Assembly (NCBI RefSeq): GCF_000315055.1
Contig: NZ_BAER01000041.1
Span: 1-64,000 of the forward strand
Direction: 5' to 3'
Origin: Paraglaciecola polaris LMG 21857
GTDB taxonomy: Bacteria; Pseudomonadota; Gammaproteobacteria; Enterobacterales; Alteromonadaceae
Length of the DNA: 64,000 nt
Positions 1-64,000 of this stretch are shown piece after piece; position 1 is the stretch's first letter; every line of letters begins with the position of its first letter. The translations under genes were made by a program, and so were the position numbers. The notes beneath the pieces were generated by a model that saw only the letters and a list, made by a program, of their open reading frames with translations, searched no databases and had not been told where the DNA came from.

Positions 1-10
1 GTCTACATTA

Positions 11-412
11 CTATTCCGCAGCTGCATCTTCAGTCTCTACGACTTCTTCTACTTCTGGACGGTCTACTAATTCAACATATGCCATAGGAGCATTGTCACC
101 AGTACGGAAACCACATTTTAAAATGCGAATATATCCACCAGGACGCTCTTCATAGCGTGGGCCAAGTTCATTAAATAACTTACCTACAACTTCTTTATCA
201 CCAGTGCGAGCAAAAGCCAAACGGCGATTTGCAACACTATCTTGCTTAGCAAGTGTGATAAGAGGTTCAATTACGCGACGTAGTTCTTTCGCTTTAGGAA
301 GAGTTGTTTTAATCAACTCACTCTTCACTAATGAGCCAGCCATATTGCGAAACATCGCTTGACGGTGACTACTATTACGATTCAACTGACGACCACTCTT
401 ACGATGGCGCAT
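11..412 (-). CDS. rplQ: 50S ribosomal protein L17
   Basis: L17 lies near the exit of the peptide tunnel in the large subunit. The 133-residue product starts [19 protein letters not shown], the invariant L17 N-terminus. It is a little longer than E. coli L17 (127 aa) because of a Glu/Ala-rich acidic tail. It is the last gene of the alpha operon (rpsM-rpsK-rpsD-rpoA-rplQ), 41 nt behind rpoA. The stop codon lies 10 nt from the window edge, so any terminator after it is outside. Identification is very secure. Confidence 0.98.
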
Positions 413-453
413 AGTCCTATCCTTCTTTAAAAATCAGTTTAAATAAAATCTGA

Positions 454-1443
454 TTAATCTTTTTCTGCGATGCTTTCTGGTGGCCAGTTCTCTAAGCGCA
501 TGCCTAGTGAAAGTCCACGAGAAGCTAGTACGTCTTTAATCTCAGTAAGAGATTTTTTACCTAAGTTTGGAGTTTTTAACAACTCAACTTCGGTACGTTG
601 TACTAGATCACCAATATACTGTATTGCTTCTGCCTTAAGACAGTTTGCAGAACGTACGGTTAGTTCTAAGTCATCTACTGGGCGAAGAAGAATCGGATCG
701 AATTCCGGCTTCTCTTCTTTCTCAACAGGCTCTGACATATCACGAAGTTCAACAAATGCGTCTAACTGCTCAGCTAAAATAGTAGCTGAGCGACGAATCG
801 CTTCTTCGGGATCGATAGTACCGTTGGTTTCCATATCGATAATTAGCTTGTCTAAATCTGTGCGTTGTTCAACACGAGCAGACTCAACATTGTACGAAAT
901 ACGTGATACTGGACTAAATGAAGCATCAACCAATAAACGACCAATTGGGCGATCATCTTCTTCAGAAGAGCGACGAGTTGACGCTGGAACGTACCCACGA
1001 CCCATTTCCACTTTAATACGCATGCTGAGTTCAGCTTCGCCAGTTAAAGTACAAAGGACATGACTAGGGTTAACGATTTCAACATCACCATCATGCTGGA
1101 TGTCTCCAGCTAATACTGGGCCCGCACCGGACTTCACTAATGTTAGTGTTGCTTCGGTTTTGCCTTCTAGACGTACCGCCAAACCTTTAAGGTTAAGCAA
1201 TATTTCAATAACGTCTTCTTGAACGCCTTCTTTGGTGCTGTACTCGTGCAACACACCATCGATTTCAACTTCAGTCACTGCACAACCTGGCATAGATGAC
1301 AAAAGAATACGACGTAGCGCGTTACCCAATGTATGACCAAAACCACGTTCTAAGGGCTCTAAAGTTACCTTTGCACGTGTAGGCGAAACGTTATCAATTT
1401 CAACTAACCTTGGTTTTAAGAATTCAGTTACAGAACCCGACAT
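454..1443 (-). CDS. rpoA: DNA-directed RNA polymerase subunit alpha
   Basis: Alpha subunit, which dimerises to nucleate RNA polymerase assembly and contacts UP elements and activators. The 329-residue length equals the E. coli protein. The N-terminal domain (about 1-235) contains the conserved [17 protein letters not shown] stretch. A linker at about 236-248 leads to the C-terminal domain, which carries the RSANCLKAE helix used for UP-element DNA and CRP contacts in E. coli. It sits between rpsD (22 nt upstream) and rplQ, as in most gammaproteobacteria. No anomaly seen. Confidence 0.99.
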
Positions 1444-1465
1444 TGTTACCTCTCTTCTTTAAGCT

Positions 1466-2086
1466 TTACTTAGAGTAAAGTTCGACAATCAACTGTTCGT
1501 TTATTTCCGCAGACAAATCAGTTCTTTCAGGAACACGTTTAAATGTGCCTTCCATCTTTTTGCTGTCCACTTCAATCCAAGTTGGTTTCTCACGTTGCTC
1601 AGCAAGTTCTAAAGCAGAAACAATACGAGCTTGTTTTTTTGCTTTTTCGCGAACAGATACAACATCATCAGCAGAAACATTAAAAGAAGGAACGTTAACA
1701 ACTTGACCGTTAACCAAAATGGCTTTATGGCTAACTAGTTGACGCGCTTCAGAACGAGTGCTAGCAAAACCAATGCGGTAAACAACATTGTCTAAACGTT
1801 GCTCTAAAAGTTGCAACAAGTTTTCACCTGTATTGCCTTTTAAGCGTGCCGCTTCTTTGTAATAGTTACGGAATTGCTTTTCAAGAACACCGTACATACG
1901 ACGTACTTTTTGCTTTTCACGTAATTGAACACCGTAGTCAGACAAACGTCCACGACGTGCGCCGTGTTGACCAGGTGGGTTATCAATTTTACATTTTGAT
2001 TCGATTGCTCGAACGCCACTTTTCAGGAACAAATCTGTTCCTTCACGGCGGCTAAGTTTGAGTTTTGGACCCAAATATCTTGCCAT
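1466..2086 (-). CDS. rpsD: 30S ribosomal protein S4
   Basis: Primary 16S rRNA-binding protein of the 30S body. The 206 residues match E. coli S4 in length. The start [20 protein letters not shown] and the S4 RNA-binding motif (about 96-150, [20 protein letters not shown]) are intact. In E. coli, S4 represses the alpha operon by binding a pseudoknot in the rpsM leader; whether that holds here is inferred (see the structured region before rpsM). The gene lies 24 nt after rpsK. Confidence 0.98.
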
Positions 2087-2110
2087 TATCTTTCTCCAAC
2101 AGTCCGTCGA

Positions 2111-2503
2111 TTAAACGCGACGTTTCTTCGGTGGACGACAACCGTTGTGAGGAATAGGCGTCACATCGGTAATATTAGTGATTTTATAACCAGCAGCATT
2201 CAAAGCACGGATAGCAGATTCACGACCTGGACCTGGACCTTTAACGAATACTTCTAGATTTTTTAAACCGTAATCCTGAGCGGCTATACCAGCGCGTTCA
2301 GCAGCTACCTGAGCAGCAAAAGGGGTAGATTTACGTGAACCACGGAAACCTGAACCACCAGATGTAGCCCAAGACAAGGCATTGCCTTGACGATCTGTAA
2401 TTGTCACTATTGTGTTGTTGAAAGACGCATGGATATGAGCCATACCGTCAGCAACTTGACGTTTTGCGCGCTTTCGCGTGCTTTTAGTAGGAGCTTTAGC
2501 CAT
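2111..2503 (-). CDS. rpsK: 30S ribosomal protein S11
   Basis: S11 forms part of the 30S platform near the mRNA exit/Shine-Dalgarno site. The 130-residue protein has the conserved core [19 protein letters not shown] and the typical C-terminal [12 protein letters not shown]. coli S11 has 129 residues. It lies 12 nt behind rpsM in the alpha operon. Nothing unusual. Confidence 0.98.
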
Positions 2504-2515
2504 CTTATTCCCCGC

Positions 2516-2872
2516 TTACTTTTTAATTGCTTTGCGAGGACCTTTACGGGTACGCGCATTAGTTTTAGTGCGCTGACCACGTAGAGGAAGACTACGACGG
2601 TGGCGAATACCACGGAAGCAACCTAGGTCCATCAAACGTTTAATACTCATTGATACTTCACGGCGAAGATCACCTTCAACAGTGAATTTCGCAACTTCGT
2701 CACGTAATTTATCAATTTGTGCTTCATCAAGATCTTTAATCTTGGTTGTCTCTGCAACACCAGATGCTTCACAAATGCTTTGAGCACGTGTAGAGCCTAC
2801 ACCGAAGATCGCAGTTAATGCGATTACAGTGTGCTTGTGTTCAGGGATGTTAATGCCAGCGATACGGGCCAT
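2516..2872 (-). CDS. rpsM: 30S ribosomal protein S13
   Basis: S13 sits in the 30S head and contacts the P-site tRNA and bridges to L5. It has 118 residues, the same as E. coli. The start [20 protein letters not shown], the H2TH region and the basic tail ([13 protein letters not shown]) are all present. It is the first gene of the alpha operon. A GAGG-type ribosome binding site precedes the ATG, and a 125-nt structured spacer separates it from rpmJ. Confidence 0.98.
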
Positions 2873-2895
2873 TAACAGTACTCCTCATAGTTTAT

Positions 2896-2991
2896 GTCAT
2901 CAGCCTAAAAAGCCCGATAGGATACTTACCCGATGACAAAATTGCAAATTAAGGTTTGCGGACACTATCGTATTTAGCAATTCCGCAAACC
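2896..2991 (-). promoter_or_regulatory. structured spc/alpha junction upstream of rpsM
   Basis: Two inverted repeats lie between rpmJ and rpsM. Directly after the rpmJ stop there is a perfect 10-bp stem (arms 2982-2991 and 2953-2962, read on the minus strand) with a 19-nt loop and no following T-run. Nearer rpsM, GTCATC (2932-2937, minus strand) can pair with GATGAC (2896-2901) around an internal stretch. In E. coli, ribosomal protein S4 represses the alpha operon through a leader structure at this position. That this RNA does the same is inference; pseudoknot pairing was not modelled. Confidence 0.45.
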
Positions 2992-2997
2992 ATTCGA

Positions 2998-3114
2998 TTA
3001 ACCTTGCCTTTGCTTATGCTTAGGGTCAGAACTGCAAATCACGCGCACAACACCGTTGCGCTTAATGACTTTACAGTTACGGCAAATCCGCTTGACGGAT
3101 GCACGAACTTTCAT
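2998..3114 (-). CDS. rpmJ: 50S ribosomal protein L36
   Basis: The smallest ribosomal protein here, 38 residues: [20 protein letters not shown] followed by the usual basic tail ending KHKQRQG. It carries the zinc-ribbon ligands Cys11, Cys14, Cys27 and a C-terminal His (about 33), so this is the zinc-binding (C+) form. It lies 24 nt behind secY as the last gene of the spc operon. Start and stop were read directly from the minus strand (ATG at 3112-3114, TAA at 2998-3000). Confidence 0.97.
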
Positions 3115-3138
3115 TTCATCACTCCGTAAATCGCCATC

Positions 3139-4458
3139 TTAACGGCCGTAGCCTTTAAGATTAGCTTTCTTAAGAACAGACTCATATTGATGAGACATCA
3201 AATGTGTCTGCACTTGCGCCATAAAGTCCATGATAACCACTACCATAATAAGCAGTGAGGTCCCACCGAAATAAAACGGTACGTTCCAAGCTATCAACAT
3301 GAATTCAGGCACCAAACAAATAAAGGTTATATAAAGCGCGCCAGCTAGGGTTAAGCGAGTCATTACCTTATCAACGTATCGTGAGGTTTGTTCACCAGGA
3401 CGAATCCCAGGAACGAACGCACCAGACTTCTTCAAGTTATCTGCCGTTTCGCGAGGGTTAAAAACCAACGCTGTATAGAAGAAACAAAAGAAGATAATCG
3501 CGGCAGCGTAGAACATCACATACAGAGGCTGCCCAGGGGACAACATTAATGCCACTTCTTGTAACCAAGAAAATGACTCATTTTGCCCAAACCAATTTGC
3601 AATGGTACCAGGGAACAAAATAATGCTAGACGCGAAGATCGGTGGAATAACGCCTGCCATATTTACTTTTAACGGTAAATGCGTACTTTGAGCTGCGAAG
3701 ACCTTACGGCCTTGCTGACGCTTTGCGTAATTAACGACGATACGACGCTGACCACGCTCCACGAATACTACAAAGTACGTGATAGCAATAATTATTACGC
3801 CGATAAGTAATAAGAACAATAAGTTCAAATCACCCTGACGTGCTTGCTCTGCTGTTTGGCCTATAGCCGTTGGCAAACCAGACACGATACCCGCGAAAAT
3901 CAATATAGAAATACCGTTACCGATACCTCTCTCTGTAATTTGCTCACCTAACCACATTAAAAACATGGTACCGGTGACCAAACTCACAACAGCTGTGAAG
4001 TAAAAACCGAAACCTGGATTAATCACCAAACCTGAAATCAAGTTGGGTAAATTTGTCGCTATTCCAATTGCTTGGAATGTAGCTAACACCAACGTAAAAT
4101 AACGTGTGTATTGGCTAATTTTGCGACGTCCTGCTTCGCCTTCTTTTTTAAGTTCCATCATCGGTGGATGCATAACTGTAAGCAACTGAATGATAATGGA
4201 CGCTGTAATGTATGGCATTATACCCAGGGCAAGAACCGAGGCGCGCTCAAGTGCACCACCAGAGAACATGTTAAACATTTCTACGATGGTACCCTTTTGC
4301 TGGTCGAATAAATCAGCCAACACCGCGGCGTCGATACCAGGAATAGGCACATATGAGCCAAGCCTAAACACAATTATCGCACCAAGTACGAACAACAATC
4401 TTGATTTAAGCTCACTCAAGCCGCCTTTTGCGCTTGAATTTGATCCTGGTTTAGCCAT
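3139..4458 (-). CDS. secY: preprotein translocase subunit SecY
   Basis: Channel-forming subunit of the SecYEG inner-membrane translocon. The 439 residues (E. coli 443) contain about ten hydrophobic segments. The plug-region signature VPIPGID, the [13 protein letters not shown] stretch in the middle and the cytoplasmic-loop [21 protein letters not shown] are recognisable. It lies 5 nt after rplO and 24 nt before rpmJ, the conserved spc position, and so is co-expressed with ribosomal proteins. Confidence 0.98.
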
Positions 4459-4463
4459 CTAGC

Positions 4464-4898
4464 TTATTCCTCTACCTTACCGCCGGCCGCTTCGATTGAT
4501 TCGCGCGCGCCTTTTGTAACCTTCAAACCATTGATAGTAACAGCTCGTGAAATTTCACCGCTCTTAAGCACTTTAACGAACAACATCTCTTTCTTAACAA
4601 GACCTGCTGCTTTTAAAGTTTCAAGTGAAACCACTTCACCTTCTACCTTTGCAATTTCGCTTAACGTTACTTGGTCAGAAACCAAAGATTTACGTGAAGT
4701 GAAACCGAATTTAGGTAGACGGCGCTGAATTGGCATTTGTCCGCCTTCAAAACCAGGTTTTACAGAACCGCCTGAGCGAGACTTTTGACCTTTGTGACCG
4801 CGGCCACCAGTTTTTCCAAGACCTGAACCCATACCGCGTCCAACGCGCTTACTAGATTTTTTTGCTCCTGGTGCAGGAGCAAGAGTATTTAAATGCAT
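4464..4898 (-). CDS. rplO: 50S ribosomal protein L15
   Basis: Late-assembly large-subunit protein that binds 23S rRNA. It has 144 residues, equal to E. coli. The Gly-rich basic N-terminal extension ([22 protein letters not shown]) and the [18 protein letters not shown] core are diagnostic. The gene is 3 nt behind rpmD, so translation is probably coupled. Confidence 0.98.
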
Positions 4899-4901
4899 CT
4901 G

Positions 4902-5084
4902 TTACTCCTCCACTACTTCAACCATGTAAAATACACGGTTGATCATGCCACGAACAGAAGGGGTATCTTCGAGTTCACGAACATGACCGATGCGACGTAA
5001 ACCGAGACCCGTAAGAGTTGCCTTATGCTTTGGAAGGCGACCGATAGCGCTTTTGGTTTGCTTAACTTTTATCATCTTAGCCAT
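4902..5084 (-). CDS. rpmD: 50S ribosomal protein L30
   Basis: A 60-residue L30 starting [20 protein letters not shown]. The ATG at 5082-5084 is preferred over an in-frame TTG two codons upstream. A GGGGT Shine-Dalgarno-like sequence sits 8 nt before the ATG, and L30 proteins normally begin at this point. The gene follows rpsE almost immediately, and the ribosome-binding site overlaps the rpsE 3' end. Confidence 0.97.
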
Positions 5085-5090
5085 GTTCAA

Positions 5091-5594
5091 TTACCCCAAA
5101 ATCTGCGTTACAGACAATCCGCGTTTAGCAGCAACTTGATCAGGCGATGTCATTTCTGTCAACGCATTGATAGTTGCACGCACAACGTTAATTGGATTAG
5201 TTGATCCGTAACATTTTGAAAGTACGTTTTGAACGCCAGCGACTTCAAGTACTGCACGCATCGCACCACCGGCAATAATACCAGTACCTTCTGATGCAGG
5301 CTGCATGTACACTTTTGAGCCTGAATGACGACCTTTAATTGCGTGCTGTAGCGTGTTGCCATTTAGATCAACGTCCACAAGATTGCGGCGCGCTTTTTCC
5401 ATAGCTTTTTGAATTGCAGCTGGCACTTCGCGTGCTTTACCGTAACCAAAACCAACACGACCATTACCGTCACCTACTACTGTCAAAGCAGTAAAGCTAA
5501 AGATACGACCACCTTTAACTACTTTAGATACACGGTTTACAGCAATTAGTTTTTCTAACAGGTCACCCTGTTGTTGAACTTCTACTTTAGCCAT
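5091..5594 (-). CDS. rpsE: 30S ribosomal protein S5
   Basis: S5 contributes to decoding accuracy and to the mRNA entry channel. The 167-residue length equals E. coli. The double-stranded-RNA-binding fold with [19 protein letters not shown] and the C-terminal [16 protein letters not shown] are intact. It sits 9 nt after rplR. The residues where spectinomycin-resistance changes occur in E. coli S5 (near [10 protein letters not shown]) look wild type. Confidence 0.98.
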
Positions 5595-5603
5595 AATTAA
5601 CTC

Positions 5604-5957
5604 CTAGAACTGAAGACCTGCTTCACGAGCAGCATCAGCCAATGCCTTAACTCGACCGTGATACTTAAAACCGCTGCGATCGAAAGCGACAGTCTTAATG
5701 CCTTTTTCGATAGCTCGTTCTGCAATCGCTTTACCAACTGCTACCGCAGCTTCTGCATTACCCGTTGATTTAACGGTAGTGCGAAGATCTGCTTCAACAG
5801 TAGAAGCCGCCGCCAATACCTGTGAACCGCAAGGAGCGATTAACTGGGCGTATATATGGCGTGGTGTGCGGTTAATAACCAAGCGATGCGCGGCCAGTTC
5901 ACTAATTTTTTTGCGTGCACGTGTAGCGCGACGCAAGCGAGCTGATTTCTTATCCAT
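5604..5957 (-). CDS. rplR: 50S ribosomal protein L18
   Basis: 5S rRNA-binding protein of the central protuberance. It has 117 residues, the same as E. coli. It begins [18 protein letters not shown] (basic, disordered) and contains the conserved [17 protein letters not shown] and the C-terminal [20 protein letters not shown]. It lies between rplF and rpsE in the standard spc order. Confidence 0.98.
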
Positions 5958-5969
5958 CGTATCACCTAC

Positions 5970-6503
5970 CTACTTTTTCTTAGCTTCTTTACGACGCACA
6001 ACTTCATCAGCGTAACGAACACCTTTGCCTTTGTAAGGCTCTGGCGGACGGTATCCACGGATGTTAGCTGCAACCTGACCTACCAACTGCTTATCGGCGC
6101 CTTTGACGACGATTTCAGTTTGACTAGGAGTTTCAATCGAAATACCTTCAGGCATTTCGTATGCTACCGGGTGTGAGAAACCTAGAGTCAGATTGAGTTT
6201 CTTACCTTGCGCTGACGCACGGTAACCAACACCATTCAACTGAAGCTTTTTCTCAAAACCTTGAGATACACCAATAACCATTGCGTCTAACAATGAGCGA
6301 GCTGTACCAGCTTGAGCCCAACCATCCACAGCGCCTTCACGAGGCAATGCTTTAAGTTGATTCTCTTCTTGTACTACTTCAACTGCATTGTTGAATACAC
6401 GGACTAATGTACCGATTTTACCTTTAACTGTGACTTCTTGACCAGCGATAGAAATTTCTACGCCGGATAAAACGTCTACAGGAGCTTTTGCTATACGTGA
6501 CAT
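5970..6503 (-). CDS. rplF: 50S ribosomal protein L6
   Basis: L6 lies at the base of the L7/L12 stalk near the GTPase centre. It has 177 residues, identical in length to E. coli L6. Two tandem L6 domains are visible, with the signature [20 protein letters not shown] near the C-terminus. It lies 10 nt after rpsH. Confidence 0.98.
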
Positions 6504-6513
6504 TTTTATCCCC

Positions 6514-6906
6514 TTACGCTACGTAGCCGATGATCTCACCACCCATACCCGCTTTACGCGCGGCACGGTCAGTCATCACACCTTTAGAGGTAGAAACGAT
6601 AGCAACACCTAAACCACCCAATACTTTTGGCAACTCATCTTTTTTCTTATAGATGCGAAGACCAGGGCGACTTACGCGCTCAATGCTTTCAATTACTTTC
6701 TTGCCTTCGAAGTACTTAAGAGTCACTTCTAAAACAGGTTTAACGTCACCAGTTACTGCGAAGCTCTGAATATAACCTTCTTCTTTAAGTACGGCTGCGA
6801 TAGCAACACGTAATTTAGATGAAGGCATAGATACAGAAACTTTGCTAGCCATCTGACCGTTACGAACACGTGTAAACATGTCCGCGATAGGATCTTGCAT
6901 GCTCAT
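6514..6906 (-). CDS. rpsH: 30S ribosomal protein S8
   Basis: Primary 16S rRNA-binding protein, 130 residues as in E. coli. It starts [18 protein letters not shown]. The C-terminal [20 protein letters not shown] motif is the S8 signature. In E. coli S8 is the translational repressor of the spc operon, binding near the rplE start. That target was not modelled here. The gene lies 12 nt after rpsN. Confidence 0.98.
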
Positions 6907-6918
6907 ATTAGCTACTCC

Positions 6919-7224
6919 TTACCAGCTGGCTTTTTTAAGGCCAGGTACTTCACCGCGCATCGCTGCTTCACGCAACTTAATACGGCTAAGACCAAACTTG
7001 CGTAGGAAACCATGTGGACGACCCGTTATACGACAACGATTTTGTTGACGTGTACGAGCTGAATCACGTGGAAGTTGTTGTAGCTTAAGAACAGCGTCCC
7101 AACGTTCTTCGTCAGAAGAGTTGACGTTGCTGATAGTCGCTTTAAGTTCAGCACGTTTAGTAGCGAACTTAGCAACTAGCTTGGCGCGTTTTACTTCGCG
7201 CGCTTTCATTGATTCTTTTGCCAT
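6919..7224 (-). CDS. rpsN: 30S ribosomal protein S14 (zinc-free type)
   Basis: The 101-residue protein begins [20 protein letters not shown] at the ATG at 7222-7224. An in-frame upstream extension reads back into rplE and is not credible. Only one cysteine lies in the C-terminal region ([20 protein letters not shown]), so this is the long, zinc-independent C- form typical of gammaproteobacteria. The gene starts 10 nt after the rplE stop. Confidence 0.97.
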
Positions 7225-7234
7225 AACCCTACCC

Positions 7235-7774
7235 TTACTTTTTAAATGGGAAACTGAATGCACTTAATAGTGCATGCGATTCCGCATCGGTTTCAGCGCT
7301 AGTCGTGATAGTAATATCCATACCGCGAATTTTATCCACCTTATCGAAATCGATTTCAGGGAAGATAATTTGCTCACGAACACCCATGCTATAGTTTCCA
7401 CGGCCGTCAAACGACTTAGGATTCAAGCCACGGAAGTCACGGATACGAGGAATTGCTATTGATACTAAACGTTCAAAGAATTCCCACATACGTTCACCAC
7501 GTAGGGTTACTTTACAGCCAATCGGATAACCTTCACGGATTTTAAAACCCGCTACAGATTTGCGAGCAACAGTAACAACAGGTTTCTGACCAGCAATCGC
7601 TTGCATGTCAGCAGTTGCGTTTTCCAACACCTTTTTGTCTGCTACCGCTTCACCTAAACCCATGTTTAGAGTGATTTTCTCAATCCGAGGGACTTGCATG
7701 ACGCTTTTGTAGTTGAACTGCTTCGCAAGTTCCGCTACTACTGTTTCTTTATAGAAATCATGCAGTTTCGCCAT
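7235..7774 (-). CDS. rplE: 50S ribosomal protein L5
   Basis: 5S rRNA-binding protein that contacts S13 across the subunit interface. It has 179 residues (same as E. coli), starting [20 protein letters not shown]. The ATG at 7772-7774 is chosen because GGAG lies 6 nt upstream; the in-frame TTG four codons earlier has no such site. In E. coli the S8 operator lies around this start. Confidence 0.97.
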
Positions 7775-7789
7775 CGTACTCTCCAATTA

Positions 7790-8104
7790 TTAAACCAGTT
7801 CACCGTCAGATTTGAAGATACGAACTTTTTTGTCGTCTTCAAAACGGAAACCTACGCGATCTGCTTTACCCGTTTTAGGGTTAACAATCGCTACATTTGA
7901 CACATGAATTGATGCTTCTTTCTCAATAACGCCACCAGTAACACCCAATTGAGGGTTAGGTTTCTGATGCTTCTTCACCAAGTTCACACCTTCAACGATT
8001 AGGCGGTCAGCCGCTGGAAGAACTTTAAGCACTTTGCCTAGTTTTCCTTTGTCTTTACCAACTAAAACGATGATTTCATCATCACGACGAATTTTTCTAG
8101 CCAT
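7790..8104 (-). CDS. rplX: 50S ribosomal protein L24
   Basis: Assembly-initiator protein of the large subunit with a KOW/SH3-like fold. The KOW element is at about residues 7-33 ([20 protein letters not shown]). It has 104 residues as in E. coli. It is the second gene of the spc operon, 12 nt after rplN. Confidence 0.98.
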
Positions 8105-8116
8105 TATCGTGACTCC

Positions 8117-8482
8117 TTATAGTACCTCAGGGGCCAGTGAGACAATTTTCATGTTATTAACACGAAGCTCACGAGTGACCGGGCCAAAGATACGCGTACC
8201 AATCGGTTGCTTGTTTGCATTAAGCAAAACAGCTGCGTTGTTGTCAAAACGGATCGAAGACCCATCAGAGCGACGAACGCCTTTTCTAGTACGCACCACC
8301 ACTGCATTTAGCACATCACCTTTTTTAACTTTACCACGAGGAATTGCTTCCTTGACGGTAACTTTAATGATGTCGCCAATATGTGCATAACGGCGATGCG
8401 AGCCACCAAGAACCTTAATACACTGAACCCTGCGAGCACCCGAGTTATCGGCTACGTCCAGGTTAGTTTGCATTTGGATCAT
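8117..8482 (-). CDS. rplN: 50S ribosomal protein L14
   Basis: L14 forms an intersubunit bridge. The 121-residue protein starts [20 protein letters not shown] and contains the signature [20 protein letters not shown]. It is the first gene of the spc operon. In E. coli rpsQ lies a short distance upstream. Here there is a leader of about 100 nt or more and then a terminator belonging to an unrelated gene, so the operon must be transcribed from its own promoter. Confidence 0.98.
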
Positions 8483-8597
8483 GTTAGTGCTCCGCGGTTA
8501 ATTAAGACTCTCACGAGTCATTTGCTCCTAAAAACCCAGCATTATTGCTGACTTTTTATACATACCCCTATTAAAAGGGCGCGAAATACTAACAGAA

Positions 8598-8627
8598 AAT
8601 ATACAGCTGCGATAGTCGAATATGCAA
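8598..8627 (-). promoter_or_regulatory. candidate promoter of the spc-alpha operon
   Basis: On the minus strand TTGCAT (8622-8627) and TATATT (8598-8603) are separated by 18 nt, about 115 nt before the rplN ATG. Just downstream is an alternative -10-like TAGTAT followed by a GC-rich stretch (CGCGCCC), the kind of discriminator seen at stringently controlled ribosomal promoters. The leader also holds two small hairpins (CAGC-AATAAT-GCTG and GACTC-GTGA-GAGTC). The exact start site cannot be fixed by eye. Confidence 0.4.
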
Positions 8628-8733
8628 AAAAAGTGATTCTGTTTGAAGTTATTTTCACCGCACCACAAAGAGACAGGAAAAATCCATTAAAATTAATTAG
8701 TTAGGTATACAGAGAGGGCTGAAAACACGACAC

Positions 8734-8775
8734 AAAAAAAGCCCCCTGAGAAAGGCAACACTTTATCAGGGGGCT
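8734..8775 (-). terminator. intrinsic terminator after the lipoprotein gene
   Basis: On the minus strand a perfect 10-bp stem (arms 8766-8775 and 8740-8749, AGCCCCCTGA/TCAGGGGGCT) is followed by a run of seven T residues. It lies about 90 nt beyond the stop of the lipoprotein gene at 8863. It isolates that gene from the ribosomal protein operon downstream. Confidence 0.9.
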
Positions 8776-8862
8776 GGCAGTATACCGACAACAATCGATG
8801 CTTTATCACCCAGAAAGCTGACTTAATGAATCCAATATCGATGTCGTTTGTAAGCACATCTC

Positions 8863-10245
8863 TTAATGCAGAAGTGAGATGACATAACCCGTCGCTGAGT
8901 TCACATCTTTTTCTATGGTAATAATATAATTCGTTTCTTCATTTACCCCGAGTAACGTCGTTCTATCCAATAACACTTGGGTATCGTTGTTATCATCATA
9001 TACCGCTATAAGTTCGTAATAGTCACTTGGCAGGGTAATCCTGCCTGTTTGTGCATAGTCCAGCCCTAATACTCGGTATTCAGCAGTTTCAATGGTCTCG
9101 TCCTTACGGACAAAGTAAAAGTCCACGTCAAAGAAATCTGAAACCAGATTGGCAACCTGAACTTGGTGATCGTATACCTGAGGTAAGATACTTTCAGTAA
9201 AGGATAACGAGGTGAGCTTGTTGTCACTGTCTTGGTAAATCACGATGGCTTTGCTTTCACCTTGATTCAAGGTCACAAGACGATTATTAAACGCCACGCT
9301 AGCGTCTTCACTGGTAGAGGCAGATAAACGGTAATCACCGTAATTCGTAGCGTTAAATTCGCTTAGAGTATTAGCTTGTAGCGTAACAGTGTCACTTTCT
9401 TCTACATTACCGTCGAATGAAATAGTGACACTACCCAAATTATCCAAGCTATTGTAGACACGATACTGCGCGGTCGCTTCAGCATCAGCGTAATTATCCA
9501 CTAACGATGAGTTAATAACTAAATCAATTTCAACATTGCCCTGAATAGCACCTGTCGTTTTACGTAATACCATCGTATATTCGGTAGCGTAAATGAAGTC
9601 AATGGTCGGACTTTCGAAAATTGGAGTTTGCTCACCTGGCAACGTCAAATAAACAACGTACTCCCCTTCATCAAAATCATCACTATCTGTATCGGGATCC
9701 CAATAGGTCATTTCTGTTAACCCTTGGTAATTGACGGTACCGAGTAAGCTAGCAGCACTAAAGGGCGCGCCAGCATCGCTCATATAAAGGTCATAACTTT
9801 GCCCGTCGGGGATCACTGAGGTGACAAACAAGCGGAAGTGATCAGCTAGGTCTTCACGCTTGATACGAAACTCTTCAAATGAAGGACTCGCGTAATCACC
9901 ACTGAGTACCACCAACAGTTTTTCACCGTCCCTTAGAGTGACTTCACGCTCTTCAATTGAGACTTCCTGATCGTCGGCATCTGTACGATAAAACTCAAGA
10001 TCCATGCTACCGCTTTCAAGAGTAAAGACACTGGTTGAATCTCCATACGCAGCTGAGCCCAAAGCACTGCTGTCTACCTCAGCCATTATGGTTGACGCAC
10101 TGTTAGCAGAGCCATTATAAAATTGTAAATATGAGTCTGAGTAGGAGGAATCATCCGAGCTTGAACCACCACACGCACTTAAGCCTATAGCGGTTGCAGC
10201 TATAATAGTCGTGCTGAGAAACGGTTTGAGTAATCTTGTTATCAT
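8863..10245 (-). CDS. DUF4397-like outer-membrane lipoprotein
   Basis: The 460-residue product has a lipoprotein signal: residues 1-24 are hydrophobic with lipobox LSAC, Cys25 is the probable lipidated residue, and a Gly/Ser/Asp linker follows. The rest is repeated beta-rich modules with phrases such as LQFYNGSANS, VDFYFVRKDE and ATAQYRVYNS, which resemble DUF4397-type domains. I cannot assign a function. It is acidic and probably extracytoplasmic. A second protein with the same plan is encoded at 60955-62352 (465 aa, lipobox Cys also at residue 25), apparently a paralogue. The gene is monocistronic, with a terminator at 8734-8775. Confidence 0.8.
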   Translation of the reverse strand: MITRLLKPFLSTTIIAATAIGLSACGGSSSDDSSYSDSYLQFYNGSANSASTIMAEVDSSALGSAAYGDSTSVFTLESGSMDLEFYRTDADDQEVSIEEREVTLRDGEKLLVVLSGDYASPSFEEFRIKREDLADHFRLFVTSVIPDGQSYDLYMSDAGAPFSAASLLGTVNYQGLTEMTYWDPDTDSDDFDEGEYVVYLTLPGEQTPIFESPTIDFIYATEYTMVLRKTTGAIQGNVEIDLVINSSLVDNYADAEATAQYRVYNSLDNLGSVTISFDGNVEESDTVTLQANTLSEFNATNYGDYRLSASTSEDASVAFNNRLVTLNQGESKAIVIYQDSDNKLTSLSFTESILPQVYDHQVQVANLVSDFFDVDFYFVRKDETIETAEYRVLGLDYAQTGRITLPSDYYELIAVYDDNNDTQVLLDRTTLLGVNEETNYIITIEKDVNSATGYVISLLH

Positions 10246-10389
10246 TGTACATCCATATTAAAACGCGATTGTTAATCGGCATTATGAGGATGTTTAATTA
10301 TAGAGGAGCGCCCCTTTACGTTACCTTTACACTCTTTACGTAAAGATGACACTTGAAGGGGCGGATAGAAGTATAACGCGGTAATAGCG

Positions 10390-12030
10390 CTAGCCTTGAT
10401 AGATTAATTGACCTTTATCAGGCGTATTGATTAGAGCCTCATATTTATCTTCTAATAAATGTCTTTTTATCTTTAGCGTCGGTGTTAATAGGCCGTTTTC
10501 CACCGTCCAATCGTCTTTCATGATCACTAAACGGTCAAGAACAGCATGACTCTCTAAGCCACTGTTGACTGACGCTAAGGTATCCAGCAAGCTTTTTTCC
10601 AAGCGTTCTTTATCTTGTCTTTGCGCATCCTCGGACAAAACCACTAGGGCAATCGGCTGCTTTAACTGGGAGCCTGTGACACAAACCTGTTCAACAGACG
10701 AGTTACCCATAATAAGTGCTTCTATCGGCACAGGGGCAATGTATTTACCTTTTGCGGTTTTAAATATCTCTTTTAAACGTCCGGTAATTTTAATATAACC
10801 ATCGCTATCAATGGCGCCTTTATCACCGGTTTTTAAATAACCATCATCAGTGAATACTTCAGCTGTTTTTTCAGCCTCGAGGTAATACTCCTTCATGTTA
10901 CAGGGGCCTTTAACTTGGATTTCACCTTCCTCAGCAATACGAATATCAACGCCCTCGTATGCTCGGCCGATACTGCCAATTTTATCCTCTCTAAAGGGTA
11001 CACAGCACGTGCCATAAGCACTATTTTCCGTCATACCCCAGCCCTCAGAAATATTCACCCCAACTTTTAAAAACCATTTAAGTGTTGCAGGTGAAATAGG
11101 TGCAGAACCGCTTGCGCACATACGAGCCTGATCCAAACCAAGCTTGGCTCTGATTTTGCCTGCAACCACTTTCCCGACAAAAGGTATCTTCAACAGTAAG
11201 TCGAGCTTTTTCTGGGGCATATTCGCTAGCACACCCATTTGGAATCGAGTCCACAGGCGTGGAACAGAAATAAACAAGGTCGGTCGCAAATGACAAATGT
11301 CTCGATTAAAAGTATCGAGTGATTCAATAAAACCAATTTGGGTGTTTGCATAAAAACTGGCCATTTCTACTAATACACGCTCTGTTATATGGGCAAGTGG
11401 TAAATAACTCAGAATACGGTCGCTTCCATCAACGTCGAGTTCTCTGCGAGAATTACTGGCAGCCCAACTAATGGAAGAATATGTATGCACGACACCTTTA
11501 GGATTGCCAGTACTGCCTGAGGTATAAATAATGGTCATTGTGCTGTCCATCTCAGGGATAGGACGTTCCATGTAAGGTTCATTCAACAACAAAGACTCCC
11601 AATCTCGGTCGGCTTTAATACCGGGATATGGAAATGCTAATGTCATAACGTCATCTGGAATTGCGGCCACTTGTTCGGCGGTATCATCTAACTTACCCAC
11701 AAAAATTGCCGCGCAGGATGCGTGACTTAACACGTATTGAATTGTTTTTTTACCCGCGGTGGAATAAATCGGTACCGAAATGTGTCCAGCCAACATAATG
11801 GCTAAGTCAGTAATAAACCATTCGGCGCAATTTTTTGATAGTAATGCGATATGACTGCCTGCTGGCAAATCCAGCGCAATCAAACCAGAAGCAACACGGC
11901 GGACCTGGTCCGCTGTTTGCGCCCACGTATGACTAAGTACAGCTCCGTTGACTGGTTGTTTCAAATAAACCTTCTGAGGAGTAGTATCTTCCCAGTGGTA
12001 CATCATTTCTAAAGGCGTCTGTAACGACAT
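10390..12030 (-). CDS. long-chain acyl-CoA synthetase (AMP-forming)
   Basis: A 546-residue ANL-superfamily enzyme that activates fatty acids to acyl-CoA through an acyl-adenylate. Visible motifs are the P-loop YTSGSTGNPKG at about 169-179, SEGWGMTEN in the middle (adenine/acyl binding) and the hinge region KTGDKGAIDSDGYIKITGRLKE. The overall pattern (IALLSKNCAEW, ILSYLPLAHITER) is that of the FAA1/FadD15 group (COG1022) rather than E. coli FadD. It is slightly short for that group (about 600). It appears monocistronic. A 19-bp palindrome lies 34 nt upstream. The substrate chain length is not readable from sequence. Confidence 0.88.
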   Translation of the reverse strand: MSLQTPLEMMYHWEDTTPQKVYLKQPVNGAVLSHTWAQTADQVRRVASGLIALDLPAGSHIALLSKNCAEWFITDLAIMLAGHISVPIYSTAGKKTIQYVLSHASCAAIFVGKLDDTAEQVAAIPDDVMTLAFPYPGIKADRDWESLLLNEPYMERPIPEMDSTMTIIYTSGSTGNPKGVVHTYSSISWAASNSRRELDVDGSDRILSYLPLAHITERVLVEMASFYANTQIGFIESLDTFNRDICHLRPTLFISVPRLWTRFQMGVLANMPQKKLDLLLKIPFVGKVVAGKIRAKLGLDQARMCASGSAPISPATLKWFLKVGVNISEGWGMTENSAYGTCCVPFREDKIGSIGRAYEGVDIRIAEEGEIQVKGPCNMKEYYLEAEKTAEVFTDDGYLKTGDKGAIDSDGYIKITGRLKEIFKTAKGKYIAPVPIEALIMGNSSVEQVCVTGSQLKQPIALVVLSEDAQRQDKERLEKSLLDTLASVNSGLESHAVLDRLVIMKDDWTVENGLLTPTLKIKRHLLEDKYEALINTPDKGQLIYQG

Positions 12031-12063
12031 TTCGTCTCCCGAACCTAAATATACATTTTAATA

Positions 12064-12082
12064 ACAATGTTATAACGATTGT
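12064..12082. promoter_or_regulatory. palindrome upstream of the acyl-CoA synthetase
   Basis: ACAAT, then the perfect 8-bp palindrome GTTATAAC, then G and ATTGT form a near-perfect 19-bp dyad 34 nt before the acyl-CoA synthetase start. The size and position suit a dimeric repressor operator. It does not match the PsrA or FadR consensus as I know them, so the regulator is unknown. Confidence 0.4.
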
Positions 12083-12194
12083 AGGCTCACAGGTCAAACA
12101 ACTATAAGACTTCAGCATTTATTTGATATATCACTACGAATAAACTAAGTGAATGCAGCTTATTTTCTATTCAAATTGTTCTTTTTTAATTCAA

Positions 12195-13085
12195 CTAGGG
12201 TACTTCTGCAAACATTTCTTCGAGCCATGAAGAGAACTGTTTGACTTTTGCTCTGGCAAAATTGGCTTCGGGGGCGACAAGATAATAGGCGTATTGACAC
12301 GCAAAGCTAAAATTGAATAATTTAACCAATTGGCCCCTTTCCAATTGTTCATAAATCAAGCTGTATCGTAACATCGCCACTCCCTGACCTGCTAGAGCGG
12401 CTTCAATTATCGTTATGCTCGAATCATCTACTTGTAATGCACTCAACGCATTATTAGGTGTTATCGAGTGCTGGGCATAAAAATGTTCCCATGCAGGAAT
12501 GACGTCACTGCTATTCTCTTTTAAAGTGGGGTGGGAACACACAGCTTGAGGCGTTAATATTTTGCTGGCAAGTAGAGGATGGCAAACCATATGCATTGTA
12601 TCGCCAACTAACCGACGACTTTCTAATTGCTTGTATTCTCCTGTCCCAAAGCGTATCGCTAAATCAAGTTCACTTTGATCAAAATTCAACAGTTGATTAG
12701 TGGGTTGTATTCGCACATTGATATGCGGATACAGCTGCTGAAAACGACACAGTCGCGGCACTAACCAGCGGGATGATAGGGATTCAATTACCGTGAGGTT
12801 GAGTATATTTGGGCGACTATCTAAGGCAACATTGCCCACCCCTTTCGTTAAATAGTCAAACCCGGTTGCAATGTCGGGCAGAAGTCTTTGCCCAGCTCTG
12901 GTCAACGTAACATTGCGATGTCCCCGTTCGAATAATTGGCACCCCATGAACACCTCTAACGTTTTTATATGTTGACTGATAGCGGCCTGAGTAACGAACA
13001 TCTGAGCCGCGGCGTCTTTAAAACTCAAAGCTTGTGCTGCAGCCAAGAAATAACGCAATGCATTAAGAGGAGGGAGTTTGTTCAT
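12195..13085 (-). CDS. LysR-family transcriptional regulator (GcvA-like)
   Basis: The 296-residue protein has the LysR winged helix-turn-helix at about residues 5-65 (NALRYFLAAAQALSFKDAAA, then VTQAAISQHIKTLE) and a periplasmic-binding-like effector domain from about 90. The opening MNKLPPLNALRYF is typical of the GcvA/AmpR branch. It is divergent from a small secreted-protein gene, with a perfect LysR-type inverted repeat in the shared 109-nt spacer. LysR regulators commonly control their divergent neighbour. The effector is unknown. Confidence 0.9.
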   Translation of the reverse strand: MNKLPPLNALRYFLAAAQALSFKDAAAQMFVTQAAISQHIKTLEVFMGCQLFERGHRNVTLTRAGQRLLPDIATGFDYLTKGVGNVALDSRPNILNLTVIESLSSRWLVPRLCRFQQLYPHINVRIQPTNQLLNFDQSELDLAIRFGTGEYKQLESRRLVGDTMHMVCHPLLASKILTPQAVCSHPTLKENSSDVIPAWEHFYAQHSITPNNALSALQVDDSSITIIEAALAGQGVAMLRYSLIYEQLERGQLVKLFNFSFACQYAYYLVAPEANFARAKVKQFSSWLEEMFAEVP

Positions 13086-13102
13086 GGTTTACATTCTACT
13101 CA

Positions 13103-13119
13103 GTTAAGATTTACTTAAC
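13103..13119. promoter_or_regulatory. LysR-type operator (inverted repeat)
   Basis: GTTAAG-ATTTA-CTTAAC is a perfect 6+6 inverted repeat with a 5-nt spacer and includes a T-N11-A arrangement. It lies 18 nt upstream of the LysR gene start and 76 nt upstream of the divergent small gene. It is the most likely binding site for the adjacent regulator. Recognition by that protein is inferred. Confidence 0.55.
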
Positions 13120-13194
13120 CGTAGTTTAGTTTTCATCGTTTGTCAGGATTGAGTCTCAGTTCTATCTTGAAATCTCTAAATATGAGGAAAAACG

Positions 13195-13527
13195 ATGAAT
13201 AATTTAATAAATAATCTCTTAATTGCCACCACAACAATACTTACATTAGCCTTAAGCCTGCCAACTAACGCACAAAACACATTAGAAAAACTATACACAC
13301 AGGCAGGGTACCCCTATGAGCCCCTAGTAAAGCGCTCACAATTAGTTCGCATTTTGTATCATCAAGATGGCAAAATAATAAGCTGCAGGGCCGAAGTAAC
13401 CCAAGACCAGAAAATTTGGATAGGTAGGGCAATAGATGCACAACAGAAAGATTTCGTGACTAAGCCACTAAGGGCGTGTTTAAGCCGCTCAGACGCAAAA
13501 AGGTTGTTAAAGAATACATATCAATAA
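13195..13527 (+). CDS. small secreted protein of unknown function
   Basis: A 110-residue product with a signal peptide (hydrophobic residues about 7-23, likely cleavage after ...LPTNA at about 26). The mature domain of about 84 residues is basic and has two cysteines (64 and 95) that could form a disulfide. I do not recognise a family. The ATG has a GAGGA ribosome binding site 9 nt upstream. The gene is divergent from a LysR regulator and ends at its own terminator, so it is a free-standing unit and the plausible target of that regulator. Its first 60 nt are notably AT-rich. Confidence 0.7.
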   Translation: MNNLINNLLIATTTILTLALSLPTNAQNTLEKLYTQAGYPYEPLVKRSQLVRILYHQDGKIISCRAEVTQDQKIWIGRAIDAQQKDFVTKPLRACLSRSDAKRLLKNTYQ

Positions 13528-13551
13528 GAGCAGTATTAGTCATGATTTGCA

Positions 13552-13587
13552 CCTACAGCCCCTATACATAAGGGCTGTAGGTTTTCT
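13552..13587 (+). terminator. intrinsic terminator after the small secreted protein
   Basis: A 10-bp perfect stem CCTACAGCCC (13552-13561) / GGGCTGTAGG (13572-13581) with a 10-nt loop is followed by TTTTC. It is correctly placed 25 nt after the stop codon. Confidence 0.85.
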
Positions 13588-13680
13588 CATCAAACTCCGA
13601 TGAGTATGAGAAGAAACAATCATTTCAGCTTTTAATGTCAATTAATTGAAAGGGTTAAGGCCGAAACGCAAAAATTAAAA

Positions 13681-14421
13681 CTAATTTCCCCGTTGGCGAA
13701 CTATCTCATACAAGCAAATACCTGTTGCAACGGATACATTGAGACTCGATACCGAACCAGCCATGGGTAGTTTTATTAGCTCGTCACAATGCTCACGAGT
13801 TAAACGACGCATGCCTTTACCCTCAGCTCCCATAACTAACGCTATCGGTCCTTGCATTTTGCACTCATAAATACTCTGTGTGGCTTCACCCGCAGTACCG
13901 ACAACCCATACACCCGCATCTTTAATTTCGCGCAAAGTACGAGCAAGGTTAGTCACTTGCACCAACGGAATTAAATCCGCAGCACCACATGCGACCTTTC
14001 TAACCACAGGCGTTAACGCAACCGAGTTATCTTTCGGCACAACAATGGCGTCAATTCCAGCTGCATCCGCAGTGCGCAGACACGCCCCTAAATTATGTGG
14101 GTCAGTCACACCATCAAGCACTAATATAAACGGCGTAGTACTATTTTTGATGATCTCATCTAAATCACTTTCATTAAACTGCTTACCTGGTTTTGCTTTC
14201 GCTACCACGCCTTGATGTTGTTCACCGTTTACTTTTTCGTCCAAGGTCTTACGTTGGCAAAACTGCACTGCAATACCAAACTTTCGCGCATGGTTAATAA
14301 TGTTGTTAATGGGCTTGTCATCACGACCTTTGAGCACAAACAGCTCGATTAAGCGCTCGGGTTCACGCTCAATGACGGATTCCAAAGCGTGGATCCCGTA
14401 CAACCACTCATGTTGAGCCAT
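13681..14421 (-). CDS. rlmB: 23S rRNA (guanosine(2251)-2'-O)-methyltransferase
   Basis: SPOUT-family 2'-O-methyltransferase that modifies G2251 in the ribosomal P loop. The 246 residues have the N-terminal substrate-binding domain ([12 protein letters not shown]) and the C-terminal knotted AdoMet domain with [18 protein letters not shown] and [19 protein letters not shown]. The gene starts 2 nt after rnr, a conserved rnr-rlmB pair in gammaproteobacteria that is surely co-transcribed and possibly translationally coupled. Confidence 0.95.
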
Positions 14422-14423
14422 AG

Positions 14424-16853
14424 TTATTTATTCCCTTTACTTGCCGGTGAACGGCGTGATTTAGTCGTGGGCTTAGATTCAGTCGCCCCCTTGGCCTTAG
14501 AACGTCGGGTACGCGGTTTCTTCTTACTTGGGCTCGCTTTGTCTGCGCCTTTAGTATTTGCAGATTCAGCCCCAGCCTTAGACACAGGACTGCCTTTACT
14601 GGGTGCGCCTTTTTTCGCTGACGAAGATTTCTTAGTCCCACGCTTACTTCCTCGCCCTTTAGGCGGCGCATTCGCTAGCACAAAATCAATTTTTCGTTCA
14701 TCTAGGTTCACAGCTGCCACCTTCACCTCTAAAGGGTCACCTAATCGATAAACAATCCCAGAATTCTCTCCTGCAAGATGCTGTTTAGTCTCATCAAAGT
14801 GATAAAAATCGTTATCTAACGCTGATATATGTACCAAGCCGTCGATATGAAATTCCGTCAAACGTACAAAGAATCCGAAACTGGTTACCGAAGCAATGAC
14901 ACCTTCGAAGCTATCGCCTACGTGATCAAGCATAAACTCGCATTTCAGCCAATCTGCTACATCTCGAGTAGCATCATCTGCGCGCCGCTCAGTCATTGAG
15001 CATTGTTCGCCTAATGAATCGACTTCTTCTGCCGTATAAGCTTTGCCGCCTGTTTTACTCTTGCGTTGCTGATTTTTATCTATCGTTGCTTTTAAAGCCC
15101 GATGGACCACCAAATCAGGATAACGACGAATAGGCGAAGTAAAATGCGCATAGGCATCCAGCGCTAAACCAAAGTGACCAATATTTTCGTGGCTATATAC
15201 AGCTTGCTTCATTGAGCGCAGAAGCATGGTTTGAATGAGTTCTTGATCCGCTCGGCCCTGAATTTTGTTAATCACTTCAGTGAATTCTTGCGGCGACGCA
15301 TCCTTACTGATGTGATGTGTGATGCCGACTTCTCCAAGGTACGATAAAAACGCGCTTAGACGATCTGAATCCGGTTCATCGTGAATACGATAAAGTGCTT
15401 CAGCTTTCTGCTTGCTGAGCGTTTTAGCTGCTGCCACGTTCGCCAAAATCATGCATTCTTCAATCAGTTTGTGGGCATCGTTGCGCGTAACCGGTACTAT
15501 GGTGTCGATCTTGCGCTGGGCATTAAACACAAACTTGCTTTCTTGGGTTTCAAATTCAATCGCACCTCGTTGACTACGTTTGCGCTTGAGGGTGCGGTAC
15601 ATATCATGCAAATTCTTTAAATGCGGTACTTGTTCGGCATAACGCTTATGTAACTCTGGGTTGCCTTGCGCATCTTCATCTTTCAAGAGGTCCCACACTT
15701 TGGTGTAGGTTAGGCGTGCTTTTGAATTCATCACAGCTTCATAGAACTGGTGTTCAATCAGATCACCGTTGCTGCTGATGGTCATTTCACACACCAAGCA
15801 CAGACGGTCGACCTGAGGGTTCAACGAACATAAACCGTTAGATAACACTTCAGGTAACATGGGAATCACTTGCTCCGGAAAGTACACAGAGTTACCACGG
15901 TTTTGCGCTTCGCTGTCAAGTGCAGTGCCTGGACGAACATAATAACTGACATCCGCTATCGCAACCCACAATTGCCATCCGCCATCATCCAGTGGGGAAC
16001 AGAATACCGCATCGTCAAAATCGCGGGCATCTGCGCCGTCAATCGTCACCAGTGGTAATTGGCGTAAATCAATGCGATTTTCTTTTGCTTCTTCAGGTAC
16101 TTGTTCACTAAGATCAGCAATTTGCTTGGTTACGCCTTTCGGCCAAACATGAGGAATATCGAATGTGCGTAATGCCATGTCGATTTCCATGCCTGGAGCC
16201 ATGTGCTCCCCCAACACTTCTAAAACTTTACCAATCGCATTAACTCGGCGCCTAGGGCGTTGGACAATTTCGACCACCACGATAAACCCTTGGCGAGCAC
16301 CGTTAACATATTCTCCTGGAATAGTAATTTCGTGATTGATACGGCTGTCATCAGGTATAACCATACCAACACCGTTTTCAAAGAAGTAGCGTCCAACTAT
16401 GGGCTCACTGCGTGGCTCAATGATTTTTGCGATACGCGCTTCACGACGCCCGCGATTATCAGTACCACTCTCTTTAACTAACACCACATCACCATGCAAC
16501 ACAGTAGACATTTGCGCATTGTGAATGAATAAGTCTTTCTCACCATCATCGCGTTTTAAGAAACCGAAACCGTCTCGGTGACCAATCACACGTCCTTGAA
16601 TGAGCTCTTCTAATTTCAGTTTGGCGTATTTTTTATCACGATTGAATTCGATTTGCCCTTCGCGCTCCATCGCACGCAAACGACGTTGTATGCCAATTCG
16701 GCTATCTTCATCTTCTGCATTTAATAGGTGACAAAATTCAAGAAAGGATAACGGTTTTTTAGCATCGGTAAGCAATTCGAGTAAGTATTCTCGACTGGCT
16801 ACTGGATTTTCGTATTTTTCTTTCTCGCGCTGGTAAAAGGGATCGTCGCTCAT
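14424..16853 (-). CDS. rnr: ribonuclease R
   Basis: A 3'-5' exoribonuclease of the RNB family that degrades structured RNA and takes part in rRNA and tmRNA-linked quality control. Its 809 residues match E. coli RNase R (813). In order it has an N-terminal helix-turn-helix (about 20-75), cold-shock domains, the RNB domain with the metal-binding [11 protein letters not shown] (about 275) and the [16 protein letters not shown] region, an S1 domain ([20 protein letters not shown]) and an 80-residue Lys/Ser/Ala-rich basic tail. The tail is low-complexity. rlmB follows directly. Confidence 0.96.
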
Positions 16854-16992
16854 ATAAGTGATGGCGTTTCCAAGTAAGGTAAATTATGCGACTAGTATAA
16901 CGAAGCTGGCGCAATTAAAAACGCTTAATTGATGACGATGAGGCGCAAGTTGACCCAGATACAATAAAGTACCCCTATTCAAGCGGAGTTAT

Positions 16993-17646
16993 TTAGGTAT
17001 CCAGGGAACGTTTTGCTTTTCGAACCGCTTTAGGATGCATCAGTTTTTCTAACTTCGTTAGGCAACTGGCAATTTTTTGGTGCGTCTTTTTGTCATTGGT
17101 CACAGCGTTATATAACCAATGATAAGCGTCCTCATAATCATAAGGGCTACCGTAACCATCGATAAATAATTCCGCCAGTTCTATTTGCGCTTTTTGATTA
17201 CCCAGCATTGAAGCTTCACGTAAAAATACCACTGCGCGCGCTTTATCTTGTTGTACCAACTTGCCTTGTGCGTAGTAGCGGCCTAGTTGCTCGAGCCCTT
17301 CAGGTAGACCTTGATCCGCTGCTTGCCTTATAAAATCAATACCTCGCTCTGGCTCCGGACTGACACACACCCCCCAAGCAAGCATGTCCCCCCATAAAAA
17401 CTGGTAGGCAGGCATTTTTAATGTTTGCGCACGCGCTTCAATATCTTGCACCAACTGACAGTTATCCAGCACCACTTGGCTTAAATGTTCATTGCGCTGG
17501 ATAAGTCTTAACAATTGATCCTGTGAGTATATTTGTACGGCTTTAATTTCATCAGCCGCGCGACTTAAAGGTGAATATACAGATGCCAAGGCTAACATTG
17601 CCGTGACTAGCTTAAAACGAGAATATTTAGGCGAAGAAAGGTTCAT
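16993..17646 (-). CDS. motX: sodium-type flagellar motor protein MotX
   Basis: MotX is a periplasmic component of the T ring that helps hold PomA/PomB stators in sodium-driven polar flagellar motors. The 217-residue protein has a signal peptide (about 1-30), then VQIYSQDQLLRLI, MLAWGVCVSPEPERG, LEQLGRYYAQGKLVQQDKAR and YGSPYDYEDAYHWLYN, all close to Vibrio MotX, including Sel1-type repeats in the second half. It stands alone, outside any flagellar cluster, 139 nt downstream of the rnr start region. It implies a polar, sodium-driven flagellum in this organism. Confidence 0.9.
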   Translation of the reverse strand: MNLSSPKYSRFKLVTAMLALASVYSPLSRAADEIKAVQIYSQDQLLRLIQRNEHLSQVVLDNCQLVQDIEARAQTLKMPAYQFLWGDMLAWGVCVSPEPERGIDFIRQAADQGLPEGLEQLGRYYAQGKLVQQDKARAVVFLREASMLGNQKAQIELAELFIDGYGSPYDYEDAYHWLYNAVTNDKKTHQKIASCLTKLEKLMHPKAVRKAKRSLDT

Positions 17647-17750
17647 AATAGTATCGAATGGCTAAGGCTCATATCAATGTTATCGGCAGTTATTAGAATT
17701 GATAAACCTCAAACTGCCCGATTGCTATTTTCAGTGTGCTGCTGAAAGTG

Positions 17751-17987
17751 TTATTCGCTCGCGAGTGCGGACTGAACAACTTGTGCGTGCTCGACTAAAT
17801 CATGGCCGAGATCAGTTAAATACCCCCCATCAGGCATAGTAACAATACCTTTATCAAACAAACGTTTACCCGCATCAATTGTACTAGGTTCGGCATCTTG
17901 ATGTATCTTCAGGCCTTGCATTAGACTGGTTGTAGGAAACTTTAATAACAAATTAAACTCGTCAACCATTTCAGTGGTAAGAGACAT
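17751..17987 (-). CDS. TIGR02647-family small protein
   Basis: A 78-residue cytoplasmic protein beginning MSLTTEMVDEFNLLLKFPTT, with GLKIHQDAEP and DGGYLTDLGHDLVEHAQ. These phrases match the uncharacterised TIGR02647 family found in pseudomonads and Alteromonadales. The ATG at 17985-17987 has AGGA just upstream and is preferred over a start 12 codons earlier. The function is unknown. The gene is monocistronic. Confidence 0.8.
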   Translation of the reverse strand: MSLTTEMVDEFNLLLKFPTTSLMQGLKIHQDAEPSTIDAGKRLFDKGIVTMPDGGYLTDLGHDLVEHAQVVQSALASE

Positions 17988-18513
17988 AGGCAATCCTCGA
18001 TGAGTGTTGTAAAGACAATACATTTCGGTCTGCTCAGCTTACTTTCACTCGCTATAATAAGCGTCCAAGCTTGCGGATAAAAATCCACTCAGTACGCTAC
18101 AAAAGTATGTCGAGCCAACCGATTAATTTTGCATAACTTGCCAATTCAATAAACCACTAGATGCGCATAAATGCAAGCTCAAAAATGTAAAAAGGCTCCA
18201 TCAAGCAAACTAATATCTACGTAAAATAACTAAAAATAACAAGGTCTAACGATCCATCTCGTAACTTGACAGCCAGCAGTTTATACTCTGATAGAAGCGT
18301 CATTTTCGAATTTGATAAACCGTGCATTTGATGCATGCTCAAATTTATGTTTGAACAACAAGAATGCACGCAAGCAGTTTGAACCACACGTTATTCTGCA
18401 ATTCTTAAGAAGGTTTGTTTAGCCCCAGTAAATAGCTTCACAAATATCTTCATTCATATTTTAATTATTTGTATCTCTGTAGATGCAATTTGATATAAGC
18501 GCAGAAGATTATT
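17988..18513. other. gene-free stretch before fre
   Basis: About 526 nt without a credible gene between the TIGR02647 gene and fre. The sequence is AT-rich. The only clear element is ATTTGA-TGCATGC-TCAAAT (18326-18344), a 19-bp dyad about 170 nt before fre. No FMN riboswitch signature was found ahead of the flavin reductase. A TATAAT at 18053-18058 has no good -35 partner. Confidence 0.4.
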
Positions 18514-19227
18514 ATGCATCACACCCTATGTAAGGTTGATTCCATTGTTGCTCTTAACCCGGTCGTTAGCTTAGTTACGCTTACACCACAACAGCCTTTT
18601 ACTTATCAAGCCGGCCAGTACTTAAAAGTGGTGATGGATGAAGGTGATCAACGACCCTTCTCAATTGCAACTGCCCCACGAAAAGATGGCAAAATACAGC
18701 TGCATATTGGCGCAGAACCAGGCAACAGTTACGCTGGCGAAGTACTCGACAGAATGCGGCAAGATAACGAAATAACGGTAAGTGGTGGGCTCGGCAATGC
18801 ATTTGCACGCACTGACACCTCTATGCCAACGATATTACTAGCAGGTGGAACAGGGTTTTCCTACACCCAAGCCATATTGCATGAAATGCTCGCAGCTGCC
18901 GAACATATCAAAGGCCACAAAGATCCCGTATTTTTATACTGGGGGACTCGCTCCACCGCGGACATGTACGCCTACGACGAATTGATTGCGTTGGAAAAAC
19001 AACATGCCCATTTTACCTTTATACCTGTCGTTGAACATCCAGGCCATCAATGGGCGGGCAAAACAGGCTGGGTTCATAAAGCCGTATTAGAGGACTTTGT
19101 TAGTCTTGAGCCTTATCGAGTGTACGTAGCAGGTCGCTTCGAAATGGCTGGTGTCGCCAGAGAAGAGTTCCACCAGAAAGGCTTAATATTGAAGAACCTA
19201 TATGGTGATGCATTCGAGTTTATTTAA
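18514..19227 (+). CDS. fre: NAD(P)H-flavin reductase
   Basis: A 237-residue Fre/LuxG-type enzyme that reduces free FMN, FAD or riboflavin with NAD(P)H and supplies reduced flavin, for example for ferric reduction. The flavin-binding RPFSIATAP (about 48-56) and the pyridine-nucleotide-binding LAGGTGFSYTQAILHEML are present. The C-terminal YVAGRFEMAGVAREEF is characteristic of Fre/LuxG. It starts with ATG after a weak GAAGA site and is a single gene facing trmL. Confidence 0.93.
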   Translation: MHHTLCKVDSIVALNPVVSLVTLTPQQPFTYQAGQYLKVVMDEGDQRPFSIATAPRKDGKIQLHIGAEPGNSYAGEVLDRMRQDNEITVSGGLGNAFARTDTSMPTILLAGGTGFSYTQAILHEMLAAAEHIKGHKDPVFLYWGTRSTADMYAYDELIALEKQHAHFTFIPVVEHPGHQWAGKTGWVHKAVLEDFVSLEPYRVYVAGRFEMAGVAREEFHQKGLILKNLYGDAFEFI

Positions 19228-19315
19228 CGATCTGCTCAGGTTGTCCATTAGCAACGTAAACTAAATACACAAGCTTACTCATCACCTGACTTTATTTACA
19301 TAGGCATTATGGGCG

Positions 19316-19780
19316 TTACACCGCGCCCTTGAAGTCAAGTTGACGCCAGGCTTCATATACAAAAACCGATACCGCATTTGATAAATTCATACTGCGGCTA
19401 TCTGGTAGCATAGGAATACGCACACGTTGCTCCGCTGGTAGACTATTGATTACATCTTCCGGCAAGCCCCTGGTTTCGGGACCAAACAACAATGCATCTC
19501 CTTGTTGATATTGCGCTTTAGCGAAAAAGGTACTGCCTTTCGTGGTGCAGGCAAACACCCGCTTGGGCTGCCTGCTTGCTAAATAGGCTTCTAATGAAGC
19601 GTGACGCACCACATTTGCAAATTCATGATAATCGAGACCGGCACGACGTACACGCTTGTCGTCCCATTCAAATCCTAAGGGCTCGATTAGGTGTAAGGCG
19701 AAGCCTGTATTGGCGCACAAACGGATGATGTTACCAGTATTAGGGGGAATTTCAGGTTGATATAAAACGATGTCCAGCAT
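19316..19780 (-). CDS. trmL: tRNA (cytidine(34)-2'-O)-methyltransferase
   Basis: A minimal SPOUT methyltransferase of 154 residues that methylates the wobble ribose of tRNA-Leu isoacceptors. It starts [20 protein letters not shown] and carries [12 protein letters not shown] and the C-terminal [20 protein letters not shown], which forms the AdoMet knot. It lies 73 nt upstream of pldB on the same strand. Confidence 0.95.
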
Positions 19781-19853
19781 GTATATTGCCGCGATAATTC
19801 AAAATTTGCGCAATTCTAGCAAAATGCATCGGGGGCGGTAAGCTTTATCACAA

Positions 19854-20825
19854 TTAGCTCCCAGCCAAGAAAGTCAAAATAGCCTGCATACACGGGCGGC
19901 GATACTCATCTTGCTCCAGTAACATCTCATGACGTGCCCCCGCAATGCGCTGCACCTGACAATCAGGCATTAGGCTCAATACGCGGTTCTGTCTTTTATT
20001 GTCAACCACAGTGTCATCCCCTGCTTGAATCGCCCAAACAGGGATTGAAATCTGACTAGCACAGTTTTCAATCTGATTCATGGCGGCCAAGGCCGCGCGC
20101 AACCAATGCCCAGTCACGCCACCAAGTTGAACTTCTGGTTGCAAAGTATAGGTATCTCTAAATAACTGATAACGCTGCTCGCTATGGGTCAGCTCGTTTA
20201 AAGTGAACTCTGTTTCCTGATAGTTTTTTTGGCCAATAAAATAACTCGCATCATGGCCAAAGCCACGGCTGATCAACAAATTAGCGCCAATGAGTATTTT
20301 TGCCAGCCAGGTAGGCAAAGCGGGACGAATACCAAACATAGGCGCGCAAAAAACGACATTAGCAAAATCCTCAGCATGCTTTAATACATACAATGCACCG
20401 ATAGCACAGCCCATGGAATGGCAGAGTAAGCGAGGTTTATGCTGACAGTTAGGCTTAATGACTTGCTGATAGAAGGCTTTAAAATCTGCCACATAATCGG
20501 CAAACTCGCATACAAATCCCATATGGGGATTTCGGGTCATGCGCCCCGATAATCCTTGCCCACGATGATCATGAATAAACACCGAATAACCATTTTGGTA
20601 TAAATCGAACATGACTTCTTGGTACTTAACCCATGATTCGATACGACCAGTGGATATAGCCACTGCTCCCTTTGCATTTGGATGTTGCAAAAATGCATAA
20701 CTAATAGTGATACCCGACACACCAACAAAGCTGCCCTGAACCTTTGATGACATCAAAGGCTTAATTTGCTCTGCGTAAGTCTGTTCAAGTTGCTTTTCAT
20801 TACTGATCAGATAGTTGTCAGCCAT
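19854..20825 (-). CDS. pldB: lysophospholipase L2-like alpha/beta hydrolase
   Basis: A 323-residue alpha/beta hydrolase matching PldB, an inner-membrane-associated lysophospholipase. Motifs are GRIESWVKYQEVMFDLYQNG, the oxyanion region FIHDHRGQGLSGR, the nucleophile elbow CHSMGCAIG (Ser of the triad), an Asp in GDDTVVDN and a His in GARHEML. The family usually has HSMGG; here the residue after Gly is Cys, a tolerated variation. There is no signal peptide. The physiological substrate is inferred from the family. Confidence 0.87.
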   Translation of the reverse strand: MADNYLISNEKQLEQTYAEQIKPLMSSKVQGSFVGVSGITISYAFLQHPNAKGAVAISTGRIESWVKYQEVMFDLYQNGYSVFIHDHRGQGLSGRMTRNPHMGFVCEFADYVADFKAFYQQVIKPNCQHKPRLLCHSMGCAIGALYVLKHAEDFANVVFCAPMFGIRPALPTWLAKILIGANLLISRGFGHDASYFIGQKNYQETEFTLNELTHSEQRYQLFRDTYTLQPEVQLGGVTGHWLRAALAAMNQIENCASQISIPVWAIQAGDDTVVDNKRQNRVLSLMPDCQVQRIAGARHEMLLEQDEYRRPCMQAILTFLAGS

Positions 20826-20891
20826 GGGTCACTCTATGATTAGGATAAAATGCTAGCTTAACAGAGCCAGCTTATGCTGAATATACGGCGT

Positions 20892-22292
20892 TCAACTAAC
20901 TGTGGGCAGGCTAATATGTACACACAGACCGCCTTTCACCTGATTATGAGCAACAATTTCCCCTTGATGTACAGCAATAGCTCGGCTGGCAATTGCCAAA
21001 CCTAACCCAACGCCTCCCGTATCTCGGTCTCGCGCACAAGAAACACGATAAAACGGTTGAAAAATATGGCTAAGATCTGATTCAGGTATCCCAATGCCAT
21101 CATCACAAATCTTTATCTGCGCCATATTCTCTTCGATCTTCAGTTCAAACACGACTTTTTCGTTGGCGTACTTCACCGCGTTACGCAACACATTTTCGAT
21201 GCCGCTTGTGAGTAAATCACCATCGGCGTAAATATTAGCGTCAGAATCAATAACGACCGATAACGTTTTATTATGTGACTGTGCTTCAAATTCACAATCG
21301 GCCAACAGGCCTGTCAGCAAAGTATCAAAACTCATCTCCTGCTTTTGGGATACACGGACGTTACTATCGAGGCGCGACAACATGAGCACTTGCGCCACCA
21401 TGTGCTCCATCTGATGCGCTTCTTTTTCAATTCGCGTCAACGCCAGCTCACTATTACCAGCCCCACATTGGCTCTCTTGTTGCTGGGCTATGCCAATCGC
21501 TAATTGCATACGTGTTAACGGTGTGCGCAGCTCGTGAGAAATATCTCCCAGTAAGCGCTTTTGACCATTAAGCAATGTTTCTATTTGCTCAGCCATGTGA
21601 TTAAAGTCCAGCCCTAGCTGACCGATCTCGTCACTGCGATAACTGGCTGACCCTACCCGGGTACTTAACTCCCCGTCCGCCATGGATTTCGTGGCTGCTT
21701 GCAATTGTTTTATTGGTTTTACCAACGATCGGGCGATTAATGAGCACAGCCCTGCACTGATAAGCAACATTAGCCCAATCAATATTAGGGGTGGCCCTTC
21801 GCGAAGTCTTTCGGGAAAGCCTATAGGCCGGGCGTCCCCAACAAACATGAGATAATCCTTTTGCTTAAGTTTAAGCGTTAATGGGCCGCTAAACTCACCA
21901 AAAGGTGTGACAATACGCAGAGGATTCGTTGACGAAATTAAATCTAAAAATGGCTTTTCATCCCGTAACTTGCGCATCGGTCCACTTATGATTAATTCAT
22001 TATTTTGCAGATCAAGCAATATCACTGTCATTTGCTCACGCTGACCAAATCTGCGCAATCTCTCAGATAACGGCCCCCGTTCAGGACGACCATTACTGCG
22101 TAATATCGCATCGCGAGCCCGGTACAACTCTCCTTGCTGAGTCTCGGAAATTGGCTGATATTTTGATCCAGACATTAAACTATGCACGACCCAAGCAGAG
22201 CCAGCGATCATGACAATAGTGGTCAACCAAAACCATAAAAAAATCCGCCCGTATAAACTACGAAAAGGGTTCAAGTGCACCCACCCGCTCAT
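20892..22292 (-). CDS. cpxA: envelope-stress sensor histidine kinase CpxA
   Basis: A 466-residue membrane kinase. TM1 is at about 17-39 and TM2 at about 168-192, flanking a periplasmic sensor domain. A HAMP linker follows, then the H-box DISHELRTPLTRMQLAIG, the N-box ENVLRNAVKYANEK, DDGIGIPESDL and GVGLGLAIASRAI. It overlaps cpxR by 4 nt (ATGA), so the pair is translationally coupled. The neighbouring cpxP-like gene and CpxR box support the Cpx assignment over other OmpR-family pairs. Confidence 0.92.
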   Translation of the reverse strand: MSGWVHLNPFRSLYGRIFLWFWLTTIVMIAGSAWVVHSLMSGSKYQPISETQQGELYRARDAILRSNGRPERGPLSERLRRFGQREQMTVILLDLQNNELIISGPMRKLRDEKPFLDLISSTNPLRIVTPFGEFSGPLTLKLKQKDYLMFVGDARPIGFPERLREGPPLILIGLMLLISAGLCSLIARSLVKPIKQLQAATKSMADGELSTRVGSASYRSDEIGQLGLDFNHMAEQIETLLNGQKRLLGDISHELRTPLTRMQLAIGIAQQQESQCGAGNSELALTRIEKEAHQMEHMVAQVLMLSRLDSNVRVSQKQEMSFDTLLTGLLADCEFEAQSHNKTLSVVIDSDANIYADGDLLTSGIENVLRNAVKYANEKVVFELKIEENMAQIKICDDGIGIPESDLSHIFQPFYRVSCARDRDTGGVGLGLAIASRAIAVHQGEIVAHNQVKGGLCVHISLPTVS

Positions 22293-22996
22293 ACGTTCCC
22301 CAAATACACATAACCCACACCGCGGTGAGTTTTAATCTTGTCCTGATCATTACATTGCCCGAGTTTTTTACGTAAATTGCTGACATGCATATCAATACTG
22401 CGGTCAAAAGGTGCCAGTTTTCGGCCTAATACTTGTTCACTTATCGCCTGTTTGGGCACCAAGTCTGGACTGCAACTCATCAATAAGCGTAATACTGCGA
22501 ATTCAGTGCCCGTTAGTTCTATCAATGAGCTGTTACAAGTAACGGTTTGAGTTGCTGTATGCAACTGCACATCACCAATTTCAATCGTGCTTTGCTTTTG
22601 TTTGTCGTCTTGTAAACTAGCTTGAATATCAACCCGGCGCACGATGGCTTTTACGCGAGCAGACAACTCCCTATGATTAAAAGGCTTGGCGAGATAATCA
22701 TCGGCGCCCAATTCAAGGCCCAAAATGCGATCAAAATCATCGCCTTTGGCAGTTAACATCAGTACAGGTGTCACATGGGTGCCACGCAAACGCTTGAGTA
22801 CTTCAAAACCATCGATTTTAGGTAGCATCACATCCAAAATGATCAAATCAAAATGCTGTCCCGATTTCGCAGCAAGCAAACCGGCCTCACCGTCACAAGC
22901 CACTTGAACTCGATACCCTTGAGCCGTCAGGTACTCTTTTAATAACTCACTCAGCGCCTGATCGTCATCAATCAATAACAAAGACTTTTCTAACAT
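22289..22996 (-). CDS. cpxR: response regulator CpxR
   Basis: A 235-residue OmpR-family regulator. The receiver domain (1-120) has the phospho-acceptor Asp in LIILDVMLPKIDG, the acidic pair in LLIDDDQALS and the conserved Lys in DDYLAKPFNHREL. The C-terminal winged helix is at about 140-232 (ELTGTEFAVLRLLM, VSNLRKKLGQ). It is the first gene of cpxRA and is divergent from cpxP, with a CpxR box between them that probably also autoregulates this operon. Confidence 0.93.
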   Translation of the reverse strand: MLEKSLLLIDDDQALSELLKEYLTAQGYRVQVACDGEAGLLAAKSGQHFDLIILDVMLPKIDGFEVLKRLRGTHVTPVLMLTAKGDDFDRILGLELGADDYLAKPFNHRELSARVKAIVRRVDIQASLQDDKQKQSTIEIGDVQLHTATQTVTCNSSLIELTGTEFAVLRLLMSCSPDLVPKQAISEQVLGRKLAPFDRSIDMHVSNLRKKLGQCNDQDKIKTHRGVGYVYLGNV

Positions 22997-23083
22997 CTCA
23001 ACGTTCCTTACAACGGCTGCAACATTAAAAGTTACAGTTATAGGTATAAAATAGTAACGGAATCTTAGCCGTCAAACTGTCGA

Positions 23084-23099
23084 TTTACGTAATCTTTAC
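23084..23099 (-). promoter_or_regulatory. CpxR box between cpxR and cpxP
   Basis: Read on the minus strand the site is GTAAA-GATTAC-GTAAA, a tandem GTAAA repeat with a 6-nt spacer. The E. coli CpxR site is GTAAA-N5-GTAAA with some spacing tolerance. It lies 87 nt from the cpxR start and 71 nt from the cpxP start, suiting control of both promoters by phosphorylated CpxR. The match is by eye only. Confidence 0.75.
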
Positions 23100-23170
23100 A
23101 TTGGCTTTGCATTTCTTTGTGCCAGATTTGCTACTCTACATCCGCATTTAACCCGCGCGAGGGACAACGC

Positions 23171-23950
23171 ATGCTCACCTTGAAATTAATATCCAAACCT
23201 ATTGCCTTGTCACTGGCATTGCTTGCCATTCAAGCCTCCGTGACGGCTCATCCTAGACTCCACAACGATGCAATAAATATGCATTCCGTGTTGAAAAATC
23301 TTGATTTAACAACAACTCAACGTCAGGACATAAGATTACTTCGTCAACAGCAACACGCAGATAATGCCACGCTCATGCAAGATATGCGTGTTAGCCGAGA
23401 AGCAGTGCGTTTGCTGATCCAGAGCAACATCTGGAATGAAAACGAGATACGCACTGCTCTTAAGCAAGAGCAGGAATTGGCCAGCCAACTTCTATGGCAA
23501 TATATTCAAGGCCAACATAAAATATGGTTAACGCTTGATGACACTCAAAAGCAGACGTTTGTTCAAACATTAACAGATAAAAGTCAGTTTGAACGACCCA
23601 GTGGTCCTAAGGGTAAACGAGATGATCGCTTCGATGCCTTGGGGCTCACGGAAAAACAAAGAGTCGTATTAGCGAACCAAAACCAAGAAGAAAGATCCGA
23701 CCGAGAACAAAATAAAACACGTCATCTTGTGTTTGAAAAACGTATTCTGGCCCTCATTACTAACGAAGATTTAGCGCAAAGTGATTGGCTTGCCCTGCAA
23801 CAGGAAACGTTTGAGGACAAGCTCGAAAATGGGCTTAACCGAGCAAAGAAAAAATATGAATTTTGGCAGCTATTAACGCCGGAGCAACAAGCAAAAATGC
23901 AGGCTAAAACCAAACAAAAAGCCCATGATCATCACGGTCGCAATAAATAG
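23171..23950 (+). CDS. cpxP: CpxP/Spy-family periplasmic protein
   Basis: A 259-residue protein with a signal peptide (residues 1 to about 26, ending ...ASVTAHP). The mature part is helical, highly charged and carries two LTxxQ-like elements (LDLTTTQRQDIRLLRQQ and LGLTEKQRVVLANQ), the hallmark of the CpxP/Spy family. CpxP is a periplasmic inhibitor of CpxA and an adaptor chaperone. At 259 aa it is longer than E. coli CpxP (about 166). The ATG at 23171 has GAGGG 7 nt upstream; an earlier in-frame start would put non-signal sequence first. It is divergent from cpxRA as in enterics. Confidence 0.82.
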   Translation: MLTLKLISKPIALSLALLAIQASVTAHPRLHNDAINMHSVLKNLDLTTTQRQDIRLLRQQQHADNATLMQDMRVSREAVRLLIQSNIWNENEIRTALKQEQELASQLLWQYIQGQHKIWLTLDDTQKQTFVQTLTDKSQFERPSGPKGKRDDRFDALGLTEKQRVVLANQNQEERSDREQNKTRHLVFEKRILALITNEDLAQSDWLALQQETFEDKLENGLNRAKKKYEFWQLLTPEQQAKMQAKTKQKAHDHHGRNK

Positions 23951-24003
23951 CCCGAGCTAATTGCCTATACATTACGCACTTGGCCATTGTGCATATTCGC
24001 TTA

Positions 24004-24076
24004 GCCGCTATTTACGTCCCGCGAGTAGCGGCATTGAATAATAAGCCATACCACTGCATACATAGACATGGCTTAT
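24004..24076. other. two inverted repeats between convergent cpxP and mgsA
   Basis: GCCGCTA (24004-24010) pairs with TAGCGGC (24026-24032). ATAAGCCAT (24041-24049) pairs with ATGGCTTAT (24068-24076). They sit between convergent genes where terminators are expected, but neither has a T-run. They may be weak or factor-assisted termination structures, or mRNA 3' ends. Confidence 0.35.
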
Positions 24077-24081
24077 CCCTA

Positions 24082-24489
24082 TCAGAATTCAGGCATAGCC
24101 CTTTCATACAATCCCTCAATGAATAGAGGCGATGTAATCAGCATATCGGCAGTGGATGTGTTGCAGGCTACAGGTAAATTCCACACCGAGCATAAACGTA
24201 ATAAGGCTTTCACATCAGGATCGTGAGGGGCTGGATTCAAAGGGTCCCAAAAGAAGATTAGGCTGTCTAATTTTCCTTCAGCGATTAAGGCACCTATTTG
24301 CTGGTCCCCCCCTAAAGGCCCACTTTTAAAACGCTTTACCGGTAAATTAAGGGCTTCTTGTAACAAGCCCCCAGTAGTCCCTGTTGCAACTAGTGCGTGT
24401 TTTTCCAGCTCAGCTTTATGTTCTAACGCCCAGCGGATCAATTCTGGCTTTTTATGATCATGCGCAACAAGCGCAACCGTCTTTTGCAT
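24082..24489 (-). CDS. mgsA: methylglyoxal synthase
   Basis: Converts dihydroxyacetone phosphate to methylglyoxal and phosphate, a bypass of lower glycolysis. The 135-residue protein has [10 protein letters not shown] at the N-terminus, ATGTTGGLL (phosphate binding), the catalytic-Asp segment [17 protein letters not shown] and [20 protein letters not shown]. The ATG at 24487-24489 has GGGG 6 nt upstream; an ATG four codons earlier (24501) is also possible. It lies 35-47 nt behind the kelch gene and could be co-transcribed with argE. Confidence 0.94.
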
Positions 24490-24535
24490 GTTTAACCCCA
24501 TTTACCTAAATTCAAAATTCATTTTTGCGCATCAT

Positions 24536-25714
24536 TTATAAAACAACACGGTGAACTGCGCTAGACACTCGTTGGTGCTCAACCATTCCGCCAAGGGTTA
24601 CAAAGTGTTTATCTGCCCCCTTACCAATACGCAAAAGCCCTCGGTGATCCATCGTGCCAGTGCCAACATCCGTGACCTGCCATTTCGAACGTTCAAAATC
24701 ATAGCGCCACATTTCGCTACTTGGCGTGGCTGGTTCACCGTTATAACCGACACCGTCGTAGTTATAAGGGTTATCTGAGCCTCCCAAAAAGACCGCGGAA
24801 TGGCTGTCGTTATCACCAACGGCTGCCATACGGTAACGCGCAACAGATGTAGGGTGCTCGATCGTGCGCCAATCAATTTTATTCCTATCAAGCATATCAA
24901 TCATTCCATGATAACAAGCCGGCTCAGCAGAAAAAGTACGACGTTTATCTGGCTGAGCATCGACCTTCACACCGTCACAGAGCAATATATTTTCGCCAAC
25001 AATAGCGCCAGCATGACCAAATACCGGTTGCCCTAAAAAAGGCGAACCTTGTTGCCAACTGTCGGTTTGTACATCGTAAATTTGCACCAAATTGATATTA
25101 CCGTCGTTATGCCATCCGCTAATTAAATAGATATACCGCTGGCGATAAACCAGTGCAACGGCATCATCCACCGGCACGGGTGTAGCGGCAAGAGGATAAT
25201 ACGCATCAGCGATAACGTCATAACGGAAATTGTCCGGACTCGACACCTCATTGTGCGCTTCATCGACCGTATAACCCCCAAATAGATAGGCCATATCGTT
25301 GACCCCGACTGCGACACTGGCTAACCGTCCTGACTGCGGTAATGTGGAAGGCACGGCGTTTTTTGCTTGCCAGGCAATTCCATTCACACTTGTGTTATCA
25401 GCTTTATCAATGTTTAACGCCCAGGCTTTATTGTGTACCGCCTTGTCGGTTTTCGTTGCCCCTAATCCCATAAAAGACAATAAATAACGCCCTTGGGAAG
25501 TCACCACTTTTGCCACCGCATTATTCGTTACCGGCTCAGGTAAATCAGGGTAACCGACTAAACTCGGTGATAAAGCACTGGCGGTGTTTATGTTGCCGTC
25601 AGAAGACCTGTGGTGAACAGAGATTTGAGGGTTTACGGCACAACCTAATACACTGAATCCAAAAGCACAGATGAACATCAAGCGTGTATTATTTCCTCGC
25701 TCAAATGACCCCAT
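24536..25714 (-). CDS. kelch-repeat lipoprotein
   Basis: A 392-residue protein with an N-terminal lipoprotein signal (lipobox VLGC, Cys25) and repeated kelch-like blades (DMAYLFGGY, RYIYLISGWHND, HSAVFLGGSDN), predicting a six-bladed beta-propeller. NanM/YjhT sialate mutarotase is one known kelch family in gammaproteobacteria, but I see no specific evidence for that activity. Its start overlaps the argE stop (TGATG), which suggests translation coupled to an arginine gene. The function is unknown. Confidence 0.75.
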   Translation of the reverse strand: MGSFERGNNTRLMFICAFGFSVLGCAVNPQISVHHRSSDGNINTASALSPSLVGYPDLPEPVTNNAVAKVVTSQGRYLLSFMGLGATKTDKAVHNKAWALNIDKADNTSVNGIAWQAKNAVPSTLPQSGRLASVAVGVNDMAYLFGGYTVDEAHNEVSSPDNFRYDVIADAYYPLAATPVPVDDAVALVYRQRYIYLISGWHNDGNINLVQIYDVQTDSWQQGSPFLGQPVFGHAGAIVGENILLCDGVKVDAQPDKRRTFSAEPACYHGMIDMLDRNKIDWRTIEHPTSVARYRMAAVGDNDSHSAVFLGGSDNPYNYDGVGYNGEPATPSSEMWRYDFERSKWQVTDVGTGTMDHRGLLRIGKGADKHFVTLGGMVEHQRVSSAVHRVVL

Positions 25715-26859
25715 CAGAAGCAGACTTGTTTGATGAAATTGCGCAGCAAAGTCACTGTTGGGTCAACATAGTGCAGGGAAATAAACTCATCTGGTTGATG
25801 AGCTTGCTCAATACTACCCGGTCCTAATACTATGGTGTCACAACCTAATTGGTTGATAAACGGCGCCTCAGTAGCGTAATTTGCGCTAACGGGCTCAAAT
25901 CCTGTCAATTTCTGCGCTAATTCTAAGATCCCTTGCTCATTGCGACACCCAAACGCCGGGGCCGTTTCATACATAGCTTCACGAGTAATTCGCTGGGGAT
26001 ATTTTTGCATCAACGGGGCCAAAGCCTCATCAATCATGGCAATCGCTTCTATATCACTTAGCGAAGGAATAGCACGCAAATCAAAATTTAGCTGGCAGTG
26101 TCCACAGATACGATTTTCACCGTCCCCACCATGAATATGACCAAGGTTCATCGTGACTTCCGGCACACTAAAAGCATCATCGCGATATTTCTCCGATAGC
26201 TGCTGTTTCAATGCGATCAACTTGCCAATGGCTTGATACATGATTTCAATCGCATTGACGCCCTTCGCAGGATCGCTGGAATGCCCGGCTTTTCCTTCAA
26301 TATTCAAACTGTGGCCCATGTGCCCCTTGTGTTTGTATATAGGTTTTAGTTCGGTGGGCTCGCCAATAATCGCCATGTCCGGTTTAATTAATTGCTGCTC
26401 GACGAAAAAACGCGCCCCAGCCATGGATGTTTCTTCGTCAGCTGTGGCCAAAATATAAAGCGGTTTCTTTAAATTTTTAAGAGGAATGTCTTTTATTGCC
26501 TCTAAAATAAAGGCAAAAAAGCCTTTCATGTCACAGGTACCTAAACCATACAGCTTTCCGTCAGCCTGCTGGGCGTTAAATGGATCAAATTGCCACTTGT
26601 TGTCATCAAATGGCACAGTGTCAGAATGTCCAGATAATAGTAGTCCGCCCTCTCCGCTACCAATTTTAGCCAGCATATTGTACTTATTTCGAGCGTTTGG
26701 TACTTGTTGAATACTTATGTCGAAGTTGTAATCACTAAACCATGCTGCAAGCAAATCGATAATAGTACGGTTAGATTGGTCTAAATCTGCGCTAAAAGCG
26801 CTGATAGACGGTGTTTTGATGATATGTGCATAACGTTCTAAAAAAGACAAAGATGGCAT
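25714..26859 (-). CDS. argE: acetylornithine deacetylase
   Basis: M20-family metallopeptidase that hydrolyses N-acetylornithine to ornithine and acetate, the linear arginine route. The 381-residue protein has GHSDTVPFDD (zinc ligand His and Asp), LGTCDMKGFFAFILEA, ADEETSMAGARF (Glu base and ligand) and QAHQPDEFIS near the end. The ATG at 26857-26859 is chosen (AAGGT 6-7 nt upstream) over a TTG two codons earlier. It is divergent from argC and controlled by two ARG-box-like sites. The kelch lipoprotein follows with overlapping stop and start codons. Confidence 0.95.
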   Translation of the reverse strand: MPSLSFLERYAHIIKTPSISAFSADLDQSNRTIIDLLAAWFSDYNFDISIQQVPNARNKYNMLAKIGSGEGGLLLSGHSDTVPFDDNKWQFDPFNAQQADGKLYGLGTCDMKGFFAFILEAIKDIPLKNLKKPLYILATADEETSMAGARFFVEQQLIKPDMAIIGEPTELKPIYKHKGHMGHSLNIEGKAGHSSDPAKGVNAIEIMYQAIGKLIALKQQLSEKYRDDAFSVPEVTMNLGHIHGGDGENRICGHCQLNFDLRAIPSLSDIEAIAMIDEALAPLMQKYPQRITREAMYETAPAFGCRNEQGILELAQKLTGFEPVSANYATEAPFINQLGCDTIVLGPGSIEQAHQPDEFISLHYVDPTVTLLRNFIKQVCF

Positions 26860-26868
26860 AACCAAACC

Positions 26869-26907
26869 TTTAAATAATTATTCATTTTATTTGCATAAAT
26901 ATATAAC
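26869..26907 (-). promoter_or_regulatory. tandem ARG boxes (ArgR operator) at argE
   Basis: Box 1 (core 26871-26884) reads TGAATAATTATTTA on the minus strand, 13 of 14 to the classic TGAATAATTATTCA. Box 2 (core 26892-26905, TGCATAAATATATA on the plus strand) is weaker. Their centres are exactly 21 bp apart, the standard spacing of paired 18-bp ARG boxes separated by 3 bp. They overlap the -10 element and the region down to the argE ribosome binding site, as expected for ArgR repression. Confidence 0.8.
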
Positions 26908-26928
26908 ACATGGCATACTTATCGCCAA
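26900..26928 (-). promoter_or_regulatory. argE promoter
   Basis: On the minus strand TTGGCG (26923-26928) and TATATA (26900-26905) are separated by 17 nt. The -10 lies inside the second ARG box. This predicts a start about 35 nt before the argE ATG. Confidence 0.55.
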
Positions 26929-27008
26929 CATGGTTTAGCTACTTAGGCAAATACGCTTTTAGCTCAATTTATTCATACATAATATCTTAATTTGGTTTAA
27001 TTACGCAT

Positions 27009-27074
27009 ATGAATTCTATTACATCACAGTTTGATTCCCTGCCTAGCTTCGCCAGCATGTTGTATCGACGATAA
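27009..27074 (+). CDS. candidate arginine leader peptide before argC
   Basis: A 21-codon ORF, MNSITSQ...ASMLYRR, ends with two consecutive CGA arginine codons (27066-27071) and TAA (27072-27074). An internal ATG at 27057 would give the five-residue MLYRR. The Arg codons form the 5' arm of the hairpin TCGAC-GATAA-GTCGA (27065-27079). The stop is 23 nt before a strong terminator that precedes argC. This is the layout of an attenuation leader peptide. Against it, no convincing Shine-Dalgarno sequence precedes either ATG, and short ORFs occur by chance. The role is inference. Confidence 0.4.
   Translation: MNSITSQFDSLPSFASMLYRR
27010..27023 (+). promoter_or_regulatory. weak ARG-box-like site at argC
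   Basis: TGAAT-TCTA-TTACA matches 8 of 10 conserved ARG-box positions (TGAAT-N4-ATTCA). No clear partner lies 21 bp to either side, so it is much less certain than the argE pair. It overlaps the start of the candidate leader ORF. Confidence 0.3.
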
Positions 27075-27097
27075 GTCGAGGTCTGATGCGTTTAGCT

Positions 27098-27145
27098 CAC
27101 CCAAGACCTTTAGTATTTGCTAAAGGTCTTGGGTGTTTTTTTATT
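27098..27145 (+). terminator. strong intrinsic terminator in the argC leader
   Basis: A perfect 16-bp stem (27098-27113 with 27120-27135; the arm begins CACCCAAG and ends CCTTTAG), a 6-nt loop and then seven T residues. It lies 57 nt before the argC ATG, with no conventional gene on this strand upstream. It therefore acts either as a transcription attenuator for argCBFGHA or as the 3' end of a small RNA. A competing pairing exists: AGGTCT (27079-27084) with AGACCT (27104-27109) inside the left arm. Confidence 0.9.
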
Positions 27146-27201
27146 TTTGTCACCTTTGTTTAGCAAATTAAATCATTACGATTAATAGAGATATACGTTT
27201 T

Positions 27202-28230
27202 ATGATCAAAACTTGTATTGTCGGCGCCAGTGGATATACCGGTGCCGAATTAGCCTCTTTAGTGCAACGCCACCCACGCTTTGAATTAAATGCCTTATAT
27301 GTGTCAGCACAAAGTCAAGATGCCGGCAAAAAACTCGGTGATGTGCACGGTTATTTGTTCGCGCAAGTGAATTTACCGCTGACGCCTTTGAATGATGACG
27401 CTTTGCATTCATTGGCGAATGAAATGGATGTCATTTTTCTTGCCACTCCCCATGAAGCTAGCCACGACTGGATGCCCATTTTGTCTTCAGGCAAAGCCGT
27501 GGTGTTCGACTTATCAGGCGCATTTAGGCTAAAAGACCAGCAGGTATTCGAACAGTACTACGGTTTTGCCCATCAACAACCCGCTTGCCTAGAAAAAGCG
27601 GTTTATGGTTTGGCGGATTGGTTTGCAAAAGACATTAAGACTGCCGACATCGTTGCCGTGCCGGGTTGCTACCCCACGGCTTCACTAAGCGCATTAAAGC
27701 CATTGCATGATGCAGGTTTTATAGCAGATGGCCATTTACCGATTATCAACGCTGTATCTGGTGTGTCTGGCGCAGGTCGTAAAGCGGCCATGGCCAGTAG
27801 CTACTGCGAAGTCAGTCTGCAAGCTTATGGTGTATTAGGTCATCGCCATCAACCTGAAATCAGTGCTTATTTGGGTCGCGACGTTATTTTCACTCCACAC
27901 TTAGGTAATTTCAAACGTGGTATTTTGGCAACCATTACCGTTAAAGTAAACGCAGATGTCAGCCCAGAAGCCATTGAGAATGCCTTCAATCAGGCCTATA
28001 AGAACCATGCTATTGTGAGACTTCGCAACACTTGGCCTAAGCTGGACGATGTCGTTGGTACGCCACATTGCGATTTATTCTGGAAATTAGATACGCACAA
28101 AGGCTACCTAGTCATTACTAGCGCTATCGACAACCTGCTCAAAGGTGCAGCATCTCAAGCCTTACAATGCGCCAACTTGCGATTTGGTTACGCATCACAG
28201 CTAGGTTTAGTGCATGAGGTATCGGCATGA
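27202..28230 (+). CDS. argC: N-acetyl-gamma-glutamyl-phosphate reductase
   Basis: Third step of arginine synthesis, NADPH-dependent reduction of N-acetylglutamyl phosphate. The 342 residues include the Rossmann motif VGASGYTGAELASL (7-20), the active-site Cys in VPGCYPTAS and the HRHQPEIS segment. It is the first gene of argCBFGHA and overlaps argB by 4 nt (ATGA). Upstream lie the leader terminator and the ArgR-type region shared with argE. Confidence 0.96.
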   Translation: MIKTCIVGASGYTGAELASLVQRHPRFELNALYVSAQSQDAGKKLGDVHGYLFAQVNLPLTPLNDDALHSLANEMDVIFLATPHEASHDWMPILSSGKAVVFDLSGAFRLKDQQVFEQYYGFAHQQPACLEKAVYGLADWFAKDIKTADIVAVPGCYPTASLSALKPLHDAGFIADGHLPIINAVSGVSGAGRKAAMASSYCEVSLQAYGVLGHRHQPEISAYLGRDVIFTPHLGNFKRGILATITVKVNADVSPEAIENAFNQAYKNHAIVRLRNTWPKLDDVVGTPHCDLFWKLDTHKGYLVITSAIDNLLKGAASQALQCANLRFGYASQLGLVHEVSA

Positions 28231-29000
28231 AACCACTCGTAATTAAAGTCGGTGGCGCATTTATGCAAGCCACTGCTGAAGCGCTGCAATTGTTGGCTGT
28301 TATTAAACAGCTTCAACAAAGTCGCCCTGTCGTTCTTGTGCACGGTGGCGGCCCTATGGTTGAACAATTATTGCAAGCCTTGCAATTCACCAGTACCAAA
28401 GTCAATGGTTTGCGTGTTACACCACCAGAGCATATGCCTTATATTACTGGGGCCTTAGCGGGTACTGCAAATAAACAACTGTGCGCTTTTGCTATTCGTG
28501 CGAATGCTACCCCCGTTGGTTTATGCTTAGCCGATGGCGCTATGACGAGTTGTACAATCCTTGACCCAGCGCTTGGCGCAGTGGGCGTAGCGAAAGCAAA
28601 TTCACCAACTATGTTGAATTTATTGCTCGAGGCGAATATCCTGCCGATCATCAGCTCAATAGGAGCCGATGAAAAAGGTAACTTACTCAATGTAAATGCC
28701 GATCAAGCAGCAACCGTTATTGCGCAGCTATTGAATGCCGATTTGTTGTTGTTGTCGAATGTACCTGGTGTGCTGGATCACAACAAAGCGCTGATCAGTC
28801 AGTTGACGGCCCACGATATCGAAGGGTTAGTATCAGCTGGCGTGATCAAAGATGGTATGCAAGTGAAAGTTGATGCCGCACTTGATGCCGCAACAAGTTT
28901 ACAGCGTCCCATTACAATTGCGAGTTGGCAAACACCAGAGCAACTCTTAGGATTGCTGGCGGGCGACCCCGTTGGCACTACCATAATCCCAAATATTTAA
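28227..29000 (+). CDS. argB: acetylglutamate kinase
   Basis: Phosphorylates N-acetylglutamate. The 257-residue protein has the amino-acid-kinase signatures VIKVGGAFM, VHGGGPMVEQLL, NGLRVTPPEHMPYITGALAG and LLNVNADQAATVIAQLL, and the end region DGMQVKVDAALDA. Its length matches E. coli ArgB (258). It lacks the N-terminal helix typical of arginine-inhibited kinases, so feedback control of the pathway probably falls on ArgA. It is coupled to argC by overlap; argF starts 9 nt later. Confidence 0.95.
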   Translation: MKPLVIKVGGAFMQATAEALQLLAVIKQLQQSRPVVLVHGGGPMVEQLLQALQFTSTKVNGLRVTPPEHMPYITGALAGTANKQLCAFAIRANATPVGLCLADGAMTSCTILDPALGAVGVAKANSPTMLNLLLEANILPIISSIGADEKGNLLNVNADQAATVIAQLLNADLLLLSNVPGVLDHNKALISQLTAHDIEGLVSAGVIKDGMQVKVDAALDAATSLQRPITIASWQTPEQLLGLLAGDPVGTTIIPNI

Positions 29001-29009
29001 GGTACCTCC

Positions 29010-29927
29010 ATGAAAAAGGATCTACTATCGTTCACTGATTGGTCAGCAAAAGACCTCAATGCACTATTGCAACTGGCTATCACGATTAAGAATAATCCGG
29101 CTGATTATCGCCATGCCCTCGCAGGCAAATCAATTGTTGCTTTGTTCGAAAAGCCATCGTTACGTACCCGTGTCAGTTTTGACATTGGTATTAATAAATT
29201 AGGCGGACACCTCGTTTATTTAGACAGTCAATCGAACAAATTAGCGGGCCGTGAAGACACCAAGGACATGGGTAATAATTTGGCATGCTGGGCTGACGCT
29301 ATTGTTGCGCGGGTTTTCGCTCATTCAACCTTAGAAGAATTAGCCAGTGCCGCCAAAGTACCTGTCATCAATGCATTATGTGACATGTATCATCCCTGCC
29401 AAGCCATGGCCGACTATTTGACATTAACCGAACGTTTTGGCGATTTAAGCAAAGTTAAACTCGCGTATATCGGTGATGGTAATAATGTGACCCATTCTTT
29501 GATGATAGTAGGTGTCACACTTGGTTGTGAAGTAGTGGTGATCACCCCTGCTGGCTACGAAGTTGATCCAGCCATAGTGAAATTAACCGAACAAAAAGCT
29601 GAACAAAACGGTGGTAAGTTAATTATCAGTAATGATGTTGAAGCCGCAAACGGTGCTCATGCACTTTACACCGATACTTGGCTATCAATGGGCGACGATA
29701 CCCCACTTGAAACCATCAAGCAGGCGTTTGGTAAGTACAAAATCGATGAAGCGATGATGCAATCGACTGGCGCCCAGTACGTAATGCACTGTCAACCTGC
29801 CCATCGTGACTTAGAAATTAGCGGCACCTTGATTGATTCAGAGCAATCCATTTTGATGCAGCAAGCAGAAAATAGAATGCACGCCCAGAATGCTATTTTA
29901 GTGCACCTTCTCGGCGGCGCAGTTTAA
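29010..29927 (+). CDS. argF: ornithine carbamoyltransferase
   Basis: Makes citrulline from ornithine and carbamoyl phosphate. The 305-residue protein has the carbamoyl-phosphate loop EKPSLRTRVSFD, MYHPCQAMADYLTL and the ornithine-binding loop DTWLSMGDD. The catalytic-Cys motif normally written HCLP reads MHCQPAHRDLE here, a Leu to Gln change next to the active-site Cys. The SMG loop and the arginine-cluster context argue for genuine ornithine specificity, but the substitution merits a check against acetyl- or succinyl-ornithine enzymes. Confidence 0.92.
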   Translation: MKKDLLSFTDWSAKDLNALLQLAITIKNNPADYRHALAGKSIVALFEKPSLRTRVSFDIGINKLGGHLVYLDSQSNKLAGREDTKDMGNNLACWADAIVARVFAHSTLEELASAAKVPVINALCDMYHPCQAMADYLTLTERFGDLSKVKLAYIGDGNNVTHSLMIVGVTLGCEVVVITPAGYEVDPAIVKLTEQKAEQNGGKLIISNDVEAANGAHALYTDTWLSMGDDTPLETIKQAFGKYKIDEAMMQSTGAQYVMHCQPAHRDLEISGTLIDSEQSILMQQAENRMHAQNAILVHLLGGAV

Positions 29928-29961
29928 CCCCATTTAACAATATTTATTTTAGGTACAGACA

Positions 29962-31200
29962 ATGAGCAAGAAAAACATCAAAAAAGTGGTACTAGCCTAT
30001 TCAGGTGGTTTAGATACGTCAGCCATCATTCCTTGGTTAAAAGAAAACTACGATTGTGAAGTGATCGCATTTGCAGCGGATGTAGGTCAAGGCGACGAAG
30101 AATTACAAGGGCTACGTGAAAAAGCTATCAAAACCGGCGCTAGCGAATGCTACATAGTCGACTTAAAAGAAGAGTTTGTATCTGACTACATCTACCCCAC
30201 TATCACTACTGGCGCGGTGTATGAAGGTCAATACTTGCTTGGTACGTCTATGGCTCGCCCAATCATTGCTAAAGCGCAAGTTGAAATTGCCCGTAAAGTC
30301 GGCGCGGATGCCCTATGTCACGGCTGTACCGGTAAAGGTAACGACCAAGTACGTTTTGAAGGCACCTTTGCTGCATTAGCGCCTGAGCTGACCGTTATAG
30401 CGCCGTGGCGTGAGTGGGACATGGTTTCACGCGAAGACCTATTGGCTTACTTGGCCGAGCGCGACATCAAAACCACCGCTTCAGCAACTAAGATATACAG
30501 CCGCGACGCAAACGCATGGCATATTTCACACGAAGGTGGTGAATTAGAAGATCCTTGGTGTGAGCCGAGTAAAGAAGTGTGGACCATGACGGTTTCGCCA
30601 GAAGATGCACCCAATACCCCAGAGCGAGTTGAAGTGAGCTTCGAGCAAGGCCGTATGGTAAAAGTAAATGGCGAAGCCCTTAGCCCTTACCAGTGCTTAG
30701 TTAAATTGAATGAACTCGCTGGCGCTCATGGTGTGGGCCGTATCGATATCGTTGAAAACCGTTTAGTCGGTATGAAGTCCCGTGGATGTTATGAAACTCC
30801 TGGTGGCACAGTAATGCTTACGGCATACAAAGCACTAGAAAGCCTAGTATTAGATAAAGCAGCGCTTAAATATCGTGAGCAAATTGGCTTAGAATTCTCA
30901 CATGTTATGTATGACGGACGCTGGTTCACGCCGCTTAGCGACGCTCTACTCGCTGGCGCGGCAAGTTTTGCTGAGCAAGTAACCGGCGACATAGTGGTCA
31001 AGCTTTACAAAGGCCAAGCCACTGTTACCCAACGCCGTTCACCGAACAGCTTATATTCAGAAGATTTTGCCACGTTCGGCGCTGATGATGTATACGATCA
31101 AAGCCATGCAGAAGGCTTTATTCGGTTATACAGTTTATCAAGCCGTATTAGTGCGCTTAATAAAAAAGGCGTTCCGTTTAAAAATACAGGTATCGAATAA
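29962..31200 (+). CDS. argG: argininosuccinate synthase
   Basis: ATP-dependent ligation of citrulline and aspartate. The 412 residues have the PP-loop [19 protein letters not shown] at the N-terminus, [13 protein letters not shown], and [20 protein letters not shown] in the middle. This is the common type-1 enzyme rather than the longer E. coli form. It has AGGT upstream of the ATG and its stop overlaps the argH start by 1 nt (TAATG). Confidence 0.96.
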
Positions 31201-32576
31201 TGAGCTTGTGGGGCGGACGTTTTCAAGACGGCAGCAGTGCGATGTTTCGCACTGTTAACGACTCATTACCTTTCGATAGAGTGTTAGCGAGCCAAGACAT
31301 TCGCGGCTCAATTGCTTGGTCTCGTGCCATTGCCAAAGCTGGTGTGCTGACCCAAGACGAGCAGCAACAGCTTGAAGAAGCACTTAATGCTTTATTAGTT
31401 AAAGCGGATGCCGGTGAACTGGATTTTGATGCTAGCAGTGAAGAAGATATTCACAGTTTCGTTGAAGCGACATTAATTGAACAACTCGGTGATGTGGCAC
31501 GTAAGCTCCACACCGGCCGTAGTCGTAATGACCAAGTTGCCACTGATTTTCGCTTATGGACCCGAGAACACGTTGAGTTATTGGTTGAAGATGTGCAAGC
31601 GGTGATTGGCTCTTTAGTGGGGAACGCTGAAGCGAACCAAGATGTTATTTTGCCTGGTTATACGCACTTACAGCGCGCTCAACCCGTACGTTACCCGCAC
31701 TGGTGCTTAGCCTACGTTGAAATGCTAAAGCGTGACTTAAGCCGTCTGCAAGATCTAAAGGTTCGCTTGAACCAATGCCCACTGGGCAGTGGTGCATTAG
31801 CTGGAACAACCTACCCAATCGATCGTCAAGCCATCGCTGAAGAATTGGGTTTCGATAGCCCCTGTATCAACAGCTTAGATGCTGTGTCAGATCGTGATTA
31901 CGTATTAGAATTGTTGTTCGTTGCCAGTACTAGCATGATGCATTTGTCGCGCATGGCCGAAGATTTGATTTTCTACAACTCCGGCGAAGCTGGCTTTATT
32001 CAACTCGGTGATGCCGTCACCTCTGGTTCATCCTTGATGCCCCAGAAGAAAAATCCTGATGCGTTAGAATTAATGCGTGGTAAATGTGGTCGTGTATTTG
32101 GCAGCTTACAAGCCATGCTCGTGACCATGAAAGGTTTACCTCTGGCGTACAACAAAGACATGCAAGAAGATAAAGAAGGCTTGTTTGACGCCACCAATCA
32201 ATGGCATATCTGTTTGCGTATCGCCTGTGAAGTCATCGACAGTATTAAGCTAGACAGTGAGCGTTGTGCCAAAGCAGCCCGTGAAGGTTATGCCAATGCA
32301 ACTGAGTTAGCAGATTATTTAGTCGATAAAGGCATTCCATTTAGAACAGCCCATGACATTTCAGGCCGTGTGGTACTCGATGCGCTTGAGAAGAAAAAAG
32401 CCATCGAAGAACTAAGCATTGCCGAGCTTAAGGTTTACTCACCAGTGATAGAGGATGACGTATATCCTGTTCTTCAACTTGAGTACTTGGTTAATAAGCG
32501 CGACATTCTTGGCGGAACAGGGATAAAACCTGTGCTGGCGGCACTGGCGAACGCGAAAGCATCGCTGATTAAATAG
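31200..32576 (+). CDS. argH: argininosuccinate lyase
   Basis: Last step, releasing arginine and fumarate. It has 458 residues. It starts [20 protein letters not shown] and has [17 protein letters not shown], the [18 protein letters not shown] signature loop with the catalytic Ser, and [12 protein letters not shown]. It ends before argA begins, so this is not the ArgH-ArgA fusion known from Vibrio and Moritella; a separate argA follows 24 nt downstream. Confidence 0.97.
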
Positions 32577-32600
32577 TGGTGTAAAGTGTAAGGAAAACAC

Positions 32601-33911
32601 GTGGTACTTTCACACAACGACAGTGTAAAACTATTTCGCAACTCAGCGCCTTATATCAATGCTCACAGGGGTAAAACCTTCGTATTGATGTTTGGCGGAG
32701 AAGCGGTTGAAGACGCAAATTTTGCCAATATCATTCAAGATATCGCCCTGCTCAATAGCTTGGGTGTACGCCTAATTTTGGTTCACGGCGCGCGTCCACA
32801 GATTGATCAACGTGTAGCGCTTCGCCATGTTGAGCCGCGTTTTTCTGACGATTTACGCATCACCGACAAGCAAACCTTGGAATGCGTTAAAGATGCGGCG
32901 GGTTCGGTGCGCTCGCAGATTGAAGCATTGTTGACCATGGGGTTAGCAAATTCCCCCATGCATGGTGCACAAATACGGGTATGCTCCGGTAATTTAGTGG
33001 TTGCTATGCCAATTGGCGTGCGCAACGGCGTAGATTACGAACATACCGGTTTAGTGCGGCGCATTGATGTCACTGGTATTAATGATCACCTTGACGATGG
33101 CTCTATTGTGTTACTGCCACCTATGGGTTACTCCCCCACAGGTGAAGTCTTCAATTTAAGCCATGAAGATGTGGCCACTAATGCCGTCAAAGCACTTAAT
33201 GCCGACAAGCTGATTATCTTTTCTGAACAAGACGGCTTGGTAGACGAAACGGGGCGTTTGCTGCGCAACATACAACTTAACTCTTTGTACCCCATGTTAG
33301 AACAAGCCCATTTCCGTACTGAAAGGCACACCATTCAAACCATTATCGACAGCCTGGAATCCGGTGTAAGCCGTTGCCATTGCGTGAGTTATGGCCAAGA
33401 TGGAGCGTTATTACAAGAGTTGTTCACCCGTGACGGTGCGGGTTCACTGATTTCTCAAAGCTATTATGAACAGCTTCGCAGCGCGACGATTGAAGATGTG
33501 GGTGGCATTTTAAACCTGATTAATCCATTGGAAGAAAAAGGTATTTTGGTCAAACGCTCCCGTGAGATCCTCGAACGAGAAATTGAACAATTTACCATTA
33601 TTGAGCGTGACGGTATGACAATAGCGTGTGCCGCCTTGTATCCTTACTCAGAAGAACAGTGCGGTGAGTTAGCATGTGTCGCTACCCATTCAGATTATCG
33701 TGGTGGTAATCGCGGCGAGAGATTATTGAGTGCTATCCGCGAGCAAGCTAAAGTCCAAGGACTAAAATCGATATTCTGTTTAACAACCGTGACCTCTCAT
33801 TGGTTTCTAGAACAAGGATTTGTGCTCGCTTCACTGGATGATTTACCGGCTAAAAAGAAATTGTTGTACAACTTTCAACGCAACTCCAAAGTATTTATTT
33901 TAACGCTGTAA
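32601..33911 (+). CDS. argA: N-acetylglutamate synthase
   Basis: First committed step of the pathway, acetyl-CoA plus glutamate. The 436-residue classical ArgA (E. coli 443) has an N-terminal amino-acid-kinase domain (about 1-285: LMFGGEAVED, LVHGARPQID) and a C-terminal GNAT domain (about 290-436: CVATHSDYRGGNRGERLLSA). The start is GTG at 32601 with AAGGA 6 nt upstream. It ends the arg operon, with a terminator overlapping its stop codon. Arginine feedback inhibition is expected from the family. Confidence 0.95.
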   Translation: MVLSHNDSVKLFRNSAPYINAHRGKTFVLMFGGEAVEDANFANIIQDIALLNSLGVRLILVHGARPQIDQRVALRHVEPRFSDDLRITDKQTLECVKDAAGSVRSQIEALLTMGLANSPMHGAQIRVCSGNLVVAMPIGVRNGVDYEHTGLVRRIDVTGINDHLDDGSIVLLPPMGYSPTGEVFNLSHEDVATNAVKALNADKLIIFSEQDGLVDETGRLLRNIQLNSLYPMLEQAHFRTERHTIQTIIDSLESGVSRCHCVSYGQDGALLQELFTRDGAGSLISQSYYEQLRSATIEDVGGILNLINPLEEKGILVKRSREILEREIEQFTIIERDGMTIACAALYPYSEEQCGELACVATHSDYRGGNRGERLLSAIREQAKVQGLKSIFCLTTVTSHWFLEQGFVLASLDDLPAKKKLLYNFQRNSKVFILTL

Positions 33912-33935
33912 TTGAGCCCTTACAGCGTTATTTCT
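33902..33935 (+). terminator. terminator of the arg operon
   Basis: The stem AACGCTGTAA (33902-33911) / TTACAGCGTT (33920-33929), 10 bp with an 8-nt loop, is followed by ATTTCTTT. The left arm includes the argA stop codon. Confidence 0.75.
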
Positions 33936-33975
33936 TTATAAACTTTTCCGTTTTGCGCATCATTCAGGAGCAAAT

Positions 33976-34329
33976 ATGACGACTCACGACCTAATCAAAC
34001 GCGTTCGAACCGAGCCAGAAAATATTGAATTTAGCCAAGTCATTGACGTTATTCATCATGATTACCAATATACCGCGAGCGCATTCAGCAACGGCGACTT
34101 AACTAATAAAGCAGGCAGTAACGAAGGCTCATGTAAAATATTTTACTTTGCCCAATTAAACCGACTGACCGAAACCGAGACTCTGGCTTTATTCGGCAAA
34201 TTCTATCGCCAAGATGTAATGCAACATCCCGATGGCACTGACCACGGTAATATCCGTAATTTTATGGCCACGGGTTGGCAAGGTATAAAATTCGATGCTA
34301 GCGCATTAATTGCACTCAATACTGACTAA
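33976..34329 (+). CDS. HopJ-family protein
   Basis: A 117-residue protein matching the HopJ family (PF08888) through YQYTASAFSNGDL, NKAGSNEGSCKIFYFAQL, FYRQDVMQHPDGTDHGNIRN and ATGWQGIKFD. The family was named after a Pseudomonas syringae type III effector, but it is common in free-living marine bacteria without type III secretion, so the effector label is probably misleading. A good AGGAG site precedes the ATG. The function is unknown. Confidence 0.85.
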   Translation: MTTHDLIKRVRTEPENIEFSQVIDVIHHDYQYTASAFSNGDLTNKAGSNEGSCKIFYFAQLNRLTETETLALFGKFYRQDVMQHPDGTDHGNIRNFMATGWQGIKFDASALIALNTD

Positions 34330-34466
34330 TATATCTACTACACCAAGGGGATGGGCTATAGCTTTACATTCCCTTGCTACGTTCCATATCGAGACGTTAT
34401 TCAAACGATTTACTCCGGTTCTTGCTACACTGCCCCCTTACGCCTCCTTCATCGTGATGACCTCAA

Positions 34467-34874
34467 TTGAAAGAATGTACCCAATGCGGAAAGTGCTGTA
34501 CCAAATACAGTGACGGTGGTTTATCAGCAAGCGACGAAGAAATCGATATGTGGCAGCTATTTCGCCCCGATATAGCGGAATATGTTAAAAACGGTTTGAT
34601 ATGGATGGATCCCCAAAGCAAGAAGCAGCTAACACTGTGCCCTTTCTTACGCAAAATACCGGTACCAGCAACTGATACCCATGCAGCCAAAGAAATATAC
34701 ACCTGTGACATCTACTACGATCGTCCTGACGATTGTAAGTATTATCCCGTGACGATAAAGCAGATGCTAAACGATGAGTGCGAAATGCTTGAAGATGCGG
34801 ACCTGAAAGATCCCCAGAAAGCGCAGCAGAGCCTCGATTTACTGATGGAGGATAGTCGTCCTGCGTTTGATTAA
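34467..34874 (+). CDS. YkgJ-family cysteine cluster protein
   Basis: A 135-residue protein starting MKECTQCGKCCTKYSDGGLS, with the CxxCxxCC cluster (Cys4, 7, 10, 11) of the YkgJ/UPF0153 family, thought to bind zinc or an iron-sulfur cluster. A further CPFLRK and two later cysteines (YTCDIYYDRPDDC) complete the pattern. The start is a TTG at 34467, because the frame closes with TGA three codons upstream and no ATG is available. No strong ribosome binding site is visible. The function is unknown. Confidence 0.82.
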   Translation: MKECTQCGKCCTKYSDGGLSASDEEIDMWQLFRPDIAEYVKNGLIWMDPQSKKQLTLCPFLRKIPVPATDTHAAKEIYTCDIYYDRPDDCKYYPVTIKQMLNDECEMLEDADLKDPQKAQQSLDLLMEDSRPAFD

Positions 34875-34900
34875 CGTGCCTTGCGCTGAGCAGCAGACAC

Positions 34901-34928
34901 AAAAAAGGCCACATCAGTGACCCTTTTA
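34901..34928. terminator. probable bidirectional terminator between convergent genes
   Basis: An A-run followed by GGCCAC-ATCA-GTGACC and a T-run (34901-34928) lies between the YkgJ-family gene and eda, which converge. The stem has one mismatch. The A and T flanks would let it work on either strand. Confidence 0.5.
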
Positions 34929-34944
34929 GACACATAACTAAGCG

Positions 34945-35595
34945 TTATTTGATGCCAGCTGCGCCATCCACCGCTTGCTTAGCTAACTCAGTGATGCGAG
35001 CCCAATCACCTGACTCGACTGCATCGTCAGGCGCCAACCATGAGCCCCCAGCACAGCGTACATTAGGCAATGATAGGTACTCAAGATAGTTAGCTGGGCT
35101 TATGCCGCCAGTAGGGCAGAATGCGATATCAGGGAAAGGACCACCAATCGCTTTAAGTGCTTTAACACCACCTGAGGCTTCAGCAGGGAAGAACTTAAAG
35201 TGAGTGTAACCAAAATCAATACCACGCATTAATTCAGAGATAGATGAGATACCAGGGATAAGGGCGATACCACCTTTATTCGCTGCATCAAGCAAGTCTG
35301 ATGTCATGCCTGGGCTAATGGCAAACATTGCGCCAGCCGCTTCGACTTCAGCTAATTGCTTAGCGTTGGTGACGGTACCTGCACCTATAATGGCGTCAGG
35401 TACTTCTGTGGCAATGGCTTTAATCACGTCCAATGCAGCTTCAGTACGCAAAGTCACTTCCAATACGCGTATGCCACCTGCGATTAGCGCTTTAGCTAAC
35501 GGCACGGCGTGCTTTACGTCTTTGATAACCAATACGGGAACCAAAGGCCCTTGACTGAAGACTTCTTGTGACGAAACTTTCCAATTTTTTGTCAT
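34945..35595 (-). CDS. eda: KDPG aldolase
   Basis: 2-keto-3-deoxy-6-phosphogluconate aldolase, the last Entner-Doudoroff step giving pyruvate and glyceraldehyde 3-phosphate. The 216 residues include [15 protein letters not shown] (with the general-base Glu), [11 protein letters not shown], the Schiff-base Lys region [11 protein letters not shown] and [11 protein letters not shown]. It is the last gene of zwf-pgl-edd-glk-eda, 5 nt after glk. Confidence 0.96.
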
Positions 35596-35600
35596 TGTAG

Positions 35601-36554
35601 TTAACCTTTATAATGCTGTTGTAGGTATGCCATCGCACCGATCAAACCATGATCAGGCTCGGTAATAATGTATGTAGGTATGCCGGCTACGTAATCTTTA
35701 AACCGGCCTTTTGCTTCAAAGCGCGCACGAAATTCACTATGTTGTATAAATTCAACGAAACGTGAAGCGATTCCGCCACCGATATAAACACCACCACGGG
35801 TACACAAATTCAGGGCTAAATTCCCCGCAAAACTTCCCATGATGCGACAAAACTGCTCTAGTGTTTCTCGGCACAGTGCGCAGCTGTTATCAATTGCTCT
35901 TGAGGTAATATCCGCTGCGTCACTGTACTCTGGCGGTACATTCTTAGCTGCAGCTAATCCTTGATAGATATGGACAATACCTCTACCTGACATCACTTCT
36001 TCTGCTGAGGCATGGCCAAGCTTTTTAGTTAAAAAGCGCAGAATAGCAATATCATTTTCGTCTACCGCTGAAAAATCAACGTGTCCACCTTCCCCATCAA
36101 GCGCTTTCCATACGCCGTCAGTACAGGTTAAGTGCTCAACACCTAAGCCAGTACCTGGCCCAAACACCGCAATGTTTGCATCAGGGACAGCGTTACCAGG
36201 GCCGATTTGTAACTTCTGGCTCGCATCTAGCTTAGGTAAAGAATGGGCTACCGAGGTGAAATCATTGATTACACCCAGCCACTTCAGACCCAATTCACTT
36301 TGCACTTCTTTAATAGAAAAAGCCCAAGTGTGGTTGGTCATTTTGACAAAGTCACCGCTAACTGGGCAGGCAATTGCCAAGCACCCAGCGGCAAACTGGG
36401 TAGCGGGAAACTCGGAAAAATATTGCTTAATCGCATCACTGACGGTGTCGAAATCGGCACACAGATACTTACGAATTTCAGTCACTTTACCGTCAACAAC
36501 CTGTCCTAAACGGATGTTGGTGCCACCAATATCTGCAACAAAATTAGTCGTCAC
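35601..36554 (-). CDS. glk: glucokinase
   Basis: Phosphorylates free glucose with ATP. The 317-residue Glk has the phosphate-binding [14 protein letters not shown] at the N-terminus, [21 protein letters not shown] and [16 protein letters not shown]. The start is taken as GTG at 36552-36554, because AGGAAG sits 7 nt upstream and the GG-T-N motif then lies at the expected distance. Upstream in-frame codons run into edd. Its place inside the Entner-Doudoroff operon implies uptake of unphosphorylated glucose rather than PTS entry. Confidence 0.93.
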
Positions 36555-36556
36555 GA

Positions 36557-38380
36557 TTAATCTTCCTGTCCGGCAAAAAGTGAACATGCACCCTGTTCAG
36601 CACCCGTTAAGGTTGAACGCATACCAGCAAACATTTCACGTCCCATACCCACTTGGTGTGAGGCAACGTCGGTTACTTTTGCTTCACGCGCCGCTAGTTC
36701 AGCATCATCAACATGCAAGGTCATATGACCGGTTTGCGTATTAAGTTCGATGATATCGCCGTTGACTACTTTAGCGATCAAGCCGCCTTTCAATGCTTCT
36801 GGGGTCAAGTGGATAGCAGCAGGCACTTTACCTGATGCGCCTGACATACGGCCGTCAGTCACAAGTGCAACTTTGAAGCCTTTGTCTTGTAATACACCAA
36901 GCGGAGGCGTCAGGCTGTGCAGTTCCGGCATACCAATAGCAGAAGGCCCCTGGAAACGCACCACGACGATACAATCTTTGTCTAAATCGCCCGCTTTAAA
37001 AGCCGCTGCCAATTCAAATTGATCTTCAAACACAACAGCGGGTGCTTTAATCACGCAATGAGGCTCACGTAAAGCTGAGGTTTTCATGACTGCCCGGCCC
37101 AGATTACCTGTTAGCACAGATAAACCACCATCTGGTTTAAAGGGTTTAGCAACAGTAGCGACCACGTCTTTATCGAAGGATTCAGTAGGCCCATCGCGCC
37201 ACACTAATTCGCCATGCTCAAGCATTGGCTCTTGGGTATATCGTTCCAGTCCATCACCACAGATGGTTTTCACGTCGTTATGCAATAGACCGGCGTTTAA
37301 CAATTCTCTAAACAGCAACGCCATTCCGCCTGCTGCGGTAAAGTGGTTGATGTCAGCTGAACCATTAGGGTAAATTCGCGTAAGCAAAGGTACCGCATCA
37401 GAAATATCTGAGAAATCATCCCAGTTGATGGTGTAACCAGCAGCACGCGCCACTGCGACTAAATGCATGGTGTGGTTCGTTGAACCGCCCGTCGCTAACA
37501 AAGCAACCAAGCCATTAACGATAGCTTTCGCATCCACAATATGACCAATTGGGCGATAATCTTCACCTAAATCGGTAATGCGCGTCACTTGACGGGCCGC
37601 AGCATCCGTTAATGCTTCACGTAACGGGGTACCTGGGTTAACAAAAGATGAACCGGGTAAGTGTAAGCCCATGGTTTCAACCACTAGCTGGTTACTGTTG
37701 GCAGTACCATAGAAAGTACAGGTACCTGCTGAGTGATAAGATTGCGACTCAGCCTCGAGCAATTCTTCACGACCTACTTTGCCTTCTGCGTACATTTGGC
37801 GTACACGGGCTTTTTCTTTATTTGGAATACCTGATGGCATGGGGCCCGCAGGCACAAAAATTGTTGGCAAATGACCGAAACTCAAACCACCGATTAATAA
37901 TCCTGGGACAATTTTGTCACAAATACCCAGCATCAAGGTGCCGTCGAACATATTATGCGACAGCGCAACGGCCGTTGACATGGCAATCACATCCCGGCTC
38001 ATTAAGCTCAAGTCCATGCCAGCGTTACCTTGAGTAACACCGTCACACATAGCAGGTACACCGCCAGCAAACTGTGCGACGCTGCCAACCTGATGAATGG
38101 CCTTTTTCAAAATTTCAGGATAATCATGGTAAGGCTGATGCGCGGACAACATGTCGTTGTAAGACGAGATAATCGCGATATTCGATTTAGTCATACTACG
38201 CAAATCGGCTTTATCTTCTGTACCGCAAGCAGCAAAGCCATGAGCTAAATTACCGCACGACAAAGTGCCACGGTGTGGCCCTTGTAAACGGGCTTTTTCA
38301 ATTTTATCAAGATACGCTTTACGTGAAGCTTGACTGCGCTCAATAATTCGCTGGGTAACTTCTTGGATGGTAGAATTCAT
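36557..38380 (-). CDS. edd: phosphogluconate dehydratase
   Basis: Dehydrates 6-phosphogluconate to KDPG. The 607-residue IlvD/Edd-family enzyme has the cluster-ligand cysteines in regions such as [36 protein letters not shown] and [15 protein letters not shown], and [18 protein letters not shown] near the C-terminus. It lies 9 nt after pgl and 2 nt before glk. Its iron-sulfur cluster makes it a likely oxygen-sensitive step. Confidence 0.97.
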
Positions 38381-38389
38381 TAGTTTCTC

Positions 38390-39082
38390 CTAGGGCGCCC
38401 ACATTAATTCGACGTCGGCATTGTTAAGCACAGCGCGAATGGGCATTGCATGCTCGTCGCCACCTTTTAGGGCTTCATCTAATACCTGCTTTTTACTTGC
38501 GCCCGTTAAATGCAAGAAAATATGTTTACTGTTTAACAGTGCAGGTAAGGTTAACGACATACGTTGGTTAGGTGCAGTAGTAGGCTGTACTGCGATATAA
38601 GTGCGGCGAGCGCCTTGGTCCAAACCTTGGTGTATCTGTTCAGAGCATGGAAATAACGACGCCGTATGTCCGTCTTCTCCCATGCCAAGGATCAACACAT
38701 CAAAAGGTGTGCGCAAACGAGCTAAATTAGCCGTGCAGGTTTCAACTGCATCTTTAGCATCTGCATGCTCAGTTTTAAGACCGACGAAATTTGCCACTGC
38801 AGCATTGTGTTGCAATAACTCACGACGCAACATTTTTTCGTTACTGGCATCGTCGTCAGTTTCGACCCAACGCTCATCAGCAAGACTCACGTCCACTTTT
38901 GCCCAATCCAAGGCAACTTTCGACAAGGCGTTGAATAAGGCCTTAGGTGTTCGACCACCGGAAACCACTAAGCTTGCACGACCGTTTTCAGTTATGCCCG
39001 TCTTTAAAATATCCACAATACGCTCAGCAAAGGCGATATTTAATTCATCAGTAGACTGAAAATTACTTTCGGTTAATGACAT
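38390..39082 (-). CDS. pgl: 6-phosphogluconolactonase
   Basis: DevB-type lactonase, 230 residues. Motifs are LVVSGGRTPKALFNAL, VSLADERWV and DVLILGMGEDGHTASLFP, then LTLPALLNSKHIFLHLTG. The start ATG is 1 nt after the zwf stop, so translation is almost certainly coupled. Confidence 0.95.
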   Translation of the reverse strand: MSLTESNFQSTDELNIAFAERIVDILKTGITENGRASLVVSGGRTPKALFNALSKVALDWAKVDVSLADERWVETDDDASNEKMLRRELLQHNAAVANFVGLKTEHADAKDAVETCTANLARLRTPFDVLILGMGEDGHTASLFPCSEQIHQGLDQGARRTYIAVQPTTAPNQRMSLTLPALLNSKHIFLHLTGASKKQVLDEALKGGDEHAMPIRAVLNNADVELMWAP

Positions 39083-39083
39083 A

Positions 39084-40574
39084 TTACTTTTTTCCTATTC
39101 TGCTTTCATACCAAGCTCTGTCTTCACGAGCGAGCAGTGCGATAGAGGCAACTGGGCCCCACGTACCGGCTTGATATGGCTCTGGCGGCTCATTTGTGTG
39201 TTTCCAAGCTTCAATAATGCCGTCTACCCATTTCCAGGCGAATTCAACTTCATCACGACTAACGAACAGCGCCTGATTTCCTAACATGACTTCAAGCAAT
39301 AGCTTTTCATAAGCATCCGCAATGCGATCATCCTGGAAAGCTTCAGAGAAACTCAAGTTCAAACGTGATTTTTGCAAGTCCATGGCGCCCGTACCTGTCA
39401 AACCAGGTACTTTATTCATCACTGTGACTTCAACCCCTTCATCGGGCTGCAAGCGGATCGTCAATTTATTAGGCGGCAACTGTGCAAAACTGTCTTCGAA
39501 TAAGTTGTGAGGCTGACGTTTAAAATAAATCACCACTTCACTGGTTTTGTTCGGCAAACGCTTTCCAGTACGTAAATAGAAAGGCACACCGGCCCAGCGC
39601 CAGTTATCGATATCCACTTTAAGGGCGACAAAGGTTTCAGTTTCACTGCGCGGGTTAGCGTCTGGCTCATCTAAATACCCAGGCACTTCTTTGCCTTTGA
39701 CAAAACCACCAATGTACTGACCACGAACACTCTTTTTCGATATATTGCTAGAATTAATAGGACGTAGCGCTTTAAGTACTTTTAGTTTTTCACCGCGAAT
39801 ACTATCCGCATCCAACGTAGTAGGTGGTTCCATAGCGATCAAAGTTAAGATTTGCAATAAGTGATTTTGCACCATATCGCGCATTTGACCGGCGTTATCA
39901 AAATATCCCCAGCGGCCTTCGATGCCCACAGATTCAGCAACACTGATCTGAACATGGTCAATACTGTTGTGATCCCAGTTGGTCGCAAAAATAGAGTTTG
40001 CAAAGCGCAACGCGATTAAGTTTAAAACGGTTTCTTTACCGAGATAATGATCGATACGATAAATTTGTGATTCGTCGAAGAACTCAGCAACTTGGTCATT
40101 GATAACTTTAGATGACTCTAAATCGTGACCGATTGGTTTTTCTAGTACGACACGCATACTTTTATCGATTACATCAGCCGCTTTAAGGCCACGACATATA
40201 TCACCAAAGATAGACGGAGGCGTTGCGAAGTAACACACCATAGTACGCCCAGAATCAACATGATCAGCAAACACGCTGTAGCTATCTGCATTTTTCATGT
40301 CGACGCAAACGTAAACTAGTTTCGCGGAAAAACGTTCCCATGTTTCGTCACAAAGGGCTTCACCACCGAAGTTTTCAATGTTTTCTTTAACTAAAGCGAC
40401 GTATTCTTGCAAACTAAGGTCATCTCGGGCTACGCCTAAGATAGTCGTTTCAGCATGCATTAAGTTGGCTTTCTCTAACTGGTAAAGCGACGGAAGTAAT
40501 TTGCGGCGAGCTAAGTCGCCTTTAGTACCAAATAGAACAAAATCGCACGGAGCGGATGAATTATCTAACGTCAT
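39084..40574 (-). CDS. zwf: glucose-6-phosphate 1-dehydrogenase
   Basis: Oxidises glucose 6-phosphate to the lactone with NADP or NAD. It has 496 residues. Motifs are the nucleotide-binding FGTKGDLARRKLLPSLYQLE at about 14-33, the active-site RIDHYLGKE, and GVPFYLRTGKRLPNKTSEVV. It is the first gene of the operon and is divergent from hexR. The 275-nt spacer carries a HexR-like site and a 30-bp palindrome. Confidence 0.97.
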   Translation of the reverse strand: MTLDNSSAPCDFVLFGTKGDLARRKLLPSLYQLEKANLMHAETTILGVARDDLSLQEYVALVKENIENFGGEALCDETWERFSAKLVYVCVDMKNADSYSVFADHVDSGRTMVCYFATPPSIFGDICRGLKAADVIDKSMRVVLEKPIGHDLESSKVINDQVAEFFDESQIYRIDHYLGKETVLNLIALRFANSIFATNWDHNSIDHVQISVAESVGIEGRWGYFDNAGQMRDMVQNHLLQILTLIAMEPPTTLDADSIRGEKLKVLKALRPINSSNISKKSVRGQYIGGFVKGKEVPGYLDEPDANPRSETETFVALKVDIDNWRWAGVPFYLRTGKRLPNKTSEVVIYFKRQPHNLFEDSFAQLPPNKLTIRLQPDEGVEVTVMNKVPGLTGTGAMDLQKSRLNLSFSEAFQDDRIADAYEKLLLEVMLGNQALFVSRDEVEFAWKWVDGIIEAWKHTNEPPEPYQAGTWGPVASIALLAREDRAWYESRIGKK

Positions 40575-40665
40575 TGTGTTTAACCTGCTAATTAATGAAA
40601 TTGCGTGATTGGAATTGGGCTAATAATAACACTTCAATCATGACTTATCTTTGCCCACAGTTAAC

Positions 40666-40695
40666 AACAAATGTTGTAATTTTACAACGTTTGTT
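40666..40695. promoter_or_regulatory. 30-bp palindrome upstream of zwf
   Basis: AACAAATGTTGTAA (40666-40679), TT, then TTACAACGTTTGTT (40682-40695). The arms are complementary at 13 of 14 positions. It lies 92 nt before the zwf start. The core (TGTAA-TT-TTACA) has HexR-like half-sites but only 2 nt between them, against 5 in the HexR consensus. It could be a variant HexR operator, a site for another regulator or a transcribed hairpin. Confidence 0.5.
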
Positions 40696-40756
40696 AGCGA
40701 AAGGCGAAGAATTCTGCGATTTTATTGGTGATTCAGCTTGGTATTTTGGTACTTTT

Positions 40757-40771
40757 TGTCAAAAAGTTACA
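40757..40771. promoter_or_regulatory. HexR-type site upstream of hexR
   Basis: TGTCAAAAAGTTACA matches 12 of 15 positions of the HexR consensus (TGTAAT-www-ATTACA) with correct half-site spacing. It lies 79 nt before the hexR start and 183 nt before zwf, so autoregulation of hexR is the simplest reading. Confidence 0.5.
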
Positions 40772-40849
40772 AGAAGGTTACCAAGTTTGCCACCGACAGT
40801 GTTATTCTTAACGCTACTTCATGATTTTAGTTAAGAATTCTGTGGCCAT

Positions 40850-41704
40850 ATGAACATTCTTGAAAAAATAACTCAGCATAAACTGGCGTTTAGTAAGTCA
40901 GAACGTAAAGTCGCCGAAGTCATTTTGGCAAATCCTCAAGTTGCTATCCACAGCAGCATAGCCACATTGGCGAAGATGTCTGATGTCAGTGAACCTACGG
41001 TCAATCGCTTCTGTCGACGCTTAGATACTAAAGGGTATCCGGACTTTAAATTACATTTGGCCCAGAGTCTGGCTAATGGTACTCCTTATGTTAACCGCCA
41101 TGTGGAAGAAGATGACGGGCCTGAGGAATATACCAAAAAGATTTTTGAATCGACTATGGCTTCCCTTGAAGTAGCTCGTCAATCTGTTGATATCAATACG
41201 ATCAATCGTGTAGTTGATTTATTAACTCAGGCGCAAAAGATTTCATTTTTCGGGTTAGGTGCCTCAGCATCTGTGGCCCACGACGCCTTAAATAAGTTCT
41301 TTCGCTTTAATGTACCCGTGGTCTATTTTGAAGATATTTTAATGCAGCGCATGAGTTGTATGAATTCCTCGGAAGATGACGTAGTGGTACTAATTTCTCA
41401 CACTGGGCGTACTAAAAGTTTGGTCGAAGTGGCACAAATAGCACGCAGTAACGACGCGACTGTGGTGGGTATTACCTCGCAAAATAGCCCCTTGGCGAAA
41501 GAATGTAGCCTAGTGTTATCTTTAGAGGTGCCTGAAGACACGGATATGTATATGCCGATGGCATCACGTATCGCACAACTTACCCTTATCGACATTTTGG
41601 CTACCGGTTTCACCTTACGCAGAGGCACAAAATTTCGCGAAAACTTGAAACGCGTAAAAGATACGTTACGCGGTTCAAGGTTCGACAAACGCAACGAGCA
41701 GTGA
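40850..41704 (+). CDS. hexR: HexR, RpiR-family regulator of central carbon metabolism
   Basis: A 284-residue RpiR-type protein. The N-terminal helix-turn-helix (about 1-77) contains AFSKSERKVAEVILANPQ and SDVSEPTVNRFCRRL. The SIS sugar-isomerase domain (about 120-260) contains FFGLGASASVAHDALNKFFR and VLISHTGRTKSLVEVA. In gammaproteobacteria HexR binds KDPG and controls zwf, edd, eda, glk, gapA and pykA. Its position between the zwf operon and pykA, with matching sites, fits exactly. Confidence 0.93.
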   Translation: MNILEKITQHKLAFSKSERKVAEVILANPQVAIHSSIATLAKMSDVSEPTVNRFCRRLDTKGYPDFKLHLAQSLANGTPYVNRHVEEDDGPEEYTKKIFESTMASLEVARQSVDINTINRVVDLLTQAQKISFFGLGASASVAHDALNKFFRFNVPVVYFEDILMQRMSCMNSSEDDVVVLISHTGRTKSLVEVAQIARSNDATVVGITSQNSPLAKECSLVLSLEVPEDTDMYMPMASRIAQLTLIDILATGFTLRRGTKFRENLKRVKDTLRGSRFDKRNEQ

Positions 41705-41828
41705 TGGTAAAACATCACAAAAAGGGCTTTTTCATCCTGAATTGGTCTGACCTCACGTCATTTAACGCGCTTTAATGGCTTTTTTTGTTAAAAAATTTCA
41801 CAATAATGACTTATTAATCTAGTATTTT

Positions 41829-41843
41829 TGTAATTAAATTACG
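41829..41843. promoter_or_regulatory. HexR site upstream of pykA
   Basis: TGTAATTAAATTACG matches 14 of 15 positions of the HexR palindrome TGTAATTAAATTACA. It is just upstream of the pykA promoter, ending about 31 nt before the -10 element. Confidence 0.8.
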
Positions 41844-41874
41844 GAATAGTAATTATTAAGTCAGCATCACTTGC

Positions 41875-41880
41875 TATAAT
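41875..41880 (+). promoter_or_regulatory. pykA promoter -10 element
   Basis: A perfect TATAAT preceded by TGC, so an extended -10. The -35 region is poor (ATTATT at 17 nt spacing), which is common for extended -10 promoters. The long leader to the start codon (about 150 nt) shows no obvious gene. Confidence 0.6.
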
Positions 41881-42036
41881 CGTTGGCTGACAGCCATGGA
41901 ATAAATGTCTTTTCACGCGCTTAGCCAATGTATAAGACCTTTCGATATTGTCATGGCAGATTTAGATACACCAGTAACCACTATTCACTACCTGCATTCC
42001 TGAAACAGTATGCGCCACAACCAGAGCAAATTACCT

Positions 42037-43473
42037 ATGTTAAGACGAACGAAGATTTTAGCTACATTAGGCCCAGCAACTGACACAGTTGAACAAATAG
42101 AAGCCATAGTTCAAGCCGGAGCAAACGTAGTACGCATGAACTTCTCTCATGGTACCGCGCAAGACCACATCGACCGCGCCGATAAAGTTCGTCAAGTAGC
42201 GAAAAAGCTTGGCAAATACATTGCAATTCTAGGTGACTTGCAAGGTCCAAAAATTCGCGTATCAAAATTCAAGCAAGGTTCGATTATTCTCACCTTAGGT
42301 GACAAATTCATCCTTGATGCTGACATGGGCCGTGATGACGGTGACCAAAATGCAGTGGGTATCGACTACAAGGCGTTGCCTAAAGACGTTAACACGGGTG
42401 ACATTCTATTATTAGATGATGGCCGTATTCAGCTTAAAGTATTAGATGTACAAGGCAACAAAGTGCACACAGAAGTGACTGTGGCTGGCAAATTGTCTAA
42501 CAATAAAGGCATCAACCGTTTAGGCGGTGGTTTATCAGCTGAAGCTTTGACTGAAAAAGACAAAGAAGACATTAAAACGGCCGCTATCATTGGTGTTGAC
42601 TATCTGGCTATATCTTTCCCTCGCTCAGGTGATGACTTGCGTTATGCTCGTCAGTTGGCTGAAAAAGCAGGTTGTCACGCGATGATTTGCGCCAAGGTCG
42701 AACGCGCTGAAGCGGTTGCTACCGACGAAGCGATTGACGATATCATTGAAGCTTCTGATGCCGTCATGGTTGCCCGGGGTGATTTGGGTGTTGAAATCGG
42801 TGATGCTGAACTTGTTGGTGTACAGAAGAAATTGATTGCGCGCTCTCGCCAGCTAAATAAAGTGGTTATCACGGCAACGCAAATGATGGAATCAATGATC
42901 ACCAGCCCAATGCCAACACGTGCTGAAGTCATGGATGTGGCCAATGCGGTATTAGACGGAACCGACGCGGTTATGCTTTCTGCTGAAACGGCTGCCGGAG
43001 ACTTCCCAGTTGAAACCGTGGCTGCTATGGCACGAGTTTGTGTGGGGGCAGAAACCCACCCAAGCGTTAAGATCTCAAAGCACCGCATGGATGAGAGCTT
43101 TAGCTCAGTCAGCGAAACATTAGCCCTAAGTGCAGTCTACGCCGCTAATCATTTAAGCACAGTGAAAGCGATTGTGGCCTTGACTGAAAGTGGCAGTACG
43201 CCACGCCTGATGTCACGTATTACTACTTCATTGCCTATTTATGCATTATCACGTCACGAGTCGACCTTGAATATAATGGCGCTTTATCGTGGTGTTAAAC
43301 CGGTATTCTTTGATTCTCGCGGCAGTAGCCCAGGCGAACTAACCAAAGATGTTGTCGCCATCATGAAAGAAAAGGGCCTACTTGAAACAGGCGATCTTTT
43401 CATTATGACCTACGGCGACACAATGGAAACCGTCGGTGGCACCAACGCTTGTAAAATAGTGGCCGTTAGCTAA
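42037..43473 (+). CDS. pykA: pyruvate kinase
   Basis: Converts phosphoenolpyruvate and ADP to pyruvate and ATP. The 478 residues are close to E. coli PykA (480). It starts [20 protein letters not shown] and has [26 protein letters not shown] and the active-site segments [25 protein letters not shown] and [11 protein letters not shown]. The ATG at 42037 aligns with the family start; an ATG at 42010 is also in frame. Neither has a strong ribosome binding site. A HexR site upstream places it in the HexR regulon. Confidence 0.95.
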
Positions 43474-43500
43474 AGATATTTATTAAGCTAACGTCGCTTA

Positions 43501-43540
43501 AAAAGCTGGGACATTTCACTTTGTCTCAGCTTTTTATTTT
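43501..43540. terminator. terminator between convergent pykA and the EAL gene
   Basis: The stem GCTGGGACA (43505-43513) / TGTCTCAGC (43522-43530), 9 bp with one G-T pair, is flanked by AAAA and TTTTT. It can serve both strands. Confidence 0.8.
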
Positions 43541-43553
43541 CAAGGTAAGTCAG

Positions 43554-44321
43554 TTAAAAGTCGTTAAAATCCACTGACGGCAAACATTCAAAACCAGGTC
43601 TGGCAAAAAAGTAGCCTTGCAGCAAATCAATACCCGCAGCAAACAGCCAATTTGCTTCCTCCCGCGTTTCAATTCCCTCAGCAAGGGGTTCAATATTTAG
43701 CTCACGAAACATATTTACACAATGACGAACAATTGATTGGCGAACCGTATCCGTATCAATACCACGAATGAGCCCCATATCCAGTTTGACAATAGTCGTC
43801 TGAAAGTTCGCCAATAACCCGAGTCCTGAATACCCCTCCCCAAAATCGTCAATCGCCGTTATAAACCCCTGCTCTCGGTAATACTCCACAATTCCTCGGA
43901 CATGTTCTGAATCCTGTATTTTTTCACCTTCGGTAAATTCAAACATGATTTTATTGATAGGAAAGTTGTACTCCTCTGCTGCTGCCAATGTGGTACGGAT
44001 ACATCGCTGAGGTTTGTAAACCGCATTGGGTAAAAAATTAATGCTGAGTATTGAATTCAATTCCAGTTTAGCGGCTAAGGCGATGGCCTTAATACGACAC
44101 AATTGATCAAATAAATAGAGGTTGTCTTGGTTGACTTGGGATATCACCGAGTAGGCAGACTCATTATTCAGGCCGCGCGCCAGCGCTTCATAACCAAATA
44201 CCCTGCGTTGCCTAAAATTAACGATCGGCTGAAAGGCCATGGTAAAATCAAAGCCTAGCTCTTGCTGTTCCGAACACTGGTTACAAGATGACCTATTGGC
44301 TAACTCCGATATTTCTTCCAT
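43554..44321 (-). CDS. EAL-domain cyclic-di-GMP phosphodiesterase
   Basis: A 255-residue, single-domain protein. All catalytic elements are visible: EAL (45-47), Asn95, Glu128 in FEFTEGE, DD158-159 in AIDDFGEGYSGLG, Lys179-Asp181, AEGIET and QGYFFARP. It should therefore hydrolyse c-di-GMP. There is no GGDEF, PAS or membrane segment. A CxxC pair (Cys13-x-x-Cys16) precedes the domain and may bind metal or sense redox. AGGA lies 7 nt before the ATG. The partner pathway is unknown. Confidence 0.9.
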   Translation of the reverse strand: MEEISELANRSSCNQCSEQQELGFDFTMAFQPIVNFRQRRVFGYEALARGLNNESAYSVISQVNQDNLYLFDQLCRIKAIALAAKLELNSILSINFLPNAVYKPQRCIRTTLAAAEEYNFPINKIMFEFTEGEKIQDSEHVRGIVEYYREQGFITAIDDFGEGYSGLGLLANFQTTIVKLDMGLIRGIDTDTVRQSIVRHCVNMFRELNIEPLAEGIETREEANWLFAAGIDLLQGYFFARPGFECLPSVDFNDF

Positions 44322-44666
44322 TCACGTATCCTACTGCTTTTTATATTTATACAGGCTAACGTTTCCTACGTTTCTAGACAACTGCACCATTTATTCTGAA
44401 TCACAACCTTGCCTAACTAGGTAATTGAGTGCGAGCTTTTCACTTCGGTCTTAAATTAGCGACTTATTATATTCCGTTCAAAAACGTGCGTAAAGTTACC
44501 AGCGCTTCTTCGATAATGTTATTTACCTATTTAGGTTGCAAGTATGGTTGCACGTCGCCTAGGATAACTCTCGTCATTGGGATAATTTTGTACCTACTGC
44601 CTGGCAGAGAAAGCGTTTTCAAGCGTCTATCTGAAATAAAAATAAATAAACACACTAGGAACATAC
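44322..44666. other. intergenic region before the TonB-dependent receptor
   Basis: A 345-nt gap between divergent genes. It holds the LacI-type operator described separately and two copies of GGTTGCA about 13 nt apart near 44535-44555. An 82-codon ORF crosses it but has no family resemblance, no ribosome binding site and overlaps the receptor start, so it is not called. Confidence 0.4.
44607..44622. promoter_or_regulatory. LacI-family operator-like palindrome
   Basis: On the minus strand it reads TTGAAAACGCTTTCTC, containing the AAANCGNTTT core common to LacI-family sugar regulators. It lies 45 nt before the TonB-dependent receptor start. No LacI gene is in the window. Confidence 0.5.
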
Positions 44667-47276
44667 ATGAAACTTAATCACTTAAAACTGACCGTGATCG
44701 CCGTTGCGGTCGCCTCAAGCATGAACACACAAGCACAAGACAGAGCAGATCAAAATATTGAGCGAGTCCAGGTGACTGGCTCACATATCAGACGAGGCGA
44801 TTTAGAAGGCCCCTCTCCGGTCACCTCGTTATCTGCTGCAGATATTACCAAAACAGGCGTAACCGATTTAATCGGTTTATTTGCCAAACTACCTATCGCT
44901 GGCCAAGGTACGTTTTCAACCCAAGGAAACAGTAGTGACGGCACTGGGAACGGCGGATCCAGTGTTTCCCTGCGTGGATTAGGTGCCGATTCAACACTGA
45001 TATTGGTCAATGGTCGCCGAGTTTCTGTCTCGCCCTTCGCCAATGGAATAGACACCGCTTTTGTTGATATCAACAACATCCCGCTGGCGGCAATAAAGCG
45101 CGTCGATATATTGAAAGATGGCGCATCAGCCACCTATGGTTCAGACGCGATCGCAGGGGTAATCAACATTATAATGAAAGACGATTATGATGGACTTGAA
45201 TTGTCAGGTAAGTATGGCGATACAGCGGACGGAGGTGGCAAAGAGTCTAACATTAGTCTGCTTTTTGGTACCAGTTCTGAAAAATCGAGTCACACCTTTC
45301 TTCTGGATTACTTCGATCGTGAAGAAATTATGTACGCCGACCGAGATTACGCTAAGTCTGCAAACCAATCGGCTCTGAGGCCCAACGACCCCTATGCCAC
45401 TGACTTCAGAAGCTCAGCCGGTTTTCCCGGCACCATTGCACTTGCCTCTGATTCGACAGTTAGATTACCAGACACCTTCGGTAATGACGTTTGTCCCGCG
45501 GATCAAATCGTTGGGGACTTGTGTCGCTACGATTATGCCCCTTTTAGTTCGTCAGTGCCTGCGTCTCAGCGAGCTAGCTTCATGTACATGGGTAAGTTTG
45601 AGATCAACGACGATGTGCGCGCCTTCATAGACTTAAATGGCCAGAACTCGAAGACCACAGTAAAGGGCGCGGGTAGCCCAAGTTTTAACGAGTTATTTAT
45701 GTCTGGGGATAATATTAATCATCCGTTTGCGGATGACCCAAGCCACCCATTTTTCGGTCAAGAGTTGACCATGCGCCGCAGAACGGTTGACATTGGTAAC
45801 AGAGAAAAACGCGTCGATTCTGACTATTATCGCACTGTTTTTGGCCTAGAAGGTGCTTTAGGTGAATGGGATTGGGAAGTAGCTTACAGCTACATAAAGA
45901 GTGATTCGGTTGAACGCGGCGTCGACGGTTTCCCTAACTCCCGCCGCACACAAGAAGCTATCGACAGCGGTTTATGGAACCCATTTGAACCTTCTAGTAA
46001 CTCTCAAGAGTCGCTGGATTTCATTGAAACCCAAACCACTCGCTACGGTAAATCCACCAGCAAATCATTCGACGCCCAAGTATCAGGCCCCGTTATGACA
46101 ATGCCCGCAGGTGAGTTAATGTTGGCGGTGGGCGCCGAATATCGTGAACAAACGATTAGCGACAACCCAGATGATCAATTCTTACGGGGTGAAATTTTTG
46201 GTACCGAAGCAACACGAGCCAATGGGGAGCGAGACAATACCGCAGTGTTTGTGGAACTTGCGATCCCCCTGACCGAAACGTTTGACGTTCAACTGGCGGT
46301 TCGCCATGAAGACTATAGCGATTTCGGCACTACCACGGATCCTAAAGTTGCTTTTATATGGACACCAATGGATGAATTATCGATTCGAGGCTCATACGGA
46401 ACGGCTTTCCGTGCACCATCATTGCACCAGGTGGGATTAGGCAACACAGATGAATCACCTAACTTAGTGGATAACGTGCGCTGTGATGCCATCGGCAATG
46501 TCAACAAAGCCTGTGAACCACAAGAATACACAGCCGTGTTGTCAGGTAATCCAGACTTAGGGCCGGAAGAGTCGAAGAGTTACAACTTTGGTGTTATTTA
46601 TGAAGTAACCCAAAACGTTGATTTTTCGTTAGATTATTACAATTACGATATCGAAAATGTCATTAATAAAGACACACAATTTAAGTTCACCACCCAAGGT
46701 AACAACCCTGCTGTGGTCGAACGCTTGCCGTCAACTATTGCTGGCGATCCAGGTGAAGTGGTGCGTATCTTCGACCAATTTGAAAATCTAGGTAACATTA
46801 AAACATCAGGTCTTGACCTTGATCTCGGTTATAAGACAGAAACGTCCATGGGTGACTTTAAACTCAATTACATTATGAACTATGTATTGAATTACGAAGA
46901 CATACGCACCGGGGGGCGCGTGGATACACAGGAAGGTCAGTTTGAACAGCCTGAAATTCGTTGGACCACAGCTGGCTCATGGGTGAAAGACGATTGGAGT
47001 GCCAATGTTGCCGTCAACTATATTGGAGAGTTTGAGCAAGATGCGTCGGTTCGCATACAAGCGGACGGCACCATTCTTCCTGATATTGACTCAATGATTA
47101 CGGTAGACACCACGGTCAATTATGCAGGCATCGAAAATACGATCCTGACACTGGGCGCCACCAACTTGTTAAATGAAGAGCCACCTTTTAGCTACCATGA
47201 TTACATGGGACACGTCGTCGGCACGCACAGCTCCCAAGGCCGCTTTGTGTATGCACAAGCGACCTATAAGTTTTAA
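44667..47276 (+). CDS. TonB-dependent outer-membrane receptor
   Basis: An 869-residue receptor with a signal peptide (about 1-23, ending NTQAQ). A TonB-box-like IERVQVTGSHIRRGD follows at about 32-46. The plug domain (about 50-170) has VSLRGLGADSTLILVNGRR and GSDAIAGVINIIM. The C-terminal barrel ends in ...ATYKF with the terminal Phe of outer-membrane barrels. The substrate is not readable from sequence. The LacI-type operator upstream suggests a carbohydrate rather than iron. AGGA lies 6 nt before the ATG, and a terminator follows. Confidence 0.92.
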   Translation: MKLNHLKLTVIAVAVASSMNTQAQDRADQNIERVQVTGSHIRRGDLEGPSPVTSLSAADITKTGVTDLIGLFAKLPIAGQGTFSTQGNSSDGTGNGGSSVSLRGLGADSTLILVNGRRVSVSPFANGIDTAFVDINNIPLAAIKRVDILKDGASATYGSDAIAGVINIIMKDDYDGLELSGKYGDTADGGGKESNISLLFGTSSEKSSHTFLLDYFDREEIMYADRDYAKSANQSALRPNDPYATDFRSSAGFPGTIALASDSTVRLPDTFGNDVCPADQIVGDLCRYDYAPFSSSVPASQRASFMYMGKFEINDDVRAFIDLNGQNSKTTVKGAGSPSFNELFMSGDNINHPFADDPSHPFFGQELTMRRRTVDIGNREKRVDSDYYRTVFGLEGALGEWDWEVAYSYIKSDSVERGVDGFPNSRRTQEAIDSGLWNPFEPSSNSQESLDFIETQTTRYGKSTSKSFDAQVSGPVMTMPAGELMLAVGAEYREQTISDNPDDQFLRGEIFGTEATRANGERDNTAVFVELAIPLTETFDVQLAVRHEDYSDFGTTTDPKVAFIWTPMDELSIRGSYGTAFRAPSLHQVGLGNTDESPNLVDNVRCDAIGNVNKACEPQEYTAVLSGNPDLGPEESKSYNFGVIYEVTQNVDFSLDYYNYDIENVINKDTQFKFTTQGNNPAVVERLPSTIAGDPGEVVRIFDQFENLGNIKTSGLDLDLGYKTETSMGDFKLNYIMNYVLNYEDIRTGGRVDTQEGQFEQPEIRWTTAGSWVKDDWSANVAVNYIGEFEQDASVRIQADGTILPDIDSMITVDTTVNYAGIENTILTLGATNLLNEEPPFSYHDYMGHVVGTHSSQGRFVYAQATYKF

Positions 47277-47316
47277 ACGTCACAATCCGTTGCACTTAAC
47301 CTGAGTCAACGATCAT

Positions 47317-47346
47317 AAGCCAGCCACTCATTGGCTGGCTTAATTG
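47317..47346 (+). terminator. terminator after the TonB-dependent receptor
   Basis: The stem AAGCCAGCCA (47317-47326) / TGGCTGGCTT (47332-47341), 10 bp with a 5-nt loop, is followed by the weak tract AATTG. The stem is strong but the T-run is poor. Confidence 0.6.
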
Positions 47347-47522
47347 CTCGCCATAGTCAAACTGATATTCGACTCACAGATATTTCCATGACTGGCATAA
47401 AACCAGCACCTAGCCGATTGCTTAATTCGCGGGTCCTATAGTTAAGCATCAACCAAATAAAGTGAAGGTTAGGCAAACAGGTTTTACTATAAAGTTATCG
47501 GCACTCACAAGAGAACTATGTA

Positions 47523-48698
47523 ATGAGCAAAAATAAAGAATTCGATATTATCGTTTACGGCGCATCGGGCTTCACCGGCCGCTTAGTAGCGGAATACCTA
47601 GTAAAGCAATATAAAGATGACAGTAGTTTCACTTGGGCAATGGCCGGACGCAGCGCCGATAAACTAGCCCAAGTACGAGATGAGATTGGTGCTCCGAAAG
47701 ATACACCACTCGTGGTGGCTGACGCACAAGATGCCACATCCATGCAAGCTATGCTCGACAGTACTCGTTTAATCCTCACCACGGTAGGCCCATATCAACT
47801 ATATGGTTCTGAATTAGTGGCCATGTGTGCGCAGTCTGGTGTTGATTACGTTGATTTATGTGGTGAACCCGTGTGGATGCGTCATATGATCGATGCCAAC
47901 GAAGCTGCAGCCAAAGCCAGCGGTGCGCGCATTGTGTTCTCCTGCGGATTTGACTCTATCCCGTTTGATTTAGGTGTGTACCGCTTGCAGCAACTTGCCA
48001 AAGAAAAATTTGGTCATACCTTTAATCGGGTGAAAGGCCGCGTTAAAAAGATGCAAGGTACGTTCTCTGGGGGCACGGCGGCAAGCTTAAAAGCCACACT
48101 AGCGGCGGCTAAGCAAGATCCAAAACAATTCCAATTATTGCTTAATCCGTTCTCGTTAACTCCCGGATTTGCGGGTATTGAGCAACCAGCAGGTGATAAA
48201 CCGTATTTTGAAGAATCGTTAAATACTTGGGTTACCCCTTTCATCATGGCGGCAATAAACACCCGCAACGTGCATCGCAGTAATTTGTTGCTCAGCCATC
48301 AGTACGGCAGTGATTTTGTATACGATGAAATGCTGATGACAGGCCTGGGAGAAAAAGGTGAAGCCATCGCCAACGCTGTCGCGAGCGACAAAGGTATGAT
48401 GAAGGATGGAGGCCCGAAACCAGGCGAAGGGCCGAGTAAAGAAGAGCGTGAAAATGGCTTTTATGAAGTACTATTTGTGGGTAACGATCAAGAAGGCCAA
48501 AACTTAACGGTTAGCGTAGGTGCGACCCTTGACCCTGGTTATGGCTCAACATCACGCATGATAACCGAAGCCGCACTGTGCTTAATAAAAGACGCTGGTG
48601 ATACACCAGGCGGCATATTAACCCCAGCATCCGCAATGGGTGACAAACTGATCAAACGTTTGGTTGATAACGCAGGCTTAACCTTCAAGCAATTGTAA
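47523..48698 (+). CDS. saccharopine dehydrogenase-like oxidoreductase (trans-acting enoyl reductase type)
   Basis: A 391-residue protein with the N-terminal Rossmann motif IIVYGASGFTGRLVAEYL and AMAGRSADKLAQV, then YVDLCGEPVWMRHMID and FSCGFDSIPFDLGVYRL. This is the pattern of the saccharopine-dehydrogenase-like family that includes mycobacterial trans-acting enoyl reductases (lipid reductases). True lysine-pathway saccharopine dehydrogenase activity is unlikely. The substrate is unknown. It is a single gene with its own terminator. Confidence 0.82.
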   Translation: MSKNKEFDIIVYGASGFTGRLVAEYLVKQYKDDSSFTWAMAGRSADKLAQVRDEIGAPKDTPLVVADAQDATSMQAMLDSTRLILTTVGPYQLYGSELVAMCAQSGVDYVDLCGEPVWMRHMIDANEAAAKASGARIVFSCGFDSIPFDLGVYRLQQLAKEKFGHTFNRVKGRVKKMQGTFSGGTAASLKATLAAAKQDPKQFQLLLNPFSLTPGFAGIEQPAGDKPYFEESLNTWVTPFIMAAINTRNVHRSNLLLSHQYGSDFVYDEMLMTGLGEKGEAIANAVASDKGMMKDGGPKPGEGPSKEERENGFYEVLFVGNDQEGQNLTVSVGATLDPGYGSTSRMITEAALCLIKDAGDTPGGILTPASAMGDKLIKRLVDNAGLTFKQL

Positions 48699-48720
48699 AT
48701 ATATCCTATGCTCTAAAATC

Positions 48721-48750
48721 AAAAAGCCCAAGCATTTGCTTGGGCTTTTT
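48721..48750. terminator. bidirectional terminator
   Basis: AAAAAGCCCAAGCA (48721-48734) pairs perfectly with TGCTTGGGCTTTTT (48737-48750). It lies between the convergent reductase and EF-hand genes and can terminate both. Confidence 0.9.
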
Positions 48751-48792
48751 ACATTCGAATATCTCTTGAATCTCGAACAAGGTCAGTGGAGT

Positions 48793-49041
48793 TTAGTATT
48801 CCCACCAAGATTGCTGCCACCATTCTAAAAATTCTTCAAAATCGATAGAGCCATCATTATTTTTATCAATTAAACCAAAGCCTTCCTCAACGTGGCTAGC
48901 CTTGGTCTTGGGTGATATTATGGTTAACAACTCAATAAATTCTGTTAATCCTATTTCACCGTTGTTATCCGTATCAAAATAATCGAACTCTTTACGAATT
49001 TCAGCGACCTTTTCTGGCGCTAACGTCTCTTGATCTGCCAT
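48793..49041 (-). CDS. EF-hand calcium-binding protein
   Basis: An 82-residue, acidic protein with two canonical EF-hand loops: DTDNNGEIGLTE (23-34) and DKNNDGSIDFEE (59-70). Both have all ligand positions and end in Glu. There is no signal peptide or membrane segment, so it should be cytoplasmic. It resembles a calmodulin half and ends with a Trp-rich tail (EWWQQSWWEY). Calcium binding is strongly predicted; the target is unknown. It is a single gene facing the reductase. Confidence 0.88.
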   Translation of the reverse strand: MADQETLAPEKVAEIRKEFDYFDTDNNGEIGLTEFIELLTIISPKTKASHVEEGFGLIDKNNDGSIDFEEFLEWWQQSWWEY

Positions 49042-49133
49042 GTTTAATTCACATTAGTTAAGTTAACTTGAGTGTACCCTTTCATATCACCGAATGTCTA
49101 CGCTGGCGAGCAGAAGTGCATTACCTACGGACG

Positions 49134-50144
49134 TTAACCGTTGCTTTTTCCAGCAGCGGTGCGCTGTGCTCGGCGCTGGGCGGCTTTTGTTTGACGGCGT
49201 AATTTTATTGCCTTAGTGGCATCTTCCCCCACATGAGCTTCATTGCGATCCTTAGCCAAATTAACTTGTTTCTCACGCTCTCGAAAACGCTTCATTTGTT
49301 CTTCGCTATGCCTACCATGACACTTAGGGCAGCTCGCGCCCGCCTCAAACATCGGGCTTTTTTTATCGTCTTCAGTAATGGGTAAGCGACAGGCATAACA
49401 TTGCTCGTATTCACTTTTTTGTAAATCATGATTAACCGCCACCCGGTTATCGAATACAAAACAGTCCCCTTCCCATAAAGTATCGGTTTTCGGTACTTCT
49501 TCTAGATACTTTAGGATCCCGCCTTCAAGGTGATATACCTCGTCAAAGCCCTGTTCCTTTAAATAAGCGGTGGACTTTTCACAGCGAATACCGCCGGTAC
49601 AGAACATGGCCACCTTTTTATTTTTACGCGGCGCGAGATTGTCTTTCACATACTGAGGGAATTCACGGAATGACTCGGTATTAGGGTTAATAGCATTTTT
49701 AAAGGTACCAATTTCAATCTCGTAATCGTTGCGAGTATCGATAACCGTCACCTCAGGATCAGAGATGAGGGCGTTCCAGTCCTGCGGTTTAACATAGGTA
49801 CCGACAGTGCGCAGGGGATCGATACCTTCCACCCCCATAGTGACGATTTCTTTTTTAAGTTTTACCTTAGTGCGATGAAAAGGCTGAGTTTCGTCTAACG
49901 ATTCTTTGTGTGAGATGGGAGCAATACGTGGGTCGTTGTTCAAGTATGCCAATAGTGTATCAATCCCCTGACGAGAACCAGAAACCGTACCATTAATCCC
50001 CTCTTCGGCCAGCAATAATGTACCTTTGATGGCATTATCCTGCATGAACGTAAGCAGCGGCTGACGCATCTGTTCAAAATTTTCAAGGGTGACAAATTTG
50101 TATAGGGCGCACACTACGAAAGGCGCAGAAGTCTTGTTTTGCAT
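49134..50144 (-). CDS. trhO: tRNA uridine(34) hydroxylase
   Basis: Rhodanese-domain enzyme (YceA) that hydroxylates wobble uridine 34 to 5-hydroxyuridine in tRNA. The 336 residues have an N-terminal ferredoxin-like part ([17 protein letters not shown]), the rhodanese domain with the catalytic-Cys loop [20 protein letters not shown], and a C-terminal cysteine-rich segment ([17 protein letters not shown]) that probably binds zinc. The last 50 residues are basic. It is a single gene. Confidence 0.94.
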
Positions 50145-50555
50145 TGTATTTTCCTTGCGATTTGGATCGTAAATCCAGAGCAGTTAAAGGGATGCTTAAA
50201 AAAAGCGTCGAAAATATAGCAAACCAAGGCTGATTTTTAAAGCTTAGGGTTTGGCAATTTGTCGTCCATGATACTAAGTCGCTAGGTCAGCTTCCTGTAA
50301 CCAATGACGAATTCCACCATTTCCCTTTCGACGCATTACGGATTAAAGCGTCACCTTTAACGATACAAATCATTCTGGTTAAAAAAACCATTTTTTAGTC
50401 AATTAATAAAAAAACGTTTTAATTTCACAACACCACATTCTTGAATTATCATATCTAATTGATTTGTAAGAATAATAAAAATGGCATCTGAGTTGCAATA
50501 AAATAATTAACAACACGACACACTGTTAATACTTATTGCTTATAGGAAAACACTC
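50145..50555. other. gene-free stretch between divergent trhO and the DUF3718 gene
   Basis: 411 nt, strongly AT-rich towards 50555. No credible gene, RNA or operator was recognised. Promoters for both flanking genes must lie here, but no -10/-35 pair stands out by eye. Confidence 0.35.
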
Positions 50556-50891
50556 ATGAAAAAATTGACTAAAATCATCACCGCTGCCGCCCTTTCTTTT
50601 GCTGTTCTTGGTGCTGCTCACGCAGGTACTGAACTCGTTCCTGCCGATAATGAAGCTGGCAGCAAATTGTGCATCACGGCAACAACAGGAAACGTGTTCA
50701 AAATGCATAAAGCACTAAAAGAAAACAAATTAACCAAGCGTTATGTCACGGATAAAGTAACCTGTAACGGCCAGAATATAGTGGCTTTCATTGAGCAATA
50801 TGGTGATAAATCAGCAAAAATGAATAACTTTCTAACGAACGGAAAGTATGGCGAAACACACAGTGTTATCGCCAGCGTGAACACACATTAA
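50556..50891 (+). CDS. DUF3718-family secreted protein
   Basis: A 111-residue protein with a signal peptide (1 to about 23, ...GAAHA). The mature domain of about 88 residues has two cysteines (39 and 70) likely paired in a disulfide. The layout SKLCITATTGN ... KVTCNGQNIVAFIEQYG fits DUF3718, a small periplasmic family of Alteromonadales and Shewanella with no known function. It is a single gene with a strong terminator. Confidence 0.8.
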   Translation: MKKLTKIITAAALSFAVLGAAHAGTELVPADNEAGSKLCITATTGNVFKMHKALKENKLTKRYVTDKVTCNGQNIVAFIEQYGDKSAKMNNFLTNGKYGETHSVIASVNTH

Positions 50892-50931
50892 TAAGCACGC
50901 AGCACGGTAAATAAATTTTACACACCAGAGC

Positions 50932-50958
50932 AAAAAATCCGCCTAGAGCGGATTTTTT
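50932..50958. terminator. bidirectional terminator
   Basis: AAAAAATCCGC (50932-50942) pairs with GCGGATTTTTT (50948-50958) around a 5-nt loop. It serves both the DUF3718 gene and the convergent ECF sigma factor gene. Confidence 0.9.
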
Positions 50959-50976
50959 GTGCCTAACATACGGCAT

Positions 50977-51540
50977 TTAGCTCGCCATGCTCAATTCACG
51001 GTGCAACCACGCCTTACCAAATTGACCATCGCGCTCAATGGTCCTAGCCGACACCTCATAGAACTGGGCTATGTCTTGCACACTTGAGCCAGCAAAAAAC
51101 TGTAATTCTAGGATCTCTGCTTTACGTTTATCTAGTTTTGCCAGTGCCGATAATGCGGCATCCAGTTCGATAACATCATGACTCTGAAATCCGCTAGCGA
51201 CCTTCCAGTCAAGTAACGTCACATGACGTGCACCCGCACCGCGTTTCGCTGCGCACTGTGCCCTAGCATGATCGACTAAAATACGTCGCATCATAGTACT
51301 GGCCAATCGAAAAAAATGCGCTCGGTCAGAAAAATCTAATTGTATGCTCAACAAATCAACGAACACTTCATTAACCAATGCCGTAGCTTGCAGAGTATGG
51401 CCAGCCCTTTCTTGTGACATGTGCTTTTGCGCTCGTCTGTGCAATTCGGTATAGACCTGCTCGCTTAAATCAGAAAATGCTTGCTCACTACCGGACTGCC
51501 AAGCGTGTAGCAGCTCTGTGATGTTTGTGTCGTTTTTCAT
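50977..51540 (-). CDS. ECF sigma factor (kinase-associated type)
   Basis: A 187-residue sigma-70-family factor of the ECF group. The sigma-2 region is at about 10-90 (GHTLQATALVNEVFVDLL, RAHFFRLASTMMRRILVDHA). The sigma-4 helix-turn-helix is at about 130-180 (LDKRKAEILELQFFAGSSVQ, DIAQFYEVSARTIERD). The pattern matches the TIGR02999-type ECF factors that neighbour Ser/Thr kinases instead of anti-sigma factors. It is divergent from such a kinase, with a 120-nt spacer. No anti-sigma gene is visible. No clear ribosome binding site. Confidence 0.88.
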   Translation of the reverse strand: MKNDTNITELLHAWQSGSEQAFSDLSEQVYTELHRRAQKHMSQERAGHTLQATALVNEVFVDLLSIQLDFSDRAHFFRLASTMMRRILVDHARAQCAAKRGAGARHVTLLDWKVASGFQSHDVIELDAALSALAKLDKRKAEILELQFFAGSSVQDIAQFYEVSARTIERDGQFGKAWLHRELSMAS

Positions 51541-51660
51541 AACTTAATAATTCACTCACGAATAATAAATTTTTCCGGTAAACGCTATCATAATAATAGA
51601 CTATTTTTTAAGCACAAATAACATATAGTTAATATAAGTGCGCCAAAGGAACAGAGCAAA

Positions 51661-54384
51661 ATGACGAACGATGATTGGCAAGAAGTGCAACGGATTTTTC
51701 ATCTGGCTGTGACGTTATCGGACACCCAAAGAGCCGCTTTTCTCAACATTAGCTGTCACAATGATCCAGCACTACGTCACGAAATTGAAACCCTTATCAA
51801 ACACAGCACCTTGAGTGAGGAAATAGATTCCATTATCGATCACGCAGCCCATGCGGTGCTTTGTCAGCCTCAACAGAAAATCGGTGACATCGTTGACCGT
51901 TATCGCATTACGGGCGTGATAGGTCAGGGCGGCATGGGGGATATTTACCTAGCTGAACGGGCTGACGAACATTACACACAGCAAGTGGCCATAAAAATAA
52001 GCCGCAACATCTTAACCAACTCCGAATTAGCGGCCAGATTCAAAACGGAACGCCAGATACTGGCTAATTTGGAACACGCGAATATTGCGCGTTTGCTAGA
52101 CGGTGGTACCACCTCATCAAACAAGCCTTATCTGGTGATGGAATATATAGAAGGCACACCAATTGATGAATATTGCCAGCAACATGCTCTTAATTTACGC
52201 CAGCGCCTGCACTTATTTCAAAAAGTATGTGACGCCGTGCAGTACGCTCATCAGCACTTGGTGATCCACTGTGATTTAAAACCCTCAAACATTTTAATCA
52301 GCCCCCAAGGTGAAGCAAAATTACTCGACTTTGGCATATCGACCCTACTCGATGCCCCCAATACATCAGAGGACGCTGACCATATTTCGCGTTTACTTAC
52401 CTTGCATTATTCGAGTCCAGAACAGATATGCGGTGATACCTTGAGCACCCGCACGGACATTTACTCTTTAGGTGCCGTTTTGTATAAATTGCTCACATCG
52501 CGCTTACCTTTTGAGCATGTGGACAACAACATCACCAATGCCATTGTTAAGTTCACACCCGAGCCACCAAGCTTAATATTACGAGACAGTAAAGCACCTG
52601 TACCCAGGGATAAAACCACTCATTGGGCCATACAGGCCAAAGATGTTGCGGGTGATTTAGATGCCATTTTACTCAAAGCCTTGCACAACCGCGCTTCACA
52701 GCGTTATAAAGACGTTGGGCAATTTTCGAATGACATAGAGCGTTACCTTGGTCATTGGCCCATTGAGGCTCATCGCAACGCTTGGTATATCCGGGGTAAG
52801 AAATTTTTTCGACGTAATCGCCTTAGCAGTACCTTAACAGCGCTATTTTTAATCGCGGTATCAACCGGTAGTACCGCGATATTAATGCAGTCCCAGCGTA
52901 TTGCACTTGAACGCGACATTGCTGAACAAGAACGAGGCAAAGCTGTCGCTATTACTGGTTTTTTACACAATATGTTTTTTGCCATCGAGCCTGATAAAGC
53001 CCAAGGAAAAGTCATTACCGTGCGCGAAATCCTCGATAAAGCCAGTGAAAACTTAGATCAGGGCACTGATCACGCTCTGCAAGAACAACCGCTTGTAGAG
53101 GCGGCAGTACGTCGTACTATAGGCGACATATATTTTAGAATTGGGGTCATTCTTCCCGCCATTGCACATCTGGAAAAGGCATTGCTCATACACAGGCAAC
53201 AACAAGGCGATGACACCGAGCGATACCGCGTGCTAAGGGCCCTAGCTAATTCTTACAACCGGGCAGATAAGTTTGACCTCCAGCGCCCAGTGCTTGAAGA
53301 AGCCGTTTCGCTAGCCAAACACCTTTTTGGTGAAAAAAGCGAAAATACACTAGGTGTGATGTCTAACCTCGCTGGCCTATATAACGACACCGGTCATTCC
53401 CTCCTTGCGATTGACCTGCACAACGAAATCTACCGCAAGAGTCTATTAGCCTTGGGGGAAAGTAATATAGTCACCGTTCTTGCCATTACCAGTCTTGGAG
53501 CAGACTATTTTGCCCTAGGGGATTACCAAAAAGCCGAGCACTATTTCAGTCAAGGCTTAGCTGCTTGTACTGCAGCATTTGGTGAGAATCACCCATTAAC
53601 CTTATATAACTTGGCCGGGGTGAGTTATGTACTGGAGCGTATGGGGTTTTATCAACGTGCATTAGCGCCCACAACCGAGCGCCTAAAACGTATTTCTCAA
53701 GTACTGGGTGAGCATCACCAAGATACACTGGATGCCAAATTAAGCAGGGGCCGGATATACGTAGGCCTTGGTCAATACCCGCCAGCGGAACAGCTATTTA
53801 ATGAAATATTACTTGCCCTACCCGCCGTAACCGGTGACGAACACGGTTTGAGATACGAAACTGAGTTTGCATTAGCCAAATTGTACCTCAGGACAGAGCG
53901 GGCAAATCAAGCCGTTCAATTAGCCCAGCGGACCCTAACTAATGCCAACGAACTTTGGGGAGTATCCCACTATAAAGCCTTGCTTGGTGCACAAATACTG
54001 GCCGATGCTCTAACGATAAACAATCAAGCCCAAGACGCACTGATCCTGTATCAAAATATATTGGATGCTCGCCAGAAAAGTATCGACAAAGAACGGCTAC
54101 AAAATAAATTACTGAGTGTGGATAATCTGCACATTAAGTACGTCGAGGCATATCAGGCCCATATTGGTTTAGCGAAAGCTTATTTACGTATCGATGAGCG
54201 GGCGTTGGGAGCGGAAAATTTGCGACACGCCATGCTGATATCAAAAGCGCACTCAGGCATGCCCCACCCCGAACTGCCGTGGATATTATCGTCTCTATTA
54301 AGCCATTACGAAGACATGGGAAACCAAGTGCAGGCCTCTGAAATTCGCCACAACCTTGCTGCGTTAGATGTTAAAGCGCGCTAG
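51661..54384 (+). CDS. Ser/Thr protein kinase with C-terminal TPR-like region
   Basis: A 907-residue membrane kinase. The kinase domain (about 81-365) has the Gly loop VIGQGGMGDIYLAE (87-100), Lys112 in VAIKIS, catalytic Asp205 in HCDLKPSNIL and DFG (223-225). The Arg of the usual HRD motif is Cys204, so this is a non-RD kinase. One TM segment is at about 390-409. The rest is helical repeats of TPR type (for example FALGDYQKAEHYFSQGLAA), probably periplasmic. A segment of about 80 residues precedes the kinase domain. It is divergent from an ECF sigma factor, its presumed partner. Confidence 0.9.
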   Translation: MTNDDWQEVQRIFHLAVTLSDTQRAAFLNISCHNDPALRHEIETLIKHSTLSEEIDSIIDHAAHAVLCQPQQKIGDIVDRYRITGVIGQGGMGDIYLAERADEHYTQQVAIKISRNILTNSELAARFKTERQILANLEHANIARLLDGGTTSSNKPYLVMEYIEGTPIDEYCQQHALNLRQRLHLFQKVCDAVQYAHQHLVIHCDLKPSNILISPQGEAKLLDFGISTLLDAPNTSEDADHISRLLTLHYSSPEQICGDTLSTRTDIYSLGAVLYKLLTSRLPFEHVDNNITNAIVKFTPEPPSLILRDSKAPVPRDKTTHWAIQAKDVAGDLDAILLKALHNRASQRYKDVGQFSNDIERYLGHWPIEAHRNAWYIRGKKFFRRNRLSSTLTALFLIAVSTGSTAILMQSQRIALERDIAEQERGKAVAITGFLHNMFFAIEPDKAQGKVITVREILDKASENLDQGTDHALQEQPLVEAAVRRTIGDIYFRIGVILPAIAHLEKALLIHRQQQGDDTERYRVLRALANSYNRADKFDLQRPVLEEAVSLAKHLFGEKSENTLGVMSNLAGLYNDTGHSLLAIDLHNEIYRKSLLALGESNIVTVLAITSLGADYFALGDYQKAEHYFSQGLAACTAAFGENHPLTLYNLAGVSYVLERMGFYQRALAPTTERLKRISQVLGEHHQDTLDAKLSRGRIYVGLGQYPPAEQLFNEILLALPAVTGDEHGLRYETEFALAKLYLRTERANQAVQLAQRTLTNANELWGVSHYKALLGAQILADALTINNQAQDALILYQNILDARQKSIDKERLQNKLLSVDNLHIKYVEAYQAHIGLAKAYLRIDERALGAENLRHAMLISKAHSGMPHPELPWILSSLLSHYEDMGNQVQASEIRHNLAALDVKAR

Positions 54385-54428
54385 TTACAAGGCATTTCGA
54401 TAGGTAATTTTGGGTGTATGACCACATG

Positions 54429-55817
54429 TTAAAACGTATAGGTAAATGAAGCCCACCAGCGTGAGGCATCTTTGAACTGGCCAAACTGGCCATTAGGATC
54501 GCCAAACAGCCAGTCGATTCCGCTTTGCAGCTTTATTCTATCGCTCCAGTCAAACGCGAAGGCTGGCCGTATTGCACCATCGCCTTGATTAACGCTGGCC
54601 AATAACTCGCTTTTAAACACTAGCCGAGCATTATAAAAACTGCGCTGGGCACGCAGCGTTAACAAGGTATCGGTTTGCGGCCGGACTAACGACAAATTAT
54701 CTTTTTCTATGTAATCAACCACCAACTGTGTGTTAATAAACCAGTCATTTGGCGCTCGCCAATCCATTCCTACTCCGGTTAAAATTCGCTGACCGCGCGC
54801 TTGCGCCAACGGCACGCTTGCTAATATATTTAACGGTTGGTCAGGAATATACGCTAACTCTAGGCGCCAAACCGTGGCCCCTTGCGTGACATCATATGTA
54901 GCCCCAAATACGGTACGGCGCAGATAATCAAAGCTCACCCTTATCGGTTGATTGACCTTAAGCATGCTGTGCAATCCCAGAACCGGATCCGCATCAGGCC
55001 CGCGAAAAACCATCAGTGATACATCCCCATCACCCAATGAATGCGCCACTTTAAGCCCCGCTGTGCTGTGTGCCAGTGCATGGCTGCGCTCGGGGGTGAC
55101 AATTTCAAAATTGTTTTTAATAACTTGCTCCCCAGCTTGATTTGACACATTTACATCATCTAAGGTTAAGCCTGCGGTAAAGCGGGTAGAGGTTAGAAAG
55201 AAGGCATCACCCATACGAGCTTGCTGTGAAGTGCTGCCATCAAGGGCCAAGGAGGTATCTATATGCCACCCGTCGACTTTTGTGCGCCAACGCACTCCCC
55301 AGCGCGCTATGCGTTCAGGGCGCATATCCGTCAGTACAAAGTCTCGACGACGCACAGGATCGAAACGATCTGTCACCTGTATTCCATCTAGTACTCCCCA
55401 AGGGGTCACTTGCTTCCCTATCACAACACTCGTCCCACGCTTACGCCACATAACGGATGCCCTAGCTAACTCAACCCGCGCTTTATTGTTATCAAAAATT
55501 GGCCGATTAAGAGAAGCGAAATTATCAACTCGGCCTAAACCTGTATTGTCACTCGCCAGCTGGGACAGCGTATCTATTTGTCCACTCCACTGGGAAGAAA
55601 ATCTAAACTTATGTGCTGAAGACAAAGTCACTCGTGATAGATCCAAATCCCCGTTTTGTAGATTGACCCCGCTGCGATATTCCAATGATAAACGCCCAGA
55701 TTGCAGTTTCACCTCAGCGTTCACTGGCAAAATACCCCATGACAGAAATAAACTCACTAAGCTGACAGCCCTCAAACAGTAACAAGCCCATTGATAGGTA
55801 AACAACATATTGCGCAT
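54429..55817 (-). CDS. outer-membrane beta-barrel protein (DUF1302-like)
   Basis: A 462-residue protein with an N-terminal signal (hydrophobic about 10-33, cleavage near VNAEV). Alternating amphipathic strands run throughout, and the C-terminus is ...WASFTYTF with terminal Phe, typical of outer-membrane barrels. It resembles DUF1302/alginate-export-type porins in overall look; the family is not certain. AAGGGGA lies 5 nt before the ATG. It is the third gene after an RND permease and a LolA-like protein and probably provides the outer-membrane part of the same export route. Confidence 0.75.
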   Translation of the reverse strand: MRNMLFTYQWACYCLRAVSLVSLFLSWGILPVNAEVKLQSGRLSLEYRSGVNLQNGDLDLSRVTLSSAHKFRFSSQWSGQIDTLSQLASDNTGLGRVDNFASLNRPIFDNNKARVELARASVMWRKRGTSVVIGKQVTPWGVLDGIQVTDRFDPVRRRDFVLTDMRPERIARWGVRWRTKVDGWHIDTSLALDGSTSQQARMGDAFFLTSTRFTAGLTLDDVNVSNQAGEQVIKNNFEIVTPERSHALAHSTAGLKVAHSLGDGDVSLMVFRGPDADPVLGLHSMLKVNQPIRVSFDYLRRTVFGATYDVTQGATVWRLELAYIPDQPLNILASVPLAQARGQRILTGVGMDWRAPNDWFINTQLVVDYIEKDNLSLVRPQTDTLLTLRAQRSFYNARLVFKSELLASVNQGDGAIRPAFAFDWSDRIKLQSGIDWLFGDPNGQFGQFKDASRWWASFTYTF

Positions 55818-55923
55818 AATGATCCCCTTATATTTTATCCTGCAGTAAATCAGTATTTACCCGCCCAACACGACTTGGATACCCTAACGTCAAAGCCCTT
55901 AATACATGCTCTAGCGATGCTCT

Positions 55924-56796
55924 CTAACGTCCAGCAATGCTTGGCACCCCATAGCCCAACTCATCAGCAGTTAAAATCTCCTCGGGTAAATCAGGGATAT
56001 GTTGCACCTCGCTTAATATCACCTCTGTTTTGTGCGCCAGTTGAGAATTAGTCACCTCAAAATGTGTTGCGATCCAAGCTTCTGCGATCAATTCCAAGCC
56101 TTGTACTGAAATAATTTTGAGCGGTACGCCATCGGTATCTGAATATTCAATTTTCATCGGAAAGAACGTCAAAGGGTCAACTAAAGCAACAAAAGAAGAA
56201 TATCCAAGCTCTTGTTTTTTATCGTTATTTATTGCAATTCCCTGTAGCCTATAATAGCTTTTATGCTCAATAACGAGTGCCTCCCCCATGCTAAAATTCC
56301 AATCATCTAACGCAAATTTAAAATTATCTTTAATATCACCGTACGTAAGGTCAGTACCCATGAAGTAATCGCCTTTACTCGATGCAGGTAACTTACGAAC
56401 CCGATCAGTGGCAGGTAAATAGAGCCAGTTTTCATCACTACCCGAGACGTTGTCATAACTCAAAAAACCGGTGTTTTGCAGTGCTGCAGGAGCCGTAAAA
56501 TAGATCCCTATTTTTGTACTGCCTTGGCGAGCTAAGTGCACAAATAAAGCAGAACGTTGTCTCACCCCACCCGTATCATTGTGTAAGGTAAAATGCATAT
56601 TTCCAACGCGGCCTTCATTAGCTGCGCGATTAACGATGTTAATCGCCACATCCTGTGCGCTTAACACTGTATTGGCATGCACCGCAGCAGGTGAGGCGCC
56701 GATGAAAGCTATGACCAGTAGATAGCGAGCGATTGGAGCATAGCTTGTCAAAATGTTAACAAGTCTAGACTTATTATTTGTAGTCAATGTTTTCAT
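55924..56796 (-). CDS. outer-membrane lipoprotein-sorting (LolA-like) protein
   Basis: A 290-residue periplasmic protein with a signal peptide (to about residue 40, ...AAVHA). The mature part has SDENWLYLPATDRVRKLPAS, KGDYFMGTDLTYGDIKDNF and FFPMKIEYSDTDG, the signature of the LolA-like family encoded beside RND/MMPL permeases. The start is the ATG at 56794-56796, which overlaps the permease stop (TAATG) and has AGAGGA upstream. A much longer in-frame upstream extension lies inside the permease gene and is rejected. It probably ferries a lipid or hydrophobic ligand across the periplasm. Confidence 0.85.
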   Translation of the reverse strand: MKTLTTNNKSRLVNILTSYAPIARYLLVIAFIGASPAAVHANTVLSAQDVAINIVNRAANEGRVGNMHFTLHNDTGGVRQRSALFVHLARQGSTKIGIYFTAPAALQNTGFLSYDNVSGSDENWLYLPATDRVRKLPASSKGDYFMGTDLTYGDIKDNFKFALDDWNFSMGEALVIEHKSYYRLQGIAINNDKKQELGYSSFVALVDPLTFFPMKIEYSDTDGVPLKIISVQGLELIAEAWIATHFEVTNSQLAHKTEVILSEVQHIPDLPEEILTADELGYGVPSIAGR

Positions 56797-59135
56797 TACA
56801 CGCTTCCTCTTAGATTGATGACATAAGGCGTTGGCGCAAGCAAGGCATAACACGCGGGGATGACAACTATCGCGCCCACTAAACTGCCTATCGAAGCAGA
56901 CGCGACCAAAGCACCGAACCATTGCAATGGCGGGGCAGAGCTCAGGCATATCATTGCCAATGCGACAGCCAAAGCAAGCGCTGAGAACACACAGGCTCGA
57001 GCAATAACAACATAGTGCCCACTAAACGCTGCCCTGGGACTTAACCCGCTATGTAAGGACTGACGAACACCCGAAATAAGATGGATTGCGAAATCCACGC
57101 CTAACCCGGTCGAAATAGCAGCGGTCATGGATGTCGCAGGCGCGATATCAATTTTAAGCAACCCCATCATGGCGTAGGTAAAAAGCACGCCCGTTAGAAT
57201 AGGCACCAAACACAATAACGCTGGCCATAATGAACGAAACACGAGCGCGGCTGAGCAGAAAACAAAACTAATCGCGAGCCCAAGCCCAGTGAAGTGTGAA
57301 GACTCAAGTAACGCCATCCAGCCTGAATTCACTGCCACCCGACCACTGACTTTCGCTTCAAGCCCAGACTCTTGTGACCATTGCTTAGCTATTCTTTCAA
57401 ATTCCGACACGACAGGATCTACGTCGCTAAAGCGATCCGTGGTGAGCTGGGTGCGGATAAGTGCATGTTGATATGAGAAATCTATTTCTTCTTTAAAATC
57501 CCCAGGGTTGCCCGCAGCTTCATACAAGAACATATATTGAGCCGGAGCATTTTTAGCCCTAGGCAACTCACCTGTTGGCGCATCCGTTAATACATGATGC
57601 ATGAGCGCCAAATAGTCCGTGATAGAGGTGCTTTTCACCACTAACGGCTGCATTTTGATACGTTGCTGCAAATCCGCAATGGCATGCATTGCTTTCGGTG
57701 TCATTAAATCACCTTCTTGCTCCCCCGATACCACCACATCCAAAAAGTTAAGTCCTTGCAAATGCTTGTTCAAGGTAACATCTGCAATGCGGACCTCTTC
57801 ATCTGGCTGAAAATAGCGTTGACGTTCATAATCAAAACGCGCTTGGGTTGCAAAATAGCTAAATATTGTAAGTACCAGTATCAAGCTTGAAGATGTCGTC
57901 CATGGATGATTAAACGCATTTTGGGTAAGACGATAAACCAAGGCATTGACTGGGCTGTCCTCGACAAATTGCGGCTGCTCTTTGGCCCCAAAATTAGTCA
58001 ATAAAATCACCGCCGGCAATGCACTTAAACTTAATCCCCAAGCGGCAATGACGCCAACCCCAGCGAACCAGCCGAATTCCGCAATTGGCTGCATCGATGA
58101 ACCCACAGCTAAACCAACAAAACCTGCGACTGTGGTAAGTGTGGTTAATGTTACCGGTAAGAAGGTTTGGTTTAACGTCTCGCGTAACAGCTCAGTGTTA
58201 CTTTTGCCTTGGTTTAAACGGCATTTTTCTAAAAAAATCGTCGAAACATGCAGGCTATCAGCAATAGAGATAGCCATAATAATGACCGGTAATGCAGTGG
58301 TAATGAGGTAATAACGCGCATCTAACCAGCCCATTAAACCTACCGTCATCGCCGCAGATCCGCCAATGATCAGTAAAGGACCGGGTAAACCTCGCCATTC
58401 CCGCAGCGCGATGTAAATGATCAATAAAGCGGTAACTATGGCCATTGGAATGAAAATACGCGTATCTTGATTCACCATTTGTGCTAAGCGGCCGTTCATG
58501 GATGCCACACCTGTGACATGCACTTGTGCATTCGCTGGGACATGTGCTTTGCCGATAGCCAGTACTTGCTCATACGTCTGTGTCGCGTGATTAGCATCAC
58601 TAACCGGTATAATTAACGTGACTGTGTCACCGTTCTTTGATGCCAGTAAGCCATTCATCATTGGCATACTGCGCACTCTGGCTAACCCCCCAACTGCCAT
58701 GTCAGCCGTGACCTCGCCCTTGGTGATAATTGGTTCAACCAGTAAATCCCCCTGTTCACCACGCATTGCGCTTTCAGTGAGTACGCTGATTAAGCCATTC
58801 TTCTTAACGTTGTCCAGCTCTCGGACTTTGCCTTGAATGAGCCTAAGTGCATTCATAACATCAGGTGTAAACGCCGAGTAACCGTTGTCAGCGACTATAC
58901 CCAGTACAATCGGATCTTCAATTCCAAAGAGCTCACTCGCTCTGTCTCTGGCTAACGCAGCTGGATGGTCGCTAGGAACAAAAGCATCCACGGATGGATC
59001 TTTTTTGACATTTTTAAGTCCAGCACCCATGACTACAATCACCGACAATGCGATCATCAATAGCCATTTCGGATGTTGAACCACAAGATTAAAATAGCGC
59101 TCTTTTAGGGGGATTTTTTCCATTTTAGTTATCAT
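56796..59135 (-). CDS. RND/MMPL-family transporter
   Basis: A 779-residue inner-membrane protein with the RND plan: TM1 at about 23-40, a large periplasmic loop containing KDPSVDAFVPSDHPA, a block of about five TM segments (about 225-400), a second loop and a second TM block (about 620-770) with GLGVDFAIHLISG, where Asp is the usual proton-relay residue. It belongs with the MMPL/HpnN-like exporters of lipids rather than multidrug AcrB types (about 1030 aa). AAGGA lies 8 nt before the ATG. It is coupled to the LolA-like gene by overlapping stop and start. Confidence 0.88.
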   Translation of the reverse strand: MITKMEKIPLKERYFNLVVQHPKWLLMIALSVIVVMGAGLKNVKKDPSVDAFVPSDHPAALARDRASELFGIEDPIVLGIVADNGYSAFTPDVMNALRLIQGKVRELDNVKKNGLISVLTESAMRGEQGDLLVEPIITKGEVTADMAVGGLARVRSMPMMNGLLASKNGDTVTLIIPVSDANHATQTYEQVLAIGKAHVPANAQVHVTGVASMNGRLAQMVNQDTRIFIPMAIVTALLIIYIALREWRGLPGPLLIIGGSAAMTVGLMGWLDARYYLITTALPVIIMAISIADSLHVSTIFLEKCRLNQGKSNTELLRETLNQTFLPVTLTTLTTVAGFVGLAVGSSMQPIAEFGWFAGVGVIAAWGLSLSALPAVILLTNFGAKEQPQFVEDSPVNALVYRLTQNAFNHPWTTSSSLILVLTIFSYFATQARFDYERQRYFQPDEEVRIADVTLNKHLQGLNFLDVVVSGEQEGDLMTPKAMHAIADLQQRIKMQPLVVKSTSITDYLALMHHVLTDAPTGELPRAKNAPAQYMFLYEAAGNPGDFKEEIDFSYQHALIRTQLTTDRFSDVDPVVSEFERIAKQWSQESGLEAKVSGRVAVNSGWMALLESSHFTGLGLAISFVFCSAALVFRSLWPALLCLVPILTGVLFTYAMMGLLKIDIAPATSMTAAISTGLGVDFAIHLISGVRQSLHSGLSPRAAFSGHYVVIARACVFSALALAVALAMICLSSAPPLQWFGALVASASIGSLVGAIVVIPACYALLAPTPYVINLRGSV

Positions 59136-59414
59136 GATTGCTGTCCTTTTTAAGGCGAGGTATCACTTATTCCAAACAGCTCATTACCTCAACCTAGCTG
59201 CTAATTGAAGACCGTTATGTCTCTTTTCTTTGTGGCGAATGTTGCGCTAATCACAGTGAACATAAATACGACTTATCTTCTCTTCTTGATTGAGAAAAAA
59301 AGGACTTACGGCACCGCCCCCTTCTTCTCATTTTTATAAAGCGTATTTCCCATGAGAAAACCGCCAAACTATTTCAATTTTTTTAAATAATCGTTTTCCG
59401 ATAACTGCAATCAC

Positions 59415-59846
59415 TTACAAGTGATAACGCTGGCTCATACAAATACGTGGCTTAGGTTGGCGAAAATACTGCTGAAAATAACGCCGTTCAAGGGCACGAT
59501 AGACCACGAATAAGCCGAGAAAAATACAACTACCAAGCCAAACTAATGGCAAATTCTGAACAGCTGAACGCATGTTTATACGCTGATCGGCACTCAATAA
59601 TCTTGCAGCTGATTGTTTATCACTAATGGGTTTCGATGCTCGTGCCTTAGTCGGCAACTGAGTTAATATGTTCTGCTCTGTTACTTCATTCTGGGCGGAA
59701 TAAAGCAGTACTGATGCCTCTGTATGACTAAATTGCCATGCATCCTTGTGAGCAATTGCAGGGTAAAAAGGCAATAGAACACACAGTGCTAAAACAATAC
59801 GGCTGGCTAGGGTAAAACGTTGACGAAAGTACGTTGATGAAGACAT
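59415..59846 (-). CDS. hypothetical membrane protein upstream of the RND cluster
   Basis: A 143-residue protein with a signal or TM segment at about 14-32 (ending PAIAH), a polar periplasmic stretch and a TM helix at about 100-118 (WLGSCIFLGLFVVYRAL) followed by a short basic tail. I recognise no family. It is on the same strand as the RND cluster, 279 nt upstream, so it may be a separate unit. It has a GGAGTG-type ribosome binding site. Confidence 0.6.
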   Translation of the reverse strand: MSSSTYFRQRFTLASRIVLALCVLLPFYPAIAHKDAWQFSHTEASVLLYSAQNEVTEQNILTQLPTKARASKPISDKQSAARLLSADQRINMRSAVQNLPLVWLGSCIFLGLFVVYRALERRYFQQYFRQPKPRICMSQRYHL

Positions 59847-60021
59847 GTCACACTCCTGTTATTTAACTCTCACCTCACATAAGCGCAATTGAGTGCCCTA
59901 CACCGCCAAAAATATTACTGTATTGAAAAATATCGGATTACTGAGTTTTTTTAGGTTTCCCCATCAATCTAAGAAGGCAATCAGGGTATAATCGTGAAAT
60001 CAGCAATATGCGGGGTAAAAT

Positions 60022-60786
60022 ATGTGTGAGTTATTGGGAATGTCGGCCAACGTGCCAACCGATATTTGCTTTAGTTTCAAAGGACTGCGCGAACGCGGCG
60101 GTCGAGTTGGCCCTCATAAAGATGGATGGGGCGTGGCCTTTTATGAACAAAAAGGCGTGTGTATTTTCAAAGATCCTCAACCCAGTTATGAATCTGAAAT
60201 CGCTCGATTGGTTTCTGATTACCCCATAAAAAGTAATGCTGTTATCGCCCATGTTCGTCAAGCAAACCGAGGGCGCATCGGCATGGAAAATACGCACCCT
60301 TTCAGCCGTGAGTTATGGGGCAGAAATTGGACTTACGCCCACAATGGCCAATTAAGTGGTTATGCTGATCTTCCCATAGACAGGTTCACTCCCGTCGGCA
60401 CCACTGACAGCGAGCGTGCTTTCTGTTACTTAATGAGTGCTCTGGACAACCGATTCCCCAATCGTCCTAGTAGACGCATTTCTGCTTTTAACTTTTTGCA
60501 AAAAGAAGCTAAAAAACTCAATAAGTTGGGTGTATTCAATATGCTCATAACAGATGGTGAGTACTTACTTGCTTTTTGTTCAACTAAATTACAATGGATC
60601 ACCCGCCGGGCGCCATTTGGTAAAGCGCATCTGTCTGATATCGATGTTGATATCGATTTTTCGACAGAAACTACACCTAATGACATAGTGACAGTCATTG
60701 CCACTGAGCCTCTCACCGGCAATGAACGTTGGCACAAGATGCTCCCCGGCGAAGGGCAAGTATTTCGCTTTGGTGAGCCTTTATAA
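60022..60786 (+). CDS. class II glutamine amidotransferase (YafJ-like)
   Basis: A 254-residue protein starting MCELLGMSANVPTDICFSFK. Cys2 becomes the N-terminal nucleophile after Met removal. HKDGWGVAFYEQKG, VIAHVRQANRGRIGMENTHP and WTYAHNGQLSGY complete the Ntn glutaminase site. It has no synthase or acceptor domain, as in YafJ. The physiological acceptor is unknown. GGGGT lies 5 nt before the ATG. It is a single gene with a downstream hairpin terminator. Confidence 0.9.
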   Translation: MCELLGMSANVPTDICFSFKGLRERGGRVGPHKDGWGVAFYEQKGVCIFKDPQPSYESEIARLVSDYPIKSNAVIAHVRQANRGRIGMENTHPFSRELWGRNWTYAHNGQLSGYADLPIDRFTPVGTTDSERAFCYLMSALDNRFPNRPSRRISAFNFLQKEAKKLNKLGVFNMLITDGEYLLAFCSTKLQWITRRAPFGKAHLSDIDVDIDFSTETTPNDIVTVIATEPLTGNERWHKMLPGEGQVFRFGEPL

Positions 60787-60811
60787 TTCATTGTTAACCT
60801 TGTAGTACTGA

Positions 60812-60840
60812 CAAAAGAGCAAATATTCTTTGCTCTTTTG
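60812..60840 (+). terminator. hairpin terminator after the amidotransferase
   Basis: CAAAAGAGCAAA (60812-60823) pairs perfectly with TTTGCTCTTTTG (60829-60840) around TATTC. The T-rich right arm stands in for a separate T-run. Confidence 0.7.
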
Positions 60841-60954
60841 TGCGATATTTCTGCTGCGGTTTTTTACACAACTTTTACCCTAGCCAGCAAACATTCTCTT
60901 CAAGTTTCAGTCAAAATAGGCCTACTTTCATTCTATTTTAGTAATCCAGTATTT

Positions 60955-62352
60955 ATGTTTCACAGAAAAACTAAAAAAATATTCCCCAGTATCATTATTA
61001 GCCTAATGACATTGAGTTTATCCGCATGCAATCTAAGTAGTAGCAGTGACTCTGACGCTAAAGGATATTATCAGTTCGTCAATCTCGTTCCGCAATCCCC
61101 CGCTATTGAAGTATTAATCGAAGACGAACCGTTAGATGAATTAGAGTACGGTGACGCCAGCGCGATTGATTATGTCAGTAAGGGAAGTTACGACTTGGAG
61201 TTCAATCAAATATTACCAAATTCACAGAACGACGAATTTACCAGTAGCGACAGCGTTAACGTATCAAAGAACAAAATCAGTACATACGTCATGTATGGCG
61301 ATACCGACGCCCCCTCATCTATCACATTTCAAACTGATATTTCAGATTTATTCGATGACGATTTCGATGAAGACTATGATGCCATTATTCAGTTCGCCAA
61401 CTTAGCTGACTCAAACACTGATATTGATGTGTACCTGTTGGCAGAAGGTGAAGACCTTTTAAATAAAGTAGCGGATGTCACTTTGGCATACAGTGATGAC
61501 AGCGACGAAGTCGAAGTGGAGAAAGGTGTATACAAGATCATAATGACTGAGTCAGGTACAGACACCATATTGGCTTCAACCGACAGCATTACTATTTCAA
61601 CAGGGGACGCCACAATTTTTGCATTAACCGGTTACCTTGTTGCGGGTTCAGATGAGTTAGTTAACGCGATAGTCCAAATTGAAACAGATGGCGCTCGATT
61701 ACTTACCAATGAAACACAGTCTGCCAATGTACGTTTTACTCACGGCATATCCAACGCTAATTACCTCGATGTGTATTTAACTGGGACAGATGTCGATGCT
61801 ACATTAATAGCCAGCACGTTAGAATTCGGCGCCATATCGGATATGTTTAATATCGATATTGATAATCTTGACGAAGGAGATACACGATATTTTTATTTAG
61901 TCGACAACGAGACAAGTGAAAAAATTGATACCTTCACCTTAGACCTTCAGCCCAGTAGCAGATTATTAGTACTCACCTCAGGCGATAACGCTTCGAGCAT
62001 CACAGTAAATGACAATGAAGAGGATCTACGTGTCATTAGCACCCACGCTAAATTACTTATAAACCATAGTATTGACGATATAAAGAGTAACGCCATTGAG
62101 GTAGTCATCGTCAGTGATGGTGGTAACCCTGACTCATATACTCCACAGGTGGAGCTGAGTTATATGAGCAACGAGCAATATGAATTGGAAAGTGGCGACT
62201 ATGATATTTATATATATAACGCATCAAGTGGCGAATTGATTATTGAAACGTATTTGCGCGGTGTTGATGCAGGCGATGTCATTAACCTTATTGCTACCGA
62301 CTACGCGTATGGCGGTTCCCCATATCAATTGCAAACCTATTTTAACTACTAA
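60955..62352 (+). CDS. DUF4397-like lipoprotein, paralogue of the one at 8863
   Basis: A 465-residue lipoprotein starting MFHRKTKKIFPSII, with lipobox LSAC and Cys25, then a Ser/Asp linker. The mature part is strongly acidic and beta-rich, with DUF4397-like modules (YYQFVNLVPQSPAIEVLI, QFANLADSNTDIDVYLL, VRFTHGISNANYLDVYL). It shares its plan with the product of 8863-10245: equal length, lipid Cys at the same residue, and the matching segment EYGDASAIDYVSKGSYDLEF against AAYGDSTSVFTLESGSMDLEF-like sequence. The ATG at 60955 is chosen because it yields the signal; an earlier GTG-type start adds 39 unlikely residues. Confidence 0.78.
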   Translation: MFHRKTKKIFPSIIISLMTLSLSACNLSSSSDSDAKGYYQFVNLVPQSPAIEVLIEDEPLDELEYGDASAIDYVSKGSYDLEFNQILPNSQNDEFTSSDSVNVSKNKISTYVMYGDTDAPSSITFQTDISDLFDDDFDEDYDAIIQFANLADSNTDIDVYLLAEGEDLLNKVADVTLAYSDDSDEVEVEKGVYKIIMTESGTDTILASTDSITISTGDATIFALTGYLVAGSDELVNAIVQIETDGARLLTNETQSANVRFTHGISNANYLDVYLTGTDVDATLIASTLEFGAISDMFNIDIDNLDEGDTRYFYLVDNETSEKIDTFTLDLQPSSRLLVLTSGDNASSITVNDNEEDLRVISTHAKLLINHSIDDIKSNAIEVVIVSDGGNPDSYTPQVELSYMSNEQYELESGDYDIYIYNASSGELIIETYLRGVDAGDVINLIATDYAYGGSPYQLQTYFNY

Positions 62353-62358
62353 TATATA

Positions 62359-62380
62359 GGGGGCAATGAGCCCCCATTTT
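62359..62380 (+). terminator. terminator after the lipoprotein
   Basis: GGGGGC (62359-62364), loop AATGA, GCCCCC (62370-62375), then ATTTT. It lies 7 nt after the stop codon. Confidence 0.85.
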
Positions 62381-62440
62381 CGCCATGGCGATATACACAT
62401 GGACTTGATACTTTTGAACCGTTTTTATGGGACGAAAACC

Positions 62441-63202
62441 TTAGACCCGTGTACCACCATCTAATTCTATCGTACGTCCCGTGAAGTAGTCATTTTCAAA
62501 GATGTATTTCGCTGTGTGAGCCAATTCTTCAACTTCTGCTAAGCGGCGCATAGGTACAGTATTTAAAAATGCTTCACGCATCTCGGGACGCATTTGCGCC
62601 GCCATGGCAGTTTCAACCAAACCTGGTGCAATACAACCGGTACGAATACCATAGCGAGCTAACTCTTTACCCCAAGATACTGTCATGGTGGCCACTGCCG
62701 CTTTAGACGCTGAGTAATTAGTTTGCCCTATGTTGCCAGCGCGAGAAACAGAGGAAATATTGATGATCACGCCCTCACTTTTGCTTTCAATCATCTGTTT
62801 GGCTGCTTCGCGGCCGCATAGAAAAGTACCGGTGACGTTGACATCGAGTACAGATTGAAACTGCTCTTTTGACATTTTACTGACGACTTTGCCGTCTTTG
62901 ACTTTAAGCAACATGCCATCGCGCATGATACCGGCACTATTAATCAATCCGTTTAATTGACCAAACTCCATAGCTATGTCCGCAAACGCTACCTCTACTT
63001 CAGCTTCGTTAGTGACATTCACTACGTAATATTCTGCTTTAATACCTAGGTTACGCAGCTCTTTGGCAGCTTGCTCTAACGGCTCCTGTTGCATATCGAT
63101 AAGTGCAACACTTGCTCCTTGTTGCGCAAATTCTTGTGCCATGGCTCGGCCTAAACCTTGCGCCGCTCCTGTGATCGCGATAACGCTACCTGTTAACTGC
63201 AT
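62441..63202 (-). CDS. short-chain dehydrogenase/reductase
   Basis: A 253-residue classical SDR. The cofactor motif ITGAAQGLGRAMAQEF is at about 9-24, NSAGIMRDG at about 87-95, the catalytic Ser in INISSVSRAG, and YSASK (Tyr-x3-Lys). The C-terminal FTGRTIELDGGTRV is FabG-like. It is downstream of mmsB on the same strand with a 98-nt gap, so a role in branched-chain amino-acid or short acyl-CoA catabolism is likely, but the substrate is not readable. Confidence 0.87.
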   Translation of the reverse strand: MQLTGSVIAITGAAQGLGRAMAQEFAQQGASVALIDMQQEPLEQAAKELRNLGIKAEYYVVNVTNEAEVEVAFADIAMEFGQLNGLINSAGIMRDGMLLKVKDGKVVSKMSKEQFQSVLDVNVTGTFLCGREAAKQMIESKSEGVIINISSVSRAGNIGQTNYSASKAAVATMTVSWGKELARYGIRTGCIAPGLVETAMAAQMRPEMREAFLNTVPMRRLAEVEELAHTAKYIFENDYFTGRTIELDGGTRV

Positions 63203-63300
63203 AATTGTACTTCCTTAATCTTCAATAATTGAATTCTTTGGATCCTAAGTGATGTGCTTTGGCCCTTCATCACCTTCTGGTCGTTTTCCGTCATAACGGG

Positions 63301-64000
63301 CTAAATTTTAGGTTTTTGCGCCGAGAAAAGTTCAAAGATACTGGAGAAATCTCGCTGACCGTTACCCTGCATACTGTGCATATTGTACAAATTTTGCGCC
63401 ATCGCTCCCATTGGGGTACTGGAATGACTCTTCAGTGCGGTGTCTAAGGCTAAACCTAAGTCTTTGCGCATCAAATCCACCATAAAACCACCTTTATAGT
63501 CATTCGATGAAGGCACATTTGGCATCACATCTGGGCATGGGTTGTATAACTCCAAAGTCCAGTTTCTACCTGAGCTTTGCAGCATAATGTCTGACATCAC
63601 CTTAGGGTCAAGTCCATTATCAATCGCCATTTGCAAGGCCTCTGAGGTACCGAGCATTAACACAGATAACAGCATGTTATTGCAAATTTTAGCGATCTGT
63701 CCCGCGCCATTTTGGCCGGCATGAAAAATATTTTTTCCCATGGCTTGCAGCACAGGTAAAGCACTTTGATAGGCCGCCTCTTCACCACCCACGATAAAGG
63801 TCAATGTCCCTGCGGCAGCACCTGCTGTGCCACCAGAAACGGGCGCGTCGAGAAAACGTATGCCTTTTTCACTTAACGCTGTACCCACAGCGATTGACGT
63901 GGCGGCATCAATCGTACTCGAATCAATAACCAGAGTATTTTTCCCTAGTACATCCATAAGCCCTGCTGTCGCGCGCTCACTATCTCCTAAGTATAGGCTT
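63301..64000 (-). CDS. mmsB: 3-hydroxyisobutyrate dehydrogenase (partial, 5' end outside)
   Basis: Oxidises 3-hydroxyisobutyrate in valine degradation. The frame stays open to the window edge (codons upstream of an internal ATG read SLYLGDSERATAGL), so the first 60 or so residues, including the Rossmann motif, lie outside. The visible 232 residues include VIDSSTIDAATS, DAPVSGGTAGAAAGTLTFIV, the catalytic-Lys region GAGQIAKICNNML and YKGGFMVDLMRKDLGLAL. The SDR gene follows downstream. Confidence 0.9.
   Translation of the reverse strand, partial: SLYLGDSERATAGLMDVLGKNTLVIDSSTIDAATSIAVGTALSEKGIRFLDAPVSGGTAGAAAGTLTFIVGGEEAAYQSALPVLQAMGKNIFHAGQNGAGQIAKICNNMLLSVLMLGTSEALQMAIDNGLDPKVMSDIMLQSSGRNWTLELYNPCPDVMPNVPSSNDYKGGFMVDLMRKDLGLALDTALKSHSSTPMGAMAQNLYNMHSMQGNGQRDFSSIFELFSAQKPKI

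Follow-up and report, generated by a model that had tools for sequence, protein, structure and literature searches.

The argCBFGHA operon of Paraglaciecola polaris LMG 21857 raises the question of whether arginine biosynthesis can be controlled through the translation of a leader peptide. Ribosome-mediated attenuators are well known for the his, trp, leu, ilv, thr and phe operons, whereas ArgR is the textbook control of arginine biosynthesis; to our knowledge, no leader-peptide attenuator of arginine biosynthesis is generally recognized. A search of the open-access literature returned no arginine-biosynthesis leader attenuator among the matches listed, an absence that is not proof. The DNA analyzed here (the window, a stretch of 64,000 nt) carries argE and, divergently from it, argC, argB, argF, argG, argH and argA, each scoring above the NCBIfam cut-off for its name. 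A first-pass annotation of the window had proposed that an arginine-codon leader peptide and a terminator ahead of argCBFGHA constitute an attenuator (Table 1). The comparative data support that proposal, with an Arg-ending ORF conserved far beyond the genus, and the argCBFGHA leader is very likely to be an arginine-responsive leader-peptide attenuator.

The 21-codon ORF was found where it had been annotated, with CGA CGA directly before its stop; that is, the leader ORF contains tandem codons for the product of the operon, as ribosome-mediated amino-acid attenuators do. An intrinsic terminator lies between this ORF and the first gene, likewise as in an attenuator. The terminator was annotated correctly as to position and its seven Ts, and its stem has 17 pairs by scan instead of the 16 bp first given. 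The region from 27009 to 27145 folds at −45.9 kcal/mol, well under the −27.43 averaged by shuffled versions (z −4.68), mostly through the terminator. A pattern scan for CGACGATAA followed by 35–65 nt and six Ts gave a single match in the 5.24-Mb genome, at the argC leader, a count that alone proves little because a reversed control pattern also gives one match. No Rfam family scored above threshold in the leader, where four matches within or beside it all fell far below their gathering scores; elsewhere in the window, Rfam Alpha_RBS (alpha operon ribosome binding site) matches positions 2840–2944 of the minus strand with 86.7 bits.

Table 1. Features of the argE–argC region in the window, with the basis for each
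Feature	Position	Strand	Basis and remarks
argE, divergent neighbor	25714–26859	−	NCBIfam NF003474 acetylornithine deacetylase, 582 bits (cut-off 460)
ARG-box-like palindrome ATTCATTTTATTTGCAT, candidate ArgR operator	26880–26896		Pattern scan; putative ArgR binding
Candidate promoter TTGCAT-N17-CATACT	26891–26919	+	Like sequence by eye in related loci
Leader ORF MNSITSQFDSLPSFASMLYRR	27009–27074	+	ATG 27009, 21 codons, TAA 27072–27074; sequence reading and ORF survey
TCCCTGCC element within leader ORF	27036–27043	+	CCCTG invariant in 47 aligned leaders, selected with a motif containing CCCTG; L010 and L025 deviate
Leader hairpin (1:2), closed by GCU/AGC	27046–27096	+	Predicted fold; z −1.0 in the window
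Apical hairpin TCGAC-GATAA-GTCGA over Arg codons and stop	27065–27079	+	Retained through most of the genus
Regulatory codons CGA CGA (Arg-Arg)	27066–27071	+	End of leader ORF, directly before TAA
Antiterminator candidate GAGGTCT (27078–27084) : AGACCTT (27104–27110)	27078–27110	+	Putative stalled-state fold; clade-restricted
Intrinsic terminator	27098–27142	+	Stem 27098–27135 with 17 pairs (8 G-C), loop of 4; seven Ts 27136–27142
argC, first gene of argCBFGHA (to 33911)	27202–28230	+	TIGR01850, 372.7 bits (cut-off 233.6)

Conservation of the Arg-ending ORF in relatives had been set as a test of the proposal, and the ORF passed it. ArgC was found in 22/22 genomes of the genus, 140/147 of the family and 242/295 of the order. 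The argC upstream regions were compiled for a subset of these genomes; those from the genus and order scans, 117 fetched stretches, the named loci and the window numbered 224, or 209 after identical regions were removed. An ATG-started ORF with in-frame CGA-CGA was present in 119 of these 209 regions, which represent 15 sampled families of the order and, since only identical regions were removed, are not independent events; dinucleotide shuffles gave a mean of 0.8 and a maximum of 3 in 30 rounds, and the reverse strand gave 1. The count includes L193 (MRRYSFTI), probably a chance occurrence, and excludes L082 and L147, which start with TTG or GTG, and L196, which is similar but doubtful. Moreover, of the 143 CGACGA copies, 140 share an open frame with an ATG. 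The leader ORF occurs in six of the 15 families (f1 106/155, f25 7/11, f12 2/2, f16 2/2, f10 1/2, f6 1/1), leaving 49 f1 regions without it, and was not found in the regions sampled from f2 (1 region), f3 (3), f8 (4), f9 (4), f11 (8), f18 (2), f20 (6), f21 (7) and f26 (1). Outside the order, 40 regions sampled from 177 genomes with an ArgC match yielded one doubtful case, an Arg-rich ORF near argC. Such conservation of a tiny Arg-codon ORF suggests that ribosome stalling there reports arginine shortage.

Closer to the window, 50 of 57 named Alteromonadaceae-type loci, identified by the ArgC scan, have the ATG-started ORF with in-frame CGA-CGA before argC. Among the seven that do not, a stop precedes the Arg codons in L004, a single CGA precedes the stop in L044, and five HTCC2999-type Glaciecola loci (L024, L030, L031, L037 and L039) have no ATG-started Arg-Arg ORF. 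By eye, those five retain the hairpin, a CTCTCCCT motif and a terminator (upstream of 3001), and they possibly represent decay or an altered mechanism. Within the genus, 18/22 genomes carry the ATG-started CGA CGA leader ORF; L078 has CGA CGG, L082 starts with TTG, and L004 and L084 lack this ORF, the whole element being absent from L084, which has an unrelated CGT CGT ORF. In one further genus member, L075, the terminator has decayed.

The encoded peptides vary in where the arginines fall. Paraglaciecola leader peptides end in RR (SLPSFASMLYRR and stop), those of Aliiglaciecola and others have RR nearly at the end (SLPCYA..RR), and in Alteromonas the pair mostly lies 8–9 codons before the stop (SPLAGYTLHSARR...). 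The shortest leaders, MLLFRRR, MSTTIRR and MHTLKLRR, each followed directly by a stop, keep little besides Arg codons, which favors control by tRNA charging over a nascent-peptide sensor. One leader, from a metagenome-assembled Aestuariibacter (L033, 2700–3003), resembles L021 (Alteromonas marina type) in its 5′ half and L029 (Marisediminitalea type) in its 3′ half; the halves join at the conserved CTCTCCCCTGGCTGGCTAC, through recombination or chimeric assembly.

With any Arg codon allowed, 133 Arg-Arg ORFs were counted, as compared to 29.6 in shuffled sequence, and the excess of Arg-Arg ORFs is therefore essentially all CGA-CGA. CGA accounts for 83 of the 732 Arg codons in the 33 window ORFs of at least 250 codons, which contain no CGA-CGA pair, and for 4 of 96 in the arg operon. 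A study that used a his-leader assay in Salmonella reports strong ribosome stalling at Arg pairs containing CGA, AGA or AGG, with slower decoding of CGA than of CGU and CGC (PMC4046918). The Salmonella speF leader, as described in part of another report, senses arginine with two consecutive Arg codons, and frequent codons work as well as rare ones (PMC6386406), suggesting that CGA is helpful, but not in principle required.

Translation of the leader calls for a ribosome-binding site, and the first-pass annotation was right that the window's ORF has no clear Shine-Dalgarno sequence. AGGA/GAGG/GGAG-type sites precede the in-frame ATG in 43/119 leaders overall. They are unevenly distributed, with 37 in the 47 named leaders outside the genus, none in the 18 genus leaders and 6 in the remaining 54, so the weakness is eased for the first group and persists for the other two. 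Translation of the Alteromonas-type leaders thus appears well supported; because such sites are scarce beyond them, the argument for translation of the other leaders is made by the reading frame alone.

The apical hairpin TCGAC-GATAA-GTCGA described in the first-pass annotation is present, is retained across most of the genus, and sits inside a larger predicted leader hairpin (1:2), which has the Arg codons close to its apex and its 3′ end just before the terminator. When 46 distinct leaders were folded, the GCU/AGC closing pairs formed in 40, with a mean z of −1.65 and 21/46 below −2, and an alignment of 47 leaders shows no variation in the corresponding basal-stem GCT and AGC. These 47 were chosen from 63, leaving out L007, L044, the five HTCC2999-type loci and nine near-duplicates; eight loci without the search motif never entered the set of 63. 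Across the 47, 77.8% of the cells in the basal helix are paired, as compared to 75.7% when shuffled, with two pairs changed on both sides (268/500 shuffles). A three-helix form was scored on Alteromonas-type leaders, a set of 20 rows of nearly equal length, 19 of them distinct, one of which supplied the structure; 84.5% of cells were paired, as compared to 80.9% in shuffles, none of 500 reaching as high. Its covariation score was 0.203, as compared to 0.156 shuffled (2/500 shuffles), and its five pairs changed on both sides were not unusual (179/500). RNAalifold, applied to the same rows, kept just five basal pairs, without covariation. Together, the folds and alignments give moderate support to a hairpin that overlaps the regulatory codons as in an attenuator. 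For the 2:3 step detailed in the first-pass annotation, support does not extend past the closest relatives.

The terminator is common downstream of the leader. A strict terminator is found in the 140 nt past the Arg codons in 94/119 leader-bearing regions, 70 of the 94 starting 28–55 nt past them, as compared to 47/90 leader-less regions and 4/119 on the reverse strand. The terminator was rejected as a marker of the leader, because leader-less regions also have one. Three leaders (L053, L219 and L220) have a terminator-like hairpin, followed by Ts, whose own 5′ arm consists of the Arg codons, so a stalled ribosome would cover the stem; the T run has eight residues in L053 and at most four in the other two, of which L220 does not pass the strict test. 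Terminator calls overlap or abut the Arg codons in 17 leaders, and this arrangement is claimed for those three only. In all, 25/119 leader-bearing regions have no terminator by the strict test, for example L163, L164, L168, L178, L184 and five of seven f25 leaders (L195, L198–L201). By eye, L198 and L199 have GCCCCT, AGGGGC and a second CCCC run between leader and argC, which would allow two mutually exclusive hairpins with no T run, perhaps serving Rho-dependent or translational control. On balance, the survey leans toward the CGA-CGA sensor being an old, order-wide control of argC around Alteromonadaceae with at least three outputs: a hairpin plus a separate terminator; codons within the terminator stem, where the stalled ribosome would be the antiterminator; and a terminator-less form using another route.

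In the proposed mechanism, RNA polymerase would start at a promoter that is probably also under ArgR and transcribe a leader in which the ORF for a short peptide closes with CGA CGA. With plentiful Arg-tRNA, the ribosome would pass the CGA codons, the leader hairpin would close, and the terminator would halt transcription before argC. With scarce Arg-tRNA, the ribosome would stall at the two slow CGA codons and keep the leader hairpin open, leading to readthrough. In the window's clade, the freed segment 2 may then form 7 bp with the terminator arm, and in L053, L219 and L220 the ribosome itself could block the terminator-like stem that holds the Arg codons. The evidence, all of it from sequence, shows the ORF, the Arg codons, the hairpin and the terminator, and that they are conserved; translation, stalling and readthrough would follow under the model, whose weakest step is the disabling of the terminator by a stalled ribosome.

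The first-pass annotation had proposed that AGGTCT (27079–27084) pairs with AGACCT (27104–27109) in the stalled state. The window sequence confirms that the two can pair, and the same pairing is found in 7/22 genus genomes (the window, L001, L002, L003, L066, L067 and L069). It is absent from the other 15 and was rejected as a general mechanism. Pairing energies of the 7-bp helix were below those of shuffles (z −1.31 in the window, −2.98 in L001 and −2.50 in L002). In a stalled-state model of 64 leaders, pairing of the terminator arm was slightly higher on average (0.45, as compared to 0.39 when released) and clearly higher in 13/64. Cross-pairing was scored in sets of 46 and 41 of the 64 modelled leaders, with terminator limits entered by hand and some corrected by eye. 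Over the 46 leaders, segment 2 showed no enrichment of pairing with the terminator (mean z 0.07). Pairing of the upstream part of the ORF with the terminator was rejected as not above shuffles, the mean z of 0.53 over 41 leaders being in the opposite direction. Alteromonas folds had pointed to a further pairing, between segment 2 and the terminator loop, and this was also rejected: it is conserved in sequence, but has no pairs changed on both sides and does not exceed shuffles overall. These searches against shuffles found no family-wide antiterminator in either leader set and clear ribosome sites are few, so we infer the way in which stalling blocks the terminator; the specific alternative pairing first proposed would hold at most for the window's clade.

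The candidate promoter, from which transcription would start near 26926, was not picked up by a consensus promoter scan; the ARG-box-like palindrome overlaps it. The ARG-box-like pattern occurs in 95/209 argC upstream regions, as compared to 3.15 in mononucleotide shuffles, and lies 5′ of the leader ATG in 56/119 leaders. Such palindromes are widespread before argC, including in regions without an Arg leader. ArgR was found in the P. polaris genome, in 24/24 f1 genomes and in 35 of the 40 genomes checked overall. Given that ArgR is also present, the argC operon is probably under dual control by ArgR and attenuation. By eye, an ARG-box-like sequence (about TGAATAnAATTGCA) stands directly before argC in L163, L164, L173, L178, L180 and L184, all but L173 without a strict terminator, suggesting that ArgR might block elongation there.

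Three alternative explanations bear on this conclusion. If a plain terminator merely trimmed transcription and arginine control were exerted by ArgR alone, one would expect the ArgR gene, the ARG-box-like site over the candidate promoter, and the terminators of leader-less regions, all of which are found, but the in-frame CGA-CGA ORFs of six families would be left unexplained, making this account very unlikely. It has also to be asked whether the leader peptide, together with arginine or ornithine in the exit tunnel, arrests the ribosome as TnaC does; SpeFL is a further example of such a nascent-chain sensor. SLPxxA or SPLAGY does precede the Arg pair in many Alteromonadaceae leaders. However, other families and genera keep just RR or RRR in unrelated, often very short peptides (MLLFRRR, MSTTIRR and MFCHLICNRRHTPA), and the leader peptides have no match in Pfam or NCBIfam and thus no leader-peptide protein family. 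Moreover, the SLPSF codons TCC CTG CCT AGC TTC are invariant in genus leaders (which were selected with a motif covering the first part), third positions included, suggesting a constraint on the RNA. Arrest by the nascent chain is accordingly improbable.

In the third alternative, the leader is a structured RNA, such as a riboswitch or a protein site, and the ORF is incidental. The HTCC2999-type Glaciecola loci, with hairpin and terminator and no Arg-Arg ORF, are consistent with this idea, as are the invariant basal-stem GCT and AGC and the genus leaders without a ribosome site. The in-frame constraint on CGACGA copies argues against it, as do the Shine-Dalgarno-like sites of the named leaders outside the genus, the families that have Arg-Arg ORFs without that RNA motif, and the absence from the leader of an Rfam match above threshold. 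We consider an incidental ORF highly improbable. Attenuation through arginine-dependent stalling in the leader ORF is therefore preferred.

As a proposed attenuator, the argC leader shares with those of the his, trp, leu, ilv, thr and phe operons the tandem product codons in a leader ORF, the hairpin over the codons, and the intrinsic terminator before the first gene. It differs in concerning arginine, in using CGA nearly always, and in having no antiterminator conserved family-wide; some of its relatives depart further, with codons inside a terminator-like stem or with no terminator by the strict test. A parallel in codon use is the orf34 leader of Salmonella speF, a short leader ORF with two consecutive Arg codons that sense arginine. 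That leader differs in controlling a polyamine gene and in involving Rho-dependent termination, RNase G and a conserved DUF2618 peptide, and the authors, in the portion of the report consulted, describe no rho-independent terminator (PMC6386406). Four of the argC leader peptides gave no Pfam match, DUF2618 included, at E values up to 10. The candidate attenuator uORFC-8-2 (cysS), likewise found comparatively, combines a terminator with a leader ORF carrying two tandem codons, and differs in concerning cysteine, a tRNA synthetase gene and Rhodobacterales, according to the sections available (PMC8632094). The Pseudomonas carAB leader also encodes a peptide, with attenuation proposed at an arginine/pyrimidine gene, but that attenuation is ascribed to pyrimidines, and the parts of the paper seen make no mention of tandem Arg codons (PMC4997734). 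A Shewanella study describes attenuators of leuA, ilvG and other genes; its accessible text does not mention argC or argA, and names speA only as possibly post-transcriptionally regulated (PMC2659441). For the arginine operons of Actinobacteria, part of a comparative study reports no conserved RNA structure, and arginine T-boxes in other species (PMC1262725).

If true, a widespread arginine attenuator would add one more amino acid to the list of those controlled by attenuation and would suggest dual control by ArgR and attenuation. It would also provide a natural test of why CGA serves as the sensing codon. Varied outputs behind one sensor would make these leaders a good case for the study of attenuator evolution, including what may be its simplest form, a ribosome sitting on the terminator.
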